This document shows, piece after piece, positions 1 to 64,000 of a stretch of 64,000 nucleotides of DNA. Within the stretch, counting starts at the first letter, position 1. Every line of letters starts with the position of its first letter. The DNA comes from Xanthocytophaga agilis (GTDB lineage: Bacteria > Bacteroidota > Bacteroidia > Cytophagales > 172606-1), in NCBI RefSeq assembly GCF_030068605.1, contig NZ_JASJOU010000008.1, forward strand, positions 62,001 through 126,000. Direction: 5' to 3'. The position numbers were made by a program, and so were the translations under genes. The notes under the pieces are model-generated. The model was not told where the DNA came from. It saw only the letters and a list, made by a program, of their open reading frames with translations, and did not search any database.

Positions 1-133
1 AAGGATAAAAGATTGCACTGGGAATGGTTACAGACGTTCCTTCTATAGGAACCAAACTGATATTTCCATTATTAGCAACAGCGATACTTGAATTGGATGT
101 TCCAAAATCAATTCCACAGGATATATTTGTCAT
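1..133 (-). CDS. Hsp70-family (YegD-like) protein, N-terminal fragment
   Basis: This gene runs off the left edge; only the first 44 codons are present. They include IDFGTSNSSIAVA, the first phosphate-binding loop of the actin/Hsp70 ATPase fold. The short lead-in and the FGTSNS variant resemble YegD-type Hsp70 homologues more than DnaK, which normally has IDLGTTNS. The start is the first ATG of the open frame. It probably encodes a cytosolic ATPase or chaperone-like protein. The subclass is uncertain because the substrate-binding part lies outside the window. Confidence 0.75.
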   Translation of the reverse strand, partial: MTNISCGIDFGTSNSSIAVANNGNISLVPIEGTSVTIPSAIFYP

Positions 134-197
134 AGTAGGAGGTTTTAGCAATCTCAGAGAAAACATGTAGATCTGTGGAGTAGTATAAAGACGATGA

Positions 198-234
198 TAC
201 CACTATAAATATGAACTCCATATTTATAGTGGTA
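198..234. repeat. Perfect 16-bp stem hairpin upstream of the Hsp70-like gene
   Basis: TACCACTATAAATATG is followed by a 5-base loop and its exact reverse complement. It lies about 65 bp upstream of the Hsp70-like start and downstream of the next gene's stop. There is no U-tract on either side, so it could be a leader structure, an operator or a processed 3' end. The rest of the 134-451 gap holds only the promoter candidate listed next. Confidence 0.6.
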
Positions 235-354
235 CATGTATTTCAAACTATACCTAATCAAATCTTACCCTTATTTGCAGTAAGTTAACTCAGTAACTTA
301 TATTTCAGAGAAACTTGTTCAGTCGAATCCGCTATGCTTTGCAAAAAGGGGGGG

Positions 355-362
355 CAAAAATA
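355..362 (-). promoter_or_regulatory. Candidate -7 box (TATTTTTG) for the Hsp70-like gene
   Basis: On the minus strand this reads TATTTTTG, a match to the Bacteroidota -7 element TAnnTTTG. A run of seven C (G on the plus strand) follows directly, where the transcript would start. The leader would be about 215 nt and would include the hairpin at 198-234. No clear -33 element was found. Confidence 0.35.
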
Positions 363-451
363 AGAAATATAAATTTATTTTCCTGTATCCATGCCCTATT
401 TTCATTGAATGTGGAGAGAGTGTACACTGAAAAGTAGGCTCAAACTACTTT

Positions 452-934
452 TTACCAGAACATTTCCTGACTATCTATTTCACCTTCCACTAAGGGTACC
501 AACTGAAGTTGCTTCATTACATCGTATTGCTCTTTACTCATTAGCCCAATACAAGTCCAGTCGCTGACATGAAATTGAGAGAATCGCAACGAACAGGTTG
601 TACGTTCACAGAGAAACAGATTTAGCTTATCACACAATTGATCATCCGAATAGTGGGTATCCTCTTTTTCATAAATAAGTTCCTCTCCATCTATGAGCAG
701 ATAGATAAAAGGACCATCATAAGATAGAACCTGAAAATCAAGATCAGGCTTGCAGAAAGTCGAAAATTCGTGAAACACACTTACATAGCTTTCTGTATCG
801 TAGAAAGATTTATAATCCAGAAAACAATAAAACTCTCTTTTTAACAAGCACTTTGCCCAAGTCATATTCTTAAGACTGGTATCCTTAAAAGGCTCATACC
901 ATTCCTGTCCCTGAAAATCTTTTTCAAATAACAT
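452..934 (-). CDS. Hypothetical protein, 160 aa
   Basis: This is an acidic soluble protein rich in aromatic residues and cysteine (MLFEKDFQGQEWYEPFKDTS at the N-terminus). I recognise no domain, signal peptide or membrane segment. The start is the only reasonable ATG for the frame. Upstream lies a short gap and the terminator of the ABC-F gene, so it is probably transcribed alone. The long open frame and compositional bias support coding; the function is unknown. Confidence 0.7.
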   Translation of the reverse strand: MLFEKDFQGQEWYEPFKDTSLKNMTWAKCLLKREFYCFLDYKSFYDTESYVSVFHEFSTFCKPDLDFQVLSYDGPFIYLLIDGEELIYEKEDTHYSDDQLCDKLNLFLCERTTCSLRFSQFHVSDWTCIGLMSKEQYDVMKQLQLVPLVEGEIDSQEMFW

Positions 935-1054
935 AGTTGTGAAAAGTCCTGTTTATAAAATAACACTTTGAATCTATATAAACGAAATACGGAAAAGGTA
1001 AACGCACTGAATCAAATTACCATTTTATCAGCCGCTTAGGGTAATGACAAAATA

Positions 1055-1088
1055 AAACCCTCTGCCTTGTGATTAAGACAGAGGGTTT
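1055..1088 (-). terminator. Rho-independent-type terminator of the ABC-F gene
   Basis: AAACCCTCTG and CAGAGGGTTT form a perfect 10-bp stem around a 14-base loop. It lies 25 bp beyond the ABC-F stop codon, with a T-rich run on the minus-strand 3' side. Confidence 0.75.
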
Positions 1089-1112
1089 CTATATGTAGTA
1101 GAATACTACAGT

Positions 1113-2756
1113 TTATTTTACAGCTTTTCGCTCAATTTCACGTAAATTTTCCATTTTCTTATTTCTCAGGAAGCCATTAATATCTTCAAAGTGTTCCTTA
1201 ATACGTTTATTACCAAACTCAAATACTTTATCAGCCAAACCATCCAGGAAGTCACGGTCATGCGATACCAGAATCAATGTACCATCAAAAGCCTTGAGTG
1301 CATCTTTCAGAATATCTTTTGTTTTGATATCCAGGTGGTTGGTAGGTTCATCAAGGATCAAAAGGTTTACAGGCTGTAACAACAGCTTAATCATAGCCAA
1401 ACGCGTTCTTTCCCCTCCGGATAGTACCTTTACCTTCTTATCTATAGTTTCCCCACTGAACATAAAAGCTCCCAGAATATCTTTGATTTTTGTACGAATC
1501 TCTCCTACTGCAATCTGGTCAATAGTCTGAAAAACAGTTAGTTCACTATCCAGCTTGGAAGCCTGATCCTGTGCAAAGTATCCAATCATACTATTATGTC
1601 CTACCTGAAGTTTTCCTTCAAAATCAATTTCTCCCATGATTGCCTTCACCAGTGTAGATTTCCCTTCACCATTCCGACCTACAAATGCTACTTTCTGCCC
1701 ACGTTCGATAGTTACAGAAGCATCCGCAAATACCACATGATCTCCATAGCGCTTGGTTAATCCTTCTACCACAACAGGATAGTTACCTGAACGAGGGGCT
1801 GGAGGAAACTTCAGATTCAAATGTGAAGTATCCACTTCATCCACTTCAATGATCTCAATCTTTTCCAGCATCTTCACACGAGATTGTACCTGAAGTGTTT
1901 TGGAATAGGTTCCTTTGAACCGATCTATGAATTCCTGAATCTCAGCAATCTGCTTCTGCTGATCATCATATTGTTTTTGCTGCTGTTCGCGACGTTCTTT
2001 CCGCAACTGAAGATAATGAGAGTATGTCGCTTTGTAATCATATATGCGTCCCATAGTTACCTCTATGGTCCGGTTTGTGATATTGTCAACAAACGTTTTA
2101 TCGTGGGATATCACAATTACAGCTTTGGCATTATTTACCAGAAATTCCTCCAGCCACTGAATAGATTCAATATCCATGTGGTTAGTAGGCTCATCCAACA
2201 GAATCAGATCCGGTTTTTGCAACAAAATCTTAGCAAGCTCGATCCGCATACGCCACCCACCACTAAACTCATTGGTAGGACGGGTAAAATCACTACGTTG
2301 AAAGCCTAATCCCATCAACGTCTTTTCTACTTCTGCATCAAAATTGCTATCTTCTATCGAATAGTATTTCTCACTAAGTTCAGATACCTGTTCTATGATC
2401 TTGGCATATTCATCTGATTCATAATCCGTGCGTGTCTCCAATGCCAGATTCAACTCATCCATCTGCTTTTTCATTTCCAGTATTTTTCCGAAAGCTTTGG
2501 AGGCTTCTTCAAATACAGTACAATTGTCTTCTGTTAACAAATGTTGAGGCAGATAGGCAATTACGGCATCTTTGGGAGCAGATATTTTTCCGCGTGTGGG
2601 TTTATTTACACCAGCGATAATTTTCAATAAGGTTGATTTTCCTGCACCGTTTTTACCCATTAAGGCAATCCGGTCATTCTCATTAATATTAAAGGTAATG
2701 TTGCTAAAAAGAGCGGCACCGTTAAACTCTACTGTAATCGAATCAACTGAGATCAT
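1113..2756 (-). CDS. ABC-F family ATP-binding cassette protein
   Basis: This 547-aa protein has two ATP-binding cassettes and no membrane segment, which is the ABC-F architecture of ribosome-associated translation factors (EttA, Uup, YbiT) and antibiotic-protection proteins. The first cassette has GKNGAGKST, signature FSGGWRMR and LLDEPTNHMD. The second has GRNGEGKST, LSGGERTR and LILDEPTNHLD. Between them lies a charged, glutamine-rich linker (RKERREQQQKQYDDQQKQ) that would contact the ribosome. It appears monocistronic with its own terminator. The exact subfamily cannot be set by eye, and there is no sign that it is a resistance determinant. Confidence 0.93.
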   Translation of the reverse strand: MISVDSITVEFNGAALFSNITFNINENDRIALMGKNGAGKSTLLKIIAGVNKPTRGKISAPKDAVIAYLPQHLLTEDNCTVFEEASKAFGKILEMKKQMDELNLALETRTDYESDEYAKIIEQVSELSEKYYSIEDSNFDAEVEKTLMGLGFQRSDFTRPTNEFSGGWRMRIELAKILLQKPDLILLDEPTNHMDIESIQWLEEFLVNNAKAVIVISHDKTFVDNITNRTIEVTMGRIYDYKATYSHYLQLRKERREQQQKQYDDQQKQIAEIQEFIDRFKGTYSKTLQVQSRVKMLEKIEIIEVDEVDTSHLNLKFPPAPRSGNYPVVVEGLTKRYGDHVVFADASVTIERGQKVAFVGRNGEGKSTLVKAIMGEIDFEGKLQVGHNSMIGYFAQDQASKLDSELTVFQTIDQIAVGEIRTKIKDILGAFMFSGETIDKKVKVLSGGERTRLAMIKLLLQPVNLLILDEPTNHLDIKTKDILKDALKAFDGTLILVSHDRDFLDGLADKVFEFGNKRIKEHFEDINGFLRNKKMENLREIERKAVK

Positions 2757-2885
2757 GAGGATAAAGATTTTAAACTACAAATATAGAGTATATCCTTGGA
2801 AATATTCTATTATTGTTTTCAACACAACTGCCTATGTGATAAATTTCCTAAAACCGCATTTGTTTCACCTGACTATCAGGTACAT

Positions 2886-3824
2886 TCAATGTGAAACAGG
2901 CGTCTTATTGGAAACAGTACTGATCCAGACTCCGATCAAAACAAATACAGTTCCTGTAACTTGCCACAAAGAAACAGGCTCATGCAAAAAAACAACTGCA
3001 ATAACGGCTCCCATTACCGGGTCAAGATTGTTAAATATACCTACCTCAACCGCATTCAGGTATTTCATGGCATCATTATACCAGAAATAGCTTAATGCAG
3101 AAGCCAGCACTCCCAGATAGAGAATTTCAACCCAGCCTTGCCAGGAAATAACAGGTAATGGCTCATAGGATAATTCTACACCCATCAGAGGAATAAAACA
3201 TATCGTTCCTATAATAGTAGACCATGTAGTAAGATGTGTAGAATCCAGATGTGCTAATTTTTTGGAAATAATGGTGTAGATTACCCAGCATAATGCAGAT
3301 AGAATTACCAGGATATTTCCGACAATCACAGAAGACATCCCCCAAATGGAAGCCTGTAAAAAATCAGCAGTTTCTGGATTAGATACAAACCCTATACAAA
3401 TTACTCCAATAATGGAAATCACCACACCAACAAGTTGAATCGATTGCAGTCTCTCTTTCAAATAAAGAGCAGCCAATACTACCACACCCACAGGGATAAA
3501 TCCCTGGATCAAAGAACCCATGGCGGCAGAAGTATATCGTAATGCCAGATTAAAGAATGTATAATATAAGGTCACTCCCATAATACTCATACCTATTACT
3601 TTATACCAGACAGACCGATTCCAGCCAGGAGACATTGGAAGTGTTTTGTTTCGTTCTTTTACAAACAGAATGATTAGTAAGATAATAGATGCGAGAGCGA
3701 AACGCAGAAATGCAAAAAACACAGGTGGAATATGATAAATTCCTGCCTTAGTTACTGAAAATGAACCTGCCCAGACAAGCATTACCAAAGTAACCTTAAC
3801 AACAGCTTTACTATGTATAGACAT
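2886..3824 (-). CDS. EamA/DMT-family transporter
   Basis: This is an integral inner-membrane protein of about 312 aa with ten hydrophobic segments in two repeated halves, the drug/metabolite transporter (EamA) layout. The first segment starts at VTLVMLVWAGSFSVTKAGIY, a typical EamA helix 1 (WAGSF/WGSNF type), and the second half contains YFWYNDAMKYLNAVEVGIF. Such proteins usually export metabolites or amino acids; the substrate is unknown. I chose the ATG giving MSIHSKAVV because EamA proteins begin just before helix 1. An in-frame ATG at 3893 would add 23 hydrophobic residues and is less likely. Confidence 0.88.
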   Translation of the reverse strand: MSIHSKAVVKVTLVMLVWAGSFSVTKAGIYHIPPVFFAFLRFALASIILLIILFVKERNKTLPMSPGWNRSVWYKVIGMSIMGVTLYYTFFNLALRYTSAAMGSLIQGFIPVGVVVLAALYLKERLQSIQLVGVVISIIGVICIGFVSNPETADFLQASIWGMSSVIVGNILVILSALCWVIYTIISKKLAHLDSTHLTTWSTIIGTICFIPLMGVELSYEPLPVISWQGWVEILYLGVLASALSYFWYNDAMKYLNAVEVGIFNNLDPVMGAVIAVVFLHEPVSLWQVTGTVFVLIGVWISTVSNKTPVSH

Positions 3825-4136
3825 AAAAAGTAAGAATACAGGCACAAATATACCTGAAAGTTTTTCTATAGTTGTTACTAACCTAATAATCAACTACTAA
3901 CAAAATGTCTAGGCTTTTAGTATAAAAGTAAGATATCTCTTCCTGCTAAGTGCTATTTCATCCACCCAATTTGCAAGTATGGAGAGTCATTATTTAGTTC
4001 ATCGAATAAAGTCTTATGTCTACCGAAAAACGTTTCAGTTTGGTGGGATTTTAAAAGTAGGAATTCACGAAAAGGTTAACTTTAGATATAAGCTTCAACA
4101 ACTATCATGTAAGTTTTAAATCATTTTTGCACAACT

Positions 4137-4451
4137 ATGAAGTCTATACAACTTGACGCATTAAGCCAGTATTTCCCTCAATTACTTTCTAAATCTATTA
4201 ATGAGCTTTACCAAAGTTCTTTTGAGCCACAACAAATAGTGTTGTTCTTTGAAGGATGGGAGTTTTATGAACCTTACAATCGTTATATTGATGATACAGA
4301 GAGCCGCAATATTGTATGGTTTAATGAATCAACCTATTGCATTAACGGGACTGAGTTGAAATGGCCTGCAACCCTGAATGACTTTATCACTGATTGCCAT
4401 TCATTTAACGTAGATCTACGCTGGAATCCAGCTATTCAGGAAAGATTTTAG
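4137..4451 (+). CDS. Small hypothetical protein, 104 aa
   Basis: This is a soluble acidic protein starting MKSIQLDALSQYFPQLL, with a central WEFYEPYNRYIDD segment rich in aromatics. I recognise no domain. It stands alone between genes on the other strand and is followed by a strong terminator, which supports its being a real transcription unit. Confidence 0.65.
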   Translation: MKSIQLDALSQYFPQLLSKSINELYQSSFEPQQIVLFFEGWEFYEPYNRYIDDTESRNIVWFNESTYCINGTELKWPATLNDFITDCHSFNVDLRWNPAIQERF

Positions 4452-4508
4452 TGACCAATTTATATTTCTATAATAATAATATCCAACTTCCATAACTATC
4501 TATTAATC

Positions 4509-4531
4509 AAGCCTATTATTTTAATAGGCTT
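4509..4531 (+). terminator. Rho-independent terminator of the 104-aa gene
   Basis: AAGCCTATTA, a TTT loop and TAATAGGCTT form a perfect 10-bp stem followed by a run of T, about 58 bp after the stop codon. Confidence 0.85.
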
Positions 4532-4602
4532 TTTTTATGACAGTAGTTAATCTGAACTTCAACAAAACGAAACTGTAAAGTTTCAATATATCCAGACATT
4601 TG

Positions 4603-4662
4603 TTTACTCATGTATTCACCTATAGGCTATGAAGAGGTCTATAGGATGAATACATGAGTAAA
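4603..4662 (-). terminator. Long hairpin at the 3' end of the hydrolase gene
   Basis: TTTACTCATGTATTC pairs perfectly with GAATACATGAGTAAA. An inner CCTATAG/CCTATAG-complement stem extends it. It lies 6 bp beyond the hydrolase stop codon. It lacks a long U-tract, so it may act in 3'-end stabilisation as much as in termination. Confidence 0.6.
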
Positions 4663-4668
4663 TACAAT

Positions 4669-6087
4669 TTATTTCCCTGCTACTTTTTTTAACCAGTCTC
4701 CTATTGCAGTGAGTGCAGTCGGGTCGATTGTCTGCTCAATAGTACCATATTCGCCAGGAAATCCACTATCAGCTTTCTGAAACAAGTGATTGAGTCCTTC
4801 CAGCTTTTGTACCTGATACTTTTTGTTTCCTCCTTGCTTCAATGCAGTTTCAATACCTTTCAAATTGTTATCCGCCAGTACCTGAACATCTTTACTCCCG
4901 TTGATAGCCAATACAGGTATACGTACTTGTTTAAGAACAGGAATTGGATCAAAATGGATGAAGTATTTCATCCAGGGAGATTGAGCAAGTTCTACACTTT
5001 GTAAAAAGGCATCTTCCGTGATTTCCAACTGTTTTTTACGAGAATCACTTATGCCTGCCGCTTTGTCTTTTATGAGCTGAACAATACCTTCTTTACGTTT
5101 TTGTTTATCTGTACTATTGCTCTCAGCAAGTTTGTCGACGGCATCTGATAACTCCAGAATAGTTTTTATTTCGCTATCACTAGCACCCATTTTCTTATAA
5201 AAAGTAATTGCCTGGGTTCTGAGAATTTGTTCTCCGGTTATTCCGGGTCCAGCCATTAATACAATAAAAGCTACATCCGGACTTTTGGAAGCAACCATTG
5301 GTGCTATCATTCCTCCTTCACTATGCCCTATCAAGCCAATCTTCTGGGGATTTATTTCTTTTCTTGTTTTCAGATAAGCGATTCCGGCTTTGACATCTTC
5401 TGCAAAATCAGCACTTGTCGCAGTAGAAAAACTTCCTGTAGATTTCCCTACGCCCCGATCATCCACCCGAAGGACGGCAAATCCTTGTTTTGTCAGATAA
5501 TCCGCTAATACAAGGAATGGTTTATGGGCAAAAAGTGTCTCATCCCGATCCTGTGGCCCAGAACCTGAAATCAATATCACAACAGGAAAAGCAGTTCCTG
5601 TTTGGGGTAAAGTCAATGTTCCGGCAAGTTTAGTATGGGTAGATGGATTCTCGTAAACGACATCCTCTTCTTTATATGGAAAAGGACGTACAGGAAGCTG
5701 AGGTCTGTTTACAGTAATTCCCTTTTCGCTCTTCTGCATAACAAGTGGAAAACTGTGTCCATTCTGAGTGAATAGGCCTTGTATCAAAACACTGTCTTTA
5801 CGATACAACCCTTTATACACAGCCCCTAGCCGATTCATGATCAGAGTCAAACTATCGTTCTGAAATGTAACAATATCAATAGGGATATCTTTAGCACCCT
5901 GATCTGGACTATCCAATGTTGCCTTATATCCGTTGGCCTCTGTATGAATATGTGTTACCAATCGCAATTTAATGCCAGATACGGCTAATGTCCCTACCCA
6001 GGAACCTTCCACAGGTGAGATTTGCTGGGCCTTCACAGAAAGGCATAAGCAGACCAATAAGAAAAATCCAGGTATACATCTTTTCAT
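4669..6087 (-). CDS. Secreted alpha/beta hydrolase (serine aminopeptidase/esterase type)
   Basis: This 472-aa protein has a signal peptide (MKRCIPGFFLLVCLCLSVKA, then QQ). A beta-rich N-terminal region of about 110 residues precedes the hydrolase domain. The hydrolase has an oxyanion region SGSGPQDRDET, nucleophile elbow GHSEGGM, acid region INGSKDVQV and catalytic His region EGLNHLFQ. This matches the large Bacteroidota family annotated as alpha/beta hydrolase or S33-type peptidase. It is probably periplasmic; the substrate (ester or peptide) is unknown. Flanking genes are unrelated. Confidence 0.88.
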   Translation of the reverse strand: MKRCIPGFFLLVCLCLSVKAQQISPVEGSWVGTLAVSGIKLRLVTHIHTEANGYKATLDSPDQGAKDIPIDIVTFQNDSLTLIMNRLGAVYKGLYRKDSVLIQGLFTQNGHSFPLVMQKSEKGITVNRPQLPVRPFPYKEEDVVYENPSTHTKLAGTLTLPQTGTAFPVVILISGSGPQDRDETLFAHKPFLVLADYLTKQGFAVLRVDDRGVGKSTGSFSTATSADFAEDVKAGIAYLKTRKEINPQKIGLIGHSEGGMIAPMVASKSPDVAFIVLMAGPGITGEQILRTQAITFYKKMGASDSEIKTILELSDAVDKLAESNSTDKQKRKEGIVQLIKDKAAGISDSRKKQLEITEDAFLQSVELAQSPWMKYFIHFDPIPVLKQVRIPVLAINGSKDVQVLADNNLKGIETALKQGGNKKYQVQKLEGLNHLFQKADSGFPGEYGTIEQTIDPTALTAIGDWLKKVAGK

Positions 6088-6297
6088 ACTTGTCTTGTGT
6101 GGTTATTTACTGTTTGTAACACTTTCGGTAAGTAATCCAGTAAATTAGCAGAAGCTATATCAGTAAAACTATGGAATAGAACATTGTATCAAGTTATTTT
6201 TTTACGAAAGGCTATTTTGTTATACATACTTCAAGTAATCAAGTATAAATACATATTCTTTCCTATAGTTTACTACTCACTACCAACTCTAGCGATC

Positions 6298-6753
6298 ATG
6301 AACCTCACCTATCGCCTGGCATTAAAGTCAGATCTGATTACAATTGTACAAATGCTGTCTGATGACAAACTGGGAGCAGAAAGAGAAAACCTTCAGATTC
6401 CATTACCAGTATCTTATTTAAATGCATTTGAGGCAATTACCCGTGATCCCAATCAAGAGTTAACTATAGTAGAAAAGGCTGGAGAAATAGTGGCTACATT
6501 TCAGCTAACCTTCATCCCTTATCTAACTTATCAGGGAAGTCCCAGAGCCCAGATTGAGGCTGTACGGGTTAAATCTGAGTATAGAGGACAAGGAGTAGGA
6601 ACTGAAATATTTCAGTATGCTATCCAGCGAGCAAAAGACAAAGGAGCTCATTTGCTTCAGTTAACAACTGATAAAAAACGTCCAGAGGCCAAAAAGTTTT
6701 ATGAGTCGCTTGGCTTCGTTGACTCACATGAAGGAATGAAACTGCATTTTTAG
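6298..6753 (+). CDS. GNAT-family N-acetyltransferase
   Basis: This 151-aa protein has the GNAT fold signature: VRVKSEYRGQGVGTEIF carries the acetyl-CoA-binding R-x-x-G-x-G/A loop, followed by a C-terminal KKFYESLGF beta-strand motif. It would transfer an acetyl group from acetyl-CoA to an amine on a small molecule or protein. I chose the ATG giving MNLTYRLALKSD because GNAT strand 1 begins there; the frame extends 38 codons upstream in implausible sequence. A near copy of its last 10 codons and 3' flank recurs about 2.1 kb downstream. Confidence 0.9.
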   Translation: MNLTYRLALKSDLITIVQMLSDDKLGAERENLQIPLPVSYLNAFEAITRDPNQELTIVEKAGEIVATFQLTFIPYLTYQGSPRAQIEAVRVKSEYRGQGVGTEIFQYAIQRAKDKGAHLLQLTTDKKRPEAKKFYESLGFVDSHEGMKLHF

Positions 6754-6771
6754 TAAAGAATGCAACTCTAT
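6719..6771 (+). repeat. Direct repeat, copy 1: 3' end of the GNAT gene
   Basis: This 53-bp segment covers the last codons of the GNAT gene (Asp-Ser-His-Glu-Gly-Met-Lys-Leu-His-Phe-stop) and 3' flank. It is nearly identical to 8821-8872: the first 23 bases match exactly, with only a few mismatches and one gap after that. The two copies bracket the DUF1963 and SMI1/KNR4 genes. Confidence 0.85.
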
Positions 6772-6811
6772 TAATCAATCAACTGATTTATAATAATCAG
6801 TTGATTGATTA
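6772..6811. terminator. 17-bp stem hairpin between convergent genes
   Basis: TAATCAATCAACTGATT, a 6-base loop and the exact complement lie between the ends of the GNAT gene and the convergent DUF1963 gene. It probably terminates both transcripts. It begins directly where the direct repeat ends. Confidence 0.65.
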
Positions 6812-6830
6812 TCCAATCTATCTATCTGTA

Positions 6831-7649
6831 TTATGTACTTTGAATGTCATAAAATGCAGCACTAAAATTTCGGTTTTCCAGATCTTCTTTTGAGATACCA
6901 ATATACAAAATTGCCAGACTATTAAAAGGCGTTGCACCTTGGTAAAGAAGTACATGCGAATCGTTTAAAGTCTTCATCTCTGACTCATATTTCTCATTCC
7001 AGACTTTGTATTTTTCCGGATCACTGGGAGCACGGCCATGTAGCTTCCATATATTCTGACGAAAATGATAGAACCAGGGGTTGTACTGTGTTTGTTGTGG
7101 ATGCCCTAGCAAGTTGCTGCTATAGTCATCTGAGCCATCTATTTCTTGTATGGATCTGACTACCTTTTGTAGAGTATCAAAGTCTTCACCCAAATTTAAT
7201 TTCTCATATTCTGAAGATTTGTATCCAGGTAACGTATGCGATATCTCAAAGCTCATCCTTTTACCATCAGTCGACCTGTTTGACTGAATAGACTCTGGAA
7301 TGTAAATTAGCTTAAGATCCTCTTTTGCATCCGGATATGCACCATTTGATTGTAATCCTTTGAGAAATACATATAGCATTCCTTCCGTTGGTAATAGATT
7401 CTGACTATCAAAAGGAGCAATCTCGGCGAAATTGAGTTGAAACAGAAAGTTATCCTCTCTTCCTATATCTAATACCATATTGTCAGGTGTATCTGGAAAA
7501 CCTCTGAATTTAGACTGACCAAATTTGGGTTGACCTGCTTCACTTATTACAATAGTAGGTTTCAAGGCTTGGATGACGGATTGCTCTCCTGCCTTCCAGG
7601 AATAATGACGAATGCAATCAGTGGCTGCATCCAAAGGTACAGATGCCAT
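6831..7649 (-). CDS. DUF1963 (YwqG-like) protein
   Basis: This is a 272-aa soluble protein. It has the DUF1963/YwqG pattern: QLNFAEIAPFD and EGMLYVFL in the first half, a LLGHPQQTQ turn like the family's GYPDPVQ, and a C-terminal LAILYIGISKEDLENRNF where the family has a conserved F-x-I-x-x-x-D-L strand. The biochemical role of the family is unsettled. It often sits beside SMI1/KNR4 proteins and toxin-immunity genes, as here. It shares orientation with the SMI1/KNR4 gene 184 bp upstream, and both lie between the two direct-repeat copies, suggesting a cargo pair. Confidence 0.82.
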   Translation of the reverse strand: MASVPLDAATDCIRHYSWKAGEQSVIQALKPTIVISEAGQPKFGQSKFRGFPDTPDNMVLDIGREDNFLFQLNFAEIAPFDSQNLLPTEGMLYVFLKGLQSNGAYPDAKEDLKLIYIPESIQSNRSTDGKRMSFEISHTLPGYKSSEYEKLNLGEDFDTLQKVVRSIQEIDGSDDYSSNLLGHPQQTQYNPWFYHFRQNIWKLHGRAPSDPEKYKVWNEKYESEMKTLNDSHVLLYQGATPFNSLAILYIGISKEDLENRNFSAAFYDIQST

Positions 7650-7833
7650 AGCTAAGTAGTTATTCTGTCTGAGATAATTAACACAGGCAGAGAGTAAAAA
7701 ATAAAAATATGACGTCTAAATTCAGAAATTAGTACTTAACCCATACAAAAATATTCAATCAATATCTACACATGTTATATTATCTTTAATTTCCCACTAT
7801 ATACTAATAGTATAGGAATGAAATCCCGAAGTA

Positions 7834-8760
7834 TTATGAGAGATTAAAAGGCGCCAGCAATATTGAAGCAGTTACGCCTTTTTCCTTAAATTTTAGTAAT
7901 AGATTGTTGATTACCACTGTATCTTCTCTAGTATTATGTTCTGACATATCATTTTTTTGTGTAGGTATAATTTCTATCACAAAAGTATTGTCTGCATGAT
8001 TCTGAAACAGATAAGTTCCAGAACGATGCTGATTGGGACTTACTATAATGTGGAAGGATAAATTAGATGTAATCTCTAGCTCTCCACTAAACCATTTGTC
8101 AAAATTAAACCAGCCATACCGATCTGTCGTATGCTCCTGAAATTTCACACTCCATTGAACAGCCAATACATCAATAATCGCATCAATACTTAGTGAAGAT
8201 CTGATACCTATATAAAAGCTAGTAGATTCATATCCATAATAAACAAGTTCACTAACTAGCTTTTCAAATGATTCAACTCTTAGATACTCTTCAAAACCAT
8301 TCCCACGTTCCATATCAAAGAAACAAACTTCCGGCTCTGACCTCACTGTTTCTTCCTGCCAGCCATAGTCGAAACACATATATGAATGTCCATACATACT
8401 TGAAACAATAATCAGACGATCCATATGATTAATTTCTGTTTGTGCTAGTTCTTCAATTTCTTCTTCATCCATAAACTCACTTAATTCCTGAAGAACATTT
8501 ACTACTGAACCAACAAAAATCGGATCAAGTTTGGCATTGTTGTAGAATAATTCCTGTATACCATCTTCGAAAGGATAAGCACGTCTTCTGAGATGGCCGC
8601 CATTCTGAATCTTCATCAAATCTCTATACAATTCCGGAAAGCGAAATCCAATAGTGGATTCTATTTTAAGAATTTCCTCTTCTGTTCTTCCTCTGGTACG
8701 GTCTGTAAATCCCTTAGCTGGCTGAATCCAAAAATCATCTGTAAGCATTATCAAAAACAT
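7834..8760 (-). CDS. SMI1/KNR4 (SUKH) family protein
   Basis: This 308-aa soluble protein has the SMI1/KNR4 signature in residues 20-165: EEILKIESTIGFRFPELYRDLMKIQNGG (split here as family start and NGG turn) and a later RLIIVSSMYGHSYMCFDYG. SUKH domains are common immunity proteins against contact-dependent and polymorphic toxins and also occur in regulators. The remaining C-terminal half is unassigned. No toxin gene is visible next to it, so an orphan immunity role is an inference. Starting at the second Met (MLTDDFW, 8748) is equally possible. Confidence 0.82.
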   Translation of the reverse strand: MFLIMLTDDFWIQPAKGFTDRTRGRTEEEILKIESTIGFRFPELYRDLMKIQNGGHLRRRAYPFEDGIQELFYNNAKLDPIFVGSVVNVLQELSEFMDEEEIEELAQTEINHMDRLIIVSSMYGHSYMCFDYGWQEETVRSEPEVCFFDMERGNGFEEYLRVESFEKLVSELVYYGYESTSFYIGIRSSLSIDAIIDVLAVQWSVKFQEHTTDRYGWFNFDKWFSGELEITSNLSFHIIVSPNQHRSGTYLFQNHADNTFVIEIIPTQKNDMSEHNTREDTVVINNLLLKFKEKGVTASILLAPFNLS

Positions 8761-8820
8761 TTATGTGTACACAATACATTTTCAAACATAGATTTTTTTT
8801 GGAGATTTACAATTTCCTTA

Positions 8821-8872
8821 TTGACTCACATGAAGGAATGAAATTGCATCTATAGTAAATATGTAACTCTAT
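8821..8872 (+). repeat. Direct repeat, copy 2: remnant of the GNAT 3' end
   Basis: The sequence would encode Asp-Ser-His-Glu-Gly-Met-Lys-Leu-His-Leu-stop in the plus direction, as at the GNAT C-terminus, but there is no gene body upstream. It continues into the same 3' flank, with a few substitutions. Its right end overlaps the stop codon of the neighbouring 417-aa gene on the other strand. It is either a scar of tandem duplication or an attachment-site-like target duplication. Confidence 0.85.
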
Positions 8873-10122
8873 ATCATCCACATTACTAGCTTTTTAATCA
8901 GCCAGCCATTTCTTTTTCGAATTGTAATGTATTCGTCTCCTCCAAACATTTGGTATATCGAAAATGTATACCAGTTTACCTTTTTATCAATTCTAAAAAG
9001 AGGCGTAATACCATAATCTTCAATTGAATTGACATTGTATTTGCGATATTGAGCGTATTGAGCAGTAGTCATAATCAAATATCGGTTCTCAACACCAACC
9101 AATTCTTTTAGTGCTGGATTTTCTGTCACAAGGCAAATTGTACGACGGGGCACAGGTCTCCTTTCTTTCATTTTCCGAAGAAACTCAGGCTCACAAGCAA
9201 ATGTTGTATCATCAAATTGAACAAAACAACTATCTATACCAATGTGCTCTAATAAATATTGATATAATACAGTATACTTATTTCGTTTAGACTTATTTAA
9301 TGGATTAGTGTCCATACTATCAGAGAGTCCATCGTTGTCTGTATCTGCATCCAGAGGGTTTGTGAAGCATCTTTGTTCCCAAATATCTTCCAATCCATCC
9401 TTGTCTGAGTCTTTTCTAAGTTCATCCAGATGAAAAGTAAGTACCCCACAATCTTTGAGTAACTCATACTCTGGAGATATTGCAGGCAAAACAGCTTGCT
9501 TCACCATACGAATCTGAGCAACTTCAATCTGAAAAGTAGAATCATTGACAATAAAAGGTAACTGAGAACGAGATTTAAGAAAGTAAAAACTTTCAACAGC
9601 TAAACCTGTAAAGTAATGCCTCCACTGCCCATGTTGAAAGATACCGATAGTATAATATCCATCTCTTCCATGATAAAGCATTGCCTTCATAGTACTCACC
9701 GAAGTCATCCGAACAATCCAGCTTTTACGTACTGTTTCAATAGTATCAGATTCCTCAAGTTCCCATATCGATTGAAGGCAGGAGTCGCTTTTACTGCCTT
9801 TGCTCTGAACAAAAAAATCCTGCGCCATCTGCCCATACTTTTTTCTGATAGGTGTAGGTTCCCAAGCCGATGTGAATGGCACTGAAGTCTGATTGAGAAA
9901 AGTAATATCTATTCCAATAAACCGAATAGAATCTATATAACTTTGGGAAACGGGTTCAAACTTTTTACTGTATCGGTGCAAGTGATTATAGTATTTTTCT
10001 TTTTCCTTACTTCCCAGGGATACTTTTCGAAAATCTATAGCTCCTTCTATATCCAGAAACCAAGAATATTGGAAATTAATCAGTATAAATGCAGTAATAA
10101 TACAGAAAAACGTATATTTCAT
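8869..10122 (-). CDS. Membrane-anchored or exported protein with TSP3-like calcium repeats
   Basis: This 417-aa protein has an N-terminal hydrophobic segment (KYTFFCIITAFILINFQYSW), a signal or anchor. Residues about 235-275 contain D-rich loops, DSDKDGLEDIWE and DADTDNDGLSDSMDTNPL, like thrombospondin type-3 / calcium-binding repeats found in Bacteroidota surface proteins. The rest is unassigned. It is probably extracytoplasmic, with structure stabilised by calcium. Its stop codon lies in the second copy of the GNAT-derived direct repeat, so the end of this gene may have been reshaped by that event. Confidence 0.75.
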   Translation of the reverse strand: MKYTFFCIITAFILINFQYSWFLDIEGAIDFRKVSLGSKEKEKYYNHLHRYSKKFEPVSQSYIDSIRFIGIDITFLNQTSVPFTSAWEPTPIRKKYGQMAQDFFVQSKGSKSDSCLQSIWELEESDTIETVRKSWIVRMTSVSTMKAMLYHGRDGYYTIGIFQHGQWRHYFTGLAVESFYFLKSRSQLPFIVNDSTFQIEVAQIRMVKQAVLPAISPEYELLKDCGVLTFHLDELRKDSDKDGLEDIWEQRCFTNPLDADTDNDGLSDSMDTNPLNKSKRNKYTVLYQYLLEHIGIDSCFVQFDDTTFACEPEFLRKMKERRPVPRRTICLVTENPALKELVGVENRYLIMTTAQYAQYRKYNVNSIEDYGITPLFRIDKKVNWYTFSIYQMFGGDEYITIRKRNGWLIKKLVMWMI

Positions 10123-10287
10123 ACAGGAGTCAGTTCACATCACATAGATGCAGATGAAGTTACTATTTCACACAATAGGAAGAGATTTTATAGCTGTAAG
10201 GAAAGTACCTTTCACAATGCCTTCGAATTAAACTTTTTTATCATTTTTCAATCAAAACATCTGACTAAACAATTTACTAGGCGCCAT

Positions 10288-11223
10288 ATGATGAGAACCG
10301 GCATATACATCTCTTTGACTATAGTACTCTTCACTATCTTTTCTTTTACAGGTTGTCGACGAAGAGATTCTATTCCTATCGACAATGTGTTTCGTTTTAA
10401 AGAGATACTAACTGTAGATGGTCTGCAAAGAACCTATACATTAAATCTACCTCCCACCTATTATACTTCTTCTGATTTTTCACTGGTTATTGCTATGCAT
10501 GGAGGCGGAGGAAATGCAGACCAGTTTGAAACCACCTCCAAACTAACCGATAAGGCTAATACTGCCGGATTTATTGTGGTGTATCCGGAAGGAGTTCAAA
10601 GCGATGGACTGCTGAAAGCTCGTACATGGAATGCAGGTGGATGTTGTGATTATGCCCGTGATCATAACATTGATGATGTAAACTTTATCAGGCAGCTTAT
10701 CAACCATCTGATAAGTACCTATAAAATAAATCCCAAAAGAGTTTATGCTACAGGGCATTCCAATGGAGGTATGTTGTCTTATCGTCTAGCCTGTGAGATG
10801 CCTGAAAAAATTGCAGCCATTGCAACCAGTTCCTGTACAATGGTAGTAAAACAACCTTGCAATCCATCTCGTCCGGTTCCGGTGTTGCATATGCATTCTG
10901 TAAAGGATGAACATGTTCCCTATAAGGGAGGTGTGGGTATCAGCAATGCGTATTTCCCTCCAGTTGATTCAGTATTGAATGTATGGTCAGCCATTAATGC
11001 CTGTTCTAACCCTGCTCAGGTTCTGGTCAATGACAACAGATACAAGTATACCAAATGGTCAGACTGTGAAGACAATGCAACTATACAGTACTACCTCACC
11101 CAAGATGGCGGCCATGGTTGGCCAGGAGGATTACCTGGAGGTCCTAATAGTGATACACCTTCGACAGTAATCAATGCCAATGATTTACTCTGGGATTTCT
11201 TCCAGCAGTATCAGCTTCCCTGA
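10288..11223 (+). CDS. Lipoprotein PHB-depolymerase/feruloyl-esterase-like (LpqC) hydrolase
   Basis: This 311-aa protein has a lipoprotein signal ending in FSFTGC, then an alpha/beta-hydrolase of the LpqC/PHB depolymerase esterase family: IAMHGGGGNADQF (oxyanion loop), GHSNGGM (nucleophile elbow), HMHSVKDEHVPY (acid) and DGGHGWPGG (catalytic His). It would cleave ester bonds outside the inner membrane, such as feruloyl or acetyl esters of plant polymers or polyhydroxyalkanoate. I placed the start at the ATG just before the signal peptide; the open frame continues 115 codons upstream but that stretch is antisense to the neighbouring gene. A second ATG follows immediately. Confidence 0.88.
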   Translation: MMRTGIYISLTIVLFTIFSFTGCRRRDSIPIDNVFRFKEILTVDGLQRTYTLNLPPTYYTSSDFSLVIAMHGGGGNADQFETTSKLTDKANTAGFIVVYPEGVQSDGLLKARTWNAGGCCDYARDHNIDDVNFIRQLINHLISTYKINPKRVYATGHSNGGMLSYRLACEMPEKIAAIATSSCTMVVKQPCNPSRPVPVLHMHSVKDEHVPYKGGVGISNAYFPPVDSVLNVWSAINACSNPAQVLVNDNRYKYTKWSDCEDNATIQYYLTQDGGHGWPGGLPGGPNSDTPSTVINANDLLWDFFQQYQLP

Positions 11224-11233
11224 TAATACGCCA

Positions 11234-11274
11234 AACTATCTCCTGCTTTAATTACATGAAAGCAGGAGATAGTT
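11234..11274 (+). terminator. Hairpin after the esterase gene
   Basis: AACTATCTCCTGCTTT pairs with its exact reverse complement around a short loop (16-bp stem), 10 bp after the esterase stop codon. No clear U-tract follows. Confidence 0.6.
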
Positions 11275-11436
11275 ATATGCTCCACTCTATATTCCCCACC
11301 CATTTTGATTCTGTCACATTTTCAGGCTGGTCTGTCACATTTGTAGGAAATATTCCTTATCCTATAGTAATCTTGGTAAAAGATACGAACAGAAATAGGT
11401 TTGTACAGATTTATTACCACTCAATTACTATATCCT

Positions 11437-13032
11437 ATGAAAATCAGATGGAGGGAGCATGAAATACTGTTAGTAACTATACTGACTATTATTACAGCAA
11501 TCAGTTATATAGCAGACTTACAACGCCTTGTGCCCTGGCAACTGGATGATATCCGCTCTCATTTTGCAAAAGACCATATTCTTTTTAGCCTTATCTGGAA
11601 CAGATTATTCCCACAAATAGGTGCATTACTGGTACTACACTTCTCTTATCTCTGGATCAATCTGAAAATACTACCCAACATATTGCAGTCAGATACAGAT
11701 AAAAAATTAGTTATCATAGAGTCCAAATTCGTTTCATTGGAAGTAATTAGTCATCTTTTCCCTAGAAAATACATCTGGGGTATTGTGCAACTGATATTGA
11801 TTAGCTATTTGCTGGCGTTGGGAGCTAATATAGCCTCTTATTTTGCACGTCCGCATTACGTTAACTATGGAGACTTCAGAATTCTGGCCTTGTTTGGATA
11901 CAATGACCATCCACTAACAAACTTATTAGCTGGATTTGGCCGGGCACTGACACTAGTATCTATCTACCTGGCATATGTTGCAATACGCGAATTCTGTATT
12001 CACTTCATTACCACAACTAGTCGTCGAAGCTCTTATTATATATTGGTGACCAACCAGATTACAGGCTCATTCATTATTTTCCTGTGTGTGCCTTTCTTTC
12101 TGGCGGTCTTTCATCTGGTTGGAGATACTCCATTCTTTGAAGTATACTTTGCCTTTATTCCGCCCTGTATTATCACTTATATCTATACAACCTATTGGTT
12201 ATTTCCACTGAAGGGCCAAAGATCCTTTTTACATTCCAGTGTTATTTTCCGCTTACTGTTTATTTTACTTCCACCCCTGATTTTTACTTTTGTTGCCGTA
12301 GAACATTATAATCCATTTATCAGACTCTTTTGGATCAATGTGGGACTTCAACTTTTTATTGTCACTCCTGTTTCATGGGTGTTGTATCAGCAAAAAGAAG
12401 ACAAAATCCTTCAGCTCAGAGGAGTCGAAAAGGAATTAGTCCGTTCCAAAACAGATCTGCAATTTCTGCGTTCTCAGATTAACCCTCACTTCTTGTTTAA
12501 TGCATTAAACACATTATATGGAACTGCTATACTGGATGGATCAGAACGGACTGCCGAAGGTATTCAAAAGCTAGGTGATATGATGCGATTTATGCTCCAT
12601 GAAAACAACCAGGATTTTATTTCCATGCATCGCGAAATAGATTATCTCAAAAACTATATCTCCTTACAAAAACTACGAATTCACTCCTCTTCAGCAATCG
12701 AAATTGAAGATACTATTGACTCTCAATACTGTAATCATACCATTGCACCTATGCTCCTGATTCCGTTTGTAGAAAATGCATTTAAACATGGTATAAGTCT
12801 GAATGAAAAATCATGGATAAAGATCAAACTGGAATGTGACCAGGAAACTATCCGGTTTGAGGTACGAAACAGTATGCATCTTCATAAAAGTAATGATCCG
12901 GAAAAGGAAAAATCAGGTATTGGGTTAAAAAATGTACTGGAACGTCTGAACTTGCTCTATAAACACAAACACCAGTTCAATGCACATGGAGATGGAAATG
13001 AGTTTGTTGTTCAACTGGTGATTCAACCTTAA
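11437..13032 (+). CDS. LytS-type sensor histidine kinase
   Basis: This protein is about 531 aa. Residues 1-330 are multi-spanning membrane sequence; a coiled region (residues ~325-350) leads into a His_kinase domain with QINPHFLFNALNTLYG, where the phosphoacceptor His lies, and an HATPase part with LIPFVENAFKHGI (N box) and SGIGLKNVLERL (G box). It would phosphorylate the LytTR regulator encoded 7 bp downstream. The ATG giving MKIRWREHE was chosen because the extra 12 upstream codons precede a better start just before the first membrane helix. The signal sensed is unknown. Confidence 0.92.
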   Translation: MKIRWREHEILLVTILTIITAISYIADLQRLVPWQLDDIRSHFAKDHILFSLIWNRLFPQIGALLVLHFSYLWINLKILPNILQSDTDKKLVIIESKFVSLEVISHLFPRKYIWGIVQLILISYLLALGANIASYFARPHYVNYGDFRILALFGYNDHPLTNLLAGFGRALTLVSIYLAYVAIREFCIHFITTTSRRSSYYILVTNQITGSFIIFLCVPFFLAVFHLVGDTPFFEVYFAFIPPCIITYIYTTYWLFPLKGQRSFLHSSVIFRLLFILLPPLIFTFVAVEHYNPFIRLFWINVGLQLFIVTPVSWVLYQQKEDKILQLRGVEKELVRSKTDLQFLRSQINPHFLFNALNTLYGTAILDGSERTAEGIQKLGDMMRFMLHENNQDFISMHREIDYLKNYISLQKLRIHSSSAIEIEDTIDSQYCNHTIAPMLLIPFVENAFKHGISLNEKSWIKIKLECDQETIRFEVRNSMHLHKSNDPEKEKSGIGLKNVLERLNLLYKHKHQFNAHGDGNEFVVQLVIQP

Positions 13033-13039
13033 AAAATAT

Positions 13040-13732
13040 ATGATGACAGCCATTGTTATAGATGATGAACCCATTGCACTGGAAATAATCAGAAGTCTTT
13101 CAGGGAAAGTAGCATTTATTGAATTCGAGGCATATTTCGCCAATGCGTTTGAGGCGGTGGACTTCATACAAAGAAATAAAGTAGACTTGCTTTTTCTGGA
13201 TATTAAGATGCCTGATATCTCAGGTATTGAGTTTCTGCAATCTCTTGCCAGTCCACCTATGGTTATCTTTACCACTGCCTATAGTGAACATGCTGTGCAA
13301 AGTTTTGAACTGGATGCTATTGATTATCTGCTTAAACCCTTTTCGCTATCACGTTTCTTAAAAGCCTGTACCAAAGCCCATGAACAATATGAACTCCGAA
13401 AAAATAATGTAATCGCACCACCTGCACCCTCATCCATCTTTATTAAAAGTGGGTACGAACAAATTCGTGTTGCACTTGACGAGATCTGGTATGTTGAAAG
13501 CAGTGGCAACTATATGAAGTTTGTACTTGAAAAACAAAAGATAGCCTCTCGACTTACCATGAGTGAAGCAGAAGCCCTTTTACCTGCTTCAGATTTTATA
13601 CGCATACACCGTTCATTTATTGTTTCAAAAAAGCAAGTTGGCAAAGTTGACAAACGGAGTGTATGGATACGACAAACCGAACTTCCGATTGGAGCAGCGT
13701 ATGTCCATGAAATTGAAAAAATCTTTCAGTAA
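13040..13732 (+). CDS. LytTR-family response regulator
   Basis: This 230-aa protein has an N-terminal receiver (VIDDEP acidic pocket, phosphoacceptor Asp in LLFLDIKMPDISG, FTTAYSEHAV switch region, DYLLKPF lysine) and a C-terminal LytTR DNA-binding domain (IRVALDEIWYVESSGNYMKF, then IRIHRSFIV). It is paired with the upstream kinase and followed 22 bp later by a beta-lactamase-fold gene, so the three probably form one operon. Confidence 0.95.
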   Translation: MMTAIVIDDEPIALEIIRSLSGKVAFIEFEAYFANAFEAVDFIQRNKVDLLFLDIKMPDISGIEFLQSLASPPMVIFTTAYSEHAVQSFELDAIDYLLKPFSLSRFLKACTKAHEQYELRKNNVIAPPAPSSIFIKSGYEQIRVALDEIWYVESSGNYMKFVLEKQKIASRLTMSEAEALLPASDFIRIHRSFIVSKKQVGKVDKRSVWIRQTELPIGAAYVHEIEKIFQ

Positions 13733-13754
13733 CCAACTTTAACTTACCAAACGT

Positions 13755-15143
13755 ATGCAAAAGATCATATTTGCCATTTCGATGGCACTGGGAATGCTAT
13801 GCCCTGTTTTTAGTCAGACTATACCTCAAAAACTGGATAATCTCCTGAATACCTATGCTCAATTGAATCAGTTTAATGGCACAGTACTGATAGCCAAAAA
13901 CGGAAAGATACTTCTGGAAAAAGGATATGGATTTCAGGATATCCAGACTAAAACACCTTGCAGTACTAAAACTATTTATCAGATTGCCTCTGTAACCAAG
14001 ACATTTACATCTGCCTTGGTTTTAAAATTGGCAGAACAGAAAAAGCTTTCACTATCGGACAAACTAACCCGATATTATCCCAATCTGCCACATGGTGACA
14101 GCATTACTATCGAACATCTGCTCACTCACACTTCTGGCATCCCCAGCATATCCTTAGATACCACAGAGATCAACAAAGAAGAAAACAAACTGGCAAATGA
14201 ATCAATTATGATCAATGCATTAATGAAAGGTCCAGCTTTGGATTTTGTTCCGGGTAGCAACTGGAACTATAGCAATCTGGGGTATGCATTGTTAGGATAC
14301 ATCATCCAAAAGGTAACCGGATTGTCTTACTATCATGCTCTCCGACACTATATCTTCCAGCCTTTGCAGATGACACATAGTGGATTTGATTTTATCCATC
14401 TGGCAGATTCCCATAAAGCCACCGGATATTATACCTATCCAACACGTTCCGAGACAGAATTAGCAACTATTCTGGATTCAGCAGGCCCTTTTGCAGCAGG
14501 AGCTATTTACTCTACTGTAGGTGATTTGTACAAGTGGCACAAAGGATTGCAAGATAATCAAGTAATCAGTAAGGCATTACAAGAGAAGGCTTATACTGCG
14601 TATAGAAACCGATATGGATACGGCTGGATAGTAGATTCGTTGTTTAATACGCGGATTGTATCTCATAGTGGTGATATATGGGGATTTAAAACTAATTTTA
14701 CCAGAGTTCCCACCAATGATATCTGTATTGTATTACTTAGTAATATAGAAGACAACGAACAGCTCACCACAATTACCAACAAGATTTTATCTATTCTCTA
14801 TCAATGGCCTTACAGCTTACCTTCGCCTCCCAAATCCCCTGTCCAACTAAGTATAGATTCATTGAGACACTATACAGGTATCTATAAGGTAGATCCAAAA
14901 TATAGCAATGCTATGTCACCAGAAATGCTGGAAATAAAGCTTGAAGGCATTAAGCTGATTGCTCAGGCTAGCCGCCAGTCCAGAAAAGGGCCACAATTTG
15001 AGATTACACCTCTAACCGGAAAGTATCTTGTATTAAAAGAGATAGGTGCAGAATTAGAAGTAGTGATAGATAATAAAGGAAAGGTATATCAACTATTTTC
15101 AGATCAATTCGGATTGAAGATTCCCTATAGGAAGGTTCCTTAA
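13755..15143 (+). CDS. Secreted serine beta-lactamase-fold hydrolase (class C/EstB type)
   Basis: This 462-aa protein has a signal peptide (MQKIIFAISMALGMLCPVFS). The catalytic domain has S-x-x-K in IASVTKTF, the Y-x-N motif in WNYSNLGYALLGY and an HSGD in place of the K-T-G triad. This is the serine hydrolase group that includes esterases, D-aminopeptidases and penicillin-binding-protein-like enzymes. A C-terminal region of about 110 residues is a beta-rich accessory domain. True beta-lactamase activity is not implied. It is the last gene of the lytSR operon, so it may be a direct target of that system. Confidence 0.9.
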   Translation: MQKIIFAISMALGMLCPVFSQTIPQKLDNLLNTYAQLNQFNGTVLIAKNGKILLEKGYGFQDIQTKTPCSTKTIYQIASVTKTFTSALVLKLAEQKKLSLSDKLTRYYPNLPHGDSITIEHLLTHTSGIPSISLDTTEINKEENKLANESIMINALMKGPALDFVPGSNWNYSNLGYALLGYIIQKVTGLSYYHALRHYIFQPLQMTHSGFDFIHLADSHKATGYYTYPTRSETELATILDSAGPFAAGAIYSTVGDLYKWHKGLQDNQVISKALQEKAYTAYRNRYGYGWIVDSLFNTRIVSHSGDIWGFKTNFTRVPTNDICIVLLSNIEDNEQLTTITNKILSILYQWPYSLPSPPKSPVQLSIDSLRHYTGIYKVDPKYSNAMSPEMLEIKLEGIKLIAQASRQSRKGPQFEITPLTGKYLVLKEIGAELEVVIDNKGKVYQLFSDQFGLKIPYRKVP

Positions 15144-15147
15144 GAAA

Positions 15148-15441
15148 TTATGTACTCATACTGTCCCACTTTTCCAGCAGCCAGACAGCTCGTCCAAAGT
15201 TCTGGCTGGCTGCTTTCTCAATCCAGTACTTGGCTTTCGTTAAATCCTTATCCAACATATCACCTTCCATGTATAGTTTTCCCAAATTATATTGTCCATG
15301 TGCCTGTCCGTTATCTGCTGTGGGATAATGAAATTCCACCTGACCCTCTATAGTAATATCCCAATAATCCCGTTGATTATGAAAATATACACAAAACAAC
15401 TCATTGCTTTTCCAGAAACAATTACCAATCCCTTTACACAA
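15148..15441 (-). pseudogene. Sel1-repeat C-terminal part, separated by an in-frame TAG
   Basis: This 97-codon segment (from a TTG) has a Sel1/TPR-like repeat: GQAHGQYNLGKLYMEGDML then KAKYWIEKAASQNFGRAVWL. It continues in the same frame as the gene upstream, separated only by one TAG and two codons. It has no good start of its own. The simplest reading is that both segments were one gene of about 279 codons before a nonsense change. An independently translated small protein is possible but less likely. Confidence 0.55.
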
Positions 15442-15447
15442 AGCAAT

Positions 15448-15987
15448 CTAGCCGCTTACTTCAAATCTATATACGAAAACCTGTCTAGTATTTGTATTCT
15501 CAAATCTCACATAGGTCCCCTGCTGCCAATCATATTCAAAATAAATACGGGCCTTCCATTGTTTGTCAGGTGATTTGTACACCTTACCCCAATAATCCCG
15601 AAACTCAAAGTTGTTATCCACAATATGTTGATATGCACTAGCAAAGTTTTCAGTCGGCCAATTATACATCTGTGCAGTATAGAGAATTGCCTCCTGAAAA
15701 CGATCTAAGAAATACCGTTGATACGTTTTATCATCCAAACCACTCATATCGTCAACACGCAAAGATTGGTATACACTCCCTGCATATCCTATATTGTAAG
15801 GCACTTTCTTATCTTCTTTCTCATCTACGAACCAGACAATCAGTCGAAAGATATTTTCGGTTGTACGTAGCCTAGTAAAATAGTACTCATATAAATGTCC
15901 CAGATGATCAATTAAATGCATTCTTAACAGAGACGGCAATTGGTGAGATTCAAAGCGATATTCAATAGATCGTAAATAAGCAGGCAT
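15448..15987 (-). CDS. Hypothetical protein, 179 aa (possibly truncated by a nonsense codon)
   Basis: This is a soluble, aromatic-rich protein starting MPAYLRSIEYRFESHQ; I recognise no domain in it. The stop is a TAG after VYRFEVSG, and the open frame resumes at once into a Sel1-like segment. So the original protein was probably longer, with an N-terminal unknown region and a C-terminal Sel1 repeat. It converges with the beta-lactamase-fold gene, with only 4 bp between that stop and the end of the Sel1 part. Confidence 0.65.
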   Translation of the reverse strand: MPAYLRSIEYRFESHQLPSLLRMHLIDHLGHLYEYYFTRLRTTENIFRLIVWFVDEKEDKKVPYNIGYAGSVYQSLRVDDMSGLDDKTYQRYFLDRFQEAILYTAQMYNWPTENFASAYQHIVDNNFEFRDYWGKVYKSPDKQWKARIYFEYDWQQGTYVRFENTNTRQVFVYRFEVSG

Positions 15988-16253
15988 AGCATTTCTTTAT
16001 AAGAACTCCATACGAAGAAATACTACGCCTGAATTAATTCCAATTTTATTGTATTACAAGTTTATGATGTACAACCGACTTTCCATTTTTTTACTTCTAC
16101 TACAAACATTCCTCTCTGTATGGCAAATGAATCTGCTCTTCTTCCTGTATGGCTTTCTCACTCATATAATTGTCTTATTGGAAAGATGAATAGTAAATTA
16201 ACCATTGTATTGTCTGAGGGATTGTGGTATATCTTTATTCTGTTCTATCTACT

Positions 16254-16439
16254 TCATCCAGGTATATTCATATATGCTTTTATAGAAAGGCCAAACCAAA
16301 GTAATTTTATATGTATTGGGATTGGATCGTCATCCAGCAACTCCATTAATGCATTTTCAAATTCATCCTGAGCATAATGAAAATTGACAGCTTTGAGATT
16401 ACGTAAATGATAATCAGGATAGCTTATTTTGAGAAGTAA
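16254..16439 (-). pseudogene. Coding-like remnant of about 60 codons, no start
   Basis: The minus strand has an open stretch reading YPDYHLRNLKAVNFHYAQDE then NALMELLDDDPIPIHIKLLW, ending at TGA. Its composition looks like real protein, but it starts right after an in-frame TAA and has no start codon. It looks like the decayed 3' end of a gene. The rest of 15988-16591 holds nothing I can support. Confidence 0.4.
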
Positions 16440-16591
16440 TTAAGCATATAGGTTTTGCTAGTTTAAATCCTGATTTTGTTTAATTAAATAATGAATGATT
16501 TGTGCAAAATGACCAACTAATAAAATCTTGGAAGTACAATATGTTTGACAATAGTTTGTTTTTCCAAATTCGTTATCTATCATTTAACTTC

Positions 16592-16637
16592 TAACAAAAA
16601 AGACCTCTCAATATATATTGAGAGGTCTTTTTTGTTA
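16592..16637 (-). terminator. Perfect palindromic terminator of the SASA esterase gene
   Basis: This 46-bp sequence is an exact inverted repeat centred on TATATA with GACCTCTC arms flanked by A6/T6. It forms a strong hairpin with a U-tract in either direction. It follows the esterase gene on the minus strand. Confidence 0.85.
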
Positions 16638-16700
16638 AATATCCTGAGATATTCTATTACAAACTTTCAGTTAACAGGCTTATCGAAATTATTTAAAAAA

Positions 16701-17570
16701 CTACTTTTGTTCAATAGATTTTATATTTTTTGAGGGACTCATGACCTCTTCAATAAACTTGTCCCCAAATCTTTTCCCTATTTCCACATACCCTTTTGTA
16801 GTAAAATGAACATTATTTTCTATAAAGTCTAAATCATCTGTTTTAATCATAGCAACATTTTTTATATTTACACTATCTTGTCTATTTTTTACCTTTTTCC
16901 AAAGCTTATCTTCTCCTTTTCCGATTTGAGCAAAAATAACAGGAAGATCTTCATTATGTAAATCGTGCCTTATGTCCTTAACAAACTTTTCAAAATACAC
17001 ATCCCAATCATTATAATGATCTGTACTATCTCCTTCAGCATCATTCTCACCCTGAAAAAACAATAGTCCTTTTATTTCTCCCTGTGAAGAAGAAGCTAAG
17101 GCTCTTTTTAACATAATCTGGTAAAGAGATTGTTCATCATAGCTTTTTTGCCATTGCCCTATATTAGTCCCTCCCCTTGCAACATTTATAATACCGACAT
17201 AGCTATTTTTATCATAGTCAATTATTTGCTTTGCAAAAGCAATACTTGGACCAATGCGATTACGAACAGGCTCTTTTCCAGGCAACCATAGATAGTTTTC
17301 ATTGAACATATATACTCGTCCATCTGTATTCACAGGTGTGTAGTCTTCGACATTTCCATCACCTTCCATGTTTGATTGGCCTGCAAGGATAAAAATAGAA
17401 AGCTTTCCTCTATGTTCAGGAGCAATTGCTTCTCTTTTCTCTTGTGGTATATAGGTGGGATTTGCTTTCTTTAAAAGATTACCCAGTCCATAATGTTTCT
17501 GTGTAATCATCCCCCCAAAGAAAGCTACTGCTATAATAATCAAAAATAGCAGTATGTATAGTTTTTTCAT
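16701..17570 (-). CDS. Membrane-anchored SASA-type (sialate O-acetylesterase-like) carbohydrate esterase
   Basis: This 289-aa protein has an N-terminal hydrophobic anchor (KKLYILLFLIIIAVAFFGGM). The SGNH/SASA domain has FILAGQSNMEGDG (catalytic Ser block), GTNIGQW, FFQGENDAEGD (oxyanion/Asn block) and VHFTTKGYVEIG (catalytic His). Such enzymes remove O-acetyl groups from sugars such as sialic acid or xylan. It probably acts in the periplasm. The ATG at MKKLYILL was preferred over an ATG four codons upstream. It appears monocistronic. Confidence 0.85.
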   Translation of the reverse strand: MKKLYILLFLIIIAVAFFGGMITQKHYGLGNLLKKANPTYIPQEKREAIAPEHRGKLSIFILAGQSNMEGDGNVEDYTPVNTDGRVYMFNENYLWLPGKEPVRNRIGPSIAFAKQIIDYDKNSYVGIINVARGGTNIGQWQKSYDEQSLYQIMLKRALASSSQGEIKGLLFFQGENDAEGDSTDHYNDWDVYFEKFVKDIRHDLHNEDLPVIFAQIGKGEDKLWKKVKNRQDSVNIKNVAMIKTDDLDFIENNVHFTTKGYVEIGKRFGDKFIEEVMSPSKNIKSIEQK

Positions 17571-17667
17571 ACAAATCGACAAATTCTATATCACTTTATA
17601 AGTGACAAAGCACCACCTCGCAATGTCTATCAGAACAAGAGGTGATGCCTTAAAAAATTAATTAAAA

Positions 17668-20139
17668 TTACGATCCGCAAGCTTCACAACCCTCTGGATT
17701 ATCCAGTGAACAGGTCATATCTTTCATTTTTTGTTCGTAATCCATATCTATCTGAGGAGAAGCTACTTTAGGAGCTTGAGATTCCATCTTGCGTACTTCA
17801 TCTACAACAGTCTTAGCAGCCGTAGCCAATGCATGATCAGCTTCCGTCACTACAGGTTGTAAAGCAACCTCAGCTTGTTTTTGCAATGTAAACTGTACAG
17901 CATCAGCAGCAGCCTTAGTACGCAGGTAATACATACCTGTTTTCAGACCTTTTTTCCATGCATAGAAGTGCATAGAAGTCAGTTTACCAAAGTTAGGATC
18001 CTGAATATGCAGGTTCAAACTCTGACTCTGACAGATATATGCTCCACGATCAGCAGACATTTCGATGATTGCCTTTTGCTTGATCTCCCATACAGTTTTG
18101 TACAAGTCTTTGATATGCTGAGGAATATCAGCAATATGTTGGATTGAACCTTTACCTGCGATAATCGCATCACGCATTTGTGTATTCCACAATCCCAGAC
18201 GTACCAGATCTTTCAACAAGTGTTTGTTTACAACTGCAAACTCTCCAGACAATACACGACGAGTGTAGATATTAGAAGTATATGGTTCAAAACATTCGTT
18301 ATTACCCAGAATCTGAGATGTAGAAGCTGTTGGCATTGGAGCTAATAACAAAGAGTTTCTGGCTCCATGTTTCTTCACATCTGCACGCAATGCATTCCAG
18401 TCCCAACGGTTTGATTTTGGTGTAACATCCCACATATCAAACTGAAATATGCCTTTTGATAATGGAGAACCTTTGAAAGTTTCATAAGGTCCATGCTCTT
18501 TTGCCAGCTCCATAGAAGCTGTCATTGCAGCAAAGTAAATCGTTTCAAAGATATCTTCATTCAAGCCACGAGCCTCTTCTGATTCGAATGGCATACGTAG
18601 CATGATAAATGCATCAGCCAGGCCTTGTACACCAATACCAATAGGGCGGTGACGTTTGTTACTGCGTTCAGCTTCAGGTACTGGGTAATAGTTAATATCA
18701 ATAATCTTGTTCAGGTTACGTGTAATTACCTTTGTTACATCATATAACTTCTGGTGATTAAACTTACCATCTTCAATGAATTTAGGCAATGCAATAGATG
18801 CCAGGTTACATACAGCTACCTCATCTTTTGAAGTATACTCCATGATCTCTGTACACAAGTTTGAAGACTTGATAGTACCCAGGTTTTTCTGGTTAGACTT
18901 GCGGTTGGCATGATCTTTATACAGAATATAAGGGGTACCTGTCTCAATCTGAGACTCAATAATCTCAAACCACAGATCCTGTGCTTTAATTGTCTTACGG
19001 CCACGACCTTCACGTTCATATTTCTCATACAACGCTTCAAACTCATCGCCATAACAATCAGCCAGACCTGGACATTCATTTGGACACATCAGCGTCCAGG
19101 TACTGTTCTGCTCTACGCGTTTCATGAACAAGTCAGAAATCCACAAAGCATAGAACAAATCACGTGCACGTAATTCTTCTTTACCGTGGTTTTTCTTTAA
19201 TTGCAGAAACTCAAAGATATCCGCATGCCATGGTTCCAGATAGATCGCAAATGCCCCCTTACGTTTTCCACCACCCTGATCTACATAACGTGCTGTATCG
19301 TTAAATACTTTTAGCATTGGAATGATACCATTTGAAGTACCATTGGTCCCTTTGATATAGCTACCTGTAGCGCGAACGTTATGAATAGATAAGCCAATAC
19401 CACCAGCAGACTGAGATATCAGCGCACATTGCTTCAATGTATCATAAATACCATCAATGCTGTCATCCTGAGTTGTCAGCAAGAAGCAGCTTGACAACTG
19501 TGGTTTTGGTGTACCTGCGTTGAACAAAGTTGGTGTGGCATGTGTAAACCAACGTTCAGACAATAGGTTATATGTTTCAATAACTTTCTCAATATCGTCA
19601 CCATGAATTCCTACAGACACACGCATCAACATATGTTGAGGACGTTCAACAACCTTCCCATCCAACTTCATCAGATAAGAACGCTCTAAGGTTTTAAAAC
19701 CAAAGTAGTCATATCCAAAGTCTCTATCATAGATAATACTGGAATCCAGCAGATCCGCATGTTTCTTAATAACATCAAATGTTTCCTTAGACAACAATCC
19801 GGCATTTTCACCTGTCTTAGGATCAACATAAGTATATAGTCGCTTCATTGTATTGAAGAACGACTTACTAGTAATTTTGTGCAGGTTGGAGATGGCAATA
19901 CGCGCGGCCAGGATAGCATAATCCGGGTGCGTAGTGGTTAATGATGCAGCAGTTTCAGCAGCCAGATTATCCAGCTCAACAGTAGTTACACCGTCATAGA
20001 TGCCGTCAATAACGCGACGTGCTACAGTAATGGGATTTACATAACTGGTCTCAAGTCCGTAGCAAAGTTTTTCAATACGCGCCGTTACTTTGTCAAATTT
20101 GACTGATTCACGTCGCCCGTCTCTTTTAATTACATACAT
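17668..20139 (-). CDS. nrdA: Ribonucleoside-diphosphate reductase, large (alpha) subunit, class Ia
   Basis: This 823-aa protein reduces ribonucleoside diphosphates to deoxy forms with NrdB. Residues 1-90 form an ATP-cone for allosteric activity control ([11 protein letters not shown] start). The catalytic barrel has redox Cys218 (QLSSCFL), thiyl-radical Cys429 with Glu431 (NLCTE), partner Cys444 (VAVCNLAS), and the radical-relay tyrosine pair in GMYYLR. The C-terminal tail ends with a Cys818/Cys821 pair that exchanges electrons with thioredoxin or glutaredoxin. It lies downstream of nrdB, separated by 440 bp with its own promoter candidate and a GC-rich repeat. Confidence 0.97.
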
Positions 20140-20378
20140 AATTTAGAATAATTTGTGGTTGAAACGGTTTTAATGTTCCTGATTCAAAATGGAAAATCGT
20201 TCATTTTCAGTTTTCTTATTTCTATTAAAAACAGAAGTAAGAGGTTGATAGTGGTTTGTTTTTCTGCCTTTCTACAAGGACAGTTTATGGGTTTGTTATG
20301 CAAATTGCCCGCACCAGAATACAATTGATCAACCAGAACTTTCAGGATCACAACTCCTGTAAATTATTCACATTGTCG

Positions 20379-20386
20379 CAAATATA
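20379..20386 (-). promoter_or_regulatory. Candidate nrdA promoter -7 box (TATATTTG)
   Basis: On the minus strand this reads TATATTTG, an exact TAnnTTTG. It would give an nrdA leader of about 230 nt. The 440-bp gap between nrdB and nrdA therefore may contain an independent nrdA promoter. No -33 box is clear. Confidence 0.4.
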
Positions 20387-20456
20387 TCCTCACTCAGACA
20401 ATATATTTTATAAAAATATTTTATAAAATATAATACCCGGAATTCCGGATTTATAG

Positions 20457-20581
20457 AAAAGGTGCCCCGACGCATCGAGGCTCCGTATTGTTCATAGATG
20501 GCTGTAGCTGGGGGTATCCCCGCCTTCTCTCCCCAAAGAAGGCACTTATACTTCCTCTTTACAGAGGTTGGGGAGGCTCTT
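20457..20581. repeat. GC-rich, hairpin-rich intergenic element abutting the nrdB stop
   Basis: This stretch is much richer in G+C than its surroundings and carries several nested inverted repeats: GGGG-TAT-CCCC, GCCTTCT/AGAAGGC, CCTCT/AGAGG and CTCCCCAA/TTGGGGAG. Its left end overlaps the nrdB TAA stop codon. It looks like the dispersed REP-like intergenic repeats I recall from Bacteroidota genomes. Only one copy is in this window. It may act as a 3'-end structure for nrdB mRNA. Confidence 0.55.
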
Positions 20582-21572
20582 AAAAATCTTCGTCTAGTGT
20601 GAACTTGGCTCCGTCTTTTTCTCCTCCTGACAACACTCCAGCTTTTTGGTATTCCCCCACACGTTTCTCGAAGAAATTTGTTTTTCCTTGTAGTGAAATA
20701 GCTGTCATAAAGTCGAATGGATTAGCCGTATTGTAATATGGTTCATAACCTAAACGAATTAGCCAGAAATCAGCTACATATTCAATATACTGAGCCATTA
20801 ACCGGGAGTTCATACCAATCAAATCTACTGGCAATGCCTCTGTAATAAACTCTTTTTCAATGGCTACAGCATCAGTAATGATTGCATAAATCTCATCCTG
20901 TGGCAGTTTATTTACTACATATTGAGTATACAATAAACAAGCAAACTCACAATGCAAACCTTCATCACGCGAAATCAGTTCATTCGAAAATGATAATCCT
21001 GGCATCAAGCCCCGCTTTTTCAACCAAAAGATAGAACAAAACGATCCAGAAAAGAATATTCCTTCTACAGCAGCAAAGGCGATAAGACGCTCTACAAAGT
21101 TCTCACTATTTATCCAACGCAATGCCCACTCTCCTTTTTTAGCCACACAAGGTACTGTCTCTAATGCATTGAAAAGCTTGTTTTTCTCTTTGGGATCTTT
21201 TACATACGTATCAATCAGCAAAGAGTAGGTTTCAGAATGGATATTTTCCATCATTACCTGAAATCCATAGAAACATTTAGCTTCAGGAAACTGTACTTCA
21301 GCCAGAAAGTTGACACCCAAGTTTTCATTTACAATACCATCACTAGCAGCAAAGAACGCCAGTACGTGGGATATAAAATGCCGCTCTCCATCATTCAATT
21401 TTTCCCAGTCTACTAAATCTGGTGACAGATCTATTTCTTCTGCAGTCCAAAAACTTGCTTCAGCCTGCTTATACATTTGCCAGATGTCATTATGCTCAAT
21501 CGGAAACAATACAAACCGATTTGGATCCTCTGCCAGTAATGGCTCAGGAGCAGTGCCTGAAGATTTACTCAT
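20580..21572 (-). CDS. nrdB: Ribonucleoside-diphosphate reductase, small (beta) subunit, class Ia
   Basis: This 330-aa ferritin-fold protein holds the diiron-tyrosyl radical cofactor for NrdA. The radical and iron ligands are visible: Glu, His and Tyr in [11 protein letters not shown] (E-xx-H-xxx-Y, the Tyr being the radical site), a Glu in [10 protein letters not shown] and Glu/His in [11 protein letters not shown] start at the ATG giving MSKSSGT; a TTG four codons upstream extends the frame but an A/G-rich stretch in front of the ATG fits ribosome binding better. The stop overlaps a GC-rich repeat. DnaA- and NrdR-like sites lie 285-320 bp upstream. Confidence 0.97.
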
Positions 21573-21598
21573 ATTTCTTTTCAATTAAAATTAACAGA

Positions 21599-21790
21599 TC
21601 ATTTTACTATGTCCTTTGGTATCTGATCAAACATCTGTCTAATCAGCAGCGGGCTCTGATTTTCTTGTAACAAACCTACAACATAATGTTCGCTAAACGA
21701 ACTGAAATTATTTATTTGCAGGTTAATGGGTGGAAGTTTCACTGTACACAAAGCTATTATTTTATCAGATCTTTTTTTCCACTCACACAT
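21599..21790 (-). CDS. Possible 63-aa leader ORF upstream of nrdB
   Basis: This small frame (MCEWKKRSDKIIALCTVKLP at its start) lies between the candidate nrdB promoter and nrdB, ending 26 bp before the nrdB ATG. It has no recognisable domain and no clear ribosome site. It may be a translated leader, or simply chance open frame in the 5' UTR. Confidence 0.25.
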   Translation of the reverse strand: MCEWKKRSDKIIALCTVKLPPINLQINNFSSFSEHYVVGLLQENQSPLLIRQMFDQIPKDIVK

Positions 21791-21830
21791 AAATAATAGT
21801 CATTGACTCAGTTGTGAGGTTTGAGTATTA

Positions 21831-21838
21831 CAAATGTA
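21831..21838 (-). promoter_or_regulatory. Candidate nrdB promoter -7 box (TACATTTG)
   Basis: On the minus strand this reads TACATTTG, an exact TAnnTTTG. The predicted start is about 250 nt before nrdB. The DnaA/NrdR-like site cluster lies directly upstream, at about -25 to -60, where regulators usually act. Confidence 0.55.
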
Positions 21839-21856
21839 AAAGTGAGCCTAAAGAGA

Positions 21857-21891
21857 TTACCCACAAAATATTGTGGATAACTTGTGGATAA
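21857..21891. promoter_or_regulatory. DnaA-box cluster overlapping an NrdR-like palindrome
   Basis: Two exact DnaA boxes (TGTGGATAA, complement of TTATCCACA) lie at 21872-21880 and 21883-21891, 11 bp apart. A third with one mismatch (TTACCCACA) is at 21857-21865 on the other strand. The palindrome CCACAAAATATTGTGG (21861-21876) agrees with the NrdR consensus as I recall it at 13 of 16 positions. The cluster sits immediately upstream of the nrdB promoter box, as expected for cell-cycle and dNTP control of ribonucleotide reductase. Confidence 0.6.
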
Positions 21892-22232
21892 GTGTTAATA
21901 ACTGTTAATATATTCATAATCAACAATATAACCAACAGACATTTTAACAAAAACTTAACACCAATTATCATATACGGCAATATCTTAGCGATTACACCTC
22001 ATTTCTTACACTGTAATATCTTTATCTTTTATTGCAGATTTATTCAAACATTTTTTAATCCCTTTCATGTATAGGTTATACATATTTACACCTTACACGA
22101 GATAATCCAACCATCACTGAAAGAAATACAATTTATGTGCGTAATACAAAACATTTTATGTAACAAGATTTATTTATTCCCTTCCTCGATACAAATGCTA
22201 TTCGGATAAGTTTTGTTTAAATAACAAGCTAG

Positions 22233-25598
<3,366 letters not shown>

Positions 25599-25607
25599 AA
25601 TACAAGA

Positions 25608-25651
25608 AGCTAATTCACCATTCTCATTACAAGAAGAATGGTGAATTAGCT
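25608..25651 (+). terminator. Hairpin terminator of the GH2 gene
   Basis: GCTAATTCACCATTCT pairs exactly with AGAATGGTGAATTAGC around a 10-base loop, 10 bp after the stop codon. It is a strong stem with a modest A/T-rich tail. Confidence 0.65.
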
Positions 25652-25742
25652 AAAATTGATAATTTTCTTACACACTTGTTACTATTCATTTCAGTTACTT
25701 TTTCTATCTGATTCTATATAAAACTCAAAATAGAATCAGACT

Positions 25743-26417
25743 ATGCAAAAATTTACTCTTACAGGAATACTTCTTTTTCTTGGCTTGTCCTATACTGTGT
25801 TTGGCCAATCTGCCCGCAGCTATTTGGTTACCAATGAAGGTGATACTATTTATACAGCGATTAAGTTCACCCAACGTCTTTCAGATAATAATCGTGAGAT
25901 GTTTGCATTTGTGAAAAACAGAAATGTTCGTTATACTCCAGGTGATATCAAAGCATTCTATAACGGCCTTCAGGAATTTGAAACACAATATCTTGGTTCT
26001 ACCCCTATATTTTTACTCAGACATACAGCTGGCTATGCCAATCTCTATTATTGTGATGAGGCAGTATTGGCTGATCTAATACAAAACTCTCCACGATTAG
26101 GAGATGAAATAGGTTATTCACTGAAAGAAGCTCTTAGCTCGGCTATTAACTCCGTAAAAACGCCTGATTACTTCGGAGGAAAGATTCCTGTGATTTCAGG
26201 AGAAGGAAAGGCACTAAAGATATTTGACCCACATATTTCCAAGCGGAAACAAGAACTTGCCACCTATTTTTATGACTTTCCAGGTACAGAATCCCTGCTA
26301 AGCCATGAAAAAATCACTCCTGAGACATATGAGCAATTAATTATGGCCTATAATCAATGGAAGCCACAGGCAATGGCTCGAATTGCTGAACAAGAAAAAA
26401 CAGCAAATGGATTTTAA
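25743..26417 (+). CDS. Exported hypothetical protein, 224 aa
   Basis: It has a signal peptide (MQKFTLTGILLFLGLSYTVFG then QSARSY). The mature region starts with YLVTNEGDTIYTAIKF, a pattern common in Bacteroidota exported proteins of unknown function in which residues after the signal form a small beta domain. No catalytic motif is recognised. It follows the GH2 gene by about 140 bp across a terminator-like hairpin, so it probably has its own promoter. Confidence 0.75.
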   Translation: MQKFTLTGILLFLGLSYTVFGQSARSYLVTNEGDTIYTAIKFTQRLSDNNREMFAFVKNRNVRYTPGDIKAFYNGLQEFETQYLGSTPIFLLRHTAGYANLYYCDEAVLADLIQNSPRLGDEIGYSLKEALSSAINSVKTPDYFGGKIPVISGEGKALKIFDPHISKRKQELATYFYDFPGTESLLSHEKITPETYEQLIMAYNQWKPQAMARIAEQEKTANGF

Positions 26418-26514
26418 TTCCATATAAAGATACTAAAGCCTATCGCTTTTAATGATACTTAAGATTTAACGGTATGAGTTTATCTCATTCGTTAGTTGTG
26501 TTCACTCTGTCTCC

Positions 26515-26542
26515 AAAGCTCATAGTCTTCACTATGAGCTTT
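26515..26542 (+). terminator. Terminator after the 224-aa exported protein gene
   Basis: AAAGCTCATAG pairs with CTATGAGCTTT around a 6-base loop, about 100 bp after the stop. The remainder of the 26418-26729 gap holds a near -7 box (TACCTTAG at 26645) for the next small gene and nothing else. Confidence 0.65.
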
Positions 26543-26729
26543 ATTTATTGATTAAAGCTAAAGATAAAACACTATTTATCAACGCCTTACCAATGCACTT
26601 TATTTTTTATATGCATTCTCTTGATAATCAATCACAAATTTTATTACCTTAGCCCTCTATTTTTATAGAGCTTTTTAACTCTAAAGCCAGCGTTAAAGAA
26701 AAACTACGCCAACCAAACTCATCTCATGC

Positions 26730-26939
26730 ATGGCTATCATAACTCAAGAGTTACAACAGATTAGTTCCCGAATGGATAAGATGCGAAAACTTATCCAACA
26801 GTACCCACAACATGCAAGTGCTTTATTCCGTGAACATCCTGAATTATGTAGTCAGATCAGGGAAATTGTCCATTTGCTAAGAGAACTTCAATCTGACACA
26901 CAAGAAATTGAAGAAAACAAGCCTAAAACGCTTAGCTAA
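26730..26939 (+). CDS. Small helical hypothetical protein, 69 aa
   Basis: The sequence is strongly helical and charged (QELQQISSRMDKMRKLIQQ), probably a short coiled coil, ending in a lysine/proline tail. There is no signal peptide. It has its own flanking terminators, supporting a real small gene. Function unknown. Confidence 0.6.
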   Translation: MAIITQELQQISSRMDKMRKLIQQYPQHASALFREHPELCSQIREIVHLLRELQSDTQEIEENKPKTLS

Positions 26940-26967
26940 CATCATCAACTAACTACAAGACAGTGTT

Positions 26968-27004
26968 AAAAAAGCAGAGCAGAATATACTGTTTCTGCTT
27001 TTTT
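26968..27004 (+). terminator. Rho-independent terminator of the 69-aa gene
   Basis: AAAAAAGCAGA pairs with TCTGCTTTTTT around a 15-base loop, ending in a T run. Confidence 0.8.
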
Positions 27005-27090
27005 ATTGCACATAGGCATTTTTGCATTTTTTTATCTGGAAATAAATCCATATTTCGCGCAAATTTGCACATACTATACATTTTTCAACT

Positions 27091-27918
27091 GTGACCCGTC
27101 TTTATTCTAAGAAAAATCTAAGAAAGCTTTGCTTGCTGGCAGGGCTGTTTCTATCCTTTTATGCATCATATGCAGGAGAAATTATCATTTCTGGTATTTA
27201 TCAAGGTAAAAACCTTTTCGTACAAAATCCCTTTTCTCCTGATAAGAAAAGTTATTGTGCAGATGAGGTATATGTAAATGACCAAAAAACGATTTCGAAC
27301 ATAAAGTTAGCGGCATTTGAGATAGATCTTTCCTTTCTGGAAATGAACACACCTGTTACTATTCGTATCACTCACAAAGATGGTTGTGCACCTCGATTAA
27401 TTAACCCACAGGTTATACGACCAAGTGCAGGATTTCAGATTGATAGCATTGAAGTATTGCATACTTCTATTCGCTGGAAAATAACAGACGAAACTCCCAA
27501 GTTTGTTTACTACATAGAAAGCCTTCGCAATGGCAATTGGCTTGTATTAGAAAAGCATAACGCTAATGGGCAAGGACAGGCAGTTTATTCAATACCTGTT
27601 ATGCACTCAAATGGAGATAATAAATATCGAGTAAAAGCTCAAAATACAGATACACATCAGACATTTTATAGCAGAACTATTACTTTTAATCCAGAGACAG
27701 CCCCTCCGCCACCTCCAGTAGAAGAAGTGATAACTTTTACGCCTGCCAACCCTACAGATTTGCTTACCCTATCTAAAGAAACTGACTATGAAATAGTAGA
27801 TTCACAGAAGAAGGTAATTTTGAAAGGAAAAGGACAAAAGATAAATATCAAAACGTTAAAAGCTGGCGCGTATGTATTGAAAACAGGAACACAGAATAAT
27901 AAATTTGTAAAAAAATAA
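27091..27918 (+). CDS. Secreted T9SS cargo protein with C-terminal sorting domain
   Basis: This 275-aa protein starts at GTG with a signal peptide (LCLLAGLFLSFYASYAG). Its middle is beta-rich with a fibronectin/Ig-like part (residues about 120-205), followed by a proline hinge (APPPPPVEE). The last 60 residues, with YEIVDSQKKVILKGKGQ and LKAGAYVLKT ending in KFVKK, match the type IX secretion type-A sorting domain. It should cross the outer membrane via T9SS and be anchored or released at the surface. No enzymatic motif is seen. It is a useful marker that this organism has a T9SS. Confidence 0.82.
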   Translation: MTRLYSKKNLRKLCLLAGLFLSFYASYAGEIIISGIYQGKNLFVQNPFSPDKKSYCADEVYVNDQKTISNIKLAAFEIDLSFLEMNTPVTIRITHKDGCAPRLINPQVIRPSAGFQIDSIEVLHTSIRWKITDETPKFVYYIESLRNGNWLVLEKHNANGQGQAVYSIPVMHSNGDNKYRVKAQNTDTHQTFYSRTITFNPETAPPPPPVEEVITFTPANPTDLLTLSKETDYEIVDSQKKVILKGKGQKINIKTLKAGAYVLKTGTQNNKFVKK

Positions 27919-27976
27919 TTCTGTTATACACCTCCAGTAAAACTTTAGCAATTCACCTTTAATCTAGAAAAAATAA

Positions 27977-28028
27977 ATACCAAAAAGAAAGACGCACAAT
28001 GTACATTGTGCGTCTTTCTTTTTGGTAT
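27977..28028. terminator. 52-bp perfect palindrome between convergent genes
   Basis: The sequence is an exact inverted repeat centred on GTAC, with ACGCACAAT arms and terminal AAAAAG/CTTTTT. It separates the converging T9SS cargo gene and ftsH and would end transcription from both sides. Confidence 0.85.
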
Positions 28029-28043
28029 CAACCTTATAAATAG

Positions 28044-30095
28044 TTATTTTTCAAGAGGGGCGGTATTACCTTCCATGTCAGGAACACTACCAGGTCCCTT
28101 ATGGACAGGAACATTGGTTGTTTCTTCTTCATCACCTGCGTCATCCTTCTTTTTATTTCCGTTCAGATATGCCTGATAAGTAGTAGGCTCATCGAATGGA
28201 CGTTTACCTATCAGATTTTCAAGATCTGACTGAAAAATAATCTCTCTCTTAAGTAATTCTTTTGCAAGGATCTCTAATTGTTCACGCTTTTCGAGCAAAA
28301 GATTTTTGGTATGCTGATAAGCTGTGTCAATAATTTTACGAACCTCTTCGTCAATAGTCTTTCCTGTCTCTTCAGAATATGGTTTGTTAAAATTATACTC
28401 AGACTGTTTGGAATCATAAAAGGATACATTTCCAATCTTTTCATTCATTCCATAGACAGTTACCATAGCATAAGACATTTTGGTAATATGTTCCAGATCA
28501 CTTAGAGCTCCTGTCGAAACCTTTCCAAATATGATCTCCTCTGCAGCACGTCCTCCTAAAGTCATACACATCTCATCAAACAACTGCTCATATGTATAAA
28601 GGAACTGTTCTCTCGGCAAATACTGGGCATATCCTAATGCAGCTACTCCTCTTGGCACGATACTTACCTTCACCAATGGATTGGCATGCTCAAGGAACCA
28701 AGCAGCAACAGCATGTCCTGCCTCATGATAGGCAACAATCTTTTTCTCTTCAGGGGAAATTAACTTATTTTTCTTCTCGAGACCACCAATTACACGATCC
28801 ACTGCATCCTGGAAATCCTGCATATCTACAGAAGATTTATTGCGACGAGCAGCAATCAAGGCGGCTTCATTACACACGTTGGCTATTTCTGCACCAGCAA
28901 AGCCAGGAGTCTGAGCAGCCAGTTTCTTAGGGTCTACATCACTTGCAAGCTTTAATGGTTTCAGGTGTACCTTAAAGATAGACTCCCGTCCATTCAGATC
29001 AGGTTTATCAATACTAATCATTCTATCAAAACGACCTGGACGCATTAAAGCAGAATCCAATACATCCGGACGGTTTGTTGCAGCTAAGATGATAACACCT
29101 GAATCTGTAGCAAATCCATCCATTTCTACCAGCAAAGAGTTCAGCGTATTCTCACGCTCATCATTAGCACCAGGCATAGAACCCCGACCGCGAGAACGGC
29201 CTATTGCATCTATCTCATCTATGAATATAATACAAGGAGCCTTTTCCTTTGCTTGTTTAAACAAATCTCTTACACGTGCTGCACCCACCCCTACAAACAT
29301 CTCAACAAAGTCAGAACCTGATAATGAGAAGAAAGGAACATTAGCTTCTCCGGCAACAGCTTTTGCAAGCAAGGTTTTACCTGTTCCAGGAGATCCAACT
29401 AAAAGAGCACCTTTAGGGATTTTACCACCAAGATCTGTAAACTTCTTGGGGTTCTTTAAAAACTCAACAATCTCTTTAATCTCCTCTTTCGCTTCATCCA
29501 GACCAGCGACATCATTGAAAGTAATTTTAACTTTGTTTTCAGCATCAAATAATGTTGCTCTGGAACGTCCAATGTTGAAGATCTGTCCACCAGGGCCTCC
29601 AGTAGCAACCCGACGCATAATCATCCACAGCCCTACCATCATCAAAATAAACAATCCCCAGTATAACAATCCTCCTGTAATATCCGCACGACGCTCTACC
29701 TTGTATTTGATTCCAGGAAATTCTTTTTGTAATTCCTCTTCAAATACCTTCGCATCAACCACATCAAATTGAAAGTGAGGTCCGGTAGTATAAGGGGTTA
29801 ATAAACTAGGTTTTGGTATCCTGTCACGATATTTAATGTTTTTTAAGGCTTCATCTTTAAGTGTAATCTCTACAGAGTTCTGTGTAGGGAGAATCGTAAC
29901 AGCGTTTACATCACCTTCCTGAGCCATAGATTTGAACTCTTTTTTTGTAATTGTACGAGGATCACTCCCACGATTAAAAAACGTGAAGAGTGCGAGCATC
30001 ACCAGACCCACTACTACCCAAATCTGATAACCTGGCCGTTGAGGAGGTTTGGGAAGGAGTGGCTTCCGGCTATTTCTGTCTTGATTTTCGTTCAT
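28044..30095 (-). CDS. ftsH: ATP-dependent zinc metalloprotease FtsH
   Basis: This 683-aa membrane AAA+ protease has two N-terminal transmembrane helices (IWVVVGLVMLALFTFF and GLLYWGLFILMMVGLWMIM) around a periplasmic domain. The AAA module has Walker A GSPGTGKT, Walker B CIIFIDEID and second-region-of-homology RPGRFDR. The zinc protease domain has HEAGH. It degrades misfolded or short-lived membrane and cytosolic proteins. It lies downstream of rsfS (103 bp gap), a common Bacteroidota arrangement. The C-terminal tail is acidic and low in complexity. Confidence 0.97.
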   Translation of the reverse strand: MNENQDRNSRKPLLPKPPQRPGYQIWVVVGLVMLALFTFFNRGSDPRTITKKEFKSMAQEGDVNAVTILPTQNSVEITLKDEALKNIKYRDRIPKPSLLTPYTTGPHFQFDVVDAKVFEEELQKEFPGIKYKVERRADITGGLLYWGLFILMMVGLWMIMRRVATGGPGGQIFNIGRSRATLFDAENKVKITFNDVAGLDEAKEEIKEIVEFLKNPKKFTDLGGKIPKGALLVGSPGTGKTLLAKAVAGEANVPFFSLSGSDFVEMFVGVGAARVRDLFKQAKEKAPCIIFIDEIDAIGRSRGRGSMPGANDERENTLNSLLVEMDGFATDSGVIILAATNRPDVLDSALMRPGRFDRMISIDKPDLNGRESIFKVHLKPLKLASDVDPKKLAAQTPGFAGAEIANVCNEAALIAARRNKSSVDMQDFQDAVDRVIGGLEKKNKLISPEEKKIVAYHEAGHAVAAWFLEHANPLVKVSIVPRGVAALGYAQYLPREQFLYTYEQLFDEMCMTLGGRAAEEIIFGKVSTGALSDLEHITKMSYAMVTVYGMNEKIGNVSFYDSKQSEYNFNKPYSEETGKTIDEEVRKIIDTAYQHTKNLLLEKREQLEILAKELLKREIIFQSDLENLIGKRPFDEPTTYQAYLNGNKKKDDAGDEEETTNVPVHKGPGSVPDMEGNTAPLEK

Positions 30096-30198
30096 TTTCC
30101 GTATAAAAAAGATTAATTGAAAAATACTATGTTGTGTAAATTCACTCTCAGAACAATCTTTATAGCAGAGAGTTTCGTGTCTGATCTACTAACACAGG

Positions 30199-30582
30199 TC
30201 AGGACTCAATCCTTGTTGACTGTGCGTCACCCCAAAGATCTTCCAAGGCATAAAATGCCCGGCGATCCTTTTTAAAAACATGAGCTACAACATCTACATA
30301 ATCAAGGAGAATCCATTCGCGGTTAGCTTTCCCTTCTTTATGCCAGGGATCTTCACCCAGATTCTTATATATTTGCTCTTCAATAGAGTTGGTGATAGAA
30401 TCTACCTGAGTATCTGAATTTCCTGAACAGATTACAAAATAGTCAGTTACAGCATTCTTTACCTGTCGCAGATCCAACACAACAATATCCTCAGCCTTCT
30501 TTTCCTGCATTCCCTGAACAATCAAATGGCTTAATTGTTCAGAGCTCACACCTTTATTTTTTCGTTTCTTGATTAATTGCAT
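30199..30582 (-). CDS. rsfS: Ribosome silencing factor RsfS
   Basis: This 127-aa protein of the RsfS/YbeB/Iojap family binds uL14 and blocks subunit joining in starvation. Visible family markers are VVLDLRQVKNAVTDYFVICS, SDTQVDSI and the C-terminal WILLDYVDVVAHVF followed by R-x-FY-LE-LWGDA. It precedes ftsH on the same strand and is divergent from birA. Confidence 0.95.
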   Translation of the reverse strand: MQLIKKRKNKGVSSEQLSHLIVQGMQEKKAEDIVVLDLRQVKNAVTDYFVICSGNSDTQVDSITNSIEEQIYKNLGEDPWHKEGKANREWILLDYVDVVAHVFKKDRRAFYALEDLWGDAQSTRIES

Positions 30583-30648
30583 TCGAATTTTTTAAAGTTA
30601 ATAGATTAAAAAATTGAAAAGTAAACAGGTAATAAACATCCCATCTTT

Positions 30649-30656
30649 TAACTTTG
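30649..30656 (+). promoter_or_regulatory. Candidate birA promoter -7 box (TAACTTTG)
   Basis: An exact TAnnTTTG about 42 bp upstream of the birA start, predicting a short leader. It sits in the divergent rsfS-birA region. The -33 element is not clear. Confidence 0.5.
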
Positions 30657-30697
30657 CAACTTTTTAAATGTCTTTATTAAAACAAAAGTAAACAATA

Positions 30698-31474
30698 TTG
30701 TACAATAATCCACCCAAAACATTATTCGTTGGCCAAAAGCTCCTGTTTCTGCCAGAATGTCACTCCACTAATGACATTGCCGCAGACTTGATTAATACAG
30801 CCAGCACTCCGGAAGGAACTGTTGTGATTACCTCTCAACAAACCCGCGGAAGAGGTCAGCGAGGTAATAGCTGGCATACAGAACCAGGTAAGAACCTAAC
30901 ATTCTCTATTATTCTTAAGCCAACTTTTCTAACAGTTAATCAACAATTTTTGTTAAATATGGCAGTTTCGCTGGCTATACATGAATTTCTCTCCAAATAC
31001 CTCCCTCAGAATCTAAGCATTAAATGGCCAAATGATATTTATTGGCATTCTCAGAAAATGGGAGGTATTTTAATTGAAAATACTATTCAAGGTCTTTCTC
31101 TAACCCATTCAATTGTTGGTATAGGCCTGAATATCAACCAAAAATCGTTTACTGAACAACCCCGAGCAACCTCGCTAAAACTGGCCAGTCAGCCCTTCAG
31201 TAATGAAGACGAATATGATCTGGAAATATTGTTATCAGAATTACTCATTGTGTTTGAAAAATTTTATCTCCTCTTACGGAATGGCAAAACTGACAGTCTA
31301 AGAACTTATTATCTCCGGAATTTATACAGTTATGGAGAGAAACGATTTTTTGTATCAAATGGAAATCAGTTTGAAGGCACCATTACAGGAGTAGATTCAC
31401 AAGGTCGTCTGGTTATTGAAAAAGACAATAAACTTTGTTATTTCTTCTTTAAAGAAATCGAATTTGTATTCTGA
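30698..31474 (+). CDS. birA: Biotin--[acetyl-CoA-carboxylase] ligase
   Basis: This 258-aa enzyme attaches biotin to the biotin carboxyl carrier protein. It has the class I BirA catalytic core without the DNA-binding domain: CHSTND (substrate loop), TSQQTRGRGQRGNSW (biotinoyl-AMP-binding GRGRRG-type loop), KWPNDIYW with the catalytic lysine, and GGILIE. A C-terminal SH3-like domain follows. The start appears to be TTG; the N-terminus length fits the family. It is monocistronic and divergent from rsfS. Confidence 0.94.
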   Translation: MYNNPPKTLFVGQKLLFLPECHSTNDIAADLINTASTPEGTVVITSQQTRGRGQRGNSWHTEPGKNLTFSIILKPTFLTVNQQFLLNMAVSLAIHEFLSKYLPQNLSIKWPNDIYWHSQKMGGILIENTIQGLSLTHSIVGIGLNINQKSFTEQPRATSLKLASQPFSNEDEYDLEILLSELLIVFEKFYLLLRNGKTDSLRTYYLRNLYSYGEKRFFVSNGNQFEGTITGVDSQGRLVIEKDNKLCYFFFKEIEFVF

Positions 31475-31634
31475 TACATATGAAATATTTCAAAGAACTC
31501 TATCTATTTTCTCAACTAACGCTATGACGCAATACCCTGTAAAACAATACTATACTATAAAAGCAAAAAATCTATTCCAAGCTAGTTTATTGTTAAAAAC
31601 ACATATAAAAGTTTCCTTTTAGCGTAAGAATATT

Positions 31635-31642
31635 TACCTTTG
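31635..31642 (+). promoter_or_regulatory. ahcY promoter -7 box (TACCTTTG)
   Basis: TACCTTTG followed by CG is a textbook Bacteroidota -7 element. It lies 77 bp upstream of ahcY. A weak -33-like GTTTCC lies about 19 bp upstream. I see no SAM or SAH riboswitch structure in the 60-nt leader. Confidence 0.65.
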
Positions 31643-31711
31643 CGCCTCAAAAGGTACTTATAGACAAAATCATCTCTATATTTTCATTATACACTAAAAA
31701 ACTTTTGAACA

Positions 31712-33022
31712 ATGGTTGAAACAGCTTACGTTCCATACAAAGTTAAAGATATTGCATTGGCAGAATGGGGCCGCAAAGAAATTAAATTAGCAGAAGCAGA
31801 AATGCCTGGCCTAATGTCTATCCGTGCTGAGTTTGGTCCATCTAAACCTCTTAAAGGTGCTCGTATAGCAGGCTGTCTGCACATGACCATTCAAACCGCG
31901 GTACTGATTGAAACTCTGGTTGAACTAGGTGCTGAAGTAACCTGGTCTTCTTGTAATATCTTCTCAACACAAGATCATGCTGCTGCTGCTATTGCAGCTG
32001 CAGGTATCCAAGTGTATGCCTGGAAAGGGCAAAATGCTGAAGAATTTGACTGGTGTATAGAACAGACATTATTCTTTGGAGAAGATCGCAAACCATTGAA
32101 CATGATTCTGGATGATGGTGGGGATCTTACCAATATGGTGTTAGATAAATATCCTGAACTGATCGGTAATATTGGTGGTATTTCAGAAGAAACCACAACA
32201 GGTGTTTTACGTTTGTATGAACGTATGAAAAAAGGAACACTTCCTGTACCTGCAATTAACGTAAACGACTCTGTAACAAAATCTAAATTTGATAACCTGT
32301 ACGGATGTAAAGAATCATGTGTAGATGCTATCCGCAGAGGTACAGATTTAATGCTGGCAGGTAAAATTGCAGTTGTAGCAGGTTATGGTGATGTAGGTAA
32401 AGGATCAGCCCGTTCTCTTGCAGGAGCAGGTTGTCGTGTAATTGTAACAGAAATTGATCCAATCTGTGCCCTTCAGGCGGCAATGGAAGGTTATCAGGTA
32501 ATGAAAATGGACAAAGCTGCTGAGATTGCAGATATTTTCGTTACAGCTACAGGTAATCACTCTATTATTACAGGTCAGCATTTCAAGAAAATGAAAGATA
32601 AAGCTGTAGTTTGTAATATTGGCCATTTCGATACAGAAATTGATATGGCATGGCTTAATGCAAATTATGGAAACACCAAAGAGGTTATTAAGCCTCAGGT
32701 AGATAAATATACCATTGATGGAAAAGAAATCATCGTTCTGGCAGAAGGTCGTCTTGTAAACCTTGGTGTTGCAATGGGTCACCCGTCTTTTGTAATGTCA
32801 ATGTCATTTACTAATCAAACACTAGCTCAGCTGGAATTATGGCAAAATGGCAAAAACTACGAAAATCAAGTATATGTACTACCTAAACATCTTGATGAAA
32901 AAGTAGCACGTTTGCATTTAGCTAAAGTAGGCGCTGAATTGGAAGAGTTAACTACTGATCAAGCTGAATACATTGGAGTTGATGTTCAAGGTCCATTCAA
33001 AAAAGATCATTATCGTTATTAA
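31712..33022 (+). CDS. ahcY: Adenosylhomocysteinase (SAH hydrolase)
   Basis: This 436-aa cytosolic enzyme hydrolyses S-adenosylhomocysteine to adenosine and homocysteine with bound NAD, keeping methylation going. It has the family signatures [39 protein letters not shown] (catalytic lysine), the NAD-binding [12 protein letters not shown] and the C-terminal KKDHYRY. Length is normal. It stands alone with its own promoter and terminator. Codon usage looks like a highly expressed gene. Confidence 0.98.
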
Positions 33023-33048
33023 CAAATAATGAATTGTATCTAGAGCAT

Positions 33049-33089
33049 AAAGAGTCATTGGATGCAACATGTCCGATGACTCTTTTTTT
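33049..33089 (+). terminator. Rho-independent terminator of ahcY
   Basis: AAAGAGTCATTGGA pairs with TCCGATGACTCTTT (one G-U pair) around a short loop, followed by T residues, 26 bp after the stop. Beyond it, up to 33279, I see nothing. Confidence 0.85.
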
Positions 33090-33279
33090 ATAAAGCGGAA
33101 AATGAACAATTATATGACGGTATGGTTTATCTTATGAGGACAAATTATCAGAGAGGCAATTTTCAGTAGTAACTGATTTTTATGATCTACGTATAAGAAA
33201 ATAATATGCTTTACACTAGATTCTCTTGAGAAAGCAGACCTTATACTGAATATATTACTGAATGCTACAAATAAATTAA

Positions 33280-33287
33280 TATATTTG
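33280..33287 (+). promoter_or_regulatory. Candidate -7 box (TATATTTG) for the 150-aa lipoprotein
   Basis: An exact TAnnTTTG, 46 bp upstream of the start codon, predicting a leader of about 40 nt. No clear -33. Confidence 0.5.
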
Positions 33288-33332
33288 TATACCTAATAAT
33301 AGACAACACCATACTTATTAATAATTATTCGG

Positions 33333-33785
33333 ATGAAGTTCCAGATAGTAATATTAACACTCCTGATTGGTGCATTTACTTTTTTATCTTCCTGTAAAAA
33401 AGATGAAGAAAATCCAGAGTCTACCCGCACAGAACTTCTGACCAGTCATTCATGGAAAATAAGTCAGGTACTGGCTAATGGTACACCCGTAACAGATGAT
33501 GCTATTCAATTGATTCTTGGGAGTGGGTCATCTCTTGCACAGCTTACCAGATCCTCCATTTTGTTTAAGACTGACAGTACATATACGGCAACTGATCAAC
33601 AAACAGACTCCACCTTTACTGATACCTGGTATTTTACAGATAATGAGACCAAAATCAGATTAGAAGCAGCATCAGATACATTTGATTTTACTATTGATTT
33701 ACTCTCAAAAGAGAAATTAAATCTTAGTACACGTTACACAGTATCAGGTTTAACTCCTACTATTGTTCTGCAGTTAGTACCATAA
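33333..33785 (+). CDS. Lipocalin-like lipoprotein, 150 aa
   Basis: It has a lipoprotein signal ending FTFLSSC (Cys21) followed by acidic residues. The mature part begins with ELLTSHSWKISQVLANG and continues with alternating beta strands including TWYFTDNETKIRL. This is the pattern of the small Bacteroidota lipocalin-like proteins, which have a conserved L-x-x-x-x-W-K near the start. It is outer-membrane or periplasmic; the ligand is unknown. Confidence 0.75.
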   Translation: MKFQIVILTLLIGAFTFLSSCKKDEENPESTRTELLTSHSWKISQVLANGTPVTDDAIQLILGSGSSLAQLTRSSILFKTDSTYTATDQQTDSTFTDTWYFTDNETKIRLEAASDTFDFTIDLLSKEKLNLSTRYTVSGLTPTIVLQLVP

Positions 33786-33919
33786 GTAAAATCTTTTTAC
33801 ATTCGGAAGTTCTCTTTTTACAATTTTTAGTATTAATAACAAAAGCTATTCAAGTAATTGTTTAGCTGGTACGTTTTGTGGCATCCAATCCAATATACTT
33901 CAGAGAATAAACTTATATT

Positions 33920-34840
33920 ATGTTATTTCACGGCGCCTATATTTTACACGAAAATCCTCGCATTGTTAGTCTCTGGGATGATGTAGCCCTTCAGAAAATC
34001 TCCTCTCAACAAAAAAAACATGACACATATTTTCTGCTGCATTTACCATGGAACCATGGTAAATTTCAAAAGATGTTGAGAAAAAAATTATTCTTTTCTC
34101 AATTAAGTAGTAAAGGATTTATGCCTGTCATGTTTACTAATTCCAAACGGGAAGAATCCTATAGAAAATTATTCCGTATTCCTGGTTTACAATGTTCTGC
34201 TTATATTTATACGGATGAAAAAGACTATGGTATATTGAGTGTTGATAAGAAATATGATGCTGTCTATGCAGCTCAACTTATGCCATTTAAACGTATTGAG
34301 TTGGCTAAAGAACTGAATAAGGTATTTGTTCTTACCTATACTCCCGGAGCAGGCAAAAGTGGAGAAAATGATTTGCCAAGTTTCTGTCCAGCAATGAAAC
34401 ATGCTGATTACAATAAAACATGGGTTGACCATATTGGTAAAAACCGCTTATTCAATCAGTCCCAAGTTGGATTATGCTTATCAAAAGAAGAAGGCCCTAT
34501 GTTAGCTAGCCTGGAATATATGCTTTCAGGACTACCGGTAGTAAGTACAGAAAGCGAAGGAGGGCGGGATGAGTATTATGACAAAGAATATTGTCTTATA
34601 GTGAATGATAACCCTACCGCAATCCGCAAAGGTGTAGAAGAAATGGTAGCCCGTCAAATAGATCCAAATTATATTCGGGAAAAAACCATAACCAAATTAA
34701 ACCAGGATCGCCAACGCTATGTTGAGTTTATCAGTGATTATGTACGTAAGAATAGTCATGTTATATTAGATCCGTCAGAACTAATGCATCAGATTTTTGA
34801 TAAACCTAAGAATAGCTTTATTCCGGTTGATAAACTATAA
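33920..34840 (+). CDS. GT4-like glycosyltransferase
   Basis: This 306-aa protein carries the sugar-nucleotide-binding half of the GT-B fold: SQVGLCLSKEEGPMLASLEY (the E-x7-E-type region of GT4) and SGLPVVSTESEGGRDEYYD. The N-terminal half is shorter than usual for GT4 (350-400 aa). No signal peptide or membrane helix is seen. It probably builds a surface glycan. The acceptor and sugar are unknown, and no partner genes are adjacent. Confidence 0.78.
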   Translation: MLFHGAYILHENPRIVSLWDDVALQKISSQQKKHDTYFLLHLPWNHGKFQKMLRKKLFFSQLSSKGFMPVMFTNSKREESYRKLFRIPGLQCSAYIYTDEKDYGILSVDKKYDAVYAAQLMPFKRIELAKELNKVFVLTYTPGAGKSGENDLPSFCPAMKHADYNKTWVDHIGKNRLFNQSQVGLCLSKEEGPMLASLEYMLSGLPVVSTESEGGRDEYYDKEYCLIVNDNPTAIRKGVEEMVARQIDPNYIREKTITKLNQDRQRYVEFISDYVRKNSHVILDPSELMHQIFDKPKNSFIPVDKL

Positions 34841-34851
34841 AACGAAAAGGC

Positions 34852-34892
34852 CCTTCTGTTAATGAGGTAAAAATCAACCCATTAACAGAAGG
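34852..34892. terminator. Hairpin between convergent glycosyltransferase and PhnZ-like genes
   Basis: CCTTCTGTTAATG pairs exactly with CATTAACAGAAGG. T-rich sequence follows on the plus side. It ends the glycosyltransferase message and, from the other side, the phosphonate operon. Confidence 0.75.
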
Positions 34893-34894
34893 TT

Positions 34895-35458
34895 TTATTT
34901 TTCCAGATGACGTAATGCCATATCTTTATAAATGGACAAATCTGGTACAGGAATATTCATTTCTTTAGCTTGCTCATCCCAATAACGCATTTGCAGGTAT
35001 AACTGGAACCACTCTTCACCTTCAAATGCAGCAGCTTCACTAACACTCATACGTCCTCCCTGAAATTCAAGTGTTTTCTTACTAGCTTCTGAGAGATTAT
35101 TGTAATAATCCGGATTCTTGAATGTGAGATATCGTTTTGCCTGAACATGAGACTCAACCAACCGGGCTATCTTCTCTGAAAATCCTACCGCTCTCAAATA
35201 GTCAGCTCCTAGCTTCTCGTGATCTGTAACACCATATCCATCCATGTGCTCTGTAGTTTCATCAGCACACAAATGTCCAAAATCATGAAAGAAAGCTGCC
35301 AGAATAACTTCTTCATCGTAACCCTGTTGTTCGGCTAGCAAAGCGGCCTGAGTCATATGCTCAACCTGCGACACAGGCTCACCTATATAATCATCAGTTC
35401 CATGTATTTCATATAATCGAAAAATCTCTTCAACTTTTTGCTTAGTAGTGGTTTCCAT
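34895..35458 (-). CDS. PhnZ-like HD-domain mixed-valence diiron oxygenase
   Basis: This 187-aa HD protein matches PhnZ, which oxidatively cleaves the C-P bond of (R)-2-amino-1-hydroxyethylphosphonate to glycine and phosphate. The PhnZ residues I recall occur at the same numbers: Tyr24 and Glu27 (DYIGE), His34, His58-Asp59 (FFHDFGH), His62, His80, His104, Lys108 (SHVQAKRY) and Asp161 (WDEQ). No PhnY-type hydroxylase is in the window, so the source of its substrate is unclear. It is the last gene of the unit that begins with susC. The family is also known as the HDIG protein of phosphonate operons. Confidence 0.88.
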   Translation of the reverse strand: METTTKQKVEEIFRLYEIHGTDDYIGEPVSQVEHMTQAALLAEQQGYDEEVILAAFFHDFGHLCADETTEHMDGYGVTDHEKLGADYLRAVGFSEKIARLVESHVQAKRYLTFKNPDYYNNLSEASKKTLEFQGGRMSVSEAAAFEGEEWFQLYLQMRYWDEQAKEMNIPVPDLSIYKDMALRHLEK

Positions 35459-35507
35459 ATATACAGTTAGAATAATTTAGATGAATAAATAAGTAATGTA
35501 TAGTCTA

Positions 35508-36683
35508 CTAACTTACAACTTCATGTAACTTTGATTCAAATACATATTCTGCCAGTCCCAATGATAAAGTCATTCCGGCACCACCCAATCCATTGACAAT
35601 CCATACATTAGATTCCGCTTCTAATATCAGCTCAGTTCCTCCATTTGCGAGTTTAGGATAGATACCATGCCAGCGTTCCTTGATATGTAAATCAGGAAAC
35701 TGGGTGAAAGTGGCCAAATAGTCTAATACCCACTGATCTATTTCAGATTTGTCAAATGGTTCTGGTGTAAGTCCATATTCATGTGAATCACCTAAAGTCA
35801 ATTCACCTGCAGCATTTTGAGAAACCAATACGTGTATGCCATATTTCTTATAAGCAGGCATTGTCTGTGCAAACCGTTCATTTAAGGCAGCTAAAGAAGG
35901 ACAATCCTTGAAAGCAGCATAATGAGTGAGTGTCAAACCAGCACAAAGAGAGGCTCCCATTCGCCATCCATTGCCTTGCGGACTAGTTCTCATCATCTGC
36001 AGTTTACACTTTGTAATAGATGAAGAGGCAAATAATTCAGGATATAATGTTTCAAAGTCAGCTCCACTACATATAATTATCCGATCTGCTTGCCATTTTT
36101 GGCCACCGGCTTCCAGATAAGAACTATTTACACCAGTAACAGCAGTACCAAAATAAAAATCAATTTCATATTTTTGATGTAGAAAGTCAGGCAATGTAGC
36201 TATCACTTCGCGAGGATCCACAATCATTTCCGTTTCGCTCCATAAAGCGCCTATCAATCCCTCCTCTTTTACAGCAGGGCTCTTTTCCAGAATCTTTTTT
36301 GTGTCAGTCAATAGCTCACACGTATATCCATTACCACGGTTCTGCTCCACAAACTCTTCCAGAACAGCCCATTCATCATTGTGATAAGCAACATGCAACG
36401 ATCCATTAGGATTATACCAGAAGCCAGCTTGTTTAGCCAGATCCAGGTAAATCTCACGACTTCTTAATGCACGCTCTAATAATACTCCTGAAGGTTGTCC
36501 AACAGGCCATATCATACCAAAATTGCGGATAGAAGCTCCAATAGCCTTACCATTCCGTTCAAAAACGCCAACTTTAAGACCTCGTCTGGCAGCAGTATAA
36601 GCCATTGCCAAACCTACAATCCCAGCTCCAACTACTGCAACATCATATCTATTTTGTATATTGTTTGTGGATGAATGAGTCAT
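35508..36683 (-). CDS. FAD-dependent oxidoreductase of the phosphonate-catabolism type
   Basis: This 391-aa DAO-fold flavoprotein has an N-terminal Rossmann motif (VVGAGIVGLAMAYTAARRG) and a C-terminal FAD-contact motif (GLGGAGMTLSLGLAE). It looks like the DadA/DAO relatives repeatedly found beside PhnX- and PhnZ-like genes (the TIGR03364 type as I recall), which are thought to oxidise an aminoalkylphosphonate to its aldehyde or imine. It lies between the HAD and HD genes with short gaps (39 and 49 bp), so all three are probably co-transcribed. Substrate identity is inferred from context. Confidence 0.82.
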   Translation of the reverse strand: MTHSSTNNIQNRYDVAVVGAGIVGLAMAYTAARRGLKVGVFERNGKAIGASIRNFGMIWPVGQPSGVLLERALRSREIYLDLAKQAGFWYNPNGSLHVAYHNDEWAVLEEFVEQNRGNGYTCELLTDTKKILEKSPAVKEEGLIGALWSETEMIVDPREVIATLPDFLHQKYEIDFYFGTAVTGVNSSYLEAGGQKWQADRIIICSGADFETLYPELFASSSITKCKLQMMRTSPQGNGWRMGASLCAGLTLTHYAAFKDCPSLAALNERFAQTMPAYKKYGIHVLVSQNAAGELTLGDSHEYGLTPEPFDKSEIDQWVLDYLATFTQFPDLHIKERWHGIYPKLANGGTELILEAESNVWIVNGLGGAGMTLSLGLAEYVFESKLHEVVS

Positions 36684-36722
36684 ACTAACATGTTGTTTCT
36701 TTTAAGATTGTCGATATTTTAT

Positions 36723-37409
36723 TCATGATAAGGAGAAAATCTGATGCAGATCAGCAAGGGTGTGTATCAGATGCGTATGAGGCTCTCGCTCCAACTCTTC
36801 AACAGTATATGCACCAGTAGTTACACCTATTACCCATCCACACCCAGCAGAATCTCCCTGCTGCATATCAGATGCGGTATCTCCTACTTTTGCTACTTGT
36901 TTGCTATCCTGCACATGAGTCAGCTCCATAGCTTTAAATATCATATCAGGAAAAGGTCTGCCATTCTCAACTTCATCACTAGTCACACTATTGTCTATCA
37001 GGTTCTTTGCTCTCCATAACAATCTTTCAAGAATAGCATCAGTAATCTGACGATCAAATCCTGTATCTACTACCACTTTGACATTATGCCTTTTTAGCAA
37101 GGCAAATGTCTCACTTGCACCTTCTTTTTCTTTCACATCCGGACTATTCTGATAATAGTCTGTCATATCCTCTACAAAACGTTGATGAATCTGATCTATC
37201 AACTCTTCTGTGATCACTGAAGGGCTTGCATGACGTTCCAGTAATTGTCGGATAGCTACAGGTTTGGGTAAACCCATGAGTTCATTGGCATCTTCAAACG
37301 GAATAGCGACCCCATAATCTGCCAATGCTTTTTGTAAGAAATAAGGTACTTTATCTGCACCATCGACAGTGGTTCCTGCCAGATCAAATACAATCAGTTG
37401 TGGTAACAT
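36723..37409 (-). CDS. Phosphonatase-like HAD hydrolase (PhnX relative)
   Basis: This 228-aa HAD protein has nucleophile Asp9 in FDLAGTTVDG, the PhnX version of the HAD motif (DWAGTTVD in phosphonatase). MGLPK places Lys49 where PhnX has the Schiff-base lysine (MGLxK). Later come VVVDTGFDRQ, GRPFPDM and the acidic KVGDTASDM. It probably cleaves phosphonoacetaldehyde or a close analogue to acetaldehyde and phosphate. It is shorter than PhnX (about 265-270 aa) and may be the distinct phosphonatase-like subfamily. It follows the GDPD gene by 12 bp. Confidence 0.85.
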   Translation of the reverse strand: MLPQLIVFDLAGTTVDGADKVPYFLQKALADYGVAIPFEDANELMGLPKPVAIRQLLERHASPSVITEELIDQIHQRFVEDMTDYYQNSPDVKEKEGASETFALLKRHNVKVVVDTGFDRQITDAILERLLWRAKNLIDNSVTSDEVENGRPFPDMIFKAMELTHVQDSKQVAKVGDTASDMQQGDSAGCGWVIGVTTGAYTVEELEREPHTHLIHTLADLHQIFSLS

Positions 37410-37421
37410 AGAATAGTAAAA

Positions 37422-38276
37422 TTAGTGTTTACCTAATGTTTTCAGATAACCAATCAATTCTTCAGGACGATCTGTCTGTAAGGCTGTAATACCCATATCT
37501 ATTGCTTTCTGCCATTGCTCAGGCTTCTCATCAGGATTTTGAATATCAGGCCACACTTTGATACCCTGTTTTGTAAGAAAAGCCACATTCTCTTTGGTGT
37601 AAAACAATACAGATCCGTCCAGAATATCTACCGGATTTTTTACAATCCATTGTTTTAACTCATCATAACTAGTTATAGAATCTGGCATACTGACCATTAC
37701 AGGTACAGAAGACATTGTTTTCTTCCAATCTTGGACTTCTTCAGGCTCTGTATATACGATAACAGAACCAAGCATTTTGTATTTGTTTAGTAGACTCTTA
37801 ACCTGTTCCGGCTTGACATCTTTGCAATCCAGATAAAGATTTATTTTTCCCCGAGCTTCTTTTAGAATTTCTTCAAATGTAGGAGGGCTCTGATTAAAAG
37901 GATCATTTTTCAGCTTTAAAGCTTTAAACTGAGCCAAAGTCATCTCTGCTATTTTGGCTTCACCATTTGTAGTTCGATGTACGGATGCATCATGCATAAT
38001 TACCAGATATCCATCTTTTGTAGTGCGAATATCTATTTCAACATAATCAGCCCCAACCCGTATTGCTTCCTGTAAACTTTGAATGGAATTTTCAGGGGCA
38101 TTCACATGATTTCCACGATGTGCAATTACAATAAAGGGATAACGGGTAGAAGGAAATACGACCGATTTATGTTTTTCAGGAAAGCCATTACACCCAAAGA
38201 CTGTAAGAGTGACCAGATATGCAATTAACACATTCCAAAGAGTAATGATAGAACAAGTTATGTGATAATATTTCAT
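37422..38276 (-). CDS. Glycerophosphodiester phosphodiesterase, lipoprotein
   Basis: This 284-aa protein has a signal ending LTVFGC, a lipobox, so it is anchored in the periplasm or outer membrane. The GDPD barrel has catalytic pairs IAHRGN with APENS, metal ligands VEIDIRTTKDG and the second His in VIMHDASVHRTTNG, and a C-terminal LQTDRPEELIGYL. It hydrolyses glycerol-linked phosphodiesters. Next to phosphonate enzymes and a SusCD pair, it may release a phosphonate from a glycerol ester; this is inference. It lies between susD and the HAD gene in one unit. Confidence 0.92.
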   Translation of the reverse strand: MKYYHITCSIITLWNVLIAYLVTLTVFGCNGFPEKHKSVVFPSTRYPFIVIAHRGNHVNAPENSIQSLQEAIRVGADYVEIDIRTTKDGYLVIMHDASVHRTTNGEAKIAEMTLAQFKALKLKNDPFNQSPPTFEEILKEARGKINLYLDCKDVKPEQVKSLLNKYKMLGSVIVYTEPEEVQDWKKTMSSVPVMVSMPDSITSYDELKQWIVKNPVDILDGSVLFYTKENVAFLTKQGIKVWPDIQNPDEKPEQWQKAIDMGITALQTDRPEELIGYLKTLGKH

Positions 38277-38303
38277 TTCTGAAAAAGTAGTATAAGAGAA
38301 TAA

Positions 38304-38338
38304 TGAGCATCTCTACAAAACAGATGTAGAAATGCTCA
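38304..38338 (-). promoter_or_regulatory. Intercistronic hairpin between susD and the GDPD gene
   Basis: TGAGCAT/ATGCTCA and TCTACA/TGTAGA arms form one imperfect stem in the 85-bp gap. It may terminate part of the transcripts or protect the susCD message, reducing the expression of the enzymes downstream. Confidence 0.5.
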
Positions 38339-38361
38339 TAAAAGAATTTACAAGAGGAAAA

Positions 38362-39942
38362 TTATTTTAACAACCACATAGCAGTGTTTATATCATCTGT
38401 TCCTCCAAATTGAGATTGTAGCGCTGTATTGAGATTCCCTTCATTTGTTGTTTGTTCGGAGGTTGGGTACTGCCATCTTTTGGGAATGCGGGCACTATTA
38501 CCTGTGCCTACTCCTGTTAAGAAAGCAGGTATACCTGTCCTTCTTTGGTTATAGAATGCTTCAAAACCTGAGTTCTGAAAAAATGATAGATATTTCTGTG
38601 TAAGAATTTGGGTTAATCCGTCTGTGTTATTACCCTTATATTTGACAGTAATCTGGTTTAAATAATTGGTTACTGAAGTAGTCACAGAACCTAGTTCATT
38701 TTTATTCTGGTCAGCTACAGTAATTGATCCCTCATCTGTAATATCATAAAACTTCATAGAAGCCTTGATACCTTTTACATAGAATTCCTCTGCATCACCG
38801 CTTATCCACCCTCTGTTAATCGCTTCTGCAATGTTGAAACACATTTCAGAATAGCCTATAATGATTCCGGGCTCACCTGTGTAGTTACTGTAATATCTCA
38901 AACGGTTAATAAAAGAATACTCCCCCTGATTGGCCTTAGAGGACATATCCGTTAGATCTTCACCTGAGCTAGCCCCAACATATGCTTCGAAATCATTGAA
39001 CTTAACACCTGCATTCAATTTAGCTTGTGCGGGTGCTGCTGCAATAAAAATACGAGGATCTTTTAATGATTTTAATAGGTCTATATGCAACTTGGACATG
39101 TTCTGACGGGTAGCATCAAATCCAAAATTCCCAGGGTTTGTGGGATATTGATTATATGTAGCATTGTATGTAAACTGAAGATTGTCTTCCAAACTAGTCA
39201 TAACCGGATACTGAGTTGGATTATTAATGATAGAAGCAAATTTTTGCTTAATATTTAAATCCGCATCAGATTCTTTCTTGCTTAAACTCATTAATACACG
39301 AAGAGTATAGGTATTAACTAGCTTTTGCCACTTCTTCAAAACCTCTACCTTATTAGCACTTCCGTCTGTATCATAGTAAAAGTCTCCAACCAGAGTAGTA
39401 TTATTTGCAGCAATCAGTTCTGCTAAATCGGAATTAGCCTCATCCAGTAACTTCAAAGATTCTACATATACAGATTTTTGGGTATCATATACAGGTGTTG
39501 TTACCTCAAGTCCTTTCAACGCATCAGTCATAGGTATATCTCCTACTCTCTGTGTCATGTATATAAAAAAGTAAGCTCTGAAGAACTTACCCAATGCAGA
39601 ATATGGATTCACCTCACCAGCACCTGCTGCCAATGCTTCTTCTTCCATCTTTACCACATTTTTTAAAGTAGCATAATTCCATGCAGTAGAAGTCCAGCTG
39701 TATTGGTTATTACCATAGTAGTTATAATTAATACAATAGAACTGATTCCAGCGATGTACATCTCCCCAAGGACCCTCTACTCCAGTTGGAGAATAAAGAT
39801 CTTTTAATACACCTTGCAATACTAAAGAAGCAGGCACCGAAGAAGGACTATTTGTATTCTTTTCAAGTTCTTTAAAATTCTGACATCCTCCGAGAAAAAA
39901 TATTCCGGAAAGAAGAAGCAATGAATATATATATGTTTTCAT
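38362..39942 (-). CDS. SusD/RagB-family outer-membrane lipoprotein (SusD-like_2)
   Basis: This 526-aa surface lipoprotein has a lipobox FFLGGC (Cys20) and the SusD-like_2 start QNFKELEKNTNSPSSVP. TPR-like helices include YSALGKFFRAYFFIYMTQRV and GDIPMTDAL, both typical. It binds substrate on the outside and forms a lid on the SusC channel encoded upstream. The partner enzymes suggest a phosphonate or glycerophosphodiester ligand rather than a glycan. The gap to susC has a strong hairpin. Confidence 0.95.
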   Translation of the reverse strand: MKTYIYSLLLLSGIFFLGGCQNFKELEKNTNSPSSVPASLVLQGVLKDLYSPTGVEGPWGDVHRWNQFYCINYNYYGNNQYSWTSTAWNYATLKNVVKMEEEALAAGAGEVNPYSALGKFFRAYFFIYMTQRVGDIPMTDALKGLEVTTPVYDTQKSVYVESLKLLDEANSDLAELIAANNTTLVGDFYYDTDGSANKVEVLKKWQKLVNTYTLRVLMSLSKKESDADLNIKQKFASIINNPTQYPVMTSLEDNLQFTYNATYNQYPTNPGNFGFDATRQNMSKLHIDLLKSLKDPRIFIAAAPAQAKLNAGVKFNDFEAYVGASSGEDLTDMSSKANQGEYSFINRLRYYSNYTGEPGIIIGYSEMCFNIAEAINRGWISGDAEEFYVKGIKASMKFYDITDEGSITVADQNKNELGSVTTSVTNYLNQITVKYKGNNTDGLTQILTQKYLSFFQNSGFEAFYNQRRTGIPAFLTGVGTGNSARIPKRWQYPTSEQTTNEGNLNTALQSQFGGTDDINTAMWLLK

Positions 39943-39974
39943 GGGTCTGTATTTAAATTTAGTGTCAGGTTAGA

Positions 39975-40017
39975 GTACAGAAGACAGAGAGATTTACAAA
40001 CATTCTGTCTTCTGTAC
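39975..40017 (-). promoter_or_regulatory. Intercistronic hairpin between susC and susD
   Basis: GTACAGAAGACAGA pairs exactly with TCTGTCTTCTGTAC around a 15-base loop, in the 87-bp gap. There is no U-tract. Such hairpins may set the susC:susD ratio by stabilising the upstream message. Confidence 0.55.
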
Positions 40018-40029
40018 AGAAAGTTTATT

Positions 40030-43000
40030 TTAAAACACTACATTCAGGTTAAATCCGTAACGACGGGTAGTTGGGGTCTGAAGGTTAGAAGAACTCTGAC
40101 TACCTGCATATTGATCAATATCTACATCTTTTTCTTTTGCAAAGTAAAGAAGGTTACGTCCTACAAAAGATACATTAGCCTGTCTGATAAAAGTCTTAGA
40201 TAACCATGTAGAAGGAATAGTATATCCAATGACTACTTCTCTTAACTTTCCAAATGTTTTACTGATTAGATTACCCTCTGCAGTAGAGTAATAGCGACTG
40301 ATATAATCCTGCAGAAAAGTCTTTGTTGTGTTAGGGGCATATTGTAATTCATCATAGTTGGTTACCTTTCCATCTGTTCCATAGTTAATAGCAGCCCCAT
40401 TTGATATTACAACGCCCTGTCCTATGTAGGATTTTACATTTTGTACGTCATTGGCACGAGCAATACCCATATCACCCTGTACAGTAGCAATATGACGACC
40501 ACCTCGGAAAGTCTGACGTTTTACATAATCAACCATAACACCTCCTACCCGACCATCAAACTGAAAACTCAATGTAACTCCTTTGTAATTGAATTTGTTA
40601 TTAATTGACCACACCCAATCAGGATTCGAATATCCCAGAAATTGATTTATAGTAGTTTGAATAGGTCGTCCACCATTATCATTGATAATCTTACCGTCTG
40701 GGGTTCTTACGAATGCCTGGTCATAGTATTTATCTACACGATCACCAATTTTATAGAATGTATTTAATGACTTTTCATTACCATAAAACTCTTTATAAAT
40801 TTCTTTATACGTTGACCAGTTAGCAACAACATCCCATGTAAATCCATTATTTGTTTTTATAGGAGTACCTGTTACAGCTATTTCCCAACCTGTTTTTTGC
40901 GTTTTAATTCCATTAACTAAAGCATAATCATAACCTGTAGTTTGTGAAATAGGTAAACTGAATATACGCGGTCCATTGTTGTTTGTATAGTAGGTCAGAT
41001 CAAATCCTAAACGGTTTTGTAGAAAACGGATATCCAGACCAGCCTCAAACGAAGAAGTGGAAGTAGGCTTTAGATTAGGGTTATTTAACGTATTTGTATA
41101 TACAGCATATGGTTGGTTGTTATAATATTTACTTAATGAATAAGATGCAGAATTGACATAACTTGGTCCATCATACGAAGAATAATAAGCAGCACCATAG
41201 CCAATAGGATATCCGGCAGGGCCAATTGTAGAAGAAGTGCCACCATCTTTCACATTAGCATAAGATCCTCTTACCTTTAGAAAAGACATCACAGAAGGCA
41301 GATCTACATAATCAGAAATAACTGTACTTGCTGTAACAGACGGATAGAAGTAGGTGTTATTCTTGGCAGGCAATGTAGAAAGCTTATCTACACGACCTGT
41401 TGTAGACAAGTTAAGAAAACCTTTGTAGGACAGATCAAGAGAGTAATAGCCACTACCTACCTGCATCTTTGAGTTAAAATTATAAACTTGGACAGCATTG
41501 CGGGAGTTACTGAAATTATACACTCCAGGCGTATTGAGATAATCTGTTGTAGCAAAGGTAGAAGTATAATTAAATGTACGAAGACTACCACCAGCAAAGG
41601 CTGTTACATTCAAACCAGGTAATACATCTTTACTAAACCGTAATAAAAGATCTGTATTATTCTCGAATAGATTTCTGCGGTCTTCCCTATAATCTCCCAT
41701 ACCTAGTTCTCTATCATACGAAATAGCAGAATAAGGCATCTTCTCTGTTCTCAATACATTCCATGTAGTTACCTGAGTACGGAGAGTTGCCTCCAAATAG
41801 TCAGTCAGCTTATAGCGCAATGATGTATATCCATATACATCGTTTTTGTAATGTCCACGTAACCATTCTTTTACAACAAACCATGGGTTATTATAACGTT
41901 GATACTCTGCATAAATCTGTGCTGTTCCCTCCTTACCAGGCTGCCAGTATGACCCTCCCTTATCTGGATTAAAGTCATCAATATTCCAGTCGGCGCCACC
42001 CCATATAGTAATATTGTAAATCAAACTATTGGGCCCATAATTTACATCCGTAATATTAGGAGTGCTTTGTCTGTTGTAATTAATACTGGATTCCAAACGG
42101 AGCTTAGGAGAAAAGTTTATCCCGTTTGCCATGTTGAAATTGGTAATATTCAACTGAGTATTAGGAATAATGCCTTTCTGATAAGAATTAGAAACGGAAA
42201 ATCGCAGATCATACTTGTCATTACTAGATGATATAGAAATATTGTTAGTAGATAAGATCCCGGTTTGAATAAATCTATTCAGGTTATCTTTACCACGAGC
42301 TATAAAAGGAGTAGGCTGTCTATCACTGGTAAAAACAGCACCATTAGGAAATGTAGTAGTATACGTTTGTCCAGGAGTAACCGGACTATCATATTGTGGC
42401 AATAATTGTCCATTCAATGCGGGTCCCCAAATGTCATAATCTCCATCATTCTTCCCAGCACCTTTGCCATTGCCAAACGCATATACACCATGATCTCCGG
42501 GACCATACATATTCTGTGTTTTAGGGATAGCATTAAATCCCCGATCAAACATGGTACTTGAATTAAACTCTATAGAAAATCCTCTTTTATCAGAAGAACC
42601 TCTTTTAGTAGTAATCAGAATAGCACCATTCTTACCTCTGGAGCCGTAAAGAGCAGAAGCATTAGGGCCTTTTAGTACAGTATATGTTTCAATATCATCA
42701 GGACTTACATTCCATGTATCTGAGTTAACAGGTACACCATCTACAACAAAAAGCAAATCTTCATTTCCTCTAAGTACTAGTTGAGGACGGCCCAGCATTT
42801 CAGCAGAAGCTCCAACAGTCAAACCTGCCACCTTACCCACTAATGAATTGATAGGGTTAGGCTCACGGGCTTTAATCAGATCTTCCCCTTTTACTTCTTG
42901 TGTAGCATACCCAATAGTTTTTGCATCTTTTTTAATACCTAGGGCTGTCACAACTACTTCCTGCAATGCCTTTGTATCAGCCACCAAAGGCACATCTATT

Positions 43001-43308
43001 ACGGCTCTGTTGCCTATAGTTATCTCTTGTGACAAATAACCTATAAAGGAAAATATCAGCATCTCTTTTCCCTCAGGAACCTCAATAGAGTATTTACCAT
43101 CAGCACCAGTAGTTGTACCTTTTGTTGTACCTTTAACAACAACAGATACACCTGGTAAACCAGCATCTTCTTCTGTAGATGTCACCTTTCCTGTAATAGT
43201 CCGGGTTTGTGCATAGCTATCATATACCCCCAGAAAAAATACACAGAAAAGTGTAAACCCCACACACCTCTTTAGCAAAGAAAATGGGTTGTGTAAATAA
43301 TTTTTCAT
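40030..43308 (-). CDS. SusC/RagA-family TonB-linked outer-membrane protein
   Basis: This 1092-aa TonB-dependent transporter has a signal peptide, a CarboxypepD_reg-like domain (residues ~36-125: ITGKVTSTEEDAGLPGVSVV), a plug with the SusC box region (EVVVTALGIKKDAKTIGYA) and YGSRGKNGAILITTK, then a 22-strand barrel ending in NLNVVF with a terminal Phe. It imports bulky substrates with SusD. It heads the operon and is divergent from an XRE-cupin regulator. Its leader may be opposed by an antisense transcript (see 43308-43471). Confidence 0.96.
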   Translation of the reverse strand: MKNYLHNPFSLLKRCVGFTLFCVFFLGVYDSYAQTRTITGKVTSTEEDAGLPGVSVVVKGTTKGTTTGADGKYSIEVPEGKEMLIFSFIGYLSQEITIGNRAVIDVPLVADTKALQEVVVTALGIKKDAKTIGYATQEVKGEDLIKAREPNPINSLVGKVAGLTVGASAEMLGRPQLVLRGNEDLLFVVDGVPVNSDTWNVSPDDIETYTVLKGPNASALYGSRGKNGAILITTKRGSSDKRGFSIEFNSSTMFDRGFNAIPKTQNMYGPGDHGVYAFGNGKGAGKNDGDYDIWGPALNGQLLPQYDSPVTPGQTYTTTFPNGAVFTSDRQPTPFIARGKDNLNRFIQTGILSTNNISISSSNDKYDLRFSVSNSYQKGIIPNTQLNITNFNMANGINFSPKLRLESSINYNRQSTPNITDVNYGPNSLIYNITIWGGADWNIDDFNPDKGGSYWQPGKEGTAQIYAEYQRYNNPWFVVKEWLRGHYKNDVYGYTSLRYKLTDYLEATLRTQVTTWNVLRTEKMPYSAISYDRELGMGDYREDRRNLFENNTDLLLRFSKDVLPGLNVTAFAGGSLRTFNYTSTFATTDYLNTPGVYNFSNSRNAVQVYNFNSKMQVGSGYYSLDLSYKGFLNLSTTGRVDKLSTLPAKNNTYFYPSVTASTVISDYVDLPSVMSFLKVRGSYANVKDGGTSSTIGPAGYPIGYGAAYYSSYDGPSYVNSASYSLSKYYNNQPYAVYTNTLNNPNLKPTSTSSFEAGLDIRFLQNRLGFDLTYYTNNNGPRIFSLPISQTTGYDYALVNGIKTQKTGWEIAVTGTPIKTNNGFTWDVVANWSTYKEIYKEFYGNEKSLNTFYKIGDRVDKYYDQAFVRTPDGKIINDNGGRPIQTTINQFLGYSNPDWVWSINNKFNYKGVTLSFQFDGRVGGVMVDYVKRQTFRGGRHIATVQGDMGIARANDVQNVKSYIGQGVVISNGAAINYGTDGKVTNYDELQYAPNTTKTFLQDYISRYYSTAEGNLISKTFGKLREVVIGYTIPSTWLSKTFIRQANVSFVGRNLLYFAKEKDVDIDQYAGSQSSSNLQTPTTRRYGFNLNVVF

Positions 43309-43471
43309 ACATTTGGTCGTTTTTTAATGAATAGTGGTATTTGTTAAAAACAAAGAAAGCCCTGGATCACTTTTTAACTGAAAAGTGACCTGGTGTTCAT
43401 GGGAAGATGGACAAACAAAGGCTTTTGCATTAACCGGGGTTGTTGCCGCAATCCCGGTTTTTTTATAGCCT
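43308..43471 (+). ncRNA. Possible antisense RNA opposite the susC leader
   Basis: A plus-strand TACATTTG (exact TAnnTTTG) overlaps the susC start codon, with a TTG 16 bp upstream. About 130 bp further comes AACCGGGGTTG...CAATCCCGGTT followed by seven T, a strong plus-strand terminator with no plus-strand gene in front of it. Together they predict an antisense RNA of roughly 140 nt covering the susC 5' leader. Similar antisense RNAs repress susC genes in Bacteroides. It is predicted only. Confidence 0.35.
43434..43471 (+). terminator. Orphan rho-independent terminator upstream of susC
   Basis: An 11-bp G/C-rich stem (one G-U pair) is followed directly by TTTTTTT on the plus strand. It is not behind any plus-strand gene. 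On the minus strand, the same hairpin lies in the susC leader without a U-tract. Confidence 0.7.
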
Positions 43472-43544
43472 TATGAGAATAGGAAGTCTTTTATTTTATC
43501 ATAGATTGTTAGATAGAGAAGGGTAGTTTGTTTTAAGTATGGTT

Positions 43545-43552
43545 CAAAAGTA
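43545..43552 (-). promoter_or_regulatory. Candidate susC promoter -7 box (TACTTTTG)
   Basis: An exact TAnnTTTG on the minus strand, giving a susC leader of about 230 nt that contains two hairpins (including TCACTTTT/AAAAGTGA near 43364-43388). A weak TTG lies about 23 bp upstream. Confidence 0.45.
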
Positions 43553-43718
43553 TAAACTCTAAGTTTACTAATATACAACTTAATTTTAAATCATTGTTAA
43601 ATTTTGCCCCTGGTGGCAACTCAAGTTTAACTACATTAAACTATTCTTCATATTTGCATGAGACAAGAGATACCTTTTCACTGATAACCTTCAATGCACC
43701 AGTACACAAAACAATTGC

Positions 43719-44306
43719 ATGAATAATCAAATATTTATACGAATTGGGAAGAAAATACGCGAGATAAGAAACCAGCAACAGATTAAACTGCAGGAACTAG
43801 CAGAAGAGTCACAAATAAGTAAGGGCCTACTATCACGTATTGAAAATGGACGCACTATTCCCTCTTTGCCTGTACTTCTATCCATAGTCAGATCATTGAA
43901 GATTAATCTGGACGTTTTTTTTGAAGGCCTTGACCTACCCGAACAACAAAAATATATTCTTCGTCGCAAATCAGAATATACTCCTTTTGAGAAAGAAGAA
44001 GGCTTTGGGTTCCTTTATCATTCCATTTTAACCTCCAGTATTCCATCTGTCACAGTTGAGGCGGTTATTCTGGATCTTCAGCCCGGCTCCCAAAGAGATC
44101 CAGTTATAACAGATGGATATGAATTCAAGTATCTGTTAAAAGGTGAGATAGAATATCAATTAGGAGATGACGTTATTGTAATGCAGGAAGGAGATTCTTT
44201 ATTTTTTAATGGTAAGATTCCGCATGTACCTATAAATCGTACAACTATACCTGCCTCTCTTCTGGTCATATACCTTCTTTTGCCAACGGGTAGTACTGGG
44301 AATTAG
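43719..44306 (+). CDS. XRE-family regulator with C-terminal cupin
   Basis: This 195-aa protein has an HTH_3 domain (residues 6-62: GKKIREIRNQQQIKLQELAE, then SKGLLSRIENGRTIPS) and a cupin (VEAVILDLQPGSQ, FKYLLKGEIEYQLGDDV and GDSLFFNGKIPHVP). In this class the cupin binds a small ligand that controls DNA binding. It is divergent from susC, so it is likely the local regulator of the phosphonate/SusCD unit; the inducer might be the imported compound or a breakdown product. Confidence 0.9.
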   Translation: MNNQIFIRIGKKIREIRNQQQIKLQELAEESQISKGLLSRIENGRTIPSLPVLLSIVRSLKINLDVFFEGLDLPEQQKYILRRKSEYTPFEKEEGFGFLYHSILTSSIPSVTVEAVILDLQPGSQRDPVITDGYEFKYLLKGEIEYQLGDDVIVMQEGDSLFFNGKIPHVPINRTTIPASLLVIYLLLPTGSTGN

Positions 44307-44407
44307 GGTAACAACCACTATATTTACATAAAGAAGATCTGAATGGTAAGCATTTGCCTATATAAGGACAGATCTCTTCAGATAGCACAATCAGCAGTCA
44401 TACCCGA

Positions 44408-45775
44408 ATGGATATAAAAGACCTGTTTCTGACCCCAATATATTTATTGTTTATCTATGCAGTTGCATTTATGATAAACAACCGAATCCGCAATAAAGTC
44501 ATCCGCCCATATTTTATCCCTGCACTCAATGTAAAGATTATAGGAGCTATAGCATTGGGACTCATTTATCAGTTTTATTATTATGGAGGTGATACATACA
44601 ATTATTTTAAAGATAGTAAAGTTATATGGGAAGCGTTTCTGGACTCTCCATTCAAAGCCATTAGTATTATATTCACGGATAGGCAGTATGATCCCAGCAT
44701 CTATGAGTATGTAAGACGTATTTATTTCTATGTTGACCCCAATTCCTTTCATGTTGTTCGTCTTTCCGGCTTTTTTGGATTATTCACATTTCATACCTAT
44801 AGTCTGATTGCTATATTTTTTGCCATTACATGTTTTTCAGGTATGTGGGCATTATACAAAGTCTTTTATGACTTATATCCTCACCTACATAAAAAGCTAG
44901 CATATGCTATATTCTTTATTCCATCTGTTTTTTTTTGGGGTTCAGGCCTTTTGAAGGATACAATTACATTAGGAGCATTGGGATGGATGTTTCACGCGTT
45001 TTATTTTGGCATTATCAAACGACAACATATAGTAACTAATATTGTGGTTATGTTTGTAGCCATTCTGGTTGTACAAGGTATTAAAGTGTATATTCTGCTC
45101 TGTTTTCTACCTGCTGCATTCTTTTGGATTTTTATGGAATATAGAGCACGCATCCGTTCTGGCCTCTTACGGTTTATTACACTTCCCATTGTTATAGCCA
45201 TATCAATACCCATCAGTTATAGGGCTATTACAAAGATTACAGAAGAAAATACACGTTACCAACTGGATAATATTACAGCAACCACGAAAACCACCGCAGA
45301 ATGGTTACGTACTGTTGGAACCAATCAAGGCGGATCTGTATATTCACTAGGCGAATTTGATGGTACATGGACAAACATGATTTCCAAAGCTCCAGTTGCG
45401 ATTAATGTAAGCTTGTATCGCCCTTATCTTTGGGAAGCACGAAACCCTGTAATGATTTTGTCAGCCCTAGAAGCTGCTTTTTTTCTATTTCTTACTGTAC
45501 GGATCTTTCTACAAATCAAGTTAAGTCGCTTATTTCATATACTTACCTCTCAGCCTATCTTATTATTCTGTATCATCTTTGCCCTTACTTTTTCATTTGC
45601 AGTTGGAGTGAGTAGCTATAACTTTGGTACTTTGGTACGATATAAAATACCTATGATGCCTTTTTTCCTGTCAGCACTATACATCATTCAAAGTCAGGCA
45701 ATCAAAAAGAAGAAGAAAAAACGGAGAGATCCATTTATGGCAGCTCAGCCCAATAACGTTGTTGCAACAACTTAA
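44408..45775 (+). CDS. Multi-spanning membrane protein of a glycan locus, 455 aa
   Basis: About ten to twelve hydrophobic segments are visible, with a conserved-looking loop YYYGGDTYNYFKDSK after the second helix and FFIPSVFFWGSGLLKD midway. This pattern resembles EpsG/Wzy-like or GT-C membrane proteins of surface polysaccharide loci in Bacteroidota. It ends in a basic tail. It converges with two glycosyltransferase genes. The role (polymerase or membrane glycosyltransferase) is an inference. Confidence 0.7.
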   Translation: MDIKDLFLTPIYLLFIYAVAFMINNRIRNKVIRPYFIPALNVKIIGAIALGLIYQFYYYGGDTYNYFKDSKVIWEAFLDSPFKAISIIFTDRQYDPSIYEYVRRIYFYVDPNSFHVVRLSGFFGLFTFHTYSLIAIFFAITCFSGMWALYKVFYDLYPHLHKKLAYAIFFIPSVFFWGSGLLKDTITLGALGWMFHAFYFGIIKRQHIVTNIVVMFVAILVVQGIKVYILLCFLPAAFFWIFMEYRARIRSGLLRFITLPIVIAISIPISYRAITKITEENTRYQLDNITATTKTTAEWLRTVGTNQGGSVYSLGEFDGTWTNMISKAPVAINVSLYRPYLWEARNPVMILSALEAAFFLFLTVRIFLQIKLSRLFHILTSQPILLFCIIFALTFSFAVGVSSYNFGTLVRYKIPMMPFFLSALYIIQSQAIKKKKKKRRDPFMAAQPNNVVATT

Positions 45776-45821
45776 GGAACAGAATTGTACAAACCAGATA
45801 AAATCCCAGAAGCACTATTGA

Positions 45822-46937
45822 CTAAACAGTAAATAACTTAAGAAAATTATCTCTATTTCCTGTTACAGAATATATCCTCTCTATCCTTTCTCTGGAAGCT
45901 TTCCCCATTTGAGTACGTAATTCAACATCATGGATCAATAACTTCATACAATCTATCCATTCCTGAGGTTCGGAGCATAGAAAACCATCAGTCCCATGTT
46001 GGATGATATCTACATTTACACCAACGGGAGAAGCCAATGAAGGAATTCCTAAAGACATATATTGCAATGCCTTAAATCCACACTTACCACGACTCCACAG
46101 ATCATCTGTTAATGGCATCACACCTACATTCATTCTCAGCAGATCATCAGCTTCTGTAGCTTTTATCCAGGGTATATACTGTAATGAATTAAGGTCAAAG
46201 TCAGGCTTACGATCTGATATAACCAAGAAGGTAAAGGAGTAATCTTCTTCTAGTTTCTTCAAAACTGGCAACAAAAACTCCAGATATCCAATAGTAGAAT
46301 GAGTTCCTGTCCAGCCAATAACAAAGCTGTCAGTATTTTGTTCTTTTAAGCGATTGTGTAAATTTTTTGTATCAATAGTTGTAGGGTTAATAATAATACT
46401 ATTTGTATCACTTCCATTGGCTCCCTTAGCATTTCTGGCAAAATCTGCTAGGTATCTATTGCCAGCACTTATCTTCCAGGCCCATCGACAAATACTCTTT
46501 GTTTTATGGTGCCACTTTATACCTGCTACAATGCCATTATTCTCAGAGGTATTCGGTAACCATATAGCATCGTCAAAGTCAAAAATGATGCGTTTACGAA
46601 ATATTTTTGCAATGATCCACTCAATAAATGGTGGACCAACAGGGGTAGCCTCTCTATGGATAAAAACAAAGTCGTATTTATGTATAGAAAACAATAATCC
46701 TATTCGACGTAAAAACCCCTTGCCAATTCCTTTTATTTTCTTCCAAGTATTACCTGGTTTATAGAGAATATTCCATGTCTCTTCATCCATAAAGGGAGCT
46801 AGCTGATACTGCAAACCATTTTCTGGTAAGAACTCCAGATACTGTTCAAACCGGAATCGTTGAGAAGCAGCGGTGCCCGATGGGTAAGGGAATATAAAAA
46901 GAATGGAACGGATAGCTTTTGATTTCTTTTCAGGCAT
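45822..46937 (-). CDS. GT4-family glycosyltransferase
   Basis: This 371-aa GT-B protein starts at an ATG that overlaps the stop of the preceding gene by 8 bp, a sign of translational coupling. The open frame runs 39 codons further upstream inside the neighbour. The N-terminus has FIFPYPSGTAASQRFRFEQ, an acceptor-side loop; the C-terminal half has GWTGTHSTIGYL and KCGFKALQYMSLGIPSLAS, the GT4 nucleotide-sugar site. It probably acts in a surface polysaccharide pathway with its partner. Sugar unknown. Confidence 0.85.
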   Translation of the reverse strand: MPEKKSKAIRSILFIFPYPSGTAASQRFRFEQYLEFLPENGLQYQLAPFMDEETWNILYKPGNTWKKIKGIGKGFLRRIGLLFSIHKYDFVFIHREATPVGPPFIEWIIAKIFRKRIIFDFDDAIWLPNTSENNGIVAGIKWHHKTKSICRWAWKISAGNRYLADFARNAKGANGSDTNSIIINPTTIDTKNLHNRLKEQNTDSFVIGWTGTHSTIGYLEFLLPVLKKLEEDYSFTFLVISDRKPDFDLNSLQYIPWIKATEADDLLRMNVGVMPLTDDLWSRGKCGFKALQYMSLGIPSLASPVGVNVDIIQHGTDGFLCSEPQEWIDCMKLLIHDVELRTQMGKASRERIERIYSVTGNRDNFLKLFTV

Positions 46938-48171
46938 TAGCAGTAGATAGTTTCTGATATACTTCTTCATATAAATCAACTCCTTTCTCCAGATCAAAAT
47001 AATCAAGGGCCGTCTGACGTAAAGACTCAGGAGAAATCTTACGAATTTCATCAAGCCGACTGATTACTCTATCATATTCAACATCTGTAAAAGCGCTGAC
47101 TAACTCTCCTGGTGAATAATTCTCCATCAGATAGTTAGCGTCTCCTACATTAGCATTACATAGTACAGGAATACCCATAGACAGGATCTCACCCATTTTT
47201 GTTGGAGAGGATGCTTTTTTTGAGAAAGAGGGTTTAATAAAAAATAATGAAATATGGCTTTCTACTAACCGAAGTGGGACTTCCCTTCTCTCAGCTTTCA
47301 CAATTCGGATGTGGTCATTTGATAATTCATATTTTCGTGCATTATGCAAGATTATTTCAGGATCATCTGGAGTGATAAACAGAAAACGAGCATGTGGATA
47401 CTGAAGCAGAATCCGCCTAAAGAAATGTAACATCTCGTCAAGCATATACCATGTACCTAGGGAACCCAGATATGAAATCGTTAATTCATTTGTCTCTGTT
47501 ACTTCATCTTTGCGCTGAAACAGTTGTGTATCAACACAACAAGGTATTACCTGAATAGGAATAGTACTAAAGCCTGACCAGGAATGAATCTCTTGTTTTG
47601 CATTGAATGTAAGTGATATTGTATAGTCTGCAAGTTGCAGAAACTCCTTCTCTTTCTTCTTGAAGAATTGATAAACGCTTCTAAAAAGTGGATTCTTCAA
47701 ATTCCAGATACCACCTTCTATTCGTTCGTCTGCCCAAAAACCTCGCATATCAAAGATAAAAGGAATCTGAAACTTCTTTTTCAGAAAAGTGCCTACCAGG
47801 GCTGTGATATAACTACGGCAATGCACTATCTGAAAATGTTTTTTCTCATGAAGGCTAACCGCCTTGTGCCGCATCTTCCTCACATCCCAAAGTGTAGATA
47901 CTACAGGTGGCTTTTTGGTATAGAAAATGGGTTGCCAGTCAATTTTTTTCTCAAATGGTGCAATAAGTCCCTTAATTATGTCTTTTCTCTTTTCATATGC
48001 CTCTGGTTTCTCAGTACTAATAATAGTAAACTGATAGCCACGTTTAGCAAGTCCAATGATATAAGGCAACACTTGTGACTGCCCCAAAGGATCAGTTAAG
48101 CCATCATAACTAAGATAAAGAACAGAGGTAGGTATAGTAGGTGTTATAGTATGAATAGTATCTGAGGGCAT
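46930..48171 (-). CDS. GT4-family glycosyltransferase
   Basis: This 413-aa GT-B protein has an N-terminal YLSYDGLTDPLGQSQVLPYI (a loop typical of exopolysaccharide GT4 enzymes), a central VHCRSYITALVG and C-terminal TISYLGSLGTWYMLDEML and KMGEILSMGIPVLC. It is encoded directly before a second GT4 and shares its message. A terminator separates it from the upstream asparagine synthase gene. Confidence 0.87.
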   Translation of the reverse strand: MPSDTIHTITPTIPTSVLYLSYDGLTDPLGQSQVLPYIIGLAKRGYQFTIISTEKPEAYEKRKDIIKGLIAPFEKKIDWQPIFYTKKPPVVSTLWDVRKMRHKAVSLHEKKHFQIVHCRSYITALVGTFLKKKFQIPFIFDMRGFWADERIEGGIWNLKNPLFRSVYQFFKKKEKEFLQLADYTISLTFNAKQEIHSWSGFSTIPIQVIPCCVDTQLFQRKDEVTETNELTISYLGSLGTWYMLDEMLHFFRRILLQYPHARFLFITPDDPEIILHNARKYELSNDHIRIVKAERREVPLRLVESHISLFFIKPSFSKKASSPTKMGEILSMGIPVLCNANVGDANYLMENYSPGELVSAFTDVEYDRVISRLDEIRKISPESLRQTALDYFDLEKGVDLYEEVYQKLSTANA

Positions 48172-48268
48172 ACAAAGAAGAAATCATTTTAGAGGGCAAA
48201 TATATCCTTTTTACAATTCATCCTACCTGCCTCTAACTGATTAGAGATCATTGTACGGGTAATAAAAA

Positions 48269-48290
48269 AGCGCCAATATAAATTGGCGCT
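48269..48290 (-). terminator. Rho-independent terminator of asnB
   Basis: AGCGCCAAT, a 4-base loop and ATTGGCGCT are followed on the minus strand by six T, 18 bp after the asnB stop. Confidence 0.85.
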
Positions 48291-48307
48291 CTGGAGAAAT
48301 AGCAGGA

Positions 48308-50158
48308 TCAGGTATTTTTCTCTAACCAACGGTGTAGGATAATAAGTGTCCACAATCGGTTATATACATATTTTTTTCCGGCAAAAAACTCTTTTTTCAT
48401 TGTACTCACAATTTCTTTGTTGACATACCCATGGCGTTCTATAACTTCATCGCTTAAATAAGTATCTATCAGATAACGCAGATCTGTCAGCAACCAGTCA
48501 TACAATGGAATAGAGAAGCCTTGTTTTGGTCGGTTGAATAATTCGGATGGAAGATATTTATAAAGAATCTGCTTTAAGATATATTTGGTAGTACCTCCAT
48601 TATTTTTTAATTCAGGCGAGATATTTAAAGCCAGCTCAACCAATCTATGATCTAGTAAGGGTACACGTGCTTCAAGGCCATACTGCATACTAGCTCTATC
48701 CACCTTTGTAAGCAAATCGTCTGGCAGATACATTACCATATCAAACAAACTCTGCGTTTCTGATGCCGTTAATAGGCGATTCTCTACGACAGGAGGCAAA
48801 CTCGATTTGGAAAGAAATCCTTTCCCATTTACCCAAGGCTCTCCTACCAGCTTTTTCAGATCAGGATAAGAGAAATATCCTTGTTCCTTACAAAAAATAT
48901 GACTGGATATATCGTCTTCAGAAAAATATTCCAACAACTCTGCTGCTTTCTGGTATCGGGCTTCTTTTCCTACAGCTAATAGAGATGCCAGAGGTTTTCG
49001 CAAAAGTTTAAGCCAACCCTGTGATAGCCGATCTGCCCATTGGTACATACCATACCCATGAAAAAGCTCATCTCCGCCTTCACCTGTTAATACCACCCCT
49101 ACATACTTACTTGCCATCTGAGAAACAAGCATAGTTGGAATAGCAGATGAATCAGCATAGGGTTCATCATAAATATCCAACATTGTTTCCACTAAGTCTT
49201 TTGCATCCTGTACAGAAACAATAAACTCATGATGATTGGTATGTAAATGCTCGGCTACCTCTCTTGCATAAGGAGCTTCATTATGACGCGATTCTTTAAA
49301 TCCAATAGAAAATGTATTGATAGGATGTGAAAGCTGACGAGCTGTGAGAGCAGCTACTGTACTGGAGTCAATTCCACCACTAAGAAATACTCCAACAGGA
49401 ACATCGCTGATCAATTGATACTTAACCGAACTGAGTAATAACTCTTCTACACGCTCCATTGCCTGATGCTCATCCGAAATAATTTCCTTGCCAATATTCT
49501 CAGTTATCTTCCAGTATTTCTGTTCTTCCAATACATTATCGGAAATTTTTAGCCAGCTACCCGGAGATAGTTTGTAAATATTCTGATAAATGGTGTATGG
49601 GGCAGGAATGAAGCCACGATGTAGAAACTCGGCAATAGCAGGCTTATTTAGAATTTTGGATATGGGGAGCGTCAATAAAGCTTTCAGTTCAGAAGCAAAA
49701 GCCAGTTTACTTCCATCCCAATAATAAAATAAAGGCTTGATACCTAGTCTATCCCGACACAACCACAGTTCTTTTTTATGTTTATCATACACCGCAAAGG
49801 CAAACATGCCATTGAAATAATTTACACAATGTATGCCATCTTTTACAAAAGCTTCAAGAATGATCTCTGTATCAGAAGTTGTCTGTGGTGTAATACCATA
49901 CTGATTGGTAACCTCTTTGTAGTTGTATACTTCACCATTATAAACAATAACAAATCGATCATTGTTGCTGTAAAATGGTTGGTTTGCACCTTCAGATAAG
50001 TCAAGAATACTTAACCGGCGATGCCCTAAGCCACAAATTTCGTCTAAAAAGTGTCCTTCAGCATTGGGTCCCCGATGACGAATAGCGCCAGTCATCTTCC
50101 GCAAATCAGATTCAGAAAAAGCTTGTTGAGTTGAATAGAACCCTGTAATACCGCACAT
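48308..50158 (-). CDS. asnB: Asparagine synthase (glutamine-hydrolysing)
   Basis: This 616-aa protein has the class II glutaminase domain with the nucleophile Cys2 (MCGITGFYS), RLSILDLSEGANQP and YNGEVYNYKE, then the synthetase domain with PP-loop SGGIDSSTVAAL and LTGEGGDELFHGYG. It could make asparagine, but longer AsnB-like enzymes of this type commonly lie in surface polysaccharide loci, where they amidate sugar acids. Its place beside two glycosyltransferases suggests that role. Length is greater than E. coli AsnB (554 aa). Confidence 0.93.
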   Translation of the reverse strand: MCGITGFYSTQQAFSESDLRKMTGAIRHRGPNAEGHFLDEICGLGHRRLSILDLSEGANQPFYSNNDRFVIVYNGEVYNYKEVTNQYGITPQTTSDTEIILEAFVKDGIHCVNYFNGMFAFAVYDKHKKELWLCRDRLGIKPLFYYWDGSKLAFASELKALLTLPISKILNKPAIAEFLHRGFIPAPYTIYQNIYKLSPGSWLKISDNVLEEQKYWKITENIGKEIISDEHQAMERVEELLLSSVKYQLISDVPVGVFLSGGIDSSTVAALTARQLSHPINTFSIGFKESRHNEAPYAREVAEHLHTNHHEFIVSVQDAKDLVETMLDIYDEPYADSSAIPTMLVSQMASKYVGVVLTGEGGDELFHGYGMYQWADRLSQGWLKLLRKPLASLLAVGKEARYQKAAELLEYFSEDDISSHIFCKEQGYFSYPDLKKLVGEPWVNGKGFLSKSSLPPVVENRLLTASETQSLFDMVMYLPDDLLTKVDRASMQYGLEARVPLLDHRLVELALNISPELKNNGGTTKYILKQILYKYLPSELFNRPKQGFSIPLYDWLLTDLRYLIDTYLSDEVIERHGYVNKEIVSTMKKEFFAGKKYVYNRLWTLIILHRWLEKNT

Positions 50159-50434
50159 AGCTGTAAATAAATAGTTATCCTGACGTAGTACTTTTTAACG
50201 CACTATAGCTTGGGTTGACATTTATAAAGTACCGAAAAAGTAACCGTGATTTCAGTAATAATTGAGTCAATTACCTTACAAAGGTAAGGTTTTAAGAAAT
50301 ACAATCTATACCTTATCCGTCGCTCTATATGTTAACCTGTATTTTAACAATTTAGTATATGGAAAACATATTTTCTCCCCGATCAGGAAAAAGTATAGTT
50401 TGTCAAATTTGTTACAATCTTTGTCAAGCTTATT

Positions 50435-50974
50435 TTATAAGCTTTTTCCATAAACATATAAGTCCTTAACCTCTTCTTTCTCTACTACAATTACCTGAGC
50501 GCCCAATTGTATAGTCCCACCTTTAATAATCTTTGCTGTTATACCACCATGCCCTCTCATAGCATTGTATCCTCCTGGTCCCAATACTTCTTCCATTCGT
50601 GAGCATGGCTGACATAATCCTGTCATTTCCAGAAGAACATCTCCTATATAAAATTGTTTATCTTTTAGTGCAAGTAGATTGAGACCTTTCACCACAATAT
50701 TACGCCTAACCAGAGCTGGATTAATCTCGTCTACAGATAAGAAGGAGGCAACAGTTGACAAATGTTCTTCCTGAATCAGTGTAACCTGACGGTTGCTGGT
50801 AGATCGCCCCTGGTAATGATCACCTACTAATCCTTTCCCAGCAATCGCTTCAACCTGATCTACTGCCTGAACAGGAAATCTTCTCTCCGGACGTAGGCCT
50901 ATCCATGTAATAATACCAGCTTTAGGAAAATGGCCCATTAATTGGCCTATAGCAGAATCTTTGGGAAGGTTCAT
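50435..50974 (-). CDS. MOSC-domain protein
   Basis: This 179-aa protein has the MOSC core: GLVGDHYQGR, ARR-type segment NPALVRRNIVVKGLNL and GLCQPCSRMEEVL, where the conserved Cys could bind the molybdenum cofactor sulfur. GHGGITAKIIKGG completes the domain. It may handle Moco sulfuration or act as a small Mo-dependent reductase module. It appears to be transcribed alone. No molybdenum genes are nearby. Confidence 0.9.
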   Translation of the reverse strand: MNLPKDSAIGQLMGHFPKAGIITWIGLRPERRFPVQAVDQVEAIAGKGLVGDHYQGRSTSNRQVTLIQEEHLSTVASFLSVDEINPALVRRNIVVKGLNLLALKDKQFYIGDVLLEMTGLCQPCSRMEEVLGPGGYNAMRGHGGITAKIIKGGTIQLGAQVIVVEKEEVKDLYVYGKSL

Positions 50975-51131
50975 TTATTGTAAAACCAGTTTCTAGTTAA
51001 ATCATAAAGTTTCTTAGAACCTAATCAACTAAGTATATCGGCTAAAGAAAACTGTACTATTCTGAAAATGCAAAAAAGTATCAAAAAGTTCTTTTTCAGC
51101 AACATATAAAATAAAAAGGAATTTACAAAAA

Positions 51132-51170
51132 ATGCGCCTTCACTCCGATGGTATAGGAATGAAGGCGCAT
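51132..51170 (-). terminator. Terminator of the TonB/AhpD-like operon
   Basis: ATGCGCCTTCA pairs exactly with TGAAGGCGCAT, and an inner TCC/GGA extends the stem. On the minus strand it is followed by six T. It lies about 58 bp after the last gene of the unit. Confidence 0.85.
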
Positions 51171-51227
51171 AATCAGAAAATAAATAGCATGTAGAAAAAC
51201 TTCCACAATGTATTTATTTGATAAATA

Positions 51228-51773
51228 TTATTGAGGCACAGAATATTGATATCCTGTTTCTTCGGCTATCCGTTTGGCACGTTGCTGATACAATTCAGGA
51301 GAATTAGGGGCAAATGTTCCCAATCCATCTACATACCTGTTGAACATACAGAAGGCGGCTGCAATCAGAACCGTATCATGAATTTCCAGGTCTGTAGCTC
51401 CTGCATCCTTTGCCTGTGAGATTTGTTCTTCTGTAACATGTTTCCCTCCCTGTTGTACACTTTTAGCAATGGTCAGTAAAGCTTTCATTTTATCGGAGAT
51501 AGGAGCTGACAGATAATCCGTCTTTACTTGTTGTACAATCTCCGAGTCCGGATAGTAGTATTGGGCCACAGCCCCATGAATACTCTGACAGAAAAAGCAA
51601 TCGTTGAGATATGAGACAAAAGTTGCGATCAACTCCCGCTCTCCTTTTAAGAGACCTTCATCAATACGTAACAACGCTTCTGCTAAAGCATTTAAAGGTT
51701 TTGCTGTATAGGGACGAAACGCCATAAGTCCCCGAATACCAGGTAATTCTTCAGGAAGTTGGATATGAGCCAT
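51228..51773 (-). CDS. AhpD-like / carboxymuconolactone decarboxylase-family protein, copy 1
   Basis: This 181-aa helical protein has the AhpD-type redox motif with Glu45/Glu47, Cys59-x-x-Cys62 and His66 (GERELIATFVSYLNDCFFCQ then SIH), which fits alkylhydroperoxidase or peroxidase-related enzymes. HDTVLIAAAFCMFNRYVDGL is a second conserved block. It is the last gene of a seven-gene unit and is 25 bp after copy 2. The two neighbours in this locus share the same residue numbering, so they arose by duplication. Confidence 0.88.
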   Translation of the reverse strand: MAHIQLPEELPGIRGLMAFRPYTAKPLNALAEALLRIDEGLLKGERELIATFVSYLNDCFFCQSIHGAVAQYYYPDSEIVQQVKTDYLSAPISDKMKALLTIAKSVQQGGKHVTEEQISQAKDAGATDLEIHDTVLIAAAFCMFNRYVDGLGTFAPNSPELYQQRAKRIAEETGYQYSVPQ

Positions 51774-51797
51774 AAGGATAAGTACGTTTAATGTATA

Positions 51798-52361
51798 TTA
51801 GACTGCGGCAGAAACTGGTTTAGGCATTACATATCCTATGGTACCCATACGTTCCCCCATCTGAGCATAGGCGCTTATGTCGTCTTTTGCAGGAGCAATA
51901 GTTGCCAATCCATCTACATATCTGTTGAACATACAAAAAGTAGCAGCGATTAATACAGTATCATGAATATCCCGATCTGTCGCCCCAAAACTCCGGGCCA
52001 GTGCAACATCGTCCGTTGATACGGTACGGGCATCTTTCTGAACTCTTCCGGCAATGGTCAATAGGGCTTTAAGCTTATCAGAGATAGGTGCATTCTGATA
52101 ATCCTCCAATACCAGATCTACTGTCTGTTGTTCGTCTTTGTATAGGTACCGTGCAGCGGCTGCATGGCTACAGGAACAGAAAACGCAAGCATTTAGAAAG
52201 GATACATACGTGGCAATCAACTCCCGCTCAGCAGGACTTAATGGGGACTCACCTCTCAGTAAGATCTGGGCTAACTCATATAAAGGCTGGCCCGTGTCTG
52301 GACGAAATAAAACCAGACTCCGAATACCGGGTACTCCTTCTGGCAAAGAAATGTGTGGCAT
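51798..52361 (-). CDS. AhpD-like / carboxymuconolactone decarboxylase-family protein, copy 2
   Basis: This 187-aa paralogue of copy 1 has Cys59-x-x-Cys62 and His66 (NACVFCSCSHAAAA) with an extra Cys64, and the same HDTVLIAATFCMFNRYVDGL block. No signal peptide is seen, so it is cytosolic. It may detoxify a peroxide or act on a hydroxylated ring made from the compound imported by the locus; neither is shown by the sequence. Confidence 0.88.
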   Translation of the reverse strand: MPHISLPEGVPGIRSLVLFRPDTGQPLYELAQILLRGESPLSPAERELIATYVSFLNACVFCSCSHAAAARYLYKDEQQTVDLVLEDYQNAPISDKLKALLTIAGRVQKDARTVSTDDVALARSFGATDRDIHDTVLIAATFCMFNRYVDGLATIAPAKDDISAYAQMGERMGTIGYVMPKPVSAAV

Positions 52362-52418
52362 GGTATACTCTGTTTAGAAGTTGTAAGAATACTGTTTTAT
52401 CACTAGGAAAGTATTATT

Positions 52419-53567
52419 TTAGTATCGTTCTGTCTTTGGATGGAAGGTCTGCCAGCTATGCCAGAACTCCTGATAGGCGTTCACAGGTCTGAGACCAGCA
52501 ATTTTACTGTCATTACTCACTGATTGGCCACTAAGTAAAAATGACTGATCACCAGAAAATAAGGTATCGTTCTTCACAGTAAAGAGAGCCTCTGAAGTTG
52601 GGCGAGCAAAGGCTGTAAAGCTTTTGTTGTCGTTAGCCAGTACCAGCACTATAGGCTTATTGCCTATGGTTTCATTGATAATCCGTTCTTTCTTCAGACG
52701 ATTCCAGTCAAAGGCTTTGCTATATTTATCTATCTCAATCCCTACTACCCATGACTTATCTTTCCAGGAAAGACTGTCCGTCCGTGTCAGATCACCTTTA
52801 CTTTTGCCATCTTCATAGGTAAGTAACCCTTTGTATTTTTCTTCAGCGGCTACATCGGGTTGCATAATCAGACTTTTCGGATGGAGAGCTAACCATTGGG
52901 ACAAGGTCATCTGTTCTGAAAGCAGTTCTGTTAAAGCTTCACCTTTCCGTTCACCTGTGATAGCCTCCCCTGTAGCCTGCCGCCACCAACTGCCGGTAGC
53001 AGCATCTTCAAACATGGCATTGAAGTGGTCCATTCCTACTAATCGGAAGGTTTCAGGTTTACCATTCACAGCGGGATCGAAAATTCGACCTGTACGACAT
53101 ACCGAGCAATATGTCACCATTATAGGCTTGCCTCCTACTGTATCTAGCACCTGATGGTGATAGGCAATCAACTGAATGGGATAGGCTCTGGCTTCTCCAT
53201 TCAATACAATTCCAGTTATCAGTTTTTCTGTTTTGACTTTATTCTCCTGTTTATTCAGCATTTGTAGCTTTTCTGGCTGATAAAACATATGATCAGCAGA
53301 CATACGGAAATTGAAGAAGTAGATTACTCCCAGCAAAACAACCAAACCACCCACTACAACCCAACGTTGTTTCTGATACATTGGCCAAATGCTGGCTAGT
53401 ATGGCTAAGCCGAACAAACTTCTGAAAACCCATCGCCACGAATAGAGAAAATAGGCAAAATCAATGCTTTCCATACGTTGACTACCGGGCATGGGCATAA
53501 TAAAATAGACATTCAGTATTTCAAACAATAGAAATCCGGCTAATCCAAGATAAAAGAGCAGTTTCAT
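52419..53567 (-). CDS. DUF3179-domain membrane protein
   Basis: This 382-aa protein has three hydrophobic helices in its first 90 residues (LLFYLGLAGFLLFEILNVYF and VVVGGLVVLLGVIYFF among them), then a DUF3179 domain: ARAYPIQLIAYHHQVLD, PIMVTYCSVCRTGRIFD with a Cys-x-x-Cys, and GSWWRQATGEA. DUF3179 has no established biochemical function; the Cys pair suggests redox or metal binding. The domain should face the periplasm. It lies 38 bp after the MFS gene and 58 bp before AhpD-like copy 2. Confidence 0.87.
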   Translation of the reverse strand: MKLLFYLGLAGFLLFEILNVYFIMPMPGSQRMESIDFAYFLYSWRWVFRSLFGLAILASIWPMYQKQRWVVVGGLVVLLGVIYFFNFRMSADHMFYQPEKLQMLNKQENKVKTEKLITGIVLNGEARAYPIQLIAYHHQVLDTVGGKPIMVTYCSVCRTGRIFDPAVNGKPETFRLVGMDHFNAMFEDAATGSWWRQATGEAITGERKGEALTELLSEQMTLSQWLALHPKSLIMQPDVAAEEKYKGLLTYEDGKSKGDLTRTDSLSWKDKSWVVGIEIDKYSKAFDWNRLKKERIINETIGNKPIVLVLANDNKSFTAFARPTSEALFTVKNDTLFSGDQSFLLSGQSVSNDSKIAGLRPVNAYQEFWHSWQTFHPKTERY

Positions 53568-53604
53568 AACAGATGGTAAGGTGTAACTAACTATAGAGAA
53601 TACA

Positions 53605-54840
53605 TTATTCAGGCGTCTTTTCGTTTACTTCCCGATTGTAAAAAGCAACAATCCAGGCTATAATAAAGGTAGAAGAAAATAGCAGTAGTGCATTGTTGAA
53701 TCCTCCTACTACAGATACCAGATTACCCACAAAAAACACAGCTGTAGCCGTGAAAAAACGTCCGATATTGAAGCAAAATCCAGTAGCAGTAGCCCGGATC
53801 GATGTTGGAAACAGTGCCGGTATGTAACTGGATAGTGTTCCCTGACTAATTCCAAAGAATAGCGCAAGTACTGCCGTTTCTATATAGATTACAGGCGAAA
53901 ACTGTTTGTTCATAAACAAAGCGATACAGGCCACAATACAGCCACTAAACGTAAAGAGTAATGTATAGCGGGTTCCCATGGCACGAATCAGGAAGCCAGA
54001 CACAATCCCCCCTATGATCCCTCCCATTCCAAAAAGCATCATGACAGTACCTCTTTCCTTTTGTCCATCAGAGGTATTGGAAAGTAAGCTCTGTACCCAG
54101 GTAGGCACCCAGGAAAAAACGGCCCACAAACCAATCAGCACAGAGCCAAAAATCAGCCCCCCTATCAGCAAATTTCTGCGGTACTCGGGCGAAAAGATTG
54201 TGTGCATATCTACAGCTTTTGTTTTGCGGGCATCTTTCCATTGAGCTGGCTCAGACAAAACCACAGGTAACACTAAAGACAATGTTACAGGTAGTACACC
54301 CAACCAGAATGCATGTTTCCAATAAGGAATCTGGACGTTCAGAATACCTGCCAGTATAATACCAACAGGAAATGCCACGGCCAGAATGCCTAGTGCAATG
54401 GGACGAGTTTTCTCGTCCCATATTTCAGCTATGTATACAGTGCTGATTAGCAATACCCCTCCTACGCCTATACCTGCTATAAAACGACAGGCCAGTAAAA
54501 TATGCCAGTCTGAGATAAATACAATGCACAGTGTAAACAGGCCATACAAACCCGTAGAAAAAGCCAGTGTTTTTAACCGACCTACTCTATCACTGACAAT
54601 TCCCAGGGTCAACCCACCCAGCATCCAGCCATAGATAAAAGCAGAATTCAGGTAAGCTCCGATGCGTCCCATTTCTGCTTCTGATACACTTGTCTGCAAC
54701 AATTCAGGAATAGCCACAGGCAGGTATACGGATAACAAGGTAGAGACAGTACCTCCCAGAAGATAACAGATCAGGCACAATCCAAAAGCAAGCGCATTGC
54801 GCAAGCTAACTACTGGCTGAGTAGAAGTAATTGTTTGCAT
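53605..54840 (-). CDS. MFS transporter
   Basis: This 411-aa inner-membrane protein has twelve hydrophobic segments. MFS motif A is GIVSDRVGRLK after helix 2, with a related GFLIRAMGTR in the second half. It has RFIAGIGVGGVLL (helix 4 motif of the sugar/aromatic-acid porter branch). As a neighbour of a TonB receptor it probably moves the same small molecule across the inner membrane. It is separated from the receptor gene by 44 bp. Confidence 0.9.
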   Translation of the reverse strand: MQTITSTQPVVSLRNALAFGLCLICYLLGGTVSTLLSVYLPVAIPELLQTSVSEAEMGRIGAYLNSAFIYGWMLGGLTLGIVSDRVGRLKTLAFSTGLYGLFTLCIVFISDWHILLACRFIAGIGVGGVLLISTVYIAEIWDEKTRPIALGILAVAFPVGIILAGILNVQIPYWKHAFWLGVLPVTLSLVLPVVLSEPAQWKDARKTKAVDMHTIFSPEYRRNLLIGGLIFGSVLIGLWAVFSWVPTWVQSLLSNTSDGQKERGTVMMLFGMGGIIGGIVSGFLIRAMGTRYTLLFTFSGCIVACIALFMNKQFSPVIYIETAVLALFFGISQGTLSSYIPALFPTSIRATATGFCFNIGRFFTATAVFFVGNLVSVVGGFNNALLLFSSTFIIAWIVAFYNREVNEKTPE

Positions 54841-54883
54841 AGGAAAAATGATTAGGCAACAATGAGTTTAATTCCATAATTTT

Positions 54884-57631
54884 TCATTCAAATGTCAGAC
54901 TCAAATAATACAATCCTCCCACAGCAGGTGACCCATAGGCTTGCATTCTGTATTGATTGGTAAGGTTGCTGGCCCCTAACTTGAGCATGGTGCGTATAGT
55001 AGGAATACGATAGCTAACCTGTGCATCCAGCAAGCTATAAGATGAAATACGGCCTGGTGCTAACTCGGTGAAGGTGCTATACCAGTCAAAAGCAGATTGC
55101 CAGTGCCAGGCAATGCTAAAGCCTACTTTATCAAACAGATTGGCATTGCTTACAGTCAGGTTGGTTTTCCATTCAGGTGTATTAAAAGCAGGAATGTTAT
55201 TGGGATTAGCATCCAGTAAATTAAATTTTGACCAGGTAGAGTTGGCATTTACCCGATACCCTTTGGGAAGAAAATAGGTTAGCCCCAGTGAGGCACCCTG
55301 AGCTGTTACCCGGTCTGCGGCATTGGTATACAGCTGAAAGGCTTGTGTTTTCCGATTCAGAATATCCTGTGCAGCTGCCGAATTAATACTACCATCTCCT
55401 GCTAATACAGGGCTGTCGGGACGAATAACCACCTGGTTAATCAGGAAGTTGGTGTACCAGCTTTGATAGAAGTTCAGATCTATCATTACATTTTTGCCAA
55501 GCAATCCTTTGTACCCAATTTCAAACGATTGAAGTTGTTCCGGACGAATGTAGGGCACATTGGATTTTACCAGCTTTGATTTGTTGTTTTCAACAGCCTG
55601 TGAAAAAGAAACACCCTGTTGCATATCAGCTTGGAATCCGCTGGCAAAGGCACCTACAGAAGCCGCAGTAAAGGAGTTTTCATAGGCATTCAATCCGGCA
55701 CTATTGGCAGGAGCACCACCCAAGATAATAATAGGTCCAACATTCAGCTTAATAAACTGATCAGGAACCGTAGGGTTTCGGAATCCGGTCTGGTAAGAGG
55801 CTCTGAAGTTATGATTCTGAGTAGGCGAGAATACAGCGGAGGCACGTGGTGTAAAGTTGCCATCAAAGTTCTCATTCTTGTCATAGCGGCCAGAAGCAAT
55901 AAGTTTTAATTTCTCATTGAATAAGGTTTTAGAGGCCTGTACAAACAAACCATACTCCTTCACCCGTACTTTGTTTTCTTTGTCATCAAACAAAGTACCA
56001 TTGGTAAACATATCATAATAGCGGAAGTTACCACCTGCCTGTAACTGAACAACTTTAACCAGTGAACTTAAATCATACTGGGCATCTATATGATAGAGTT
56101 TACTTTTACTCAATACGCCTGCACCTGCCAGACCTGCGGTGTGAATCAGGCGATCTTTTTGCTGATTAAAGTTTGTTGTTCCTGGTAAGAAACGTCCTTC
56201 ATCAGCAAAATTTCGGGCAGCGGTATGATTGCCCGCCGTTACATTCTCAACACTCCCATTATAGGCAGCAGCATAACGGGTAAACCAAGTGGCGTCTGCC
56301 TTATCCGGAGTTACTATATTTCCGTCCAGATCCTGCACCCAGGTTCGGTTAAGTTGTTGAGCCAGTGAACGGCTATTGTAGGAGTTGGTTGAGTTTTCAG
56401 CAGTAGAATATGCCCGAACAAAGAAATTGGTTCCACGTAGTTCTACTCTATGTTGCCATAAATGGAAGTCATTTAGTGCAAACCGGCTACTTCCTGTGTA
56501 GTTGGTAGTTCCCTGACTATAATTAGCCTGATAAATAGCTTCCAGCTTGTCTGTAAAACGATAATGCACGGCACCATTTAGTTTCACACTATATACACCA
56601 TAAGGTGACAAATCTTTTTCTTCATAGCCTGTGCGTGACACTCTGCCAATCCCCTGAAGTGTTTGTGCTACTTCATCTCCATAAATATTTAATGCATTAC
56701 GTCCTGGGTTGGAAGGACCACGTTGATTAACAGGGGTATTAGGATCAATATCAGTATAATTACTTCCATACCAGTCTGTTCCTGTCAGATAGGAAGCATT
56801 TACTTTAAAAGCCAGCTTTTCATTGATAGCCTGAGCATAACGCAGGGATGTTTCATTAAACAGTTTTGCACCTCCCCCAGCAGGATCAGACAAATGGTTT
56901 ACTCCTACTTTGGTTTGTGCACTCAAACCTGTATACTGAAATGGATTTTTTGTACGGGTCATCAGTAGTCCATTAAAGGCCACCGGACCATACAAAGCAG
57001 AGGCTGCACCCGGGATTAGTTCGACACTCTCCACATCCAGATCAGAAGAGCCAAACAAATTCCCTACCGCAAATCCCAGACCGGGTGTCTGGTTGTCTAC
57101 ACCATCGATAAGTTGTAGAAAACGGCTATTGCCTGTACCATTAAATCCTCTGGTATTGATTTGTTTGTAGGTAAGACTACTAGTCACCATATCTATAGAC
57201 TTCACATTCAGCAACGCATCATAAAAGCTCACAGAAGGCGTCTGCTGGATCATACGAACGTCCATTTTTTCGATACTTACAGGCGAACGCAGAATGTTCT
57301 CTTCCACACGGGAAGCAGAAACTACTACTTGCTGTAACAGTTCATTGGCTACCACCAGACTCACCTGTATAGGTTGTCCACTGCTGGCTGTAATCTCCTG
57401 TTTATCATATCCAATCATTGAGATCACCAAAACAGGATTATCGGTTTTAGAGGTTATTTCAAACACTCCTGAAGCATTGGTAACAACTCCTTTTGTAGTG
57501 CCTTTTACAGTAACAGACACACCTGCCAATGGCTTTTGCGTAGAAGCATCGGTGATAGTACCTGTCAAGGTTTGTGCAATAGAAAATGTAACACTACAGA
57601 GAAATAAAAGGCAAGCGTACAGTTGTTTCAT
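54884..57631 (-). CDS. TonB-dependent outer-membrane receptor
   Basis: This 915-aa receptor has a signal peptide (MKQLYACLLFLCSVTFSIAQ), a CarboxypepD_reg-like domain (TLTGTITDASTQKPLAGVSV), a plug (VVVSASRVEENILRSPVSIE; VESVELIPGAASALYGPVAF) and a barrel ending in YYLSLTFE. It is not SusC-like and has no SusD partner, so it should take up a small ligand such as a siderophore-like, vitamin or aromatic compound. It heads the second half of the operon with the MFS carrier. Confidence 0.94.
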   Translation of the reverse strand: MKQLYACLLFLCSVTFSIAQTLTGTITDASTQKPLAGVSVTVKGTTKGVVTNASGVFEITSKTDNPVLVISMIGYDKQEITASSGQPIQVSLVVANELLQQVVVSASRVEENILRSPVSIEKMDVRMIQQTPSVSFYDALLNVKSIDMVTSSLTYKQINTRGFNGTGNSRFLQLIDGVDNQTPGLGFAVGNLFGSSDLDVESVELIPGAASALYGPVAFNGLLMTRTKNPFQYTGLSAQTKVGVNHLSDPAGGGAKLFNETSLRYAQAINEKLAFKVNASYLTGTDWYGSNYTDIDPNTPVNQRGPSNPGRNALNIYGDEVAQTLQGIGRVSRTGYEEKDLSPYGVYSVKLNGAVHYRFTDKLEAIYQANYSQGTTNYTGSSRFALNDFHLWQHRVELRGTNFFVRAYSTAENSTNSYNSRSLAQQLNRTWVQDLDGNIVTPDKADATWFTRYAAAYNGSVENVTAGNHTAARNFADEGRFLPGTTNFNQQKDRLIHTAGLAGAGVLSKSKLYHIDAQYDLSSLVKVVQLQAGGNFRYYDMFTNGTLFDDKENKVRVKEYGLFVQASKTLFNEKLKLIASGRYDKNENFDGNFTPRASAVFSPTQNHNFRASYQTGFRNPTVPDQFIKLNVGPIIILGGAPANSAGLNAYENSFTAASVGAFASGFQADMQQGVSFSQAVENNKSKLVKSNVPYIRPEQLQSFEIGYKGLLGKNVMIDLNFYQSWYTNFLINQVVIRPDSPVLAGDGSINSAAAQDILNRKTQAFQLYTNAADRVTAQGASLGLTYFLPKGYRVNANSTWSKFNLLDANPNNIPAFNTPEWKTNLTVSNANLFDKVGFSIAWHWQSAFDWYSTFTELAPGRISSYSLLDAQVSYRIPTIRTMLKLGASNLTNQYRMQAYGSPAVGGLYYLSLTFE

Positions 57632-57725
57632 AAATTGATTACGAGTTTAGGGGTAAATAAAGAAAGGGTAAGACAGTGGTATCCAATGGCACTACACCAT
57701 TGGTCAATAAGACATTACATGAAAA

Positions 57726-58286
57726 TTATTTTTTCAGATGATCGTATCCTCCTTGCAAGCGGGTATAACCGTGATTCACAATCCGCTCTCCCAGGCGTGT
57801 ATAAAAAGCAGGGTCGGTAGGTGTAACACTGGCAAGGCCATCTACATACTTGTTGTACAGGCAAAACAAGGAAGCAATCAGTACCGTGTCATGGATCTCC
57901 ATATCGGTAGCCCCTTCCTTCTTGGCTCTGTCTACAGCTTCTGTAGTCACATTTTTGCCATTTTGCTGTACCAGTGCAGCGATTGCCAACAATGCTTTCA
58001 TTTTCGCTGAAACCGGGGCTGTTTCAAAATCCTGTTTTACAGCTTCACAGGTTTCCGCTTCATTTAATAGCAGGTCAGCAGCTGCTGTGTGAGCCGTAGT
58101 ACAGAACCGGCATTGGTTGCGGTGTGATACCAGTGTAGCAATTAGCTCTCGTTCGCCTTGTGTAAGGGTAGAATCACCACGAAGCAGTATCTGAGTAAGT
58201 ACACGAATAGGAGCAGCAGAATCCTGACGATATTCAAGCAATCCGGTAATTCCAGGAAGATGTTCTTCCAGAGGTATATGTGGCAT
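57726..58286 (-). CDS. AhpD-like / carboxymuconolactone decarboxylase-family protein, copy 3
   Basis: This 186-aa paralogue has Cys59-x-x-Cys62 and His66 (NQCRFCTTAHTAAA) and HDTVLIASLFCLYNKYVDGL. The open frame extends 43 codons upstream but the ATG giving MPHIPLEEH aligns exactly with the starts of the two other copies. It lies upstream of the receptor gene (95-bp gap), separated from the other copies by three genes. The divergence among the copies suggests different substrates. Confidence 0.88.
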   Translation of the reverse strand: MPHIPLEEHLPGITGLLEYRQDSAAPIRVLTQILLRGDSTLTQGERELIATLVSHRNQCRFCTTAHTAAADLLLNEAETCEAVKQDFETAPVSAKMKALLAIAALVQQNGKNVTTEAVDRAKKEGATDMEIHDTVLIASLFCLYNKYVDGLASVTPTDPAFYTRLGERIVNHGYTRLQGGYDHLKK

Positions 58287-58510
58287 AGGTAATCTTTTTA
58301 GTAAAGTGGTGTGGAAAGAATAGAAATATGTCCTGTAGTAAAACAGGCATAGAAGGAAGGACTGCGGATCTGGTAAACGGCGTGAATAATCGATACCTGG
58401 AGCACCAGGCAGCAATTAAAAATCTAAACAGCTTTGCGTAAACAAAGTGATAAGACTATCCATTGACTCAATAGAATCCAAAGCAGCAATCCAGTTCCAG
58501 TAAAAGAAGA

Positions 58511-59086
58511 TTAACTATGTCTGGGAGGAGGTGAGGTTGTTTCCGGATACAAAGAGGAATACGAAAAATCCGGACAATATGAGTAGTCAGCCATGGTACT
58601 TACAGGCAAAAGGGAGAAAGGGTCTTCACCCAAAGGTAAATATTCCTGTAAAACCAGTTTAGTGATTTTATGATTTTTAGAAGTATGTGTATCTGTATAG
58701 TCAACCACATGTGTTTTGACATGTTTTGACAAGTCGTCCTGTACCTGTTCCTTTGCCTGATTATTGATACAATACAGATATAAGGTATCGTTGTGAATGC
58801 GTCGCAGGGCTTTTTCGTAAATCTTATCCTGATAGCGAAATTCTCCTTCTACAGGCTCCAGATCTCTGTCTATCTGGTGATAAAGTTCAATGGGAATCCG
58901 AAAGACAATCCAGTTTTCATTGTCTTTGCTATTTTCTATACTGCTATATACTCCCTGTCCTTTGCTTTCCAGTATCGTACGTAGGTGTAATCGTGCCTGT
59001 ACTTGTGCATACTCATAATACAGGTAATACCCTATTGTATTATAGAGAAGCAAACCCAAAAGGAGTATGGAGATAGGTCTTTTCAA
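58511..59086 (-). CDS. Hypothetical protein with N-terminal membrane anchor, 191 aa
   Basis: An N-terminal hydrophobic helix (RPISILLLGLLLYNTIGYYL) is followed by a periplasmic domain with EGEFRYQDKIYEKALRRI and LYCINNQAKEQ. Similar small proteins of unknown function sit beside TonB-dependent receptors in other Bacteroidota. It is the first gene after the promoter at 59109-59138 and so probably heads the seven-gene unit. A 225-bp gap separates it from AhpD-like copy 3. Confidence 0.7.
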   Translation of the reverse strand: MKRPISILLLGLLLYNTIGYYLYYEYAQVQARLHLRTILESKGQGVYSSIENSKDNENWIVFRIPIELYHQIDRDLEPVEGEFRYQDKIYEKALRRIHNDTLYLYCINNQAKEQVQDDLSKHVKTHVVDYTDTHTSKNHKITKLVLQEYLPLGEDPFSLLPVSTMADYSYCPDFSYSSLYPETTSPPPRHS

Positions 59087-59108
59087 GACAGTGCGACGGT
59101 ATGTACGC

Positions 59109-59138
59109 CAAATATAGAAATTATTTATACTTTATCAA
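59109..59138 (-). promoter_or_regulatory. Promoter of the TonB/AhpD-like unit
   Basis: On the minus strand TATATTTG (exact TAnnTTTG) is preceded by TTG with a 19-bp spacer, the standard Bacteroidota -33/-7 arrangement. The predicted start lies about 16 nt before the first ATG. It is the best-formed promoter in the window. Confidence 0.65.
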
Positions 59139-59167
59139 TAAAATAATGCATTATTTTATTGATAAAG
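59130..59167. promoter_or_regulatory. Perfect 38-bp palindrome, candidate operator
   Basis: An exact inverted repeat centred on ATGCAT with TTTATCAATAAAATA arms. It covers the -33 box of the promoter at 59109-59138. No gene ends here, so a terminator is unlikely. It is well placed as a binding site for a dimeric regulator. Confidence 0.6.
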
Positions 59168-59300
59168 CTAAGTAGTACCAGATTATGAATATAAGTTTGC
59201 TTGTCTAATTCTTCTTTGCTTGCAGTATTTAAAAGAGTTCACTTCCTGAGTTTACTTGTATCCAAAATTGGTTTATAATCCAGAACATATCTCTTCTTAT

Positions 59301-59401
59301 CGCCCTGTCACTTTTTTGCTTGCCCAAAAAAGTAACCAAAAAAGGGCAAAAAATTCCAAAGCTTCGCCCCACAGGGCTAACGCTAGGCCCGCGGAATTTT
59401 T
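59301..59401. repeat. Dispersed Bacteroidota-type intergenic repeat
   Basis: The core GCTTGCCCAAAAAAGTAACC followed by AAAAAAGGGCA resembles an intergenic repeat I recall as widespread in Bacteroidota. It has inverted segments: AAAATTCC with GGAATTTT, and GGGCTAACGC/GCTAGGCCC. Only one copy occurs in this window. It encodes no protein. Confidence 0.55.
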
Positions 59402-59580
59402 ATTCTCACGCACCTACACTTCCTCTCGCGATTGAAGTCAACTTTACTCTCTTTGTAGCTCCTTTCTTTGGTATATTTCCTAGATTTCTATCTCTCTGAA
59501 GGGGACATTCACATTCTGTTTATCTTGAGAGGGTGCTCTGTCCTGCTAAGCGGCTCACATCCATCCTTCTGAAAGAATAA

Positions 59581-59881
59581 TTCCTTTCATCCTTATGTCT
59601 TTCTGGAAGGAACACTACTCCCCATTTTGTCCTCCTGTAAGGATCTCGTGGCAAGACCGGCGGCCTTTCCGAGTGGAGAATAAATTCACTCACAAACCAA
59701 GCGTGGCTCTATTTGTCAAAAGTTTCTTTCAGAAGGACAGAGAGGAATGTAAGCCTTTCAGGAGACAGGTCCTTCTTAGGACAAAAAGGAGCTTCCTTTC
59801 AGCAAGACAGGGACAGGGCATTCCAAAAAGATAGAGGATATATTCCTTTCTGTAAGACAACAGGGACAAAGCCTGTCAGGT
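59581..59881. repeat. Degenerate short direct repeats (CTTTCwGnAAGACAG type)
   Basis: Related units start near 59599, 59726, 59755, 59796 and 59846, each like CCTTTCAGCAAGACAGGGA but diverged. The spacing (29-50 bp in the dense part) is irregular, unlike CRISPR. With the repeat at 59301-59401 it fills the 59168-59980 gap, in which I see no credible gene; open frames here are by-products of the repeats. Confidence 0.5.
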
Positions 59882-59980
59882 GGAGAGATAAGAAGTATTC
59901 ATTGTTTTTTGGAGTATTATACTCCGAAGAGCGAACAGGAAGATGGCGATTGTTTTCTGTCCTTCAGAAAGAGCATTGTC

Positions 59981-60553
59981 TTACATTGACAGCCATAAGG
60001 CGGGGCGAAGGCCGCCGCTATCTTTGGGTGTTCCGTAAACGCCATTACCACGGACATAGACATAGCCGTCTTTGGTAACACTTGCAGCTGTGCGACCATA
60101 ATAGCCTGGAGACCGAAGCCTCCACCAGTGAAAGTCGTTACCATACTTTGCTTGTCGCTTACTGTTGTTTTCGTCATCTATATACCATGTCTGACTACCT
60201 TTATGATGTAGCTTTGCTTTACTATCCCCGAAATATTCACAGACTTCTTCCAGACTTAGCAGAAATATACTATCAGTAGTATCTTCCCCTCCTTTTGATT
60301 TAAACCAGGGGCTATCTGGATTGTTGTTGATAACTGTGAGGATCTTTGTCTTTTCATCCTGACTGAAGGTATTGTAAAACTCATTGTTAAGATATTCTCT
60401 TAACGCACAATCAACCCAGGTGACCTCTACAAATTTTGTGTGATACCAACGCAGTTCGAGTATATTTTCAGTAATAATCAGTGCTCTGTCGTCTTTAACG
60501 GAAAGTACTTGCCATGTATAATCGCCAAAGGGTAGTATATCGCCTTTTACCAT
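59981..60553 (-). CDS. DUF6273-domain protein with a variable-region-like C-terminus
   Basis: This 190-aa protein starts with GDILPFGDYTWQVL (a YTWQVL-type opening) and contains ALREYLNNEFYNTFSQDE and SIFLLSLEEVCEYFG. It ends with WWRLRSPG, AASV, G-x-V and GGLRPALWL, the DUF6273 signature. Residues 151-174 are dominated by Tyr, Arg, Thr, Ser and Gly codons of NNY form, as in variable regions of diversity-generating retroelements. No reverse transcriptase is in the window. The G+C-rich 3' end differs from the rest of the gene. It is probably monocistronic; cellular role unknown. Confidence 0.78.
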   Translation of the reverse strand: MVKGDILPFGDYTWQVLSVKDDRALIITENILELRWYHTKFVEVTWVDCALREYLNNEFYNTFSQDEKTKILTVINNNPDSPWFKSKGGEDTTDSIFLLSLEEVCEYFGDSKAKLHHKGSQTWYIDDENNSKRQAKYGNDFHWWRLRSPGYYGRTAASVTKDGYVYVRGNGVYGTPKDSGGLRPALWLSM

Positions 60554-60627
60554 TTCTTATCTATTGACACTCATATGTTCTGAATATTTCGGTTACCAGA
60601 AGTTTTCTGTTTGGCCTAGCTATATAC

Positions 60628-60660
60628 AAAAAAGCCGTAATAATACAATTACGGCTTTTT
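60628..60660 (-). terminator. Rho-independent terminator of the metalloprotease gene
   Basis: AAAAAGCCGTAAT pairs exactly with ATTACGGCTTTTT around a 6-base loop, 30 bp after the stop, with a U-tract on the minus strand. Confidence 0.85.
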
Positions 60661-60690
60661 GAAGAATTTATTTATATGGATAACAGCTGT

Positions 60691-61875
60691 TTAGTCGCCA
60701 TTAAACCCAACATAAAATGTCGATGAAAAATCAGAAATAGCTGGATTGGCATCTGAGATTATTTTAATCTGGATCAAGGGAGTATATGCCGGAGTCATAT
60801 TTGTAGGTAGTAACGGTGTATTATTTACATGGTAATATCCCGTATTAGGTATATTGGAAGCCAATGTCCCTTTCAGTGCTCCTTTTTCATAAAGCTGTAA
60901 AGTTACTGTTGAAGTAGTAACCAGAGCATTGTTCCAGGTAATATCAAAGCTGGCATAACTTTGATCATAACGGTCACCACCAAAGATGCCATACCCATAT
61001 AATCCCGTATATTTACCTTCTGGAGAAGTAAGCCATTTATCATACGTTCCCCACGGATATAAGTATTGAACTGCTATTTTATCATAGGTTGAAAAGCTAT
61101 TCCATGGAGGAACAACACCATTATAGTATACACCAGAATTCATAACAGAATTCGGATCGCTTTGCGGTGTGCCAGGTATAAGATATCCTGGATGATATTC
61201 ATCTGTATGATATAGGCCAAGTACATGCCCCATCTCATGGGCAAACAGGAAGCGTTTTTGTAAATAGCTAAGACCATTACTCAACGAGGTATTAACCCTG
61301 ATTCGCCAGCCTGGCTTATTAGTAGATGGAAATTCTGCCCTTGCATAATCCCCTGTAATGGAGTTATCTGCATAAACATTAACATCGGCATAAATACTAT
61401 TATCAGTAGGCTGATCAGTATCTATAAAGGCAAAATTGATTTTGCTATTGGCATCTCTGGCCCAGTTGCCAATGGCTTCCTGCAAAGCTACTTCGTAATT
61501 AGCTTTTATGCTGGGGTTAACATAGACCTTTATATTTTCAACATTAAAAGATGAAATAATGCCGGGAGTTTGCCATTGTTGTTCCCGCGCACTTTTTCCC
61601 TGATTAAAACCTTTTTTTAATGCAAAATAGGCTTCAACCTGTTTAAGATCAGTTTCGTTTTTCTTAAATAACAAATCTCCGGAAACCAGATAATACTCTC
61701 CCTGATCTTCTATTTGATTTTCTTTAAATCCTGCCTCTTTTAATTTAGCAAGCAGTGGCAAGTCTGTGGATGAACTGAGATTACTATGTGGGTCAACTTT
61801 GTCGTTTTGGCAAGATGTGCCATACAAGAGGAATAACGAAAAAATGCAGCAAGAAAGCCATTGAAACTTTTTCAT
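60691..61875 (-). CDS. Lipoprotein metzincin metalloprotease (matrixin-like)
   Basis: This 394-aa protein has a lipobox LLYGTSC (Cys22). Residues 30-110 resemble a propeptide; the catalytic domain has the zinc motif HEMGHVLGLYH with His213, Glu214, His217 and His223, and a Met-turn SVMNSG. The C-terminal 110 residues are a beta-sandwich-like domain. It is an extracytoplasmic protease. The subfamily (M10 or M12) is not certain. It has its own terminator. Confidence 0.88.
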   Translation of the reverse strand: MKKFQWLSCCIFSLFLLYGTSCQNDKVDPHSNLSSSTDLPLLAKLKEAGFKENQIEDQGEYYLVSGDLLFKKNETDLKQVEAYFALKKGFNQGKSAREQQWQTPGIISSFNVENIKVYVNPSIKANYEVALQEAIGNWARDANSKINFAFIDTDQPTDNSIYADVNVYADNSITGDYARAEFPSTNKPGWRIRVNTSLSNGLSYLQKRFLFAHEMGHVLGLYHTDEYHPGYLIPGTPQSDPNSVMNSGVYYNGVVPPWNSFSTYDKIAVQYLYPWGTYDKWLTSPEGKYTGLYGYGIFGGDRYDQSYASFDITWNNALVTTSTVTLQLYEKGALKGTLASNIPNTGYYHVNNTPLLPTNMTPAYTPLIQIKIISDANPAISDFSSTFYVGFNGD

Positions 61876-62050
61876 AATACTAAGTGATTAAAAAATGACA
61901 AAAAATACCTTCTTATTCATCTACTATCAAAAGATTGCTCTAATCCCTAAAATAGAATTTATTTTTTATCATATTTATTTAATCTCTTTATATGATTGTT
62001 ACTTTTTTAGTTATTCTATTAGTATTAAGATAATATATAAAAACAAAAAA

Positions 62051-62069
62051 CCGAGGCAAGTTGCCTCGG
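62051..62069 (-). terminator. Rho-independent terminator of the TIG/beta-helix gene
   Basis: CCGAGGCAA and TTGCCTCGG lie one base apart, followed on the minus strand by T-rich sequence, 57 bp after the stop codon. Confidence 0.8.
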
Positions 62070-62125
62070 CTTTTGTAGTGGAGAAATATCAAAAGAGATA
62101 TTCAAAAAGTATTTTAGATCAATTG

Positions 62126-63787
62126 TTATTTATAATCAGTGTTTTGAGGATCGAAGTTAGTCCAACCTGCAGTCCAATCCACAGTACCAAATGCACCTCT
62201 GAAAGTTTCTTTTGTAAAGAAAGAATTATCACCCTTTCCGGTCCAAACTGCATTTTGCAGCAAAGGAGAACCACTGGCAGGTAGGAAGTTAGGCGTTCCT
62301 AAAGTGAAGTTCGCGGCGTTTAGTGACAGTTCAGAAAGTGTTGTAGCTACCAGATTGTTGTTACCTGTCATATTGAATACTTTAGACGCCTGATCGTTAG
62401 TTACTTTTCCTTTACCAAGGAGTGCATTTGTCACATTGGCTAATACAATACCACGTAATTGAAGATTTCCACTTACTGCATTTGCATATGTACTGGTTCC
62501 AACAGTTTGAACAGTTGTATCAACATCATTATTATCTAGTCGTAAACCTTCTGGATATCCTACAAATACAGAGTTAAATATACTGATAGAAGTATTTCTT
62601 CTTAGGTGCATAGCTGACTGGTAAGGTCCGCTTCCAGGGGCTGGAGTTGCAGCAGAAGAAGGCGTTCCACTAGTTCCGAAAACACTTATATTGGCGAATA
62701 CAGGGCTAGTAAGAGGTAATCCATTATTTTGATCTGTTGCAGGTGTACCAGAATTTCCAAAATTATCAGATTCAAATCCATTAGAACCAGATTGGTCAGC
62801 TATGTTTGGATCTCTCAAAGATACACCATATTGTACTTTTCCTGAGAAACCAAAGTCTGTATCAAAATCATCATCAAACCCTCTGTAAGCAACAAGATAT
62901 TTCGCAGTTACTGTTCCTCCAAACCATTCGTATGAATCATCACCACTGTAAGAAACCTGAATGTGCTCTAATGTTGTTCCTGAGCCTACACTATATAAAG
63001 TCAAGCCATTGACTTCACTATTAGCAGAAGCTGTAAGGGCAATACCTGCAAATTCTATTCTGACATACTTTAATGAACCTGAGTTATCATCAGCAACATT
63101 AAAAGCACCATATGTACCACGTAGTCCACCTTCAAAAGTTTGGGTTGCCAAACGGTTGTGAGGAGCTTTCCCCATCAAAACCACCCCACCCCAATCACCA
63201 TAACTTCTACTACCTTTAGCTTGATTAGAAGTAAATACAATTGGATTTTGAGCAGTTCCTTCAGCCATAAGTTTGGCACCTTTTTCGATTACTAAGGCCC
63301 CTTTACTTTCTTTATCACCTTTGATAAGTGTACCTGGTTCAATTGTAAGTGTAACGCCATCTGTTACATACACGAATCCTTTCAAAAGGTATATACTATC
63401 AGAAGACCATGTACGAGATGATTTAATTTCTCCTGAAATTTCAACTATAGAACGATTTGATAGTGTGAAGTCTGAAGATGAAGATACAGTTTGGCCATTT
63501 ACTGTTACAGATATTTTACCTGTTGTTGCATTAGAAGGAACAATAGCAACAATTTGATTAGTACTTGCAGACTTAATGGCAGCCTCCACATTTCCAAATT
63601 TTACTATATTTTCTGAAGCAGTAGCACTGAATTTAGTACCAACTATAGTTATTTCTGTACCAGCTGTAGCAGTTTTAGGCGTAAAGTCAACAATAGATAA
63701 TACTTCGTTATCGTCATCATCATTTTTACAAGAAAATGCAATAAATGTTAAGGCAAACATAAATGCGAGAATTTTCAAATTTCTCAT
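62126..63787 (-). CDS. IPT/TIG-domain surface lipoprotein with beta-helix-like region
   Basis: This 553-aa lipoprotein has lipobox FIAFSC (Cys20) followed by a KNDDDDN acidic stretch, which fits surface export. Residues 30-110 form an IPT/TIG domain (IVDFTPKTATAGTEITIVGT). Then YVTDGVTLTIEPGTLIKGD, GALVIEKGAKLMAEG and LEHIQVSYSGDDSYEWFGG suggest a right-handed parallel beta-helix. It is encoded 43 bp after the end of a TonB-dependent receptor gene, so the two probably form an operon and work together at the outer membrane; the ligand is unknown. Confidence 0.83.
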   Translation of the reverse strand: MRNLKILAFMFALTFIAFSCKNDDDDNEVLSIVDFTPKTATAGTEITIVGTKFSATASENIVKFGNVEAAIKSASTNQIVAIVPSNATTGKISVTVNGQTVSSSSDFTLSNRSIVEISGEIKSSRTWSSDSIYLLKGFVYVTDGVTLTIEPGTLIKGDKESKGALVIEKGAKLMAEGTAQNPIVFTSNQAKGSRSYGDWGGVVLMGKAPHNRLATQTFEGGLRGTYGAFNVADDNSGSLKYVRIEFAGIALTASANSEVNGLTLYSVGSGTTLEHIQVSYSGDDSYEWFGGTVTAKYLVAYRGFDDDFDTDFGFSGKVQYGVSLRDPNIADQSGSNGFESDNFGNSGTPATDQNNGLPLTSPVFANISVFGTSGTPSSAATPAPGSGPYQSAMHLRRNTSISIFNSVFVGYPEGLRLDNNDVDTTVQTVGTSTYANAVSGNLQLRGIVLANVTNALLGKGKVTNDQASKVFNMTGNNNLVATTLSELSLNAANFTLGTPNFLPASGSPLLQNAVWTGKGDNSFFTKETFRGAFGTVDWTAGWTNFDPQNTDYK

Positions 63788-63829
63788 AGTTTCAGCGTTT
63801 TGGTGAAAAGTTTAATTTGTGGTTGATAT

Positions 63830-64000
63830 TTAAAAATTGTAAGTAACGCCTAGTGTGAGATAAGATCCCCGACGGAAGGTTCTTACGGGTTGCTTATCAG
63901 CAGCTGTAACCTTTGCATCTCTGTTATAATCTTGTTCAAGGCGAAATCTTTGATTAAGGATATCCTGAATACCCGCTTTTATCTCCCATTTCTGAGCAAA
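63830..64000 (-). CDS. TonB-dependent receptor, C-terminal fragment
   Basis: The last 56 codons of a gene that begins beyond the right edge. They read KAGIQDILNQRFRLEQDYNR and FRRGSYLTLGVTYNF, typical of the final barrel strands of TonB-dependent receptors: a xxNxxxF region (DILNQRF) and a terminal Phe. The stop lies 43 bp before the TIG/beta-helix lipoprotein gene. Receptor subtype cannot be told. Confidence 0.85.
   Translation of the reverse strand, partial: FAQKWEIKAGIQDILNQRFRLEQDYNRDAKVTAADKQPVRTFRRGSYLTLGVTYNF

Follow-up and report, generated by a model that had tools for sequence, protein, structure and literature searches.

The classical PhnCDE transporter resides in the inner membrane and imports small free phosphonates. 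The aminoethylphosphonate (AEP) transporters described in the excerpted text of PMC8316502 likewise belong to the inner membrane and handle small free phosphonates; AepP, the AEP permease, is an MFS carrier related to GlpT. In Flavobacterium, PusCD complexes are induced by low phosphate and are found together with phosphatases, diesterases, and enzymes of phosphonate degradation, according to the available sections of PMC8115612. The PbfD2-PhnX pair of Mariniblastus fucicola constitutes an AEP pathway, PbfD1 of A. baumannii is annotated as TIGR03364, and PbfD homologues also occur in the FCB group (PMC10590968). The PbfD2 subgroup is the one with good activity towards plain AEP.

Here, we analyse a 64,000-nucleotide stretch of Xanthocytophaga agilis DNA (the window), which contains a unit of a SusCD pair and putative phosphonate-degrading enzymes. 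We consider it likely that the locus is a substrate-regulated system for the utilisation of phosphonates or their esters.

Gene content of the locus

The unit is composed of six genes on the minus strand and faces a divergent regulator gene (Table 1). Its gene content and coordinates, as given in the first-pass annotation, were borne out by open reading frames and profile matches. The intergenic gaps calculated from the coordinates are 87, 85, 12, 39, and 49 bp, from susC down to the PhnZ-like gene. SusC and SusD match their respective profiles and are encoded by adjoining genes, and SusD carries a lipobox cysteine; Cys20 of SusD is invariant in 17 of 17 aligned sequences. A solved-structure search with the SusD profile returned SusD homologues and no informative ligand names.

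Table 1 Features of the phosphonate locus in the window
Feature	Position	Strand	Length	Profile match or remark
SusC/RagA TonB-dependent outer-membrane transporter	40030..43308	-	1092 aa	TIGR04056, 483.8 bits (cut-off 368.25)
SusD-like lipoprotein	38362..39942	-	526 aa	PF12771, 211.3 bits (cut-off 27)
GDPD-family enzyme, signal-like N terminus	37422..38276	-	284 aa	PF03009, 113.3 bits (cut-off 23.6)
PhnX-like HAD phosphonatase	36723..37409	-	228 aa	TIGR03351, 204.1 bits (cut-off 218.9)
PbfD-type FAD oxidoreductase	35508..36683	-	391 aa	TIGR03364, 457.7 bits (cut-off 285.1)
PhnZ-like di-iron HD oxygenase	34895..35458	-	187 aa	TIGR03276, 221.2 bits (cut-off 214.6)
XRE-cupin regulator, divergent from susC	43719..44306	+		HTH_3 and Cupin_2, both over cut-off
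Candidate operator GTTTA-N7-TAAAC	43625..43641	.		Between susC and the regulator gene

C-P bond enzymes

The PhnX-like protein narrowly misses the TIGR03351 cut-off (Table 1) and reaches 118.7 bits in the canonical PhnX model TIGR01422, which has a cut-off of 220. The window protein contains the aspartate nucleophile, the Schiff-base Lys49, an arginine, and two further aspartates; the aspartates and the arginine are present in 75 of 75 aligned copies and the Schiff-base lysine in 74 of 75. The PhnZ-like protein aligns to PhnZ (4mlm) over residues 4–186 without gaps. It was first described as keeping every metal-ligand position, and the alignment agrees, as these positions are present in the window protein and in all 66 aligned copies. 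Tyr24, Glu27, and Lys108 are likewise present in the window protein and in all 66 copies; these positions and those of the di-iron ligands follow the PhnZ literature. The tyrosine and glutamate are also present in TmpB and therefore do not separate the substrates. The protein scores 145 and 128 of 300 bits with the models of TmpB and hydroxymethylphosphonate dioxygenase, respectively; its putative substrate is (R)-1-hydroxy-AEP.

PhnW, noted previously as absent from the window, is missing from the whole genome, in which a profile search gave seven matches, none of them over the cut-off. The expectation that this pathway would be unlike those already described was too strong, since a route with a FAD enzyme and PhnX without PhnW has been published (PMC10590968). 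Both sets of C-P-cleaving enzymes are indeed present in the unit. Their co-occurrence had been called odd, which it need not be, as they may serve two related substrates, AEP or N-methyl-AEP on the one hand and 1-hydroxy-AEP on the other.

Phosphoesterases and the inner-membrane carrier

The best solved-structure match of the window GDPD is 3i10, and the genome contains no second GDPD at E<=1e-10. The enzyme is probably periplasmic and the candidate esterase of a phosphonate ester, for which a glycerol or lipid ester is a plausible substrate. In the usual GDPD reaction, the phosphate stays with the glycerol; in a phosphonate monoester, the alcohol is the sole leaving group, a point that counts against the proposed role.

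Phosphoesterases of four families, GDPD, PF01663, PF04185 (which we take to include phospholipases C), and PF00149, recur beside SusCD pairs of the clade described below. An esterase of the searched families is present at 48 of the 80 loci of the best 80 of 582 SusD relatives. GDPD is rare and was ruled out as the enzyme that characterises these loci, being a neighbour of SusCD in 3 of 150 (L040, L079, and L123). The first-pass annotation envisaged ester cleavage by a GDPD lipoprotein. Cleavage is supported in outline, with unrelated phosphoesterase families filling the place that GDPD has in this genus, but a conserved surface lipoprotein is not supported. The lipobox cysteine of the window GDPD is replaced by tryptophan in the sister species (L040), is not seen at the matching place in the first 50 residues of the L079 protein, and no lipobox is seen in the N-terminal part of the L123 protein.

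DUF5690 is a predicted MFS protein and a candidate inner-membrane carrier in many relatives. Its predicted model is nearest to SLC37A4, presumably a member of the same organophosphate family as the GlpT/AepP-type carriers. DUF5690 is not named in the searched literature, and a genome search found it absent from X. agilis. The membrane ORF at 44408–45775 was rejected as the missing carrier. It has no Pfam match, its identity to the G006 counterpart is 99%, above that of the unit itself, and the adjacent ORFs are, as we presume from their translations, glycosyltransferase-like.

Regulator and candidate operator

The XRE-cupin protein matches the PuuR model far under its cut-off, and its gene is found at 10 of the 80 loci of the best 80 of 582 SusD relatives. 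The palindrome GTTTA-N7-TAAAC is present at 19 of 34 loci with an XRE-cupin gene, compared to 2 of 116 without one; the counts for a control word are 1 of 34 and 2 of 116. The exact palindrome is thus missing from 129 of 150 loci. Of the exact intergenic copies, 31 of 34 precede susC, phnX, DUF5690, or the regulator gene, and in five loci from two lineages the palindrome stands before both susC and the enzyme genes. Of the 36 regions preceding regulator genes, 6 contain the exact palindrome (shuffle mean 0.03), 11 contain it with one mismatch (shuffle mean 1.7, largest 6), and 23 with two mismatches (shuffle mean 14, largest 18). Within the window, one-mismatch copies are at the chance level, with 5 found and 4.5 expected, and the genome-wide count of 27 sites compared to 22 control sites is uninformative alone. 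Before the PhnX, DUF5690, and FAD enzyme genes, TAAAC-N3-GTTTA (nine loci) ranks above the palindrome, with which a T-run ties (eight); TAAAC-N3-GTTTA probably reflects tandem sites. The tracking of the XRE-cupin gene by the palindrome suggests substrate control.

Association of the SusD clade with C-P genes

The reverse test covered 395 Bacteroidota genomes, with three SusD candidates scored per genome and close SusDs defined by E<=1e-120. A close relative of the window SusD is located within 8.5 kb of 13 of 17 PhnZ-like genes. Conversely, 14 of 16 close SusDs, from six families, are within 10 kb of a PhnZ or FAD oxidase gene; those of genomes G014 and G260 are not. Among 38 neighbourhoods of FAD enzyme genes, some on short contigs, 18 contain SusD and 15 contain PhnZ.

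The set of named genomes comprises the best 80 of 582 SusD relatives, ranked on SusD similarity alone. Genes were named by BLAST with preset thresholds, so that sub-threshold genes count as absent, and names at low identity are weak (for example, PhnX at 26–35% and PLC at 24–29%). A C-P catabolic gene is present at 64 of these 80 loci, and at 48 of the 57 that span at least 15 kb. The 16 loci without such a gene include seven shorter than 15 kb and nine longer ones, eight from Dyadobacter and one from Terrimonas. In a SusD tree (FastTree), in which few members were chosen without regard to phosphonates, one clade of unlinked Dyadobacter SusDs is nested among phosphonate-linked SusDs. Conserved SusCD pairs lacking phosphonate genes, which would speak against the link, are a minority, mostly of this single clade.

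A second SusD group is also found at phosphonate loci (L042, L050, L051, L058, L063, L065, and L070). The distant relative L080 has the gene order SusC-SusD-PF01663-PhnZ-PhnA-PhnY-PhnW-DAO-DUF5690, with PhnW, PhnY, and PhnA over their cut-offs. This pathway swap, which places SusCD, a phosphodiesterase, and PhnZ beside PhnW-PhnY-PhnA, supports the service of SusCD to phosphonate catabolism. The first-pass suggestion of such a service is also backed by the reverse searches and by the palindrome that tracks the XRE-cupin gene. The association of SusCD with phosphonate genes is more than a chance neighbourhood.

Proposed mechanism and alternatives

We propose that SusCD, energised by TonB, would bind and import an aminophosphonate attached to a larger molecule. 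The aminophosphonate would then be released by an esterase of the GDPD family, secreted and probably located in the periplasm, and an inner-membrane carrier, DUF5690 in many relatives and some other carrier in X. agilis, would bring it into the cytosol. There, the PbfD-type FAD oxidase would convert AEP and N-methyl-AEP to phosphonoacetaldehyde, as judged from the activity of the TIGR03364 family (PMC10590968), and the PhnX-like enzyme would cleave the product to phosphate and acetaldehyde. PhnZ would act on (R)-1-hydroxy-AEP to yield phosphate and glycine. The XRE-cupin protein would govern the unit through GTTTA-N7-TAAAC, most likely as a ligand-released repressor.

The cargo of SusCD could instead be a phosphonate-decorated glycan or peptide rather than a lipid ester, with the C-P enzymes processing the freed side group. 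Glycans and peptides are the usual cargo of SusCD, AEP is present on some bacterial capsules, and the PF01663 enzyme of one relative (L055) bears a lectin-like domain. However, Pfam and TIGR profile matches identify no glycan-cleaving enzyme among the genes of the unit, and PF04185, with its presumed phospholipases C, recurs in relatives; we consider such a cargo possible, though doubtful. It is unlikely, in our judgement, that the locus is a general organic-phosphorus locus of the PUS type, in which SusCD takes up common phosphodiesters (glycerophosphodiesters, for instance) and the enzymes for phosphonates form an extra branch under phosphate control. The gene neighbourhood of PusCD in the available sections of PMC8115612 is a precedent for it, and the four phosphoesterase families act on phosphate esters as well. 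Three of the five next SusDs beyond the clade (L105, L106, and L107) are still near a PF01663-like gene. Yet none of the five has PhnX, FAD enzyme, PhnZ, or DUF5690 nearby (PhnW was outside the queries), whereas C-P genes accompany the clade SusD at most of the 80 best-ranked loci. The catalytic residues retained in the C-P enzymes and the apparent substrate control also argue against a general phosphorus locus.

A SusCD pair standing beside a phosphonate cassette merely by chance or lineage inheritance, in a SusCD-rich genome, is very improbable. The first look at the X. agilis genome gave up to 163 SusC-profile candidates, 27 of which were scored, so that many genes are near some SusC. Nevertheless, each genome gave a single close SusD match among the three candidates scored, and the six families differ in gene orders and C-P routes. 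Chance adjacency is ruled out in the main by the proximity in 14 of 16 and 13 of 17 cases and by the 64 of 80 loci.

Beyond our preferred reading of the window locus as a phosphonate utilisation system, we tentatively extend it, at what we judge nearly even chances, to dedicated uptake of phosphonate esters across much of Bacteroidota. At least two recruitments of SusCD, reflected in the two SusD groups, would have produced importers of phosphonolipids or of other phosphonate esters. The esterases (GDPD, PF01663, PF04185, and PF00149) and C-P modules would be swappable, DUF5690 would be a new family of aminophosphonate permeases, and the XRE-cupin protein with GTTTA-N7-TAAAC would form a substrate-sensing regulon. 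The pairing of uptake with C-P cleavage recurs in many relatives and may represent a widespread, little-described route of phosphorus recycling. If true, the outer-membrane SusCD route would explain the access of Bacteroidota to lipid- or glycan-bound phosphonates. The SusD clade would gain a likely function and DUF5690 a candidate one, alongside the proposed regulator-operator pair; each of these could be tested in environmental strains available in culture, among them Spirosoma fluviale and Runella defluvii.

Comparison with known systems

AepP and DUF5690 are both MFS proteins, the latter by prediction, but DUF5690 constitutes a Pfam family of its own. The window locus shares PhnZ with the PhnY-PhnZ route (4mlm), but the unit lacks the oxygenase partner PhnY; therefore, the hydroxylated substrate of PhnZ would come from outside. 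The PbfD2-PhnX pathway resembles the window locus in combining a TIGR03364 FAD enzyme with a phosphonatase in the absence of PhnW. However, it comes without an outer-membrane importer or esterase, as the terms "TonB", "bacteroid", and "phosphodiesterase" do not occur in the main text of PMC10590968.

The closest precedent is Flavobacterium PusCD, in which SusCD-like complexes are likewise found together with phosphoesterases. The available sections of PMC8115612 devote one sentence to the phosphonate enzymes, without naming them (PhnX, PhnW, and PhnA have zero occurrences), and present PusD as polyphyletic. PusCD is defined by low-phosphate induction. In contrast to PusCD, the system described here belongs to one SusD clade distributed over many families and is accompanied by PbfD, PhnX, and PhnZ, an XRE-cupin gene, and the palindrome.

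The unit and its catalytic residues

All seven genes of the first-pass annotation were found as open reading frames at their annotated positions. Intergenic gaps in the minus-strand run, from susC to the PhnZ-like gene, are 87, 85, 12, 39, and 49 bp. In a profile search, SusC, SusD, GDPD, the FAD enzyme (TIGR03364), and the HD oxygenase (TIGR03276) pass curated cut-offs. The PhnX-like protein falls narrowly under that of TIGR03351 (204.1 versus 218.9 bits) and retains the nucleophilic Asp, Schiff-base Lys, Arg, and two acidic residues. The PhnZ-like protein aligns without gaps to PhnZ (4mlm) over residues 4–186. The positions which we take to be the metal ligands of PhnZ are all present in it, as annotated, and likewise in 66 of 66 aligned copies of 170–230 residues.

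Positions of the unit and of other features discussed
Feature	Sequence	Position	Strand
Third flanking ORF	window	33333-33785
Flanking gene	window	33920-34840
PhnZ-like	window	34895-35458	minus
FAD oxidoreductase	window	35508-36683	minus
PhnX-like	window	36723-37409	minus
GDPD	window	37422-38276	minus
susD	window	38362-39942	minus
susC	window	40030-43308	minus
GTTTA-N7-TAAAC, exact site	window	43625-43641
XRE-cupin regulator	window	43719-44306	plus
Flanking gene	window	44408-45775
TonB receptor	L053	3984-6053
Di-haem cytochrome c peroxidase	L113	13178-14971

The two adjoining genes are 97% (33920-34840) and 99% (44408-45775) identical to those of the sister species (L040). The unit genes are 88–96% identical, as if evolving faster; the third flanking ORF, only 81% identical, speaks against such a simple pattern.

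Association of SusCD with phosphonate genes

The SusCD–phosphonate link was tested four ways: by FAD-gene neighborhoods, a reverse SusD search, named genomes ranked by SusD, and a different carbon-phosphorus (C-P) route with the same importer. Of 395 Bacteroidota genomes, 33 encode TIGR03364, as do 7 of the 8 genomes from the window's family; both counts include its own genome. All 38 other FAD-gene neighborhoods, several on short contigs, were compared; they contain a SusD relative (18), SusC (20), XRE-cupin (19), PhnZ (15), PhnX (25), and the predicted MFS carrier DUF5690 (23). With SusD in only 18, the FAD gene alone does not imply SusCD. DUF5690 also occurs without a recognized phosphonate gene, among queries excluding PhnW, in L083, L089, L091, L092, L095, L096, L100, L101, and L102, and the family may have other substrates.

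Relatives of the window SusD at E ≤ 1e-120 occur in 16 of the 395 genomes. Fourteen of these 16 SusDs, from six families, have a PhnZ or FAD gene within 10 kb; two are unlinked to either. A close SusD lies within 8.5 kb of 13 of the 17 PhnZ genes, and the two co-occur per genome with p = 4e-21, kinship ignored. For the SusDs that rank next, five in number (E 1e-70 to 1e-91), PhnX, FAD, PhnZ, and DUF5690 were not found in the surrounding stretch compared; three have a PF01663-like gene nearby.

Named genomes were ranked by SusD similarity alone. Among the best 80 of 582 relatives, one or more genes for C-P catabolism stand at 64 loci, and at 48 of the 57 loci that span at least 15 kb. These 80 contain PhnZ (50), PhnX (45), PbfD-type FAD (37), DUF5690 (42), XRE-cupin (10), PhnW (9), and PbfA (5). 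Seven of the 16 loci lacking a C-P gene are under 15 kb; the nine longer ones belong to Dyadobacter (eight) and Terrimonas (one). The Dyadobacter loci (L148, L153, L157, L158, L164, L170, L179, L180) retain this SusCD clade, and none of the phosphonate genes searched for lies within ~10 kb. In the SusD tree, seven sequences from Dyadobacter cluster together inside the linked ones, so the phosphonate genes were likely lost or relocated, judging from tree topology.

Locus L080 pairs the same importer with a different C-P route. Its gene order is SusC-SusD-PF01663-PhnZ-PhnA-PhnY-PhnW-DAO-DUF5690, with PhnW, PhnY, and PhnA over cut-offs. The SusD tree contains a second group at phosphonate loci (L042, L050, L051, L058, L063, L065, L070), one of them from the window's own family.

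Putative ester cleavage and C-P routes

BLAST detected PF01663-like genes beside SusCD in 27, PF04185-like genes in 29, and any searched esterase in 48 of the 80 named loci; both family assignments were verified by Pfam on member proteins. PF00149 occurs in three scanned proteins (L115, L118, L123), and GDPD at L040, L079, and L123. Because unrelated families of one broad activity replace each other, these gene contents support a putative ester-cleaving step; a glycerol or lipid ester is not implied. A crude hydropathy test found signal-like N termini in 26/26 PF01663-like and 29/30 PF04185-like proteins versus 4/50 PhnZ and 9/46 PhnX. It is a rough guide only, because FAD enzymes, which begin with a hydrophobic Rossmann segment, were flagged as well (30/37). 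GDPD heads appear signal-like by eye. The proposed lipoprotein GDPD acting outside was not upheld: the lipobox Cys is not kept among relatives, so GDPD would more likely act in the periplasm after import than at the surface.

TIGR03364 is the annotation of PbfD1; PbfD oxidation of N-methyl-2-aminoethylphosphonate (N-methyl-AEP), and for PbfD2 also of plain AEP, yields phosphonoacetaldehyde, and a PbfD2–PhnX route without PhnW is described (PMC10590968). The profile search found no PhnW over cut-off in the window's own genome. PhnZ would act on 1-hydroxy-AEP arriving ready-made, a compound reported from membranes of Bdellovibrio stolpii (PMC12366243, PMC4642753). We thus infer that the two C-P routes serve two related substrates, AEP types through PbfD/PhnX and ready-made 1-hydroxy-AEP through PhnZ.

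Locus L113 encloses a di-haem cytochrome c peroxidase (PF03150), which perhaps handles peroxide from the FAD oxidase. A TonB receptor resembling that of L053, which scores best against models of heme/hemoglobin receptors but under their cut-offs, is found again within L115, L117, L119, L120, L147, L171, and L188, and possibly supplies iron for di-iron PhnZ.

A palindrome at XRE-cupin loci

A de novo motif comparison across 36 regions preceding the XRE-cupin gene yielded GTTTA-N7-TAAAC, exact in six (shuffle mean 0.03), two of which are the window and the sister species. Loci L040–L189 (2.63 Mb) contain 37 exact sites, 34 of them intergenic; 31 of these precede susC, phnX, DUF5690, or the regulator, and pairs 20 bp apart are common. 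The site stands ahead of both susC and phnX or DUF5690 in L048, L049, and L054 (one genus), L172, and L175. In per-gene upstream sets, which partly overlap the first regions, it is the commonest palindrome upstream of susC (8/74 loci), tied second upstream of PhnX/DUF5690/FAD (8/112), and present upstream of other genes in 2/140. Exact sites occur in 19 of 34 loci with the XRE-cupin gene versus 2 of 116 without, both intragenic (p = 6e-13, kinship ignored); the control word gives 1/34 versus 2/116. The other 129 of 150 loci have no exact site, and in the window's own genome alone the palindrome is at background (27 versus 22 for the control word). We read it as a candidate operator for the XRE-cupin protein at those loci that encode it.

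Relation to phosphate utilization systems

The rarity of GDPD at such loci, the two unlinked close SusDs, and the half of FAD neighborhoods without SusD count against the phosphonate reading. The reverse SusD search, the named genomes, and locus L080 support the first-pass proposal that SusCD is tied to phosphonate catabolism. SusCD complexes near "phosphonate-degrading enzymes" were already reported in work on the SusCD-type phosphate utilization systems (PUS) of Flavobacterium, which partly anticipates the idea (PMC8115612). The locus is a real, recurrent variant of the PUS type, with a predicted, readily testable phosphonate specialization.
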